Source: Deltaproteobacteria bacterium (GTDB lineage: Bacteria; Myxococcota_A; UBA796; UBA9615). Taken from it: a DNA stretch of 34,647 nucleotides. Position numbers and translations under genes: made by a program. The notes under the pieces were generated by a model. That model did no database searches. It was not told the DNA's origin and saw only the letters and a program-made list of their open reading frames with translations. The stretch is from the NCBI GenBank assembly GCA_023954745.1, contig JAGSHC010000040.1, positions 1 to 34,647 on the forward strand, in the 5' to 3' direction. Positions 1 to 34,647 of this stretch are shown piece by piece (the stretch's first letter is position 1; each line of letters begins with the position of its first letter).

Positions 1-587
1 ATGAGCGGTACGTCGGCGTGGGGAGTCTGGGCGAACCGCGCGGACGCGTAGAGCCACATCGGGACCCTCGCGAGGAGCCTCGCGAGGAGGCTCGAGTCCG
101 GCAGAGGTCCGCCACGGATGGCGAGGTCGATGCGGTCCCGCAGTAGGTCGACCCGCTCGTTCTGGAGAAGCACCTCGAGGCGCACCCTAGGCATCCGCTC
201 TCGGAACCGGGCGATGACGGCGCCCCCCACGAGCCGGCCGAAGGGCACGGGGACCGAGACGCGCAAGGTGCCTCCCGGGGAGTCGTCGGTGGCAGTGGCG
301 CGGAGGGCACGGGCCGCAGCGAGCAGTGGGCGCGCCGCCTCGTGAACGGCGCGGCCCCGGTCCGTGAGGGTGACCTGGCGGGGGCCCCGGATCACCAGGG
401 GCTGGCCGGTCCTCTCCTCGAGCAGCGCCAACCAGCGACTCGCCGTGGGCTTCGGGATGCCCAGGTCCAGGGCGGCCGCGGTGATCGTCCCCAACCGGGC
501 GAGGCGGTCGAACAGGACGAGCTCTCGGAGCCGCAGATCGTCAAAGGCGTCGAGCATCGGGCCAATGGTCTCATTTTCCGAACCCAT
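1..587 (-). CDS. LysR-family transcriptional regulator, partial (C-terminus beyond window edge)
   Basis: The minus-strand frame opens at ATG 587 and is still open at base 1, so about 195 N-terminal codons are seen of a family that is usually about 300 residues. Residues 15-75 form a LysR winged helix-turn-helix (LRELVLFDRLARLGTITAAA, then IPKPTASRWLALLEE). It is followed by the start of the effector-binding domain (GTLRVSVPVPFGRLVGG, then RIDLAIRGGPLPDSSLLARL), typical of the LysR subgroup with an AIRxGxLPDSSL segment. An alternative start is ATG 557, but 587 keeps more of the normal N-terminus. It is transcribed divergently from the DUF1858/methyltransferase pair, the classical arrangement for a LysR regulator and its target, so control of those two genes is a reasonable inference. 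The effector is unknown. Confidence 0.9.
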   Translation of the reverse strand, partial: MGSENETIGPMLDAFDDLRLRELVLFDRLARLGTITAAALDLGIPKPTASRWLALLEERTGQPLVIRGPRQVTLTDRGRAVHEAARPLLAAARALRATATDDSPGGTLRVSVPVPFGRLVGGAVIARFRERMPRVRLEVLLQNERVDLLRDRIDLAIRGGPLPDSSLLARLLARVPMWLYASARFAQTPHADVPL

Positions 588-699
588 TAAGCTCTTTATT
601 CCGCCTTTTTGCGCCGCTTTTCAATACCTAGAGTCTCTCTAACGCAGGGAGGACGGCGGCACTGACGTCGCGGCCCCCCTCAGAGCAAGGAGAGACACC
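588..699. promoter_or_regulatory. Divergent promoter/operator region between LysR gene and DUF1858 operon
   Basis: This 112-base gap separates two divergent starts and is clearly more AT-rich than its surroundings between 585 and 640 (runs such as TTAAGCTCTTTATT and GCTTTTCAATACC). That fits a shared promoter and LysR operator. No convincing -35/-10 pair or T-N11-A palindrome could be fixed by eye. A good Shine-Dalgarno (AAGGAGA, 687-693) lies just ahead of ATG 700. Confidence 0.45.
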
Positions 700-945
700 A
701 TGAGCAACCTCATCGTCACCAAGGACACGAAGGTCTCGGACATCCTCGAGGAGTACGGCGACATCGCCGAGGTCATGGAGACCTTCGGGGTCAAGCCGGC
801 TGGCGCCCTGGTGGTGCGCAAGACCCTGGGCAAGGTCCTCACGGTGGAGCGCGCCGCCAGAGTGCACCGCGTCCCTCTCGACGAGTTCCTGCCCATGGTG
901 CAACGCGCCGTGGGCCAGGGCCCTGAGGTGGGGGCCGAGCAATGA
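700..945 (+). CDS. DUF1858-like small protein lacking the usual cysteines
   Basis: This 81-residue protein fits the DUF1858 (ScdA N-terminal-like) pattern: a start such as LIVTKDTKVSDILEEYGDIA, then EVMETFGV, and a C-terminal helix region (TVERAARVHRVPLDEFLPMV). In the family the middle normally reads FGxHCxGC, with two cysteines thought to take part in redox or metal chemistry. Here the same place reads FGVKPAGA, and the protein has no cysteine at all. AAGGAGA at 687-693 gives a strong ribosome site for ATG 700. The stop overlaps the next gene's ATG (ATGA, 942-945), so the two are translationally coupled. Whatever it does cannot use the cysteine chemistry; a binding or partner role for the methyltransferase is possible but inferred. 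Confidence 0.75.
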   Translation: MSNLIVTKDTKVSDILEEYGDIAEVMETFGVKPAGALVVRKTLGKVLTVERAARVHRVPLDEFLPMVQRAVGQGPEVGAEQ

Positions 946-1574
946 CGGGCCAGGACACCCACGAGTTCTCGGGCCTCAAGGGCCGCTTCTTCGCCTGGTT
1001 CCTCACCAGCCCCCTTCGCAAGGTGCTGGAGATGAAGATGGGCAAGCCCGAGGAGCGCATCACGGAGCTGCTCGGGCTGACCGGAACCGAGAGGGTCCTC
1101 GACTTCGGGTCGGGGTCAGGCTTCCACTCGCTGCTCATGGCCGAGAAGCTGCCCGAGGGCCAAGTAGTGGCCGTGGACATCTCGCCGGAGATGCTCGACC
1201 AGCTGCGGACCAACGCCCAGCGCCGCGGCCTCGCCGACCGCATCGAGGTGCTCCAGGCCGACGGCCTCGACCTCCCCCTCGAGGACGCCTCCGTCGACCG
1301 GGCCCTGAGCGCCGCCGTCTGGCGCCACCACGACGACCCCGATCAGGCATGCCGTGAGCTGGTCCGGGCCCTCAAGCCCGGGGGGCGGGCGGTGGTGAGC
1401 GACCTCGCCATCGAGGCGAACACCAAGGCGGTCAAGGGTCTGGACGGCCACGACGTCGCCTTCGGGCCCGCCGACATGAAGCGAATCATGGAGAACGCAG
1501 GGCTGACGGACGTGACCGTCGAGACCGTGGGCCGTTGGGTCCTCGGCGCGGGCACGAAGCCAGCCGCTACCTGA
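942..1574 (+). CDS. Class I SAM-dependent methyltransferase (UbiE/Methyltransf_11 type)
   Basis: This 210-residue cytosolic protein has the seven-strand methyltransferase signature. Motif I is VLDFGSGSGFHS (about residues 49-60), then VVAVDISPEML with the acidic residue that binds the ribose of SAM (about 74-84). Motif II-like ADGLDLPLEDASVDRA follows, and motif III is ALKPGGRAVVSDL (about 143-155). The substrate cannot be read from the sequence; the layout resembles small UbiE-like and arsenite-methyltransferase-like enzymes, but it lacks the cysteine set of ArsM. It overlaps the DUF1858 gene by four bases and is divergent from a LysR gene, so the three look like one regulated module. Confidence 0.88.
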   Translation: MTGQDTHEFSGLKGRFFAWFLTSPLRKVLEMKMGKPEERITELLGLTGTERVLDFGSGSGFHSLLMAEKLPEGQVVAVDISPEMLDQLRTNAQRRGLADRIEVLQADGLDLPLEDASVDRALSAAVWRHHDDPDQACRELVRALKPGGRAVVSDLAIEANTKAVKGLDGHDVAFGPADMKRIMENAGLTDVTVETVGRWVLGAGTKPAAT

Positions 1575-1641
1575 CGGAGCGCCCCGGTGGCGCGAGAGTG
1601 GGGGGCCGGGTGGAGCGGGGATCGGCATGGAGCACCGACGA

Positions 1642-3603
1642 TCACTGCCTCGGCGCTGGTGGGAAGTCGCAGCGGCCGTCGACCCCCAGCTCGCCGCAGA
1701 CGGTCGGGTGTGTCACCGCAGGTGAGCCCTCGAGTGTGCTCGTCAGCAGCTGCATGATCTGCTCCATCGCCGCGTTCCCTGCTGGGTCGTCGAATGCGCC
1801 GAAGCCGTGGACGCGCAGCTCGTCATCTGAGTAGACCCTGAACTGCTCGATGGTCGCGCCGAGCGTCACGGGGCCCTCCGTCGCCAGAAGGCCCGGTACC
1901 TCCTCGATCCACGGAGCGAGCTGCGAAGCACCCATCGCTTGGGCGAGCAGCTCCGTGTTCATGTTTGGCATCACCGGGTCACCGATGCTCTCCTGGAGGA
2001 GAATCACGCCGTTGGTTCGGGGTCGCGCCGGCTGCCAGACGCCGCCGTCCACCGAGTCCCAGTTGGACTGCCCGATGATCATGGCGAGTTGCAGGTCCAC
2101 CACATCGGGGTAGGAGCTCAGGGCTAGCGGCTCCGTGAGCGCTTCGTAGGTGCTGGAGAGCAGAGACATGCGAGCCCACCCCGCTCCGGGCACATTGAGC
2201 ACGGCCCCCTGGATCCGCGGCTCCGCTACTGACAGCACGGCGCCCATCATCCCGCCAAGCGAACCGCCGACGTACTGCACGACGTCGACTCGGGGCCGGC
2301 GTCCGGCAGTCGGGTTGGGTGCCCCGCCGAGAGTGTCCGCCGCGAGCGCATCCGCAAGCCCCCCCTCCAACGCGTCAAGCACGGCACCCGCGTCCGCCAG
2401 CCCGGTCGCCAGCCCAGCGGCCATCTTTGCGGTCCCTTCGATCGCTCGGCCGAACCCAGCGAAGGTTGTGACCACCTCTGTCCCCGTGAACCCGGGGAAG
2501 CGGAGGTTGACCTTCGCGAATCCCGCGGCAGCAAGGTCCTCGTCGAATGCGGAATCGGAGATGGAGCCTCCGCTCCCGTGGCCGTACAACACAATGGGGT
2601 AGTCGTCGTCGCCCCGGGGCAACACTATGCGGAGGGGGATGTCGATCTCCCCTACCACCTGGGGGAGCCCGTTGGAGTCTCTTCGGAAGCGGCGGTCCTC
2701 GTCGAGGAACCCCGGAGCCCCGGCGAGGTGGCCAGTCACCACCATCGCAACCGGTCCCTGCTCACGTACCTCGACCTCGTCGATGACGACGTCGGGCTCG
2801 GTTCCGGCGGTTGTCGCCCGTATGTGGTCGAGGTCGCGCAAAGGGTCCTCGGCCGAACGGGTCGTGAAGTCCCAGACCCGGACCACCCGCTCCAAATCGA
2901 TGTCGGCCATGTCGAGCGCCTGCCGCGTGGGGGCGTGGTGTGCTGCAAACACCCTCTCGACATCGTTCTCCGGGGGCTGCAACCCGAGAGCTACTCGCGC
3001 CACCCTCGGCGTCTCCTCAGACGTTCCGATGCCGCGCGTCACGACAGCCACGTAGTCCGCGTTCGCCTCCAGGGCCGCCGCTGGATGCCCGATCACCAGG
3101 CCTCGTCCTTCGCCGAAACCGCCGAGGTGGAGTACGTCTGTCCGTACGGGGACCCGAGCCCCGAAGGAGGGGCCGGGCCGGGCGTCGAGGAGCTGGAGTG
3201 GACCGTCGGACATCATGGAGGGGCCGGGATCCCACGAAGCGCCGTCGAGGGGTCCTGTCAGCAGAACAGCCAGCGCGGTGAGCCGCGAGAAGCCATCAGC
3301 GCGGTTCACCTCAGACGGGTCCTCCCCGGTGGGGAGTGCCTCGGGCGCGACGTGGACACGCAGCCCCGTCGCGGTGCTCGGGTCGGCCACGGTGAACCCG
3401 TTCGACGGCCACGGAAGCAGGCAGTGGCTGGGGTCGAGCGGGCCGCAGTCCGTGGTGATCGGCGCTCGCTCGCCCACCTCTCGGTCGGAGACAGGCTCAT
3501 CCAAGGCCTCGAAGGGGGGCGCGACGCAGGCGACGAGAAGAGCCGCGGACATGCTGACCGCCATGCTGTTCGCCGTGAGTCGTTTCCTGCCTCGGTTCTC
3601 CAC
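1642..3603 (-). CDS. Secreted alpha/beta-hydrolase lipoprotein, VolA/Pla-1/Cef lipase-like
   Basis: The 653-residue protein starts at GTG 3603 (ATG 3564 is an alternative). It begins with a basic n-region (RGRKR), a hydrophobic stretch and a lipobox (LLVAC), so it should be lipid-anchored outside the inner membrane. The segment DPSHCLLPWPSNGFTV resembles the N-terminal region of bacterial extracellular lipases of the VolA/Pla-1/Cef group. The hydrolase core has an oxyanion-hole motif YGHGSGG, a nucleophile elbow GGSLGG with Ser448, Asp542 in ESIGDPVMPN and His599 in VHGFGAFDDP, a complete triad in the right order. The likely reaction is ester hydrolysis of a lipid or phospholipid; the substrate is not shown. 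It stands alone, divergent from the MDR gene across about 140 bases. Confidence 0.8.
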   Translation of the reverse strand: MENRGRKRLTANSMAVSMSAALLVACVAPPFEALDEPVSDREVGERAPITTDCGPLDPSHCLLPWPSNGFTVADPSTATGLRVHVAPEALPTGEDPSEVNRADGFSRLTALAVLLTGPLDGASWDPGPSMMSDGPLQLLDARPGPSFGARVPVRTDVLHLGGFGEGRGLVIGHPAAALEANADYVAVVTRGIGTSEETPRVARVALGLQPPENDVERVFAAHHAPTRQALDMADIDLERVVRVWDFTTRSAEDPLRDLDHIRATTAGTEPDVVIDEVEVREQGPVAMVVTGHLAGAPGFLDEDRRFRRDSNGLPQVVGEIDIPLRIVLPRGDDDYPIVLYGHGSGGSISDSAFDEDLAAAGFAKVNLRFPGFTGTEVVTTFAGFGRAIEGTAKMAAGLATGLADAGAVLDALEGGLADALAADTLGGAPNPTAGRRPRVDVVQYVGGSLGGMMGAVLSVAEPRIQGAVLNVPGAGWARMSLLSSTYEALTEPLALSSYPDVVDLQLAMIIGQSNWDSVDGGVWQPARPRTNGVILLQESIGDPVMPNMNTELLAQAMGASQLAPWIEEVPGLLATEGPVTLGATIEQFRVYSDDELRVHGFGAFDDPAGNAAMEQIMQLLTSTLEGSPAVTHPTVCGELGVDGRCDFPPAPRQ

Positions 3604-3744
3604 GTCGCGAGCCTACCGCGGTGGGGCTGGCGTCCGGTGCACGAAGAGCCGGCGATGCAGGAGCCCTTCGCGTTCTACGTCCGATAACGTGGTCTGCGTC
3701 GCCCACACGCCGACGTTCCCACCGTGCCCGAGGACTCGCCCCCG

Positions 3745-4737
3745 ATGAGAGCAGCCGTCCTGACCGACTACGGTCCTCCCAAGGTGTTGAGGGTCGAGGA
3801 GGTGGACAAGCCGACGCCCGGACCGGACGAGGTTCTGGTGCGTGTGCATGCGAGCACAGTCACGGCGGGGGACACCGAGCTGCGCACCATGAAGGTGCCC
3901 TGGCTGTTCGAGATCCCCCTTCGACTGTGGCTGGGCCTTCTACGACCTCGTCGCCTGATGATTCCGGGCATGGAGGTCGCCGGGGTGATCGATGCAGTCG
4001 GAGCATCGGTCGCTCGCTTCGCAGTCGGTGATGCGGTCTTCGGCGGGACCGGGATGGGGTTCGGCGGGAACGCGGAGTACGTCTGCGTCCCTGCCGGAGG
4101 AACCATGTGCATCAAGCCCGCGGCGCTGTCCTTCGCAGCGGCGGCGACCGTGCCCATAGGCGGCCTCGCGGCCCTCGGCTATCTGCGGAGGGGCGGCATC
4201 GCCCAGGGTCAGCGGGTCCTGGTTCGGGGCGCGTCGGGGAGCATCGGGACGTTCGCCGTGCAGCTCGCAAAGCACTTCGGCGCTCACGTCACGGGAGTCT
4301 GCGGACCGGAGTCGCTGGAACGGGTCCGCTCGCTCGGCGCCGACGAAGTACTCGACTACACGGCCCAGGAGTGGACCGAGAACGGCGAGCTCTACGACCT
4401 GATCGTCGACGTCGTGGGGAGGATGTCCGTCCTACGCTGTTTGAAGTCCCTGACCGCACGCGGTTCCTACGTCCGGTGCACGATTCCCGGGGCTTGGGAG
4501 GTGTTGCAGGCGCTGTGGGTAAGGGTCGCGAGCCGCAAGCGGGTGGTGCTTGGTGACGCCGGGGAGTCCATCGAGGACCTCGCCTTCCTCGGAGGACTGC
4601 TCGACGAGAAGAAGATCGAGACGATCATCGACCGCCGCTATTCCCTCGAGGGAATCGTCGAGGCTCATCGGTACGTCGAGACGGGCCAAAAGCAGGGGCA
4701 CGTGGTGGTCACGCTCCGGCCCGCGGATGAGTCGTAG
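3745..4737 (+). CDS. Medium-chain dehydrogenase/reductase, quinone oxidoreductase type
   Basis: A 330-residue NAD(P)H-dependent oxidoreductase. The N-terminus MRAAVLTDYGPPKVLRVEEV matches the usual start of the family, so ATG 3745 is preferred over the GTG at 3724 that would add seven residues. A GroES-like catalytic half (PGPDEVLVRVHASTVTAGDT, then GMEVAGVIDAVG) is followed by a Rossmann half with VLVRGASGSIGTFAVQLAKH as the nucleotide-binding loop and GADEVLDY downstream. The structural and catalytic zinc cysteine clusters of alcohol dehydrogenases are absent, so it belongs with zinc-independent enoyl/quinone reductases. The substrate is unknown. It is divergent from the lipase gene, with no obvious operon partner. 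Confidence 0.88.
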   Translation: MRAAVLTDYGPPKVLRVEEVDKPTPGPDEVLVRVHASTVTAGDTELRTMKVPWLFEIPLRLWLGLLRPRRLMIPGMEVAGVIDAVGASVARFAVGDAVFGGTGMGFGGNAEYVCVPAGGTMCIKPAALSFAAAATVPIGGLAALGYLRRGGIAQGQRVLVRGASGSIGTFAVQLAKHFGAHVTGVCGPESLERVRSLGADEVLDYTAQEWTENGELYDLIVDVVGRMSVLRCLKSLTARGSYVRCTIPGAWEVLQALWVRVASRKRVVLGDAGESIEDLAFLGGLLDEKKIETIIDRRYSLEGIVEAHRYVETGQKQGHVVVTLRPADES

Positions 4738-4760
4738 GTCGACCGTTGCCCCATTCGAGG

Positions 4761-4832
4761 TCGAGGTGGCTAGCCTGACAGGGCGACAGCCGCAGCTGGA
4801 CAGATGCAGCGGCGCCTGCCGAGCCACCTCGA
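4761..4832. repeat. 11-bp inverted repeat between MDR and MBOAT-like genes
   Basis: TCGAGGTGGCT at 4761-4771 is the exact reverse complement of AGCCACCTCGA at 4822-4832, with 50 bases between. It fills most of the gap between the two genes. It could act as a long-loop hairpin at the end of the first transcript or as a paired operator. No T-run follows, so a simple intrinsic terminator is unlikely. Confidence 0.4.
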
Positions 4833-4843
4833 GTTGGTGAACA

Positions 4844-5308
4844 ATGGACACTTCAGAAGGGCACCCTCGGCAACTCTCGCTTTCACGATATGTGAGAGTG
4901 AGAAACGGGGTACCCCTCGGGGGCAAGGGCTCTCTTCAGAAGATGCTGCAGCGTTCATTTGGGGCGAAGTCCTTCGCCGAATTCTGGCGCCACTGGAATC
5001 CAATCTTCGGGTACTACCTGGGCAAGTACTCCTACGTTCCTGCGAGCCGTTTCGCGCCGCGATGGCTCGCCCTCACGCTCACGTTCGTCCTTTGCGGCGG
5101 CCTGCACGACGTAGTCACGCTGTTGTTCCGTGGCTACACCCATTTCCTGTTCACCCGTTGGTTCTTCCTTCTCGCAATCGGAGTCCTGATTGGTGAGACG
5201 GCGAGAATGAACATGTCTCAGCGCCCACCCTGGCTGCGCGGGGTCGTTCACCTGACCTACCTGTCCACCTGCCTCCTTCTCGCGGCGTCAGTACGGCAGA
5301 TGCTCTAG
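4844..5308 (+). CDS. Short MBOAT-like membrane protein (catalytic C-terminal part only)
   Basis: This 154-residue protein carries the core signature of membrane-bound O-acyltransferases. KSFAEFWRHWNPIFGYYLGK matches the FWRxWH/N region, and a hydrophobic segment ending in VLCGGLHD carries the invariant membrane-embedded histidine (about residue 88). Two more hydrophobic segments follow (about 95-115 and 131-148). Full MBOATs are usually 350-500 residues with 8-11 helices, so this is only the catalytic end. There is no sign of the missing N-terminal half in the preceding bases in any frame. It may be a compact stand-alone family member or a truncated gene. The frame is intact from ATG 4844, and codon use looks normal. 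Confidence 0.65.
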   Translation: MDTSEGHPRQLSLSRYVRVRNGVPLGGKGSLQKMLQRSFGAKSFAEFWRHWNPIFGYYLGKYSYVPASRFAPRWLALTLTFVLCGGLHDVVTLLFRGYTHFLFTRWFFLLAIGVLIGETARMNMSQRPPWLRGVVHLTYLSTCLLLAASVRQML

Positions 5309-5563
5309 CTACCGCTCATCTAGGGACGAGACACCGAAGCGGGGGCGAATGACGCACACCGCGCCCCGGACATCCGCTGTGCGTCGGGGCGGGCGGCGGA
5401 GGGAGTCTGGTCACCAATGTAGACTTCGCCGCGCCGCACTCATCCGTGGGGCAGCCCGACGAGACGGAGAACGATCTGACGGGCTTCCGCCCAAACACGA
5501 GCTCCCCTCACCCGACGGTCAGCCTCCTCAGCAGATGGCGACCCTCACCTTGGAGAACGCGGC

Positions 5564-5950
5564 ATGACTGACGAGTGGTGGCTCGAAGACGACGGCGACG
5601 TCGCCGACCCGTTGACCGAAGACGAGTTCCAGGAGCTGCACCTGGACCTGATCGTCCTGCACGACGAGCTCGAGGAGCGCTTGCGCGCCCCGACGGACGC
5701 GACCGAGACCGGCGAACTCGGTCAGCTGACCCGCACGGACGCGATGCAGCAGAAGAGGACGGCCGACACCGAGCGCGCGCGCATGCGGGTGCGACTCAGC
5801 AAGGTCGTGGCCGCGTTGAGACTCGTGGTCGAAGAGGAGTACGGCGAGTGTCGCCGGTGTGGCGAAGCCGTCGGGTACGCGCGCCTCAAACCGACGCCGG
5901 AGACCCTGCTCTGCCTCGCGTGTGCAGAGTCCGGAGAAAAGAAGCGCTAG
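5564..5950 (+). CDS. DksA/TraR-type C4 zinc-finger protein
   Basis: The 128-residue protein has a very acidic N-terminus (about residues 1-35), a long helical hairpin region with QLTRTDAMQQKRTADTERAR at the tip (about 54-73), and a terminal zinc finger with Cys96-x2-Cys99 and Cys117-x2-Cys120. DksA/TraR proteins insert their coiled coil into the RNA polymerase secondary channel and adjust transcription, often with ppGpp. The tip segment resembles the RxDAxQ form found in short family members rather than the DxxDxA of E. coli DksA, so full DksA function is not assured. GGAG just upstream supports ATG 5564. It is monocistronic and convergent with the PEGA-like gene. Confidence 0.85.
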   Translation: MTDEWWLEDDGDVADPLTEDEFQELHLDLIVLHDELEERLRAPTDATETGELGQLTRTDAMQQKRTADTERARMRVRLSKVVAALRLVVEEEYGECRRCGEAVGYARLKPTPETLLCLACAESGEKKR

Positions 5951-6120
5951 CGCCGGCGGGACGAACCGGCACTGACCCCGATGCCGTCAGGACTCGCGCT
6001 GCCCTGAAGGGCGGCGACGAGGTCACCCCCCATGGGCGAGGGCCTATTCGGTGGCCCACCACAATCTGGTCAGTCCCAGCGGGCTTCCTCCTGCTGCACT
6101 GCGCCGAGCACCGTGGCCCG

Positions 6121-6191
6121 GTCTCCCGGGAGACGACCGGCGCGCTCACCGCGAGCTAGCGAGCGGACAGACTCGGAGAGGTGACACCTCT
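6121..6191. repeat. Two short palindromes in the convergent gap after the DksA-like gene
   Basis: The 294-base gap 5951-6244 has no supportable gene. It holds a perfect 14-base palindrome, GTCTCCCGGGAGAC (6121-6134), and a 15-base inverted repeat with seven-base arms and a single central base, AGAGGTGACACCTCT (6177-6191). They lie between two convergent genes, so they may help transcript ending or mark a protein-binding site. No T-run follows either. Confidence 0.35.
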
Positions 6192-6244
6192 GGTGCCGGG
6201 GCTCTTGGCGCGGAGCGGTTTCTGGGCAGCCCCTGGGGACCTCT

Positions 6245-6946
6245 CTAGAGCTGGTCGCGAAGGAAATCAATGGTCTCCTTGTCGCTCTTCAAGACTCGGT
6301 CGTAAGGCCTGAAATCCTCATCCGCGACCGAGGCTCCGCTGTTCTTCTTGACCGCGTACATGCTCTCGAGTTGCACCTTGATCGCAAAGTCGGCCGAGAC
6401 CCCCAGCTTCACCACCAGGCGGTTGCGCATGACGATGTATCCGAAGTCGCGTACTCGCCATGCAGAGCGGAGGTAGTAGCTCTGCCGGTCCATCTGCTCG
6501 AGGTCGCTGAAGTTGTCCGTCACGACCGAAACGAGCTTCTGCCAGACCTTGTCCTGGTCCACCTTCCCGTCTTCGCCGAGAGTGGCCGTGGGCGCCACGG
6601 TCAACCACTTGTTGGCTACCTGGTCGCTGATGGTCGCAGCGAAGGCGTCGTCCTTCTCCAACCGGACCTTGATGACTCCACGCAGGTCCCGCGCAAGCAC
6701 CTTCTTGGCCCAGAGCCCCAGCGCTCCCTCGCGCTCGGCGGTAATCGCAATCACCCCGTCCTTGGGGAGCTTCATCGTGACTTCGACGGGTGCGACCCCC
6801 TGGAACTCACCGTTGATCGACACTCGGCCCTCACTGACCGGGTCCGTATCCACTGTGAACTTGACCTTCTTCGCGTGGGCAAGCCCAGGGACAAGCACCA
6901 CAACGCTGAGGAAGAGCGAGGCCAGAAAGGTCGATCGAAGGGGCAT
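6245..6946 (-). CDS. Secreted protein with a PEGA-like N-terminal domain, function unknown
   Basis: ATG 6946 gives a clean Sec signal peptide (basic start, then FLASLFLSVVVLVPGLAHA, cleaved after AHA) and has GAGGA just upstream; a further-upstream start at 7003 would bury this signal. The mature protein of about 210 residues opens with a PEGA-like segment (VDTDPVSEGRVSINGEFQGV, then PVEVTMKLP), a beta-rich fold found in surface proteins. The rest (for example the SYYLRSAWRVRDFGYIV region) is not a family I recognise. It has no cysteines suited to lipidation, so it is probably periplasmic. It lies 115 bases downstream of the lipoprotein gene at 7062-7601 on the same strand; co-transcription is possible. 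Confidence 0.7.
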   Translation of the reverse strand: MPLRSTFLASLFLSVVVLVPGLAHAKKVKFTVDTDPVSEGRVSINGEFQGVAPVEVTMKLPKDGVIAITAEREGALGLWAKKVLARDLRGVIKVRLEKDDAFAATISDQVANKWLTVAPTATLGEDGKVDQDKVWQKLVSVVTDNFSDLEQMDRQSYYLRSAWRVRDFGYIVMRNRLVVKLGVSADFAIKVQLESMYAVKKNSGASVADEDFRPYDRVLKSDKETIDFLRDQL

Positions 6947-7061
6947 GGGTCCTCGCACGTTGTTGAGCGGGGAAGGTACACGAGACGGCGTTGGCCTGAA
7001 CAAGCAGACGACCGTGACCGCTTCGCCCCGGCCGGAGGCGCGTGGTTGACTGACTTCTGAA

Positions 7062-7601
7062 TCAGCGGAGCGTCGCGTCCGCGGCGAAGCTCGACAAGCA
7101 CGGGTACTCGACGCCGTAGATCTCCTCGGCGGTCGCGCAGGCCTCCGAGGAGGCCACGCAGTTCTCCTCGTAGCTGGTGAGGAATGTCGCCTCTGACGGG
7201 GACAGCAGGGTGCCCGTCCTCACCACCTGCGTCTGGAAGGGCGCGGGGATGTCGGGGTCGAAGGACGAGAGAAACGCCTCGCAGGTGAACGCCCCCCCAC
7301 CGTCCATGAAGCAGACGAACTCGTGGAGCCCCCCCCCGACTGCCCAGGTGTCGAAACTCTCCCTCATGGTGAAGTCGCCCCCGTCTTCGCCGGCCTCCTC
7401 CACGTCCGTGTTGGTGATGTCGTCGCCCGCGCCGACGTCCAGCTCTCGGGAGCACGAATCCTGAGGCTCGGCGTTGAGGGTCACCCGCCACGCTCCCCAC
7501 TCGGGGGGGCCCTCATAGGGCGGCGGAGTGTCGTCGTCGTCGCCCGCCACGGGGCAGGCGCACAGGAGGGAGGCCAGCAGAAGGAACGGGACTCTGCGCA
7601 T
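7062..7601 (-). CDS. Asp-rich-tether lipoprotein, function unknown
   Basis: A 179-residue lipoprotein: short basic start, hydrophobic core and lipobox LLCAC, with the modified cysteine at about residue 16. It is followed at once by an acidic tether (PVAGDDDDTPPP). The mature part has several cysteines that could form disulfides (for example DSCSREL, EFVCFMDGG, FTCEAF, ENCVASSEACATAE), and it matches no family I know. The Asp-rich tether is shared with the lipoproteins at 7856 and 32716. It is divergent from the gene at 7856 across 254 bases (7602-7855) in which I see no other gene. Confidence 0.75.
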   Translation of the reverse strand: MRRVPFLLLASLLCACPVAGDDDDTPPPYEGPPEWGAWRVTLNAEPQDSCSRELDVGAGDDITNTDVEEAGEDGGDFTMRESFDTWAVGGGLHEFVCFMDGGGAFTCEAFLSSFDPDIPAPFQTQVVRTGTLLSPSEATFLTSYEENCVASSEACATAEEIYGVEYPCLSSFAADATLR

Positions 7602-7855
7602 GGGTTCGAACCTCTTATTCAGCGGATGGGTCAGACATCGGAACTCTCAGACTCATTGCGCCGCTCAGAAGACTTGAGTGGCGTTCGAGGTCGAGGAGAC
7701 CAGGCGGAGTAGAGCGACCAGGGCGAGTGTGCCTGCAGGCAGAGTCACGGCTCAACATCCGATGATGCGCCCCATCTCGGCTGGCCTCGTTCGCGTGTCA
7801 TGAGTATGTCGCTGATACGCTCCCTGACACACTCCCCCTCACCGAGAAGGACAGC

Positions 7856-8431
7856 ATGCGACGAACCGAACAGCCTCGCTTCCTCATCATCATCTCGTTG
7901 TTCGCCGCGACCCTCGCGGGCTGCGCCGTCTCCGGGAGCGATGATGACGACAGCAGCGAAGAGACCGTCAGCTGCGCCTTTGAGGGATGGGACGGCCCCT
8001 ACGATGAAGGGCCACCCGCGATCGAGCTCAGCGACGGGAGCGGCTTCACCTACCAGGACCACACCTCGGAGGAGTACCCGAAGGACATCCTCGGCGTGTA
8101 CGTCGTCTACGCCGGCGGCGCGAGCTCCGACCCGCACACGTTCACGTTCGAGGAGATCAACTACGCCGACGCACACACGATCGTCTCCATGAGCCTCGGC
8201 TGCCCCGAGAACGGCTCCTGCGACCAGGAGTTCTTCGCGGCGTCGGGCTCACTCGAGGTCACCGAGAACGAGAACGGCCCCGCCGCGGGTCGATTCGTAG
8301 CGACGATGCGCGACATCTACGCACCCCAGGTCACGTACGACAACGAGGGCAACAGCACGGTCGTTCCGGACGGCGACTGCTGGTTCATCGAGGAGCACAC
8401 GATCGACGTGGAGACAGTCAGCCCCTTCTGA
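7856..8431 (+). CDS. Asp-rich-tether lipoprotein, function unknown
   Basis: A 191-residue lipoprotein with a hydrophobic signal (FLIIISLFAATLAGC) and an LAGC lipobox, followed by the acidic tether AVSGSDDDDSSEE. The body has three further cysteine pairs or singles (SCAFEGW, LGCPENGSCDQEF, DGDCWF), which suggests an extracytoplasmic disulfide-bonded domain. No known domain is recognisable. It is convergent with the multicopper oxidase gene that ends 62 bases on. Together with 7062-7601 it forms a divergent pair with the same tether style but no obvious sequence similarity in the body. Confidence 0.75.
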   Translation: MRRTEQPRFLIIISLFAATLAGCAVSGSDDDDSSEETVSCAFEGWDGPYDEGPPAIELSDGSGFTYQDHTSEEYPKDILGVYVVYAGGASSDPHTFTFEEINYADAHTIVSMSLGCPENGSCDQEFFAASGSLEVTENENGPAAGRFVATMRDIYAPQVTYDNEGNSTVVPDGDCWFIEEHTIDVETVSPF

Positions 8432-8493
8432 CCCTCGGGGTCGCGGATAGGTTCCACACCGACGCCATGGGACGCAGAGCCGATAAGCACTCG

Positions 8494-9912
8494 CTAGTCG
8501 CGCACCGTCACCATGGCCATCATCCCGGCCTCGGCGTGCTCGAGGATGTGGCAGTGCACCATCCAGTCGCCCGGGTTCTCGAAGGACGCCGCGATGCGCA
8601 CGGTCTCGAAGCCCCGGACGAGGACGGTGTCCCGGAGGCCCGGCTGCTCGACCGGATCCCCGTCGATCCCGAGCACCGAGAACCACTGCCCGTGCAGGTG
8701 GAACGGGTGCTCCATGCCGAGGTCGTTCGTGATGTCGATGACCTGGATCTCGTCCCGGTCCACGGTCCAGTCGTCGTAGTCGGGCCAGGAGCGGCCGTTC
8801 ATCGTGAAGACGATGTCGCCATTGTCGTTGTACCCGCTGAACTCCACGACCTGGTTCACCGTGTCGTCCATCGTTCGGTCCGGCACCCGCATCGTGGGGT
8901 CTGCCGTGTGCCCGGCGGCCCCGATCGGCGTCAGCTCTCCCCCGGGGGGACGCACTCGGACTCCTTGGATGGCGTCGTCGGTGACACCACCGTTGCCATC
9001 GGAGACGAGGACCACGAAGTTCATCTCGCCCTGGGTCTCGCCGTCCGCCAGCCGGACCTCGAGCTCGGCCCGCGCCCCCACCGGGAGCTCCAGCTCGTCG
9101 ATGGTCCGCACCCACGCCTGAGGCCACAGACCTGCGTCCGCACCAATCTCCCGCACCTCGAGACCTCGGAACTCGAGCTGGAGGGTGCGCGCGTTGGCGG
9201 TGTTCACGAGGCGCCAGCGCTCCACAGACCCCGGGACCATGTCGACGCGGGGGGCGTCGCTGCTCCCGTTCACGAGCAGCACGTTGCCGGCGCGCCCGTG
9301 CATGATGTCCATCCCCGCCGTGGCGTGGTCCGCGATGGAGCCGTCGGAGTCCAGACGGACGTCGTCGAGGACGAACATGCGATCTGCGTCCACCTCGGGG
9401 CGCATCTCCGGCGCCTCATGGACGACGAAGGCACCGTAGAGGCCCGCCTCGACTTGCACGTTCGACCGGACGTGGGGGTGGTACCAGAAGGTGCCCGCCT
9501 CCGGTGGCGTGAACTCGTAGGTGAAGGTCTCTCCCGGCTGAATGGCCACGAGGCTGCCCATCACCACGCCGTCCATCTCCGCGGCGATCCTCAGTCCGTG
9601 CCAGTGCACGGTGGTCGGCTCGTCGAGCTGGTTGGTCACGTGGACCTTGACCCGATCTCCCACGTTCGCCTGGAGGAGCGGCCCGGGGCTGAGCTTGTTG
9701 AACGTCCACATCCGCGTGGACTGCCCCTCGAGGAGCTCCAGATCCTCCTTCTCCATCTGCATCTCGTACTCGACGACGCCGTCGGTCGGATCGAGGTCCT
9801 CGAGAGGGACGAGCCCTTCGACGGTGGGGAACCCTGCCGGAGCCTCGGGAGTTGGCTCCGAGGGGCAGGCGGTCAGCAGGGGAAGGAGGAGCAGTGGGAG
9901 GAAGCGTCGCAT
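8494..9912 (-). CDS. Multicopper oxidase (laccase-like), lipid-anchored
   Basis: A 472-residue three-cupredoxin-domain multicopper oxidase. All copper sites are visible: HWHG (103-106), WYHPH (143-147), HPFHLHG (402-408) and HCHILEHAEAGM, with the type 1 ligands Cys454 and His459 and Met464 as axial ligand. Such enzymes oxidise phenols or metal ions such as Cu(I) or Mn(II) and reduce O2 to water. The leader ends in a lipobox LLTAC (Cys16), so it should be anchored by lipid on the outer side of a membrane, unlike the usual soluble Tat-exported laccases. AAGGA precedes ATG 9912. A copper-exporting ATPase is present 16 kb away, but there is no direct linkage. The Met axial ligand fits a moderate-potential enzyme such as CotA or CueO. 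Confidence 0.93.
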   Translation of the reverse strand: MRRFLPLLLLPLLTACPSEPTPEAPAGFPTVEGLVPLEDLDPTDGVVEYEMQMEKEDLELLEGQSTRMWTFNKLSPGPLLQANVGDRVKVHVTNQLDEPTTVHWHGLRIAAEMDGVVMGSLVAIQPGETFTYEFTPPEAGTFWYHPHVRSNVQVEAGLYGAFVVHEAPEMRPEVDADRMFVLDDVRLDSDGSIADHATAGMDIMHGRAGNVLLVNGSSDAPRVDMVPGSVERWRLVNTANARTLQLEFRGLEVREIGADAGLWPQAWVRTIDELELPVGARAELEVRLADGETQGEMNFVVLVSDGNGGVTDDAIQGVRVRPPGGELTPIGAAGHTADPTMRVPDRTMDDTVNQVVEFSGYNDNGDIVFTMNGRSWPDYDDWTVDRDEIQVIDITNDLGMEHPFHLHGQWFSVLGIDGDPVEQPGLRDTVLVRGFETVRIAASFENPGDWMVHCHILEHAEAGMMAMVTVRD

Positions 9913-9942
9913 CGTGTTCCTTCTATTCGGCGTCGGGTATGG

Positions 9943-10151
9943 AGCAGGAACTCGTCCTTCTCTGCATCGACGAGCCAGAGGTTGCCGGCCGCGTCGAACT
10001 CGATCCCAATCAGCGAGCCGTCATCGAGGTAGTCAATCAGGTTGCCGTCCATGGCGAAAGCCCCGATCCGGCCTGTGCGGTTGTCGTTCGTGAAGATCAT
10101 GTCGTCGTGGAGCGCCAGGCCCGAGGAGCTACCCATCTCGCCGATGCTCTG
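9943..10151 (-). pseudogene. Remnant of a beta-propeller (NHL/SMP-30-like) protein
   Basis: Reading leftward on the minus strand, the frame gives SIGEMGSSSGLALHDDMIF, then TNDNRTGRIGAFAMDGNLID and LIGIEFDAAGNLWLVDAEKD. This is the blade pattern of NHL or SMP-30-like propellers (GxAxD, then DxxGNLWLVD). Only about 70 residues survive. The upstream part is replaced by the oppositely oriented MopE-like gene that starts at 10198, and the downstream frame loses its pattern before a stop at 9873, inside the multicopper oxidase start region. A local ATG at 10136 exists but would give a fragment of less than two blades. The best reading is a gene cut off by rearrangement. Confidence 0.55.
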
Positions 10152-10197
10152 CGGATGACATCGTCCGCCTGCCCGCGGGTATCCTGGAAGTAGACCC

Positions 10198-13100
10198 GTG
10201 CGCACTCTCCCCCTCGTCCTGCTCGCCCTGCCCCTGTCCTGGCTCCCCGCCTGCGGCGACGGGAACTTCACGTCCTCGAACCGCGCCCCGGCAGTGCGCT
10301 TCATCGCCCCGACCGACGGCGCTCCGGCGCCTCTCGGCGAGAGTCTCTCCGTCTGTGCCCTCGTCGACGACCCCGACTCCGCCCAGGACCTCGCCGACCT
10401 CCAGATCGTGCTGACCTCGGACCGGGACGGCGTCCTCTGGTCGTCCGACTCCGGCCCCGGCGCGCTCGACGTGCCCTGCGGGTCCGAGGGCAACGTCTCC
10501 ATCACCGTGGACGCCCTCACCGAAGGCCCCCACGTCCTCCAGCTGCTCGCCTTCGACCCACTGGGGGCCTCGGCCACCGACCAGATCAGCGTCCCCCTCG
10601 TGGGCCCCGACAACGACGTCCCCACCTGCACCTTCCTGTCGCCGGAGCCCGGCACGGAGGTCCCCGACGACGAGGCGGTCAGCGTCTCGGCCCAGGTCAG
10701 CGACGACCTCGACGACCCCCGCGACCTCGTCCTCACCTGGTCCTCCAGCGTGGACGGCCCGCTCGAGGAGGGCAGCGCCGACGCCACCGGCCTCGCCTCC
10801 GAGTCCTTCGAGGACCTCACCCCCGGGGAGCACTACCTCGTCCTCACCGCCGTCGACTCCCGCTCCGGCGCGGGCGCCTGCGGTGTCGCGGTCACCGTGC
10901 TCGAGTGCGTCGACGCGGACGGCGACGGGGTCGAGAACTGCGACGGCGACTGCGACGACGACGAGGAGACCGTCTATCCCGGCGCCCCCGAGGTCGCCGA
11001 CGGCCTCGACAACGACTGCAACGGCGACATCGACGACGGCACCGTCCTCACCGACGACGACGGCGACGGCTTCGCCGAGTTTCAAGGCGACTGCGACGAC
11101 GGCGACGTCACGGTCTACCCCGGCGCCCCGGAGGACGGCGGCTTCGGCACCGACGACCCCAACGCCGTCGACGACAACTGCAACGGCACCGTGGACGAGG
11201 GCACGACGGGCTACGACGACGACGGCGACGGCTACTGCGAGGGCACCGCCCCCCTGGGGTGCACCGATGGGTCTACGCCGGGCGACTGCGTCGATGCGGA
11301 CGCGACCATCGCCCCGGGCGTGATCGAGCTCGTGTGCGACGGCATCGACGACGACTGCGACGGCCTCGCCGACGACGCGCCGGACGACGACGCAGACGGC
11401 TTCGACCTGTGCGACCCCGCGGAGCCCGGCGACACCGACGGCCTCGCCATCGACTGCCTCGACGGCAACGCCACCGTGAACCCCGGGGCCACCGAGGTGG
11501 TCTGCGACGGCGTCGATCAGGACTGCGACGGCTCGGCGGACGAAGCGCCCGACGGGGACGCGGACGGCTACGACGCCTGCCCCTCTGCCGCCGCCGGCGA
11601 CTCCGACGGCCTCCCCGAGGACTGCGACGACTCCGACCCCGCCATCGCGCCCGGCACCCCCGAGCTGCCCGACGGCGTCGACCAGGACTGCGATGGAGTC
11701 GTCGACGAAGGCACCACCGCCTACGACGACGACGGGGACGGCTTCTGCGAGGCCGCCTGCACGGACGGCTCCACCCCCGGGGACTGCGACGACGGCACCC
11801 CGGTCGTCTACCCCGGCGCCCCCGAGCTCACCGACGGACTCGACAACGACTGCGACGGCGACGTGGACGACGGCACCGCCCTCTTCGACGACGACGGCGA
11901 CGGGTTCTCCGAGGCCCAGCTCGACTGCGACGACGCCGACCCCACCGTCTACCCGGGCGCCATTGAGCTCCCTGACGGGCTGGACAACGACTGTGACGGC
12001 ATTGTGGACGAGGGCACCGCCGCGTTCGATGACGACCTCGACGGCTTCAGCGAAAACGCCGGGGACTGCGACGACGCCGACGCCTCCGTCTTCCCCGGCG
12101 CCGTCGAGGGCATCTGCGACGGCGTCGACCAGAACTGCTCCCCCGGCGACGAGGCCCCGGACGCCGACACGGACGGATACGACGCCTGCGCGCCCACGGA
12201 CCCCGGCGACGGGGACGGCCTCGCCATCGACTGCGACGACGGAGCGGCCTCCATCTCGCCCGGCGCGACCGAGGTGGTGTGCGACGGGGTCGACCAGGAC
12301 TGCGACGGGTTCGGCGACGACGCCCCGGACGTGGACAACGACGGGGTGGACGTCTGCGCGCCGTCCGCCGCGGGGGACGTGGACGGACTGCCCGCCGACT
12401 GCGACGACGCCGACCCCGCCAACGCCCCCGGCAACCCCGAGGTCATCGACTCCGCCGACAATGACTGCGACGGCTTGATCGACGAGGGAACCACCGCCGC
12501 GGACGACGACGGGGATGGGTACTGCGAGGTGGGCTGCACCGACGGCTCGGTCGCCGGCGACTGCGACGACACCAACCCCACCGTCTACCCCGGCGCCCCC
12601 GAGATCATCGACGGGCTGGACAACGACTGCGACAACGACGTGGACGACGGGACCGCGGTGTTCGACGACGACGGCGACGGGCTCTCCGAAGCCGCCGGCG
12701 ACTGCAACGACGCCGTGCCCACCACCTTCCCTGGCGCACCGGAGGACGGCGGCGCGGGCACCAACCTCGGCGACGGAGTGGACAACGACTGCGACGGCTT
12801 CGTGGACGAGGGCACGCTCAGCGTGGACGACGACGGCGACGGGTACTGCGAGGCGTCGTGCACGGACGGGACCACCGCCGGCGACTGCGACGACGCCGAC
12901 TTCCTGGCGAACCCCGGGGTCGACGAGCTGTGCTCCGACGGAGTGGACAACGACTGCGACGGCCTCGTGGACGTGCCCGACAACGACGGCGACAGCTTCG
13001 TCGACGCCCTCTGCGGCGGCAACGACTGCGACGACGGCGACGCGCTGGTCTACCCCGGCGCCACGGAGATCTTCGACACCGCCGACAACGACTGCGACGG

Positions 13101-13626
13101 GGACTACGACGAGTTCTTCATCAGCCCCGGGATGCTGGTCATCAGCGAGATCATGAAGAACCCCGACGCCGTCACGGACAGCGCGGGCGAGTACTTCGAG
13201 GTCTACAACCCCGGGCCGGCGGCCATCAACATGAACGGCTGGGACGTCTACGACGATGGGGGGAACGCGTTCGTCGTCACGTCCGACGTCATCGTGGGAC
13301 CCGGCGACTACGTGGCCCTCGGGACCTTCGACGACTTCTCGGGCAACGGCGGCTACCTGCCCGCCTTCCAGTACGGCTACTCCGCGGTGGGCGGCATGCA
13401 GCTGGGCAACGGCACCGACGAGGTCGTGCTCGATCACATGGGCGTCGAGATTGACCGGGTGGACTACAACGACGGCGCCTTCCCCGACCCCACCGGCCGC
13501 AGCCTCGAGCTCGGCGCGTCCAGTCTCACGGCGACCGCGAACGACGTGGGCAGCAACTGGTGCGCGGCCACGACGCCCATGCCGGGTGGGGACGACGGCA
13601 CCCCCGGGGCGCCCAACGGCTGCTGA
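10198..13626 (+). CDS. Large MopE-like Asp/Cys repeat lipoprotein with C-terminal lamin-tail domain
   Basis: A 1142-residue lipoprotein starting at GTG 10198, with signal and lipobox (LSWLPAC). Residues about 30-235 look like two Ig-like domains. Residues about 240-975 hold 14 repeats of the MopE-type putative metal-binding motif (GDCDDxDxxVYPGAPE, then DGxDNDCDGxxDEGT and often DDDGDG). They come in recurring subtypes, and the order of repeats 3-7 is echoed by 8-12. The C-terminal 165 residues form a lamin-tail domain (VISEIMKNP, GEYFEVYNP, INMNGWDVYD, GTPGAPNGC). MopE of Methylococcus binds copper, but repeats like these are widespread in Myxococcota surface proteins and more likely bind calcium or support disulfide-linked stalks. 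The role is probably surface adhesion or scaffold. It is monocistronic. Confidence 0.88.
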   Translation: MRTLPLVLLALPLSWLPACGDGNFTSSNRAPAVRFIAPTDGAPAPLGESLSVCALVDDPDSAQDLADLQIVLTSDRDGVLWSSDSGPGALDVPCGSEGNVSITVDALTEGPHVLQLLAFDPLGASATDQISVPLVGPDNDVPTCTFLSPEPGTEVPDDEAVSVSAQVSDDLDDPRDLVLTWSSSVDGPLEEGSADATGLASESFEDLTPGEHYLVLTAVDSRSGAGACGVAVTVLECVDADGDGVENCDGDCDDDEETVYPGAPEVADGLDNDCNGDIDDGTVLTDDDGDGFAEFQGDCDDGDVTVYPGAPEDGGFGTDDPNAVDDNCNGTVDEGTTGYDDDGDGYCEGTAPLGCTDGSTPGDCVDADATIAPGVIELVCDGIDDDCDGLADDAPDDDADGFDLCDPAEPGDTDGLAIDCLDGNATVNPGATEVVCDGVDQDCDGSADEAPDGDADGYDACPSAAAGDSDGLPEDCDDSDPAIAPGTPELPDGVDQDCDGVVDEGTTAYDDDGDGFCEAACTDGSTPGDCDDGTPVVYPGAPELTDGLDNDCDGDVDDGTALFDDDGDGFSEAQLDCDDADPTVYPGAIELPDGLDNDCDGIVDEGTAAFDDDLDGFSENAGDCDDADASVFPGAVEGICDGVDQNCSPGDEAPDADTDGYDACAPTDPGDGDGLAIDCDDGAASISPGATEVVCDGVDQDCDGFGDDAPDVDNDGVDVCAPSAAGDVDGLPADCDDADPANAPGNPEVIDSADNDCDGLIDEGTTAADDDGDGYCEVGCTDGSVAGDCDDTNPTVYPGAPEIIDGLDNDCDNDVDDGTAVFDDDGDGLSEAAGDCNDAVPTTFPGAPEDGGAGTNLGDGVDNDCDGFVDEGTLSVDDDGDGYCEASCTDGTTAGDCDDADFLANPGVDELCSDGVDNDCDGLVDVPDNDGDSFVDALCGGNDCDDGDALVYPGATEIFDTADNDCDGDYDEFFISPGMLVISEIMKNPDAVTDSAGEYFEVYNPGPAAINMNGWDVYDDGGNAFVVTSDVIVGPGDYVALGTFDDFSGNGGYLPAFQYGYSAVGGMQLGNGTDEVVLDHMGVEIDRVDYNDGAFPDPTGRSLELGASSLTATANDVGSNWCAATTPMPGGDDGTPGAPNGC

Positions 13627-13684
13627 GTCACATCCTGTCGCAACCGCCTGACGAGTCCCGCGGCCCGGCCTGCCGGGAAGCGGG

Positions 13685-13876
13685 CGGCTGGGCCCCGACC
13701 CGGCGGATGGTCGAGCCAAGCGGGTCGACTACACCGAACGCGGCCGGGCCCTCGTCGCCCGCGCAGTGACGCACATCCGCGATGTGGAAGCAGAGTGGCG
13801 CGCCCAGCTCGGAGAGAGAGCATACGACCAGCTCCGTGCCGGGCTCGAGGCGCTGGCGGGGGCGTCGATCGACGAC
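13685..13876 (+). pseudogene. C-terminal remnant of a MarR-type winged-helix regulator
   Basis: The plus frame gives GPDPADGRAKRVDYTERGRA, followed by LVARAVTHIRDVEAEWRAQL and YDQLRAGLEAL. This is the wing (DPxDGRAKxVxxTExGR) and the dimerisation helix of MarR-family regulators. The helix-turn-helix and everything before it are missing; upstream of 13685 the frame loses the pattern within a few codons of the MopE-like stop. No start codon precedes the remnant in a sensible place (the first is GTG 13766, inside the helix). The frame has lost its own stop and runs on into the SOUL gene. Confidence 0.6.
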
Positions 13877-13950
13877 TCTCGAGGCGAAACCGCCCCGCGC
13901 GCCGGGCCCCCACCAAAAAGGTCAAAACGCCCGGAGTTCGCCACCAAAAT

Positions 13951-13974
13951 CGCCCATTACGCCCATTACGCCCA
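13951..13974 (+). repeat. Short tandem repeat, 9-base unit
   Basis: The unit CGCCCATTA occurs twice and is followed by a third partial copy, CGCCCA (13951-13974), in the locally AT-richer stretch 35 bases ahead of the SOUL gene start. It may overlap a promoter or operator; nothing stronger can be said. Confidence 0.5.
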
Positions 13975-14008
13975 GGCGTGGCCTAGAGTCGAGACCCAGG
14001 AGGTCCTC

Positions 14009-14617
14009 TTGACTCATCGCCGAACTCTCACCTTGCTCGCCTTTCTCCTCCTCCTCGCCGCTGGGACAGCCATGGCCTCGTATGACGAACCTGCGTACAC
14101 CGTCGTAGACCTCCGACCCGGCTACGAAGTCCGCCAGTACGCTCCCCACATCGTCGCCGAAGTGACGACCCGCGGGAGCTACAAGGCGTCGTCCTCGGCT
14201 GCCTTCCGCTTGCTGGCCAACTACATCTTCGGCGGGAATCAGGCCCCGGACGGGGCGGGCTCGAAGAGGATGAACATGACCGTGCCGGTCACCGGCACTC
14301 CGCAGGACGCTGACCAGAACGAGTACGTCTGGACCTTCTACATGGAGCCCAGCTACACGCTCGACGCGCTTCCGACCCCGAACGATGGTCGGGTCCGCCT
14401 CGTCGAGGTTCCGGCACGCCTGGTCGCAGTCAAGCGGTACTCCGGGCGTACGAGCGAGGCCAATTACCACGCCGCGCGCGACTCCCTGCGCATGGACCTG
14501 GCCAATGACGGCGTGGAGACCATCGGCGTCACCACGAACGCCGTCTACAACGGGCCGTGGACGCTGCCGGCGCTCCGGCGGAACGAGGTCTTGCAGCCGG
14601 TCTCGTCGACTCGGTGA
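14009..14617 (+). CDS. SOUL family heme-binding-like protein, secreted
   Basis: The SOUL/HBP fold is shown by YTVVDLRPGYEVRQYAPHIV, AAFRLLANYIFGGN, MNMTVPVTG and the tail TNAVYNGPWTLPALRRNEV. These proteins are about 200 residues and bind heme or related tetrapyrroles or hydrophobic ligands. I choose TTG 14009 (202 residues) because AGGAGG (13998-14003) sits just ahead of it and it yields a proper Sec signal (THRRTL, then LLAFLLLLAAGTAMA). The same frame is open upstream to GTG 13766, but that part is the MarR remnant and not a natural N-terminus. The product should be periplasmic. It is convergent with the kinase gene that ends at 14725. Confidence 0.85.
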   Translation: MTHRRTLTLLAFLLLLAAGTAMASYDEPAYTVVDLRPGYEVRQYAPHIVAEVTTRGSYKASSSAAFRLLANYIFGGNQAPDGAGSKRMNMTVPVTGTPQDADQNEYVWTFYMEPSYTLDALPTPNDGRVRLVEVPARLVAVKRYSGRTSEANYHAARDSLRMDLANDGVETIGVTTNAVYNGPWTLPALRRNEVLQPVSSTR

Positions 14618-14724
14618 GTCCCGGGGGCTCTCGAGGGGCTATCCGCCGGACTGCTCCAACGACGCGCGCACCGCGGCGTGGCGCGCGCGCCTCCAGGCAG
14701 CGCTCCGCCCAAGGAATCCGCATC

Positions 14725-17700
14725 TCAGCGCATGTGGAGAAGCTCCTCCAGATGCTCCGCCGTCGGGCGCGTCGGCACCAGCTGCTCTGCCCGCTCGATG
14801 ACCGCTTCGTCAGTCGCCTCGACCACGACCAGCACCGTCCCCTCCCCCGCGACGACCTTCGTCCCGTCCGGGCTCCAGGTCAGGGAGTTGGTCCCTTCGG
14901 TCAAGGAGACTGAGGTCCGGAGACCTTCCTCCCAGTCCCACATCACCAGCGTCCGGTCTCGCCCAACGGTCGCCACGCGCCGCCCCGTCGGGTGGAACTC
15001 GGCGTCCATCACCCGCCCCGTGTGCGCCGTGTGCTCCGCCAGCTTGGTCCCGTCCCGCCCGGACACCCGGACGACAGTGTCCATCGAGGACGTAAACAGG
15101 ACGTCTCCCTCTGGCGACCAGAGGAGGTGGGTGATCTCATCTCCATGGGGAGCCGTGCGGCCGCGGGGCTCGAGCGTCCGTGCGTCCCACAGCCGAGCGA
15201 AGGGCTCCCCCCCTGCCGTCGCGAGCAGCTCTCCCGTCGGATCGAAGCGAACCGCCCGGTCGCCGGAGTCGTGGGTGGAGGTCCCCAGCACTTCGCCGTC
15301 CCGGCTCCAGAGCCAGACGACGCCATTGCTCCCCACCGCAGCCAATCTCTGACCATCGGGGCTCCACTGGAGCGCGAGCGCCGAGAGGAAGACGGCGTCG
15401 CCCAGCGGACGCACAGAGTCCGCTGCGCGGTCCCAGACCATGATCCGCCCGTCATCCTTGTCCACGGCCGCGAGCGACTCCCCATCGGGGCTCCACGCGA
15501 ACACCCCATCGAGCGCCCCATCGTCGAGGAACGAGCGGAGCAGGAACCCTTCGCGGTCGAGGATCACGACGCCACGCTTCCCCACGAGCGTGACGTTCCT
15601 CCCTTTCGGCGACAGCCGGATCTTCGAACCCACCGCGAGCCGGTCGTCAGCGATCAGCTTCAGGAGTGCGAACCGTGGACTCCACAGGCCAACGGAGTTC
15701 CCTCCCTGAGTCACGTAGCCCTTGTCGTCCCCCACAATCGACAACAGGTCCGCCCGATGGACATGGCTTGCTCGATGCCCGTAGTCACCGTCCGGGTAGA
15801 GGAACAAGCGCCCATCGTCACCCGCGACTGCGATGGCGCCTCCGCCAGGCCGAGCCGCGAGCGCGCGGATGCCGCCGCCCGGCCCCGAGAACGCACGGGC
15901 TCCCCCAAGCCCGGCCTTGGCCTCGGGCCCGTCAGGGAGCGTGCCGATCACCACGATGTCGTCGTACTCGCCTCCCTGGAAGATCCACCGGCCATCCGCC
16001 GACCACACCGCGTAGCTTGCGTAGATGCCCGCCCGCAGGGTGACGTCGTCCTCGTCGAGTCGCACCACGGTCGTCGACGAGGTGTTCTCCCCCTGGACCA
16101 ACAACGCCCTGCCGTCAGCCCTCCAGTCGAGCCACCTCAGACTCGCCCCCTCCGCCTGCTCGAAGACCTTCGTGGGGGCCGCCTCGCCCCTACCAATCAG
16201 GTGGACCGAAGAGAAGTTGGCCAGGGCGAGCTGGGTCCGGTCGGGCGAGAGAGCGCAGGCCCGGACCTGACCCCACTCCGGTGGCGCCGCCACGCCGCCC
16301 CGCTCCAGGAGCAGCCCCGGGTCCCAAAACCGAACCGTCCCGTTGTTGTGCACGGTCACCCAGCCGCTCGGCAGGGCCCCCACCGCGAAGACGCCTGGCC
16401 GACTCGCGTCGGCGAACGGAACCCTCGCGAGGGTTGCTCCCTCGAGGTCGTACATGCCCACCACCCCATCCCAGGATCCGCTCAGCAAGCGAGCCCCGTC
16501 GTCGGAGAAGGCCAAGGAGCTGACCGACCCCTCGTGGGCGTCGATCTGCACGCGCAAGGCGCCTTCAGCGGAGAACAGTCGAATCGCTCCGTCGGAGTCG
16601 CCGATGGCCACAACGGTCCCATCGGGCGAGAACGCCGCGGCGGAGGCCTCCGCTGCCTCCACCGGAAACACGGCGAGGCTTCGACCGCCCGCGTCCCACA
16701 AGCGGGCGGTCGCGTCGCTCCCCCGGGTGAGGACGGTCCCACCGTCCTGAGACCAGATGACCCCCAGGACCGGCGCCGTGTGCCCCACTCCGACCGCGAT
16801 CTCGTCCTGGCCGTACACGGACGTGTACAGGGTGTCCCTCGCCAGGTCCGGTGCAACGAGCCAGGCTTCACGCGCCAGCTGGACCGCAAGATCGACTCGG
16901 TTCTTCCCCCGCCAAGCCTCCGCCGCGGCGAGCATCGTCTGGACCCGGGACGTCTCCGCTGAGGCGACCGCCCGCTGCTCGGCCTCCTCCGCGAGCGCTC
17001 GGGCGCCCTCCGCCCGCTGCCATTGGACCGTGGACCAGACGCTGACCAGGGCGAGCACGACGGCCGCGATGATCAGCGCGAGGCGTTGGCTCGTGCGGCG
17101 CCGTTGGGACGCGCGGCGGGACGCCTCGACAAAGATGAGCTCAACGGAGGTAAACGAAGGCTGGGAGCGGTCAATCCACCGCATGAGGTCGGCCAGGACG
17201 TCCCCTCGCCAAAGGAGGTCGGGGCTCCGGCTTCGCTGGTCCCACTCCTCCACGGCACGCCGCAGCGAGTGCTGCATGGTCTGGGACTCGACGTCCTCGG
17301 ACAGCCACCGCTGCAGCTGCCCCCAGTGGAGCACCAGCGACTCGTGGGCAAGCTCGACCATCGCTCCCCCACCTCCATCCGCTTCCCGCGTGGAGAGGAG
17401 GCGTGCGGCGAGCAGCTGGTCAATCAAGAGCGCGGAGCCCGCCCGGTCCGTCCCGAGGGACTCGAGATCCGACCGCAGACATGGCTCGCGGGCGCCCTCT
17501 GGCCCGACGAGGCGCAGAACGATGCGGCGAACCTCCATGCGAGCTTCCGCGTCGAGGGCCGCCACCACCTGATCGGCGTGGGTGGTCATCGCCCCCTCGA
17601 CCCCGCCGATCGCCCGGTAGGCCGCCCATGTCAGGGTGCGGCTCTCCTCATCCCTCCGCTCCCACAGCAGAGAACCAGCGAACTGGATGAGCGGCAAGGC

Positions 17701-19428
17701 GACGGACTTGCCATCCACGGCCGCGACGATCTCATGGACCAGTTCGTCGTCCTCGAAGGCGTACTCTGCACCCGCGACAGACTCCAAGAGGATCTCCCGC
17801 AAGGCTCCTGCGTCCGGCGCTCGGAGCACGACCAGATGTTCCAACGCCCGCCGCGCCTTGAAGCTCTCCCCCAGCCTTCCAAGGAAGTCCTCACGAAGAG
17901 TCACGACGACGCGGACCGACCCTTCGGGATCGTCCCCCGCGCTCGCCAGGGCATCGAGGAACGCGACCCGCTCGTCCGGGTCGGGCACGAGCGTCCCGAT
18001 CTCCTCGAGCTGGTCGACGGCCAGCAGCACGTTCGAGCGGGTCTTCGCTGCGAGGTCCTGCAGGTGCAGGGCGAGCCGGCCCGGAGCATCCCGGAGGCCA
18101 GCGGCGATGTCGTCCACCCCCTCTCGGACCACACCGGAAGACAACCTCCCGGACTGGGAGTAGGTCGTCTGGGCGCGCACGAGTCGGCGGGCGAGAGCCC
18201 GAAGCGGCTCCCGCGTCGGCCGCATCGAGAGCACCGTGTAGGGCCGTCCCTCCCGCAACCGGGGCACCACGCCTCCGTAGAGCAACGAGGACTTCCCAGC
18301 GCCCGACGGACCGACCATGGCGACGAGCGCCTCGCCGCGCAGGCGCTCCACGAGCAGCGCAATCTCCCGCTCCCGTCCGAAGAAGGACGACGCGTGCTCC
18401 TCTCGGAACGCCGACAGTCCACGGAATGGGTCCTGGGGTCCGCGCGGTCGCGAAGGCTGGCCAAACCTCCGGAGCTCCCGCGCCACATCCTCGGCGAGAG
18501 GGCGCGCCCTTGGGTCCTTTGCAAGACAGCGAGCGACGATCGACACGAACGCGTCGGGCTTGCCCTCGAGCGTCGGGGCGGACTCGTCCGGGTCGGAGAT
18601 CGCGTGACCCAGCGGGAACAGCCCGAGTTCTTCGTATTCCGCGTAGGGACGGACGCCGGCGACCATCTCGAAGAGCATCACGCCCAGCGCCCACACATCC
18701 GAGGCCGGTTGGGGATCCGAGGCGTACTGCTCGGGTGACATGTAGTTCGGTGTCCCCGCGAGCGCCGTCCCCTGGGGCATCACGCCGGGGGACAAGGGGA
18801 CTTCGGTGGTCTGCCCCGATCGGACCACCACCTGGTCCACCTCGGGGGGCTCAGAAAAGGACGTGGGAGCGCGCTCGTCGTCCAGGGTACGGGCCAGCCC
18901 GAAGTCCAGGACGCGCAAGCGCCCATCCTCGGGGATGATGACGTTCTCCGGCTTGAGGTCCCGGTGCAGAACACTGGCCGCGTGAGCGACGGCCAGGGCG
19001 TCCGCGATCGTTGCCCCGACGCGCGCGGCCTCCACCACGCCGAGGGGCCCAGCGGAGAGACGCGAGCGGAACGACTGTCCGGGCAGGTACTCCAGGGCGA
19101 TCCACGGCGCTCCGGCGTGGGTACCTGTGTCGTGCACTGTGATGATGTTCGGGTGGTTGAACCGGGCGGTGGTCCTCGCCTCTCGCAAGAAGCGCTCGAC
19201 GGAGCCTTCGCCAGCCACCCGGTCGGGCCGGATGGTCTTGAGGGCGACCCGCCGCCCGAGGTCTACGTCCCGAGCCGCATACACGCGGCCCATCCCCCCC
19301 TCCCCCAGGAGCCGCTCCACACGGTATCGACCGACGAGCGTCCCCGGTTCGAGGGCCTCTCTCCCGTCGATGGACGACGAAGCCGCCCCGCGGAGGTCGG
19401 CGGCACTCTCGACAGGCGGCTTGAGCAA
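14725..19428 (-). CDS. Ser/Thr protein kinase fused to STAND-type ATPase, TM segment and WD40 propellers
   Basis: A 1567-residue signalling protein. The kinase spans about residues 30-320, with the glycine loop LGEGGMGRVY, Lys64 (VALK), catalytic HRDLKPEN with Asp157, DFG with Asp175 and GTPNYMSPEQY. A STAND/nSTAND1-like ATPase follows (FFGREREIALLVERL, Walker A GPSGAGKS 373-380, Walker B LLAVDQLEE with Asp472, then VVVTLREDF). One transmembrane helix lies near 779-798 (RLALIIAAVVLALVSVW), then a short coiled segment. The C-terminal 690 residues are WD40 repeats (GHTAPVLGVIWSQDGGTVLT and many more), enough for two propellers. The kinase and ATPase would be cytoplasmic and the propellers on the far side of the membrane if the helix spans once. 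The start is TTG 19428, with no ATG before the kinase. The trigger and substrates are unknown. Confidence 0.92.
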   Translation of the reverse strand: MLKPPVESAADLRGAASSSIDGREALEPGTLVGRYRVERLLGEGGMGRVYAARDVDLGRRVALKTIRPDRVAGEGSVERFLREARTTARFNHPNIITVHDTGTHAGAPWIALEYLPGQSFRSRLSAGPLGVVEAARVGATIADALAVAHAASVLHRDLKPENVIIPEDGRLRVLDFGLARTLDDERAPTSFSEPPEVDQVVVRSGQTTEVPLSPGVMPQGTALAGTPNYMSPEQYASDPQPASDVWALGVMLFEMVAGVRPYAEYEELGLFPLGHAISDPDESAPTLEGKPDAFVSIVARCLAKDPRARPLAEDVARELRRFGQPSRPRGPQDPFRGLSAFREEHASSFFGREREIALLVERLRGEALVAMVGPSGAGKSSLLYGGVVPRLREGRPYTVLSMRPTREPLRALARRLVRAQTTYSQSGRLSSGVVREGVDDIAAGLRDAPGRLALHLQDLAAKTRSNVLLAVDQLEEIGTLVPDPDERVAFLDALASAGDDPEGSVRVVVTLREDFLGRLGESFKARRALEHLVVLRAPDAGALREILLESVAGAEYAFEDDELVHEIVAAVDGKSVALPLIQFAGSLLWERRDEESRTLTWAAYRAIGGVEGAMTTHADQVVAALDAEARMEVRRIVLRLVGPEGAREPCLRSDLESLGTDRAGSALLIDQLLAARLLSTREADGGGGAMVELAHESLVLHWGQLQRWLSEDVESQTMQHSLRRAVEEWDQRSRSPDLLWRGDVLADLMRWIDRSQPSFTSVELIFVEASRRASQRRRTSQRLALIIAAVVLALVSVWSTVQWQRAEGARALAEEAEQRAVASAETSRVQTMLAAAEAWRGKNRVDLAVQLAREAWLVAPDLARDTLYTSVYGQDEIAVGVGHTAPVLGVIWSQDGGTVLTRGSDATARLWDAGGRSLAVFPVEAAEASAAAFSPDGTVVAIGDSDGAIRLFSAEGALRVQIDAHEGSVSSLAFSDDGARLLSGSWDGVVGMYDLEGATLARVPFADASRPGVFAVGALPSGWVTVHNNGTVRFWDPGLLLERGGVAAPPEWGQVRACALSPDRTQLALANFSSVHLIGRGEAAPTKVFEQAEGASLRWLDWRADGRALLVQGENTSSTTVVRLDEDDVTLRAGIYASYAVWSADGRWIFQGGEYDDIVVIGTLPDGPEAKAGLGGARAFSGPGGGIRALAARPGGGAIAVAGDDGRLFLYPDGDYGHRASHVHRADLLSIVGDDKGYVTQGGNSVGLWSPRFALLKLIADDRLAVGSKIRLSPKGRNVTLVGKRGVVILDREGFLLRSFLDDGALDGVFAWSPDGESLAAVDKDDGRIMVWDRAADSVRPLGDAVFLSALALQWSPDGQRLAAVGSNGVVWLWSRDGEVLGTSTHDSGDRAVRFDPTGELLATAGGEPFARLWDARTLEPRGRTAPHGDEITHLLWSPEGDVLFTSSMDTVVRVSGRDGTKLAEHTAHTGRVMDAEFHPTGRRVATVGRDRTLVMWDWEEGLRTSVSLTEGTNSLTWSPDGTKVVAGEGTVLVVVEATDEAVIERAEQLVPTRPTAEHLEELLHMR

Positions 19429-19575
19429 GGGAACTCCGCGGAGACTCGGACCCTCAGGCTACCAGTGGTCGCCGCCTGGTCCCCGGATCGAACCCGTCCT
19501 GACCTCCACAATCCAGGCGCACCTCCCCTTGAGACGGACTCCCGCGCCAGTGGGCCAGGCGCACGGCGGCCGCCG

Positions 19576-20478
19576 TCAGAGCAGTGCCCACGTGTACTCC
19601 GACCGGCCCAGGAGCGAGTCAAGACGAAGCCGAGCTTCGGCCGCGAGGTGGGGCGACCGATCGCCCGAGGCGGCGGCCCAGGCGATCACGTCGAGTTCGT
19701 ACACGGCGCAGAGGGCATCGAAGCTCGGGCTACCACTGGGGTCCACACCGTACGCGTCGACCAACGCAGACCACTCGTGCTCTGGGGTCCCGTATCGCCG
19801 GACTCCAGTGGCGAGGACGGCGAGGTCCCAGCTCGCAGGTCCGACCCCAGACGACTCCAAGTCGACGAAGACGGGACCCGATGTGGTGAGAATCACGTTG
19901 TCCGTGTGCGGATCTCCGTGCACCAGGACCTCGCCGAGCGGGTCGGAGCTCGCGAAGTCGGACCATTGAGCGGCGAGCCCGACGGCGCGGCGACGCACCT
20001 CCGCGAGGTCGGCTGCAAGCTCCGGCAAAGAGGCTTCGTCGAGCCAGTGGAAGAGCAGGCGAAAGGGGTCGAAGGTCGGCCCCGCTCCGGGGGACAAGCC
20101 TGCGGTGCGTTCGTGCAGTTGGCGGAGGGCTGCGCCGTGCGCCGCGGGCGGGAGCCGCTCGCCCGTGGGGATGAGCCGCTCGAGGAACATGACGGCGCCC
20201 CCGGGGCGGAGGACCGGCTGCCCTCGCGGCCCGACGATACGAACCACCGGGGCCCGCTGGCGCTCGCACAGACTGGCAACGTCGACCTGCCGCCGAGCGT
20301 GCTCGATGGCTTCAGGCCGCTCCACCCGGGCGATGACTCCCGCCAAGGGAAGGTCGACCAGAACGGAACCAGCGCTGCGGATGAGTGTCGCGCCAGCGGC
20401 ATCCAGCCCCTCCTCGGCCGCCACCTCGACGGCGGTCTCCATCGCGAGGAGAACCTCAGCATCGGTCCACAGGCCCAT
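19576..20478 (-). CDS. Aminoglycoside phosphotransferase-fold kinase (APH family)
   Basis: This 300-residue protein has the Brenner motif of the APH/choline-kinase fold, HGDPHTDN (187-194, catalytic Asp189, Asn194), and the metal-binding FVDLESSGVGPASWDLA (Asp206). AGGAG upstream of ATG 20478 supports this start; a longer frame from 20529 adds a cysteine-rich leader without family support. APH-fold enzymes phosphorylate small molecules such as aminoglycosides, homoserine, choline or macrolides, and the sequence does not tell which. Chromosomal, context-free members are often housekeeping kinases or fructosamine-kinase-like rather than resistance genes. It follows the kinase gene on the same strand but upstream of it, with a 147-base gap. 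Confidence 0.85.
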   Translation of the reverse strand: MGLWTDAEVLLAMETAVEVAAEEGLDAAGATLIRSAGSVLVDLPLAGVIARVERPEAIEHARRQVDVASLCERQRAPVVRIVGPRGQPVLRPGGAVMFLERLIPTGERLPPAAHGAALRQLHERTAGLSPGAGPTFDPFRLLFHWLDEASLPELAADLAEVRRRAVGLAAQWSDFASSDPLGEVLVHGDPHTDNVILTTSGPVFVDLESSGVGPASWDLAVLATGVRRYGTPEHEWSALVDAYGVDPSGSPSFDALCAVYELDVIAWAAASGDRSPHLAAEARLRLDSLLGRSEYTWALL

Positions 20479-20657
20479 TGGTAGATCTCCTAGCAGACAG
20501 GTCGCGCGGCGGCACGTCGGGCGGCACATCCGCTCTGCGTTGACAGTCCTGGTCCGGGGGCGACACGTCAGAGAGTGCCAGCGCCTGGCGGGGAGAACGG
20601 GCCACCGGTAGGGTGACGGTCAGAGGAGTGGACGTCCGCCACTCATGAAGGGGCCCA

Positions 20658-21128
20658 ATGCAGAACCGTCGCTCGATCCTCTCCGGACTCGCCGCGCTCA
20701 TCGCCGGAATCACCACCGGTTCCGTGCTCTGGCCCGAGGACGCCGATGCCGGCCCGCGGGCACGCAAGCGCCGACGGGTGCGCCGAAAGGTCAAGCGACG
20801 GGTGCGTCGCCGGCACCGTCGCCGCGTTGTCAGTCGTAGATGGCGCAACCGTCGTCGTTGGGTCGTCCCTGTCGCTCTTGTCGTTGGCTGGGAGCTCGCC
20901 CACGAAGACCGCATCGTCGTGGTCAAGGAAATCAAGGTCATCGAGGTCGAGGGCGAGAGCACCGAAGCCGTCATCACGACCGAGGGGGAGGAGATCCTCA
21001 TCGAGCGCGAGGACGACGATACGAACGGCAAGGCCGAGCAGGGCAGCACCCTGCCAGAGAACGACACCAAGACCCCCGCCGTGGAGACGGACGAAGAGGT
21101 CGAAATCGAGGTCGAGGTCGAGGAGTAG
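20658..21128 (+). CDS. Small exported protein with Arg-rich head and acidic tail, function unknown
   Basis: A 156-residue protein with an extreme charge split. The N-terminus NRRSILSGLAALIAGITTG resembles a twin-arginine signal. Residues about 33-68 are dominated by arginine (ARKRRRVRRKVKRRVRRRHR and on), followed by a hydrophobic segment RRWVVPVALVVGWELAHE. The last 65 residues are strongly acidic and end in a Glu/Val repeat (EEVEIEVEVEE). AAGGGG precedes ATG 20658. I know no function for such proteins. The Arg block could bind a polyanion such as LPS, teichoic-type polymer or DNA, and the acidic tail could fold back on it. Divergent from the APH gene across 179 bases. Confidence 0.7.
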   Translation: MQNRRSILSGLAALIAGITTGSVLWPEDADAGPRARKRRRVRRKVKRRVRRRHRRRVVSRRWRNRRRWVVPVALVVGWELAHEDRIVVVKEIKVIEVEGESTEAVITTEGEEILIEREDDDTNGKAEQGSTLPENDTKTPAVETDEEVEIEVEVEE

Positions 21129-21280
21129 CCGCCCTAGACACCCAGGGCCGGACGAGCCGGCACAAGCCCAGCGCTCCCTGTGGGCGATGCACCCGACGGC
21201 CGCGGTCTTCCCTCGGAAAAATCATCATCGTTCCCGATCGCCCGTGGTACGACCGCGCTGGACAAACTCTGGGGCGAGCG

Positions 21281-22471
21281 ATGAAGCTGACGACGACCGA
21301 AACCCGCCTGCTGGGAGCAGCAGCCCTGACCGCCTCCGTGATGATGGGCACCCCCGCTCTGGCTGTCCCGCCCGCGGGATGCCAGGTCGCGACCCCCGGT
21401 GGTCCCACCGTGACTGTCCCGTGCAACGCATCCGGTGCGATCCCAGGGGGCGCCCCCGGGCTCTCCTCGCCCTTCGAGGTCGTGGAGACGTCGTTCGAGG
21501 GCCGCGTCGTGGATGCGGACGGGACCCTGATCTCCTACCGCGACCCCCAGCTGACCTCGTCGTCCATCTACGACGTCGCCAACGGCACGACGGTGCACGT
21601 ACCCGGGACGTACCGGGTCCTCGTCGACGCCGCCGCGGAGCTCGCGACCTACACGTCCGGTGACGAGTTGTACGTCTTGGACCTCGCCACGGGCGTCACG
21701 GCCAACACGGGCCTCCCCTACGAGGCTGTCGACATCGAGTACCCCTACGTCCTGTGGGGCGTGCGCGAGTGTGACGTGTCCCCGATCTGCAACTTGGACG
21801 GGGATGACTGGCGCAACGAGTGGATCTCGGGCTGGTACGACGTGGTCACCGGGCAGAGCGAGATGATCTTCGGCGACGGAACCTACGGCGAGTACGGCGG
21901 TGGTGCGTTCCGAGCGGTCGGAGTCGATGCCGGGGTGGTCGCCATGGACGCCCCCGAGCACCAGCTCGGCTACGACTTCGAAGGGGACGGGGTGCTCGAC
22001 CCGAACCACCGGGTGATCGCGCTTCACGACATCCCCACGGGGAGCGTGGTCCAGACGACGATCCCGACGGGTTGGCTCGGCCTCTTCGACGCGGATGACG
22101 GGCTCCTCGTCCACTCGGGAGTGCTGCATCCCAACGGAACCCCTGAGCTCCAGATCTACGACACCGTCACCCAGACGAGCACGCACGTCGCCGGCCCGCC
22201 GCCGACGGTGCCCGACCTGGAGGACGGCACGCTGGCCTGGGCGTGGTGGTCCCGCCAGAACCCCAACGACCCCGTGACCTGGGGGATCCGTGTGTACGAC
22301 GTAGCCACCGGTGCAACCGTGGAGAGCCCCGACACTGGCGCCTCGGGCGTCGAGGTGGCCAACCGGGACCTCATTGCCTTCACGCTCCGGGAGGCCTACG
22401 AGCGGCGGGACATCAACGGCGACGGGGACCTGCGCGACGAGTTCGTCGCCTACCTCAACCGACTGCCCTGA
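21281..22471 (+). CDS. Secreted beta-propeller-like protein, function unknown
   Basis: A 396-residue protein with a Sec signal (TETRLLGAAALTASVMMG, TPALA cleavage). ATG 21281 is chosen although the frame is open far upstream, because the signal starts there and the upstream part overlaps the previous gene. The body has repeating units of the type ELYVLDLATG, WISGWYDVVTG, RVIALHDIPTG, ELQIYDTVTQ and GIRVYDVATG about 50-70 residues apart, a TolB- or periplasmic-propeller-like layout with about six blades. Only two cysteine pairs are seen. No enzyme motif is visible. It follows the Arg-rich gene by 152 bases on the same strand and might be co-transcribed. Confidence 0.72.
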   Translation: MKLTTTETRLLGAAALTASVMMGTPALAVPPAGCQVATPGGPTVTVPCNASGAIPGGAPGLSSPFEVVETSFEGRVVDADGTLISYRDPQLTSSSIYDVANGTTVHVPGTYRVLVDAAAELATYTSGDELYVLDLATGVTANTGLPYEAVDIEYPYVLWGVRECDVSPICNLDGDDWRNEWISGWYDVVTGQSEMIFGDGTYGEYGGGAFRAVGVDAGVVAMDAPEHQLGYDFEGDGVLDPNHRVIALHDIPTGSVVQTTIPTGWLGLFDADDGLLVHSGVLHPNGTPELQIYDTVTQTSTHVAGPPPTVPDLEDGTLAWAWWSRQNPNDPVTWGIRVYDVATGATVESPDTGASGVEVANRDLIAFTLREAYERRDINGDGDLRDEFVAYLNRLP

Positions 22472-22592
22472 GCGGCTTCCTTCCCTGGCACCCGCCGGTT
22501 CTCCGGGGCCGCAACTGGAACCGGGGACGGCCCCAGTCACGCATGGGCAGCAGGTAGAGGGCGAGCGCGCGGGCGGCCACGAGACCGTCCCA

Positions 22593-23666
22593 TCAACTCG
22601 CTCTTCGAACGTGCTCGCAGATGGCGTGTGCGACTCGGGACAACCGCGGAGTCTGGGAGCGGTTCATCAGGACGACGACTCCGAGCCCGTCGGCGGGGTA
22701 GATCCGCGTTTCGCTGCAGAAGCCAGGGCCACCCCCCTCATGGTTCCAGAACTCCGTTCCGTCGACGCGCCCGAGTTTCCAGGCCAGGCCCACACCTTCT
22801 CGAGAGACGATGCCGGCACGGCCCACGGTCTGAACGGAGAGCATCTCGGTCTTCGAAGCTGCTCGGAGCAGCCCGTCGGCTGGGTCCAGCATCTCTTTCA
22901 GGAGCGGCAGGAAGTCCATTGCCGTACCGGAGAGGCCACCGATTGCCGCCGTATCGAGCCCGAAGGGTCGAAGGGTCGTCAGACCGCCCACCGTCTTGCC
23001 CCAAAGACGCCCCGCAGCCTTGGGGTCGAGCACCCGCAGCAGAGGCTTCATGAGCGAGAACCTCGGAACCGAGCCGACCGCGTCCTGGTCATCGCGGGCA
23101 GTACCCACTCCGAAGGTCGGGCGAACGCCCAGGGGCTCAAGCACCAGTCCAGCCATCGCGGCGGGGAACGAACTCTCCGTGCACGCGGCAATCAGCGCGC
23201 CAAGAATCGCGAAGTTCACGTTCCGATATGCGGCACGACCTCCAGGGCGGCGGCCTCCATCAGTGCGGTAGCGGGAGAGTGCCGCTCGGGCCGTCGGGCC
23301 GGCTGACTCGTGCGTCGCGAGGAATGCGCGCAGTGTGTCGGGCAGACCGGAGGCGTGGCTGGCGAGCTGCCGCAGCGTGACCGGATGGCGAAGCGTCAGG
23401 TCCGGCAAGTGGTCCTCGACGCTCTCGTCGAGACGAACAGTGCCGAGCTCCACCAGCCGCATCAGCGCGGTCGCCGTGTAGAGCTTGGTGCCGGAGAACA
23501 GGTGGAAGCGAGTCGCCGGCGTGACCGCGCGCCGCGAGATCGGGTCCGCGACCCCCACGCAGAAAGCTCGGCTCTCGCCCCGCCGAACCACGCCGAGCGA
23601 AGCACCAGGAACTCCAGCCCTGGCGAGCAGGTCGACGATGGGAGCAGGGGGGAGGGCGTTCGTCAT
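22593..23666 (-). CDS. Class C beta-lactamase-like serine hydrolase (penicillin-binding/esterase family)
   Basis: This 357-residue enzyme has the three family motifs: SGTK (Ser58-x-x-Lys61, nucleophile and base), YRN (Tyr147-x-Asn149) and HEGG (His309-Gly312) in the place of KTG. The HxGG form points to an esterase or D-peptidase/EstB-like enzyme rather than a true beta-lactamase. ATG 23666 begins right before PIVDLLARAGVPGASLGVV, the usual start; a GTG at 23708 would add 14 residues. No signal peptide is seen, so it appears cytosolic or exported by another route. It is divergent from the membrane protein gene at 23728, only about 60 bases away, so they share one promoter region. Confidence 0.85.
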   Translation of the reverse strand: MTNALPPAPIVDLLARAGVPGASLGVVRRGESRAFCVGVADPISRRAVTPATRFHLFSGTKLYTATALMRLVELGTVRLDESVEDHLPDLTLRHPVTLRQLASHASGLPDTLRAFLATHESAGPTARAALSRYRTDGGRRPGGRAAYRNVNFAILGALIAACTESSFPAAMAGLVLEPLGVRPTFGVGTARDDQDAVGSVPRFSLMKPLLRVLDPKAAGRLWGKTVGGLTTLRPFGLDTAAIGGLSGTAMDFLPLLKEMLDPADGLLRAASKTEMLSVQTVGRAGIVSREGVGLAWKLGRVDGTEFWNHEGGGPGFCSETRIYPADGLGVVVLMNRSQTPRLSRVAHAICEHVRRAS

Positions 23667-23727
23667 CGGGCCATCGGAAGAGAGGAGTAGGGTGATCGAC
23701 TGTGCCACGAACTGGACGGGGAGAGAG

Positions 23728-24327
23728 ATGACTGTTGCGTGTGCAGTGCTGCACGGCCTGTCGGGGGTGCTCCTCGCCGCATTCTGGTGGCTCTACGCCA
23801 TCGTCCTGCCTTTCCATCGGCTTCGTGAGGGGATTCACCACCTGGCGCTCGACCGGAACTGGACCTGGATCAGCATGATTGGAGGCGGCGGAGCGATCCT
23901 TGGGAGCCTTGCCCTGACTCTGTTGTGGCGTCTCGAACCCGCGCTCGCAGGGACGCTGGGGACTGCTGGGGTTCTTGTCGGGTCCGCGGGCCTCTCCATG
24001 CTCGCCGGCAACCTCTTCTGGGAAGCAATCCTCTGGCCGCCCTTGGCCCGCCACGATGCCTCCGTGCTCTCGTTCTCCGGGCCGCTGTACTCCAGTCGGA
24101 CGCTCTTGGCTTTCTTCGGGCTCGCTGGCCTGCTGTTCTCCGGGGGCTTCATCACGGTCGGCTTGCTCCTCCGTGACTCGTTCGGCATTGCAGGCTGGTG
24201 CCTGGCGCTGGGCGCTCCCGCCTTCGCCTTGGGCCCACTCTTCGGGAGATACCAGGTGGCTGTTCGCTCTGCGGGCATCACCGCGCTGGCGGCTGGGCAG
24301 ATCGCCATCGCGTCGATCCTGCTCTAG
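23728..24327 (+). CDS. Six-helix integral membrane protein, function unknown
   Basis: A 199-residue protein with six predicted membrane helices (about 7-27, 49-66, 72-95, 122-145, 150-168, 178-198) and short loops. GGGGAGAGAG just ahead makes ATG 23728 the natural start. I do not recognise the family. Two conserved-looking points are HRLREGIHHLALDRNWTWI between helices 1 and 2 and FWEAILWPPL after helix 3. It is head-to-head with the class C hydrolase gene, so a joint role, for example making or exporting a modified lipid or peptide, is possible but not shown. Confidence 0.7.
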   Translation: MTVACAVLHGLSGVLLAAFWWLYAIVLPFHRLREGIHHLALDRNWTWISMIGGGGAILGSLALTLLWRLEPALAGTLGTAGVLVGSAGLSMLAGNLFWEAILWPPLARHDASVLSFSGPLYSSRTLLAFFGLAGLLFSGGFITVGLLLRDSFGIAGWCLALGAPAFALGPLFGRYQVAVRSAGITALAAGQIAIASILL

Positions 24328-24467
24328 CGCCTCGGGTCCCACCGCCAACCTCCTCCCGTTGCGCTGCGCGCTTCATGGAACAGAGGGCACGGGCCTCCTC
24401 AGATCGAGGCGGTGTAAGATCTGTGAAGGGTGCGCGCGGCACCGCTTCGAAATAGAGTCCCCCGACC

Positions 24468-24484
24468 GCCGAGAACCGCTCGGC
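24468..24484 (+). promoter_or_regulatory. Small hairpin in the leader of the gene at 24510
   Basis: GCCGAG (24468-24473) and CTCGGC (24479-24484) form a perfect six-base stem with loop AACCG, ending 25 bases ahead of GTG 24510. It may affect translation or mark a binding site. There is no T-run. Confidence 0.3.
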
Positions 24485-24509
24485 GCCATATGACCCGAAA
24501 CGGAGAACC

Positions 24510-25349
24510 GTGAACTTCATCAATCGCTTCACCCTGCCATCGCTGCTCGCAGCCGGTGGTCTCTTCCTCGGCTTTAGCGCCTCCAACAACGCGGTCGCTC
24601 GCGACGCCGCCCCCGAAGTCGCCGTCCCCACGCAGAACGCTGAGGGCACCCTGGCCCAGTTCAAGATCCCCGGGCTCGGCAAGAAGAAGGGCGGGAAGGC
24701 CGCCAAGGAAGAGCCCGCGAAGGCCGCGCCCCCGCCGGAGCCCAACCCTGAACTGCGTGCTGGCCTCGAGTGCATCGATGGTCTCACCCCCATGGATGTG
24801 CAGCGCGGCGTCCGGCGCGAGTACGACGTCAAGGAAGGCATGAGCACCGATCAGCGGACGGGCTTCATGGACCGCGAGCCGGTCGAGATGACCAACGGCT
24901 GCTTCCTCGGAGAACTCCAGCCGAACACCTGCTTCGCGTTCACTGTGAACGAGAAGAAGTACACGGAGCTCGGCAACTCCAACGACTGGTCTGTGCAGTG
25001 CGTGTACTCGGATGACGCGGGCGCCGGCGCCCTCGAGAACAAGGGCGAGTATCCCTACCAGGTGGACTCCATGCCGGGTAAGGAGATGATGCTCCTGTGC
25101 GGACACACCGAAGGTGACGGCTACGAGTGCGCCGAAGGTAGCAACTCGGCTCGCAGCGGTGAGTGGGACAAGAAGCTCGACAAGGAGGGCAAGATCCAGC
25201 TCGGCTTCTGTATCAACACGAAGGCCTACCAGGAGCTCTCGTACGACAAGGACGACTACCCGAGCGGTCGTTGGGCCTACTGCCAGTACTACAACTCGAA
25301 GACCAAGAAGAACATGTTCGGGTACGAGTTCCTCCAGACCCACCGGTAA
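24510..25349 (+). CDS. Secreted cysteine-containing protein, function unknown
   Basis: A 279-residue protein from GTG 24510, with GGAG just ahead. It begins with a Sec signal (FTLPSLLAAGGLFLGFSASN, AVA cleavage). Residues about 50-80 are a low-complexity linker rich in Lys, Ala and Pro (GKKKGGKAAKEEPAKAAPPP), and the rest is a compact, aromatic-rich domain with six or more cysteines (LECIDG, NGCFLG, NTCFAF, VQCVYS, LLCGHT, YECAEG, GFCINT, AYCQYY) that could pair as disulfides. No domain family is recognised. It is probably periplasmic. No partner gene adjoins it. Confidence 0.72.
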   Translation: MNFINRFTLPSLLAAGGLFLGFSASNNAVARDAAPEVAVPTQNAEGTLAQFKIPGLGKKKGGKAAKEEPAKAAPPPEPNPELRAGLECIDGLTPMDVQRGVRREYDVKEGMSTDQRTGFMDREPVEMTNGCFLGELQPNTCFAFTVNEKKYTELGNSNDWSVQCVYSDDAGAGALENKGEYPYQVDSMPGKEMMLLCGHTEGDGYECAEGSNSARSGEWDKKLDKEGKIQLGFCINTKAYQELSYDKDDYPSGRWAYCQYYNSKTKKNMFGYEFLQTHR

Positions 25350-25406
25350 GGAACACAACGGACGCGTCCTTGCGGGCAGAGACCGCAAAGGGTGCAGGCG
25401 GCGTGC

Positions 25407-25552
25407 TCAGGGCCGGGAGAGATCCCCGTCCTGCAGCGCGCCGTCGCCGTTCTGGGTGACGCCGTCGACGGGAGCGCCCCCTCACAGGGGTCGTCGATGC
25501 CATCGCAATCCGGGACGCGCCGGTCCGCGGGAGTCGTTTGATTGGGAGGCTG
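25407..25552 (-). pseudogene. Possible remnant of an Asp-repeat surface protein
   Basis: Directly after the copper ATPase stop, the minus strand reads PNQTTPADRRVPDCDGIDDP and CEG. If one base is added in the G-run at 25477-25481 it continues as APVDGVTQNGDGALQDGDLS and stops at 25407. This resembles the end of an Asp-rich, EF-hand-like repeat protein with a single-base frameshift. Both segments have codons ending mostly in G or C, as true genes here do. The piece is short and the chance of coincidence in GC-rich DNA is real, so this is a tentative call. Confidence 0.3.
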
Positions 25553-27814
25553 TCACAGCCGGACGGCGCGCAAGCGCAGGGCGTTGGTGACCACCGTGAC
25601 TGAGCTCAGCGCCATGGCGGCCGCCGCCCAGGCCGGGCCGATCTCGAGCCCCAGAGGCACCAGGATCCCCGCCGCGACGGGGATCATCAGCGCGTTGTAG
25701 GCAAACGCCCAGAACAGGTTCTGGCGCACGATCCGCAGCGTCGCGCGGCTCAGCCGGATCGCGCTTGGCACGCCCGCGAGGGCGCCTCCCACCAACGTGA
25801 GGTCCGAGGCCTCCATCGCAACGTCGGTCCCCGTCCCCAGGGCGATGCCGACGTCCGCCGCGGCGAGGGCCGGCGCGTCGTTCATTCCGTCCCCGACCAT
25901 GCCCACCACGCGTCCCTCGGCCCGGAGTCGGCGGACGTGCTCGAGCTTGCCCGCGGGGAGAAGGCCGCCGTGCACGCGGTCCGAGGGGATACCCACCGCA
26001 TCGGCGACGACCGAGGCAGCTCCAGGGTGATCGCCCGTCAGCAGATGGGGACGAACCCCCATCGCCGTGAGCTCGTCGAGGGCTGGCTTCGCCTCGGGGG
26101 ACAGGGTGTCCGAGGCCCCGAGGACCCCCGCGGCCCGGCCGTCCACCGCCACGAAGAGCAGGCTCTCCCCCCGCGAGGTGGGGCCCTGCCCCCGGGGCTC
26201 GAGCACATCCACGTCCACTCCTTCGTCGGCGAGGAAGCTCAGCCGCCCGATCAGTAGCTGCCTCCCCTCCACCTCCGCCCGCACGCCCTTGCCGGCGACC
26301 GCCTCGAAGGTCGAGGGAGGGGTGAGGGCGACACCGCGGGCCTCGGCTTCCTTGCGAACCGCGTCGGCGAGGGGGTGCTCGCTCGGCTGCTCGGCCCGGG
26401 CGACGAGGCTGAAGTCCACGTCAGGATCCAGGTCGATCGTCGCGAGCCTCGCCTCTCCCAGGGTCAGGGTGCCGGTCTTGTCGAAGATGACGTCGGTCAA
26501 GGCCTGCGCGCGCTCCAGAGCCGGTCCGCCACGAGCGAGAATCCCCATGCGGGCGCCCCTGCCCGTACCCACGAGGATGGCGGTGGGGGTCGCCAGTCCC
26601 AGGGCGCAGGGACAGGCGATGATCACCACCGTGGCGAAGCGCAGCACCGCAGTCTCCAGGGGCGCCCCGCCGAGCCACCACCCGAGCCCCACCACCACGG
26701 CGATGACGATCACCGTGGGGACGAACACCTCGGCCACGCGGTCGGCGAGCTGTTGCACGGGCGCCTGCTCGCTCTGGGCGCGGCGCAACATGCGGATCAC
26801 CTGCTCCAGGGCGGTGTCGGCGCCGACCGAGGTGGCGCGGACCACCAGGCGACCCGGTCCGTTGACGGTGCCGCCCATGACGGCGTCGCCGGGAGAGCGG
26901 TCCACCGGCATGGACTCCCCCGTCATCGCGGACTGGTCGACCGCGCTGTGTCCATCCGCGACCACGCCGTCCACGGCGAAGCGCTCTCCAGGACCCACCA
27001 CGACGCGGTCTCCCACCTCGAGGAGCTCCACAGGGACGCGCTCCTCTTGGCTGTCGCCCCGAAGGACCACGACCTCGTCCACGCGCAGGTCGAGCAGTCC
27101 GCGAATCGCCTCGCTGGCCCGCCCCTTAGCCCGGTTCTCGAGCCAGCGCCCCAGGAGGATGAAGGCCACGAGCATCGCGGCCCCGTCGAACCAGACCTCG
27201 CCCATGGGACCTGTGCGTGCGAGGACGACAGCGCTCCACAGCAGCGCGGTGCCGGTCCCCAGAGCCACGAGGGTGTCCATGGTGGAGCTGCGGTGCCGGA
27301 GCGCGGCCCAGGCACCCGCCCAGAAGGGGCCTCCGGCCCCAAAGACCACAGTCGCCGCGATGAGGCCCGCGCCGAGGCGCGCGGTCCAGGAGTGCATGGG
27401 CAGCCCGGGAAGCCAGCCCATGCTGAGGGCCATCACGAGCGCCGAACCTGCCACGGCGAGTCCGGCCCGCCACGCCCAGACCCGGTTCTCGGCCCGCTCC
27501 TCAGCGCGCAGGTGTTCCGCCTCGTCGGCCGCGCGGACATCGGGGCGCCGAGGAACGTCGAAGCCCGCGCCCTGGGCGAGGCGACGCACGTCTGCCAGCG
27601 CGAGCTGGGCGCCGGGATGCACCGTGACCGAGCCCGAGTGGGTGGCGTAGTTGACACTGGCGGCGTCGATGCCTTCGGCGCGGCCCAGGACCTTGCCGAG
27701 GCGGGCGGCGCACGATGCGCAAGTCATGCCCGTGACCGGGAACTCGAGGACGACGGACTCCGGTCGCATGCCGACCTCGTCGTGCGGAGCCGACGTGTCA
27801 GCGGGCTGGCTCAC
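25553..27814 (-). CDS. copA: Copper-exporting P1B-type ATPase
   Basis: A 753-residue heavy-metal pump. One N-terminal metal-binding domain carries GMTCASC (29-35). Then come the membrane helices, the actuator motif GESMP, the CPC motif of copper/silver pumps (Cys401-Pro-Cys403 in IIACPCALGLATP), the phosphorylated Asp445 in DKTGTLTLGE and the hinge GDGMNDAPAL (Asp642-Asp646). The last helices carry YNALMIPVAAG, a copper-site signature of the CopA subgroup. It moves Cu(I) out of the cytosol using ATP. The start is GTG 27814; ATG 27769 is a serious alternative and keeps the whole metal-binding domain. No CopZ chaperone or CueR/CsoR regulator adjoins it, so its control must lie elsewhere. Confidence 0.95.
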   Translation of the reverse strand: MSQPADTSAPHDEVGMRPESVVLEFPVTGMTCASCAARLGKVLGRAEGIDAASVNYATHSGSVTVHPGAQLALADVRRLAQGAGFDVPRRPDVRAADEAEHLRAEERAENRVWAWRAGLAVAGSALVMALSMGWLPGLPMHSWTARLGAGLIAATVVFGAGGPFWAGAWAALRHRSSTMDTLVALGTGTALLWSAVVLARTGPMGEVWFDGAAMLVAFILLGRWLENRAKGRASEAIRGLLDLRVDEVVVLRGDSQEERVPVELLEVGDRVVVGPGERFAVDGVVADGHSAVDQSAMTGESMPVDRSPGDAVMGGTVNGPGRLVVRATSVGADTALEQVIRMLRRAQSEQAPVQQLADRVAEVFVPTVIVIAVVVGLGWWLGGAPLETAVLRFATVVIIACPCALGLATPTAILVGTGRGARMGILARGGPALERAQALTDVIFDKTGTLTLGEARLATIDLDPDVDFSLVARAEQPSEHPLADAVRKEAEARGVALTPPSTFEAVAGKGVRAEVEGRQLLIGRLSFLADEGVDVDVLEPRGQGPTSRGESLLFVAVDGRAAGVLGASDTLSPEAKPALDELTAMGVRPHLLTGDHPGAASVVADAVGIPSDRVHGGLLPAGKLEHVRRLRAEGRVVGMVGDGMNDAPALAAADVGIALGTGTDVAMEASDLTLVGGALAGVPSAIRLSRATLRIVRQNLFWAFAYNALMIPVAAGILVPLGLEIGPAWAAAAMALSSVTVVTNALRLRAVRL

Positions 27815-27926
27815 GTCACGCTCGCTTCACCACGTCGAAGCCGGCGGACTCGACGTCAGGGTCTTGGGCGGATAGGTCACATCAAGCAGGGTATCGGACG
27901 AAGAGCAGATGGGAGGCGCTCCTCCC

Positions 27927-27963
27927 CTGACTCCCGACCATCGCCCCCCCCCGCTAGAGTCAG
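27927..27963. repeat. Inverted repeat in the divergent gap between copA and the gene at 27990
   Basis: CTGACTC (27927-27933) and GAGTCAG (27957-27963) are exact reverse complements, with a C-rich loop between and a matching G-run after. It sits 27 bases before ATG 27990, in the only promoter space for both divergent genes, so it is a possible operator or leader hairpin. Confidence 0.35.
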
Positions 27964-27989
27964 TGGGGGGGCCATCCCTGGAGACCACC

Positions 27990-28904
27990 ATGCGTACCTT
28001 TGCCGCCGCCTCGCTCTGCCTGCTGCTGTCTCTCGCCGCGGGGAGCGCCTTCGCCGAGACCCTCACCCACGAGCCAGCGAAGGTCGAGGTCGACGTGCCC
28101 GACGGCTGGACCTCCGCCACAGAAGATGACGCCCTGACCGTCGAGTCCCCCGACGGCGCCGTCCTGCTCCTCTTCCAGATCCTCGACGAAGACGAGCTCG
28201 ATGAGGCCCTGGACGAGGTCGACAAGGAAGTCGGCAAGGTGATCCGCGACTTCGACGGCAAGAAGCCCGAGTCCGGCAAGGTGAACGGGATGGACGCGGT
28301 CGCCATCGAGGGCACCGGGCGCATCGAGGACGTCAAAGTGGAGGTCGGGCTGGCCCTGCTCGCGACGCCCGCCGACAAGGTCCTCCTCGTCCTCGGCCTC
28401 GCCCCGACCGCCGAGTACCGAACCAATGAGAAGGCCATCGATGCGATGGTCGCGAGCATCCGCCCCGTCGGCACCCCCACCGGGGTCGAGGTCGTCTACC
28501 GCCGCGCCAAGGTGAAGATCGCGGTCCCGAAGGGCTGGACCAGCCAGGAAGAGGACGACGTCCTCACCCTGAGCGCAGCGGACGAGTCGGTCCAGGTCCT
28601 CTTCACCATCCTCGAGGCGTCCGCGATCGACGCCGCCCTCGACGAGCTGGGGTCGGAGCTGGACGAGATGATCAAGAACCCCAGGTTCGAGGAGCCCGAG
28701 GATGCGGTCTTCGCAGGCATGCCCGCCCGCATCCTCGAGGGCACCGGCACCATCGAGGGCACCGCCGTCGAGCTCGGCCTGGCCCTCATCGACACCCCCG
28801 CCGACAAGGTCCTCCTCGTCCTCGGACTCGGCGAGGAGGGGCGCATGACGAAGAACCAGGCAGCGATCGACGCGCTCTTCGCCGGCATCCGCCCCCTGAA
28901 GTAG
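27990..28904 (+). CDS. Secreted protein made of two tandem PsbP/DcrB-like domains
   Basis: ATG 27990 begins a Sec signal (TFAAASLCLLLSLAAGSAFA) with GGAG just ahead; the frame is open further up but without a sensible start. The mature protein of about 280 residues is two copies of one domain of about 130 residues. Copy one has AKVEVDVPDGWTSATEDDAL, GMDAVAIEGTG and TPADKVLLVLGLAP; copy two has AKVKIAVPKGWTSQEEDDVL, GMPARILEGTG and TPADKVLLVLGLGE. The start of each copy (a strand, VPxGW, then a polar turn and strand) recalls the Mog1/PsbP-like or DcrB group of periplasmic proteins. Function is unknown. It is followed by the small lipoprotein gene after 39 bases, likely one transcript. Confidence 0.8.
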   Translation: MRTFAAASLCLLLSLAAGSAFAETLTHEPAKVEVDVPDGWTSATEDDALTVESPDGAVLLLFQILDEDELDEALDEVDKEVGKVIRDFDGKKPESGKVNGMDAVAIEGTGRIEDVKVEVGLALLATPADKVLLVLGLAPTAEYRTNEKAIDAMVASIRPVGTPTGVEVVYRRAKVKIAVPKGWTSQEEDDVLTLSAADESVQVLFTILEASAIDAALDELGSELDEMIKNPRFEEPEDAVFAGMPARILEGTGTIEGTAVELGLALIDTPADKVLLVLGLGEEGRMTKNQAAIDALFAGIRPLK

Positions 28905-28943
28905 CCCCGAGTCGGACCCGCTCGGGCCCATTTGGAGTGCACC

Positions 28944-29366
28944 ATGCGCCTCCTCCGCATCACGACCATCGCCCCGCTCGGCCTCCTCCTCTTCGGTGGG
29001 TGCGCCGCCCCCGGGGGCGGCTCGGACCCGGGCACCTGTGACGTCATCCCAGCGGGTGAGGGCCGCGTCGTCATCGGGTTCTGGGACAATGCCGACTGCT
29101 CCGGCGACCCCCTGACGACCAACAGCTTCCCCATCGAGCCCGACGCGGTCTGCTACTGCTGGCCTGGCAACTCCGGCCAGAACTCCGCCCGGAGCTTCAG
29201 CTGCAACGGCGGAGACGGCAGCTTCACCTACGACCAGTACACGACCCTTGTCTGCGGCGACGAAGGCGCGAGCCCCACCACGAAGACGTCGTTCACGACC
29301 GAGTGCGAGCAGGACATCCCCCCCACCCTCTACTCCCGAATCGTCGACTACGGCGCCTGTGAGTAG
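28944..29366 (+). CDS. Small disulfide-rich lipoprotein, function unknown
   Basis: A 140-residue lipoprotein with hydrophobic leader and lipobox LFGGC (about residue 20). GGAG eight bases ahead favours ATG 28944 over a TTG at 28932. The mature part has about eight cysteines (GTCDVI, ADCSGD, VCYCWP, FSCNGG, LVCGDE, TECEQD, GACE), so a disulfide-bonded extracytoplasmic domain is likely. No known family is seen. It sits 39 bases after the duplicated-domain gene on the same strand, and the two probably share a transcript. Confidence 0.75.
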   Translation: MRLLRITTIAPLGLLLFGGCAAPGGGSDPGTCDVIPAGEGRVVIGFWDNADCSGDPLTTNSFPIEPDAVCYCWPGNSGQNSARSFSCNGGDGSFTYDQYTTLVCGDEGASPTTKTSFTTECEQDIPPTLYSRIVDYGACE

Positions 29367-29646
29367 AGCAGGGCACAGTCGAGGTCGTGCTGGAGCACAC
29401 CGTGGAAGCGAACGCGCCCCTCAGGGTCGTCTCCGCTGAGCGCGAGTTCGCTCTCGCCGCAGACCTGAGCCAGATGGAGAGCGTGTCCCAGCAGCGGGAA
29501 ACGTGGAGGGCCACAAGGGCGCCATCGCGCTCCCCCCACCACCGTCCTCACCGAACGGCCCCGTTGGACTATTGTCCACGACGTCAACGCGCGTCGTCCG
29601 GCTGCAGGAACGGAAGACGTCTTCACGAGCGAGGGGGAGCAGCCAG

Positions 29647-31017
29647 GTGATCCGTGCACTGATCGCCTCGCTCCGAGTCCCGGACGAGCACCGAGAAGCC
29701 TTCCGAAGGGAGTTGGCGAACAAACGCGGGCCCGGCCTCTGGACCATCGGGCTGCTGGGCACGGTGCTCTTCCCGTTGTTCTTGCTCCTCGACTGGTTCC
29801 TCTACCCTGAGGCCATCTGGCCGCTGGGGATTTCACGAGCGATCACCACCGGCCTCGGCGCGCTCTTCCTCATCGGGCTCCGCCTCACCGACAAGGCGGG
29901 CACGCTCCCGCAGCACAGTCACCGATTCGTCTGGCTCTTCGCGCTCATCTTCTGCGGCGGCCTCGACGCGGTCATCTACCACGCCGGCGGGATCGACACC
30001 CCTTACTACGCGGGGATGAACCTGGCGCTCATCGGCATCTCCGCGGCGATTCCGCTCCGGACCGGCCAGATGGCACTCCTGCTCGCAGCGATCGTGATCC
30101 AGCTGAACGTGCTCATGCTGACCCTGGGGACGGTCGAGGATCTGGACATGGCGCTCAACGCCAACTTCTTCCTCTGGTCGACGATGATCATCGGAGTCCT
30201 GGTCAACGCCACCGCGGTGCGGCTCCGCATCGTCGAGTTCCTCTCTCAGAAGCAGATCGAGATCGAGAAGGCCAAGAACGAGGAGTTGCTGCTCAACATC
30301 CTTCCTCACGAGGTCGCCAACGAGCTCAAAGCCCATGGGCGGGTCCGCGCAAGGCACATCAAGTCCTGCTCCATCCTCTTCTCGGACTTCGTGGGCTTCA
30401 CCAACATGTCTCGGCGGGTGGATCCCGCCGAGCTGGTCCACTCCCTCGACCGCGCCTTCAGCCACTTCGACGACATCATGGAGCGCCAAGGCCTGGAGAA
30501 GCTCAAGACCATTGGCGACGCCTACATGTGCGCCGGTGGTGTGCTGGGCGATCAGCCCGACCACCTCGTCTCGTGCGTGCTCGCGGGGCTGGAGATGCTG
30601 GATGTCCTCGAACACGAGGATATCCTCGCCCCCGACGGGAGCCGTTGGGAGATGCGCCTGGGCATCCACTGCGGCCCGGTCGTCGCCGGGGTCATCGGCA
30701 ACAAGAAGTTCGCCTACGACCTCTGGGGCGACACGGTGAACACCGCCGCCCGGATGGAGTCCACCGCGCAGCCCTCGAGCGTCAACATGGCCTCCGAGGT
30801 CTTCGACCTCATCCAAGAGTTCTTCGTCGGTGTGGATCGCGGGTTCATCCCGGTTCGCGGGAAGGGCCCGGTGTCCATGACCCGGCTGACCCGGCTCCGT
30901 CCCCGGTTTTCCCGAGATCAGTCGGGGCGCCAACCCAACGCCGCGTTCTTCGATGCCTTGGAGCGCTGGCTGAACAGCGGAAAGCACCTCAGGATGCCGC
31001 CGTCCGAACCCGACTAG
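29647..31017 (+). CDS. Membrane-anchored class III adenylate cyclase
   Basis: About 456 residues: six predicted membrane helices in the first 200, a linker helix (FLSQKQIEIEKAKNEELLLN, then ILPHEVANEL) and a C-terminal cyclase domain. Metal-binding Asp247 (SDFVGF) and Asp291 (KTIGDAYM), the adenine-choosing Lys287 and Asp358 (FAYDLWGD), and the transition-state residues Asn365 and Arg369 (VNTAAR) are all present, so it should make cAMP as a homodimer. GTG 29647 is chosen for its GGGGGAG upstream and because the earlier frame (from 29503) lacks family character. The upstream gap 29367-29646 has no clear gene. The six-helix sensor part is unlike a known sensory domain. It stands alone. Confidence 0.88.
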   Translation: MIRALIASLRVPDEHREAFRRELANKRGPGLWTIGLLGTVLFPLFLLLDWFLYPEAIWPLGISRAITTGLGALFLIGLRLTDKAGTLPQHSHRFVWLFALIFCGGLDAVIYHAGGIDTPYYAGMNLALIGISAAIPLRTGQMALLLAAIVIQLNVLMLTLGTVEDLDMALNANFFLWSTMIIGVLVNATAVRLRIVEFLSQKQIEIEKAKNEELLLNILPHEVANELKAHGRVRARHIKSCSILFSDFVGFTNMSRRVDPAELVHSLDRAFSHFDDIMERQGLEKLKTIGDAYMCAGGVLGDQPDHLVSCVLAGLEMLDVLEHEDILAPDGSRWEMRLGIHCGPVVAGVIGNKKFAYDLWGDTVNTAARMESTAQPSSVNMASEVFDLIQEFFVGVDRGFIPVRGKGPVSMTRLTRLRPRFSRDQSGRQPNAAFFDALERWLNSGKHLRMPPSEPD

Positions 31018-31208
31018 CTTCGAGCGGACGCCCCTCCGCGAGCCCCCCAACTGGACCACAACACGGTCAGGCACCACATCTGTTTCGGCAGCCGGGCCGG
31101 CGGAGCCGCCGTCAATCGGAGGCGGTGGCCGAGGAGACCAACGGAGCGCAGCGTCCCGCTCTTGCGGCTGTTAGCGTATGCATGGCCTGGTTGGGCCGGG
31201 GAGCGCTC

Positions 31209-32063
31209 ATGAGACGACTCGCATTCGCGCTGGCTCTACTGCTGGCAGGCTGTGCAAACGACGGGGACGGCGATGGCCTCGTCGACTCGCTCGAGGCGAG
31301 GCACGGCACGGACGTGGACAACCCCGACTCGGACGACGACGGTCTACCCGACGGCGACGAGGTGGCTCGCGGCACAGACCCGCTCGTGGCGGACACCGAC
31401 GGCGACGGATACGGGGACCGCCAGGAGGTCGTCGCCGGCACGGATCCTCTGGACGAAGCCAGCGTCATCTACACGGGAGGCTGGCCCTACTTCGAGGACA
31501 AGGACTCCCTCGAGGAGCCGGACGAGGACGAGATCGCGGACGTGGGGAGCCGGATCCCGCGGGTGACGGGCATCGACCAGTTCGGTGAGTTCGTAGACAT
31601 CTACGACTTCGCCGACAGCGAAGCCCCGACGGTCCTTCTGCTGGCTGGCGTGTGGTGAATCTGGTGCAGGAGCTACGGTTCGTGGCTCGCTGACGCAGAC
31701 GACATGGAAAACGGCATGTTCTGGGGTCAGCGTCAGTGGTTCGAGGAGTGGCCCGACGAGCTTCCCGAGATGATCCAGGACGGCGAGGTCCGCTGGATCA
31801 CCATCCTCGATGCCGGGGCTCCCGGCGTTCCCCCCGATGCTCTGGACGCAGCGCACTGGTACGGGCTGTACCCCAACCCCAACGTGCTGGTCATGACCGA
31901 TCCCGACGGCGCGATCCGCGACTGGATCGACCCTCCCCGCTATCCCACGATCTACCTGCTGTATGGCGATCTGACCGTGGCCATCCCGGAGCGGGAGTCG
32001 ACGTCGGGCGCTCTGTACTTCCTCCAGGAAGCCGGGTACGACCCGGATGAGATCGACTGGTGA
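31209..32063 (+). CDS. Candidate selenoprotein: Asp-repeat lipoprotein with thioredoxin-like UxxC domain
   Basis: The gene runs from ATG 31209 (GGGGAG at 31198-31203) to TGA 32061-32063, with one in-frame TGA at 31656-31658 read here as selenocysteine 150. The 284-residue product has a lipobox LLAGC (Cys15), three calcium-binding-type repeats (DGDGDGLVD, DSDDDGLPD, DTDGDGYGD; residues 18-70), a linker, and a thioredoxin-like domain from about residue 125. Its active site reads VW-Sec-IWC (Sec150, Cys153), the CxxC of thioredoxins with Sec in the first place. The cis-proline motif RYPT (Pro246) and DPDGAIRDW follow where expected. Conventional calling would give a 149-residue truncated protein plus an ORF at 31704-32063. 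It should be a lipid-anchored extracytoplasmic thiol/selenol oxidoreductase. The alternative is a nonsense mutation. Confidence 0.8.
31664..31696 (+). promoter_or_regulatory. Putative bacterial SECIS hairpin after the in-frame TGA
   Basis: A hairpin starts five bases after the TGA at 31656-31658. The upper stem pairs 31670-31676 with 31682-31688 (seven pairs, one of them U-G) around the loop GGUUC (31677-31681). After a bulged G (31689), 31667-31669 pair with 31690-31692. After a bulged A (31693), 31664-31666 pair with 31694-31696. The loop lies 18 bases after the TGA and opens with two Gs, as described for bacterial SECIS elements bound by SelB; E. coli fdhF has a GGUC loop. The hairpin lies wholly inside the coding frame. 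Confidence 0.7.
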
Positions 32064-32716
32064 GGTCGTTCATCGGACTGGCCCTGGCGCTCTCGGTCGC
32101 GACGGTTGGCTGCGGGCCCCAGACCACCGTCGAAGCGGGCGAGCCTCGGGACGTCGACGCCGATGCCAACTACGTCTTCGACCCCACGCAGGTCTACCTC
32201 AAGTTCCGGCTGCAGTTGGCGGCGGGGCAGCCCACCAACTTCGAGATGGGGCTGAGCTTGATCGGGGCCGACAGGTTTCCTCCGGCGACCTACGACTACT
32301 ACCGGGACCACGTCAGCGTCTGGTATTCGTCGGAGGTGATCGAGATCGATCTGGACCCGGCCGATCCCTATGCGATCACCATGCACGCGCCGTCCTCCGA
32401 TCTGCACAACAGCGGCGGTGTGTTCGACGCCCTACCCGACCACTGGGGGGACGATCCCCAGGCGTGGCTTCGCAGCTTTGAGCCCACCTTCGGTCTGCGC
32501 GCGGACCCGAGCGTCGACTGGGACCTCATGGAGCCTGGGCAGGACCACGGGCAGCTGGACCTGATCATCGACGGGGAGGTCACTCCCGGCGGCCCCGTCG
32601 CGGTCTTTGATCTCGACAATCAGGTGGTTGTGGGGGTGACCGACCCCCCGGGCAATGGGGCGTACGGTCTGGACTACCGCTATGAGGCGTTCCTCAGCGT
32701 GGACGTCCTACGGTGA
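32060..32716 (+). CDS. Lipoprotein of selenoprotein operon, function unknown
   Basis: A 218-residue lipoprotein from GTG 32060, overlapping the selenoprotein stop by four bases (GTGA). The leader (SFIGLALALSVATVGC) ends in a lipobox TVGC at about residue 18. The body looks like a beta-rich domain (YVFDPTQVYLKFRLQLAAGQ, YDYYRDHVSVWYSSEV, GQLDLIIDGEVTPGG), with no cysteine after the lipidated one, so it is unlikely to be a disulfide substrate of the neighbouring enzyme. No family is recognised. The tight overlap on both sides (next gene at 32716) means coupled translation, so it probably works with the selenoprotein at the membrane surface. Confidence 0.75.
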   Translation: MRSFIGLALALSVATVGCGPQTTVEAGEPRDVDADANYVFDPTQVYLKFRLQLAAGQPTNFEMGLSLIGADRFPPATYDYYRDHVSVWYSSEVIEIDLDPADPYAITMHAPSSDLHNSGGVFDALPDHWGDDPQAWLRSFEPTFGLRADPSVDWDLMEPGQDHGQLDLIIDGEVTPGGPVAVFDLDNQVVVGVTDPPGNGAYGLDYRYEAFLSVDVLR

Positions 32717-33513
32717 TGACGCGCCCGTCTGGGCCGCTGCTCGCGCTCGTGCTCGCGTTGGCGGGCTGTCCGTCCGGCGCGGTCGACGACGACGACGCGG
32801 TGGACGTCGATGACGTGGTCGATGACGACGACGTCGGTGATGACGACGACGCCACGCCCCCGGAGGGCTGCGTCTCTGTCAGCGGCACGGTGACGGTTCC
32901 CGATGGCATCAGCACCCCGGATCAGCTCCGGGTGGACCTGTGCTCGGGGGAGTGCCGCACAGAGACCCCGGAGCCCGACGGCAGCTACGCGTTCGACTGC
33001 GTGCCCGTACGAAGCTGGGCTTTCGACGTCGTCTCCGGTCACCCGAATGAGGCGAACGCCTTCGTGCCCATCAGCCTGGAGCAGGGAGCCGATCGGGTGC
33101 TCGATCCGGTGATCCTGGCGACCCAGTTCACCCAGCCGGTTCCCTCGGTGGCCACCGAGGTCGGCCTCGGCGCCGGGGTCTGGCTCACGGTGGACCAGAG
33201 CCAGCTCACGCTCGGCGACGTCAGCGGGGATCTATTCGCGGTGGCCGTTCCGCCCGAGGCCCGGCTGCCCGTGGAGCTCGACGGCGAGGTCCTGGCGATG
33301 TGGTACCTGGAGCCCTTCGACGTGCCGGTGTCGCCGCCCGCTGCGCTGCGGATCCAGAACAGCTGGGGGGTCGCTTCAGGAGATGTGACTGCATGGGTGG
33401 GCAGCTACATCGACGCCGCGTGGCTCCCCCTGAACGACCTGGTCGTCACCGACGAGGCCCTCACCGCTTCGCTTCCGCTGATCTCCACGTTGGTCTTGAT
33501 CCAGGCCCCGTGA
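32716..33513 (+). CDS. Asp-rich-tether lipoprotein of selenoprotein operon
   Basis: A 265-residue lipoprotein. ATG 32716 overlaps the previous stop (TGATG, 32714-32718); a GTG at 32713 would add one residue. The leader ends in LAGC at about residue 18. A long Asp/Val tether follows (residues 19-48, DDDDAVDVDDVVDDDDVGDD and on). The first domain (about 50-110) has the form of a carboxypeptidase-regulatory/SdrD-like beta sandwich (CVSVSGTVTVPDG, then EPDGSYAFDCVPV) with four cysteines (CVSV, LCSGEC, FDCV), which might be targets of the selenoprotein. The rest is beta-rich and unrecognised. It is last in the operon; a hairpin lies about 80 bases on. Confidence 0.78.
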   Translation: MTRPSGPLLALVLALAGCPSGAVDDDDAVDVDDVVDDDDVGDDDDATPPEGCVSVSGTVTVPDGISTPDQLRVDLCSGECRTETPEPDGSYAFDCVPVRSWAFDVVSGHPNEANAFVPISLEQGADRVLDPVILATQFTQPVPSVATEVGLGAGVWLTVDQSQLTLGDVSGDLFAVAVPPEARLPVELDGEVLAMWYLEPFDVPVSPPAALRIQNSWGVASGDVTAWVGSYIDAAWLPLNDLVVTDEALTASLPLISTLVLIQAP

Positions 33514-33592
33514 GGCCCCTCCACGTTCGGACAGGTGGTCGAGGCGGTCGCTCAAGGTGGAGCCCATCGCCCACTTCGGCCTCAATCCGTCA

Positions 33593-33613
33593 CCCCCTCG
33601 CTCCTTGAGGGGG
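33593..33613 (+). terminator. Hairpin after the selenoprotein operon, possible terminator
   Basis: CCCCCTC (33593-33599) and GAGGGGG (33607-33613) form a perfect GC-rich seven-base stem with loop GCTCCTT, 80 bases after the operon's last stop. There is no T-run, so it may be a weak or Rho-aided terminator. The right arm lies 14 bases before the P450 start and could double as part of its leader. Confidence 0.4.
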
Positions 33614-33627
33614 ACCGGACCGGTGGT

Positions 33628-34647
33628 ATGCCGACGCCCATGACGGCTCGCTCCTCCCTCCCGCCCGGCCCCCGCTGGACCCTGCCCGCGACCCTGCGGC
33701 TCATCCGGGACCCCTACGCCTACACAGCCGAGCTGCGGGCGAAGCATGGGGACGTCGTCTCGTTCCCCTCGCTCAACGGCAAGCTCGTGATGGTCATGAC
33801 GCCGGCCCTGGCGGAGACAGTGCTCCGCACCCCTCCGAGCAAGTACGGCCCCTTCGCCGCCGAGGCCCTCGCGTCGTTCGCCGGTCCCCGAGCGCTCCTG
33901 GTCACCGATGGAGCGACCCACCGAGCGGACCGGAAGCTTCTGACGCCTCCCTTCCACGGGCGACGGATGAAGGCCTACGCGGAGCAGATGCAGCTGGCGG
34001 CGCGCAGTTGGTTCGAGCGCTCCTTCGTCCCCGGGGAGACGGTCCGCTTCCTCGACGTGACGACGGAGCTGACGATGGACGTCATCCTGGGGTCGGTCTT
34101 CGGGGTCGTCGAGGGGCCCACGTTCGACGAGGGGCGGCAGCTGCTCGAGGCGCTGACGGACATCTCGCCGCTGATCCTCTTCAGCAAGCGCGCCCATACC
34201 AGGTGGTTCGGTGGATACCGGAGCATGGTCGCCGCCCGGGAGCGGTTCCGGGCCTGGCTCAAGGACCGCGTCGCCGAGGCCCGCGCCCGGGGCGACGAGG
34301 GGGAGGACATTCTCGCCCTCATGCTCGCCGCCCGGTACGACGACGACACGGCGATGACCGAGGAGGAGATCGAGTCGCAGCTCATCACCTTGCTGTTCGC
34401 GGGGCACGAGACGACGGCCATCGCGCTGGCCTGGGCGGCTCACTGGCTGGGCCGCCACCCCGACATGCTCCAGCGCCTGCGCGACGAGCTGGACGCCCTG
34501 GGTCCCGACCCCACGCCGGACACCGTCGCGCAGCTCCCCTACCTCAAGGGCATCTGCGACGAGACCCTGCGCCTCCACCCGATCCTCACCGAGGTGCTGC
34601 GCCTGCTGAAGGAGCCGATGGAGCTCGGGGGATACACGCTCCCCGCG
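33628..34647 (+). CDS. Cytochrome P450, partial (heme-binding C-terminus beyond window edge)
   Basis: 340 codons are seen and the frame is open at the window edge; family members have about 440-460 residues. The proline-rich hinge LPPGPRW is at residues 11-17. The I-helix oxygen-activation motif AGHETT lies at 258-263 and the K-helix ExxR at Glu312-Arg315 (ETLRLHP). The C-helix WxxxR is replaced by THRADRKLLTPPFHGRRMKA, the pattern of bacterial P450s similar to CYP family 4/110 fatty-acid hydroxylases. The cysteine loop lies beyond the edge. No membrane anchor is present, so it is soluble and needs a separate electron donor. The start could be ATG 33628 or ATG 33640. Confidence 0.92.
   Translation, partial: MPTPMTARSSLPPGPRWTLPATLRLIRDPYAYTAELRAKHGDVVSFPSLNGKLVMVMTPALAETVLRTPPSKYGPFAAEALASFAGPRALLVTDGATHRADRKLLTPPFHGRRMKAYAEQMQLAARSWFERSFVPGETVRFLDVTTELTMDVILGSVFGVVEGPTFDEGRQLLEALTDISPLILFSKRAHTRWFGGYRSMVAARERFRAWLKDRVAEARARGDEGEDILALMLAARYDDDTAMTEEEIESQLITLLFAGHETTAIALAWAAHWLGRHPDMLQRLRDELDALGPDPTPDTVAQLPYLKGICDETLRLHPILTEVLRLLKEPMELGGYTLPA

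Follow-up and report, generated by a model that had tools for sequence, protein, structure and literature searches.

The open reading frame at positions 14725..19428 on the minus strand of the window, i.e. the whole 34,647-nucleotide stretch of DNA that was analysed, codes for a predicted protein of 1567 amino acids in which a kinase domain is followed by an nSTAND1 NTPase domain, a transmembrane helix and WD40 repeats (ORF and Pfam). The protein may be a single-pass inner-membrane receptor kinase which works from the outside in and is gated by a STAND switch, a reading to which we give about an even chance. The domain order, the catalytic motifs, the presence of one helix and a charge bias found throughout the family support, as the most likely topology, a kinase and NTPase inside the cell and propellers outside. 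The predicted relatives keep this membrane design, and the parts at both ends change.

Domain organization of the predicted protein

An earlier note on this DNA, in which the strand was not given, had described a kinase, a P-loop STAND-type ATPase, one helix and WD40 repeats, in that order, and the order was confirmed by Pfam, motif and hydropathy analyses. The ORF, its domains and its helix are not due to chance. Translation is read from a TTG at 19428, the sole ATG, GTG or TTG ahead of the kinase domain; the next start candidates, GTG (codon 37) and ATG (codon 46), both lie within the kinase. The GC content at third codon positions is 85 %.

The Hanks-type Ser/Thr kinase domain (aa 35-316; 18481..19326, minus strand; Pfam PF00069, 151 bits, cut-off 31.7) has the conserved Lys, HRD and DFG of such kinases, found in the motifs GEGGMGRV, VALK (aa 61-64, including K64), HRDLKPEN (aa 155-162) and DFG (aa 175-177). 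The NTPase domain (aa 334-736; 17221..18429, minus strand) belongs to nSTAND1: it matched Pfam PF20703 with 310 bits (cut-off 27.1) over nearly the full length of the model (positions 1-378 of 379), and a separate analysis put it at the same place. It carries GPSGAGKSS (Walker A, aa 373-381) and LLAVDQLEE (Walker B, aa 468-476). The single predicted transmembrane helix follows at aa 783-801 (17026..17082, minus strand; hydropathy, charge count and family conservation). A linker from the membrane to the propellers, aa 802-880 (16789..17025, minus strand), is placed by its position between the domains and is probably helical, as helices appeared in a low-confidence model.

The WD40 propeller region, aa about 881-1545 (14794..16788, minus strand), has space for two propellers. 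WD40 (PF00400) scored 151 bits against a cut-off of 27, so that both profile searches proposed in the earlier note, for nSTAND1 and for WD40, gave scores above the Pfam cut-offs; the repeats claimed there were found, over about 660 rather than about 690 amino acids. Blade-like matches span aa 888 to 1527, several of them weak. The C-terminal stretch, aa 1255-1567 (14728..15666, minus strand), was modelled from the single sequence as a propeller with 28 strands (pLDDT 77) and, together with the PF00400 score, identifies the region as WD40 propeller. A Foldseek search with these 313 amino acids returned WD40 propellers, the best being 5mzh (ODA16; TM 0.80 by query), with seven-bladed 7big (TM 0.72) and PkwA 5yzv (0.67-0.68) among further matches. 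In the model, the 28 strands suggest seven four-stranded blades for the second propeller, although the top fold match is 5mzh. A model of the entire propeller region by itself (757 aa) reached a mean pLDDT of 47 and a pTM of 0.35 and was dropped from the fold search.

Sampling of nSTAND1 relatives

Relatives were collected by genome searches for nSTAND1, and 55 regions were read. Together with the window, these make 56 loci: all 26 places of one search (the window gene included) and 30 regions from a second, which hold 34 of its 60 other places and were picked by score and open-frame length, not at random. The loci contain 61 ORFs including that of the window, and 59 were evaluable after two incomplete ones were dropped. 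A wider set adds two Archangium genomes and Actinomycetota (80 genomes searched, 11 with matches); the added loci end about 1500 bases past the nSTAND1 domain. It comprises 100 ORFs in 96 loci, and the 96 ORFs which extend far enough beyond nSTAND1 were used as rows of the helix analyses below. In a scan of genome contigs, five loci matched only within aa 7-325, the kinase part.

The predicted membrane helix

In the window protein, hydropathy over 19 residues reaches 2.59 at aa 783-801, compared with 1.41 in the second-best non-overlapping segment, and there are six Lys/Arg in the 15 residues before the segment and two in the 15 after it. A helix (hydropathy at least 1.8) was present in 57 of the 59 evaluable proteins, the window protein included, at a median of 53 aa past the end of nSTAND1, whereas this value was reached in only 9 of 909 random windows from the same proteins. 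Among proteins with a segment of at least 1.6, the NTPase flank was the richer in Lys/Arg in 55 of 58 (equal in two, reversed in one). Further segments of at least 1.8 were found on the C side in none of the 58 proteins and on the N side in five.

In the wider set a helix was present in 83 of 96 rows, with six borderline and seven without, and 80 of the 83 showed the Lys/Arg bias (two were equal, one reversed). When one representative was taken for each cluster of 50 % identity, a helix was found in 44 of 49, and the bias was seen in 42 of the 44 helix-bearing clusters (equal in one, reversed in one; sign test 1e-11). Among Actinomycetota, 16 of 17 evaluable proteins had the helix, all 16 with the bias in the same direction; among the 21 evaluable Archangium proteins the helix was present in 11, hydropathy was between 1.4 and 1.8 in five, and five lacked it. 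Second C-side segments occurred in the truncated loci of the wider set in L092 (1.80) and in the helix-less L090 (2.78). Of the seven helix-less members, four bear the labels kinase (L061, hydropathy 1.33), TIR, CHAT and other, one each, and the remaining three have no N-terminal domain. WD40 occurs in five of the seven (L068, L085, L087, L089 and L100), so WD40 alone is no guide to the membrane side, and STAND-linked WD40 can be cytosolic. Cys content, tried as a general marker of topology, did not separate the two sides (0.62 vs 0.74 per 100). An association of the helix with kinase outputs was not significant (22 of 23 kinase clusters anchored vs 22 of 26 others, p = 0.35).

According to the positive-inside rule, the Lys/Arg-rich flank of a membrane helix faces the cytosol. 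The observed bias therefore places both kinase and NTPase on the cytosolic side and the WD40 part outside, and, judged by hydropathy, charge and conservation, aa 783-801 behaves as a genuine single-pass anchor. By sequence, the protein is thus predicted to have one helix, a kinase inside and a sensor outside, as a single-pass receptor kinase has.

Further indication of the topology came from one relative, L039, with the order kinase, nSTAND1, helix, WD40, a Cys-rich stretch (aa 1565-1702, delimited by eye) and an FGE domain; of the 44 Cys in this protein, 40 are located past the helix. The Cys-rich module, which is known in this one nSTAND1 relative only, had 30 matches in the L039 genome, L039 itself included, and none in the four other genomes searched. 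Ten other ORFs of that genome that carry the module were considered, and nine of them open with a hydrophobic stretch that resembles a signal and has a Cys near its end, as judged by a lenient, home-made test; the lipobox pattern was present in seven of the nine, and the other two were accepted by eye. The stretch flagged in L141 was judged to be no signal, and an eleventh place (C507) was below the threshold. By these predicted signals the module is normally exported in the L039 genome, so the far side of the L039 helix would be outside the cytosol. The earlier note had placed sensor and outputs on opposite sides of the membrane if the helix spans once. The conserved helix position, the charge bias and the Cys-rich module agree with the predicted split and disfavour a buried helix, which the note had named as its counter-case.

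Variable ends around the nSTAND1-helix core

The N-terminal parts of the 100 ORFs were labelled as kinase (60), TIR (10), CHAT (8), HTH (4), caspase (2), BTAD (1), other (8) and absent or cut (7), the labels 'other' and 'none' being due in part to truncation. Representatives, except those of HTH, were confirmed with Pfam; outside these, TIR, CHAT, caspase and BTAD labels were given by similarity to the representatives, and HTH labels stand without a Pfam check. Kinase labels came from a home-made HMM, and a simple regular expression found the kinase motifs in 51 of the 60 labelled members and failed in nine, L093 and L096 among those without them. On an nSTAND1 tree of 96 rows, in which 29 of 93 inner branches are open, the kinase label changes six times (five forced by the starred branches), TIR four times and CHAT three times; the count of 16 changes for all eight output labels is inflated, as it arises in part from the truncated rows behind the labels 'other' and 'none'. 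The C-terminal parts included WD40, FGE-sulfatase and pentapeptide repeats. Two proteins of the same genus (L012 and L013, genome G001) have the order caspase-nSTAND1-helix-WD40. Pentapeptide repeats follow the helix in the kinase-labelled L059 and L060, with which L061-L064 cluster on the tree. The second nSTAND1 gene of the window's own genome (L051; G000:C415, 5187-7010) has its NTPase from aa 7, no N-terminal output domain and a helix, and its ORF runs off the contig.

Between the window protein and five relatives, C-side identity was 25-33 %, near the background of 25 % (from one pair), compared with 42-48 % for the kinase parts. Faster evolution of the sensor was nevertheless rejected: the C side is near background in distant relatives, yet close pairs showed no excess, with identities of output, STAND and C side of 93, 94 and 92 % (L026-L027) and of 56, 70 and 57 % (L024-L028). 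The low C-side identity fits changing sensors but also relaxed constraint.

Genomic neighbourhood and PADLOC matches

Pfam matched nine of 30 other ORFs in the window, in the classes alcohol dehydrogenase, multicopper oxidase, MopE repeats, SOUL, APH phosphotransferase, beta-lactamase-like, metal P-type ATPase, cyclase and TSP3 repeats. The nearest Pfam-matched flanks are a SOUL haem-binding protein (13766-14617, plus strand) and an APH-type phosphotransferase (19576-20529, minus strand). A 1142-aa protein (10198-13626, plus strand) has 13 MopE copper-binding-motif stretches and a lamin-tail domain by Pfam; similar ORFs (35-39 % over 420-742 aa) lie close to the nSTAND1 genes L054 and L058, making it the only window neighbour with relatives beside other nSTAND1 genes. 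With the multicopper oxidase (8494-9912, minus strand; Pfam) and the heavy-metal P-type ATPase (25553-27814, minus strand; Pfam), it may form a copper-handling neighbourhood. An ORF with bacterial TSP3 repeats was also identified by Pfam (30528-31658, plus strand).

PADLOC models matched one of 20 other window ORFs, some of which are perhaps not genes, and 19 had no match. The matched ORF, a class III adenylate/guanylate cyclase (29503-31017, plus strand) about 10 kb from the kinase-STAND gene, scored 168 bits with Pfam PF00211 and 52 bits with the PADLOC Pycsar cyclase model, and by these scores is probably an ordinary signalling cyclase. Among the best 25 of 34 PADLOC matches of the window protein itself, a HEAT-ARM model (aa 851-998, 66 bits) is the only one to fall outside the kinase region. 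The best stretches of PD-T4-6 and MAD6 lie within aa 16-345, and the NCBIfam MAD6 model scored 135 against a cut-off of 460. Membership of a known anti-phage system (PADLOC; MADS) was rejected, as no system-specific protein was found in the gene, among its listed matches, or beside it, among the 20 ORFs scanned. The neighbouring-gene survey called for in the earlier note revealed no conserved defence system across the 56 loci: kinases recurred in 15, a C39/ABC-like family (named by eye) in six, and other families in at most four, often between close relatives. The role in phage defence raised in that note thus found no direct support in PADLOC, NCBIfam or the neighbourhood.

Discussion

The favoured mechanism draws on how STAND proteins and receptor kinases are known to behave. 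A ligand, periplasmic or at the cell surface, would be bound by the propellers, and the signal would pass via the linker and the helix to the STAND NTPase, freeing it from autoinhibition. The NTPase would then exchange its nucleotide and oligomerise, gathering the kinase domains, which would phosphorylate one another and cytosolic targets. By analogy, ligand-triggered switching of the kinase is plausible, and we infer from the same analogy that STAND oligomerisation could drive the kinase.

TIR, caspase and CHAT are outputs typical of conflict systems, and their occurrence on the same nSTAND1-helix core, including two caspase proteins from the genus of the window itself, would fit an envelope-facing immune or cell-death receptor, in which the propellers detect phage, predator or rival-cell molecules and the kinase launches defence or suicide. 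The naming of nSTAND1 in a study of conflict systems (PMC8195603, in its available text) and the Pycsar match of the nearby cyclase point the same way. However, this cyclase fits the general cyclase domain far better, the other 19 of the 20 window ORFs scanned lack PADLOC matches, no defence neighbourhood is conserved, the protein's own listed PADLOC matches lie in the kinase region but for the HEAT-ARM model, its MAD6 score is below the NCBIfam cut-off, and HTH, BTAD and kinase outputs suit ordinary signalling equally; such a receptor is unlikely. A PknB-like receptor kinase, with STAND as assembly scaffold or brake only and WD40 as anchor to envelope partners, would agree with the Planctomycetota kinases and PkwA compared below, which combine kinase and WD40, the former with no NTPase, P-loop or ATPase in the accessible text (PMC11032199) and the latter with no space for STAND (PMC6805158, in part). 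The Walker motifs and the strong nSTAND1 match speak against it, as does the lower identity of the C side than of the kinase, in so far as this reflects changing sensors rather than relaxed constraint, and we regard this reading as improbable too.

The helix-less WD40 relatives would be expected if the hydrophobic segment were buried or peripheral and the propellers cytosolic, as in Apaf-1-like proteins. This is very unlikely for the window protein, as most members from two phyla share the position, hydropathy and charge asymmetry of the segment, and an exported-type Cys-rich module lies past the helix in L039.

In the reading favoured here, a gated receptor kinase, outputs and sensors vary while the nSTAND1-helix core stays the same, which suggests that this core serves generally as an outside-in relay. 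Whether nSTAND1 is mainly a transmembrane form of STAND, coupling varied extracytoplasmic sensors (WD40, FGE, Cys-rich) to varied cytosolic outputs (kinase, TIR, caspase, CHAT, HTH) in at least two phyla, and so a widespread equivalent of NLRs and the apoptosome that works from the outside in, appears evenly balanced. Characterised STAND and NLR-like proteins are mostly regarded as cytosolic sensors. If nSTAND1 were mainly transmembrane, STAND-gated responses could fire before an invader reaches the cytosol. With a conserved membrane helix separating switch from sensor, a large group of bacterial STAND proteins that are still uncharacterised would be receptors of the cell envelope, and the kinase read-out would allow a direct test of a STAND switch worked across a membrane.

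Comparison with known systems

PknB-type PASTA kinases also have a Hanks-type kinase inside and a sensor outside. The window protein differs from them in scoring 218 bits with the NCBIfam PASTA-kinase model (NF033483), well below its cut-off of 450, and no PASTA repeats were among the best 25 of its 37 Pfam matches. Kinase-WD40 proteins have long been known (PMC5587647, PMC6113231, PMC6805158, PMC2176072, PMC2877116, in the parts available). PkwA of Thermomonospora curvata likewise joins a kinase to a C-terminal seven-bladed WD40 propeller, and its structure 5yzv was among the fold matches; its propeller occupies residues 450-740 (PMC6805158, available part), leaving by arithmetic no space for the 400-aa STAND domain of the window protein.

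A kinase inside and WD40 outside were already predicted in Planctomycetota, where DeepTMHMM placed WD40, TPR or FGE in the periplasm past the one helix of single-pass Ser/Thr kinases (PMC11032199, accessible text). The window protein resembles these in having a predicted cytosolic kinase and one helix, followed by WD40 or, in relatives, FGE; it comes from another phylum and has an NTPase, while the accessible text of that paper contains no mention of NTPase, P-loop, ATPase or nSTAND. The order effector, NTPase and WD40 is shared with the metacaspases, for which caspase-NACHT-WD40, caspase-AAA-helix and caspase-two helices-FGE forms are described (PMC3501461, available part); these are neither nSTAND1 proteins nor kinases, and a helix between NTPase and WD40 is unmentioned in that part. 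Searches of the open-licence PMC literature returned no account of a conserved helix placed between nSTAND1 and its sensor.

The exchangeable ends, FGE included, resemble those of the nSTAND1 and NACHT conflict proteins, as far as the available parts of PMC8195603, in which the name nSTAND1 was given, and PMC10907252 describe them. In the latter, the nSTAND1 targets of DGR 6 are termed cytoplasmic, and periplasmic sensing is proposed for the STAND target of DGR 3, with NACHT and sensor both outside. Unlike either of these, the window protein is predicted to have its NTPase inside and its sensor outside.
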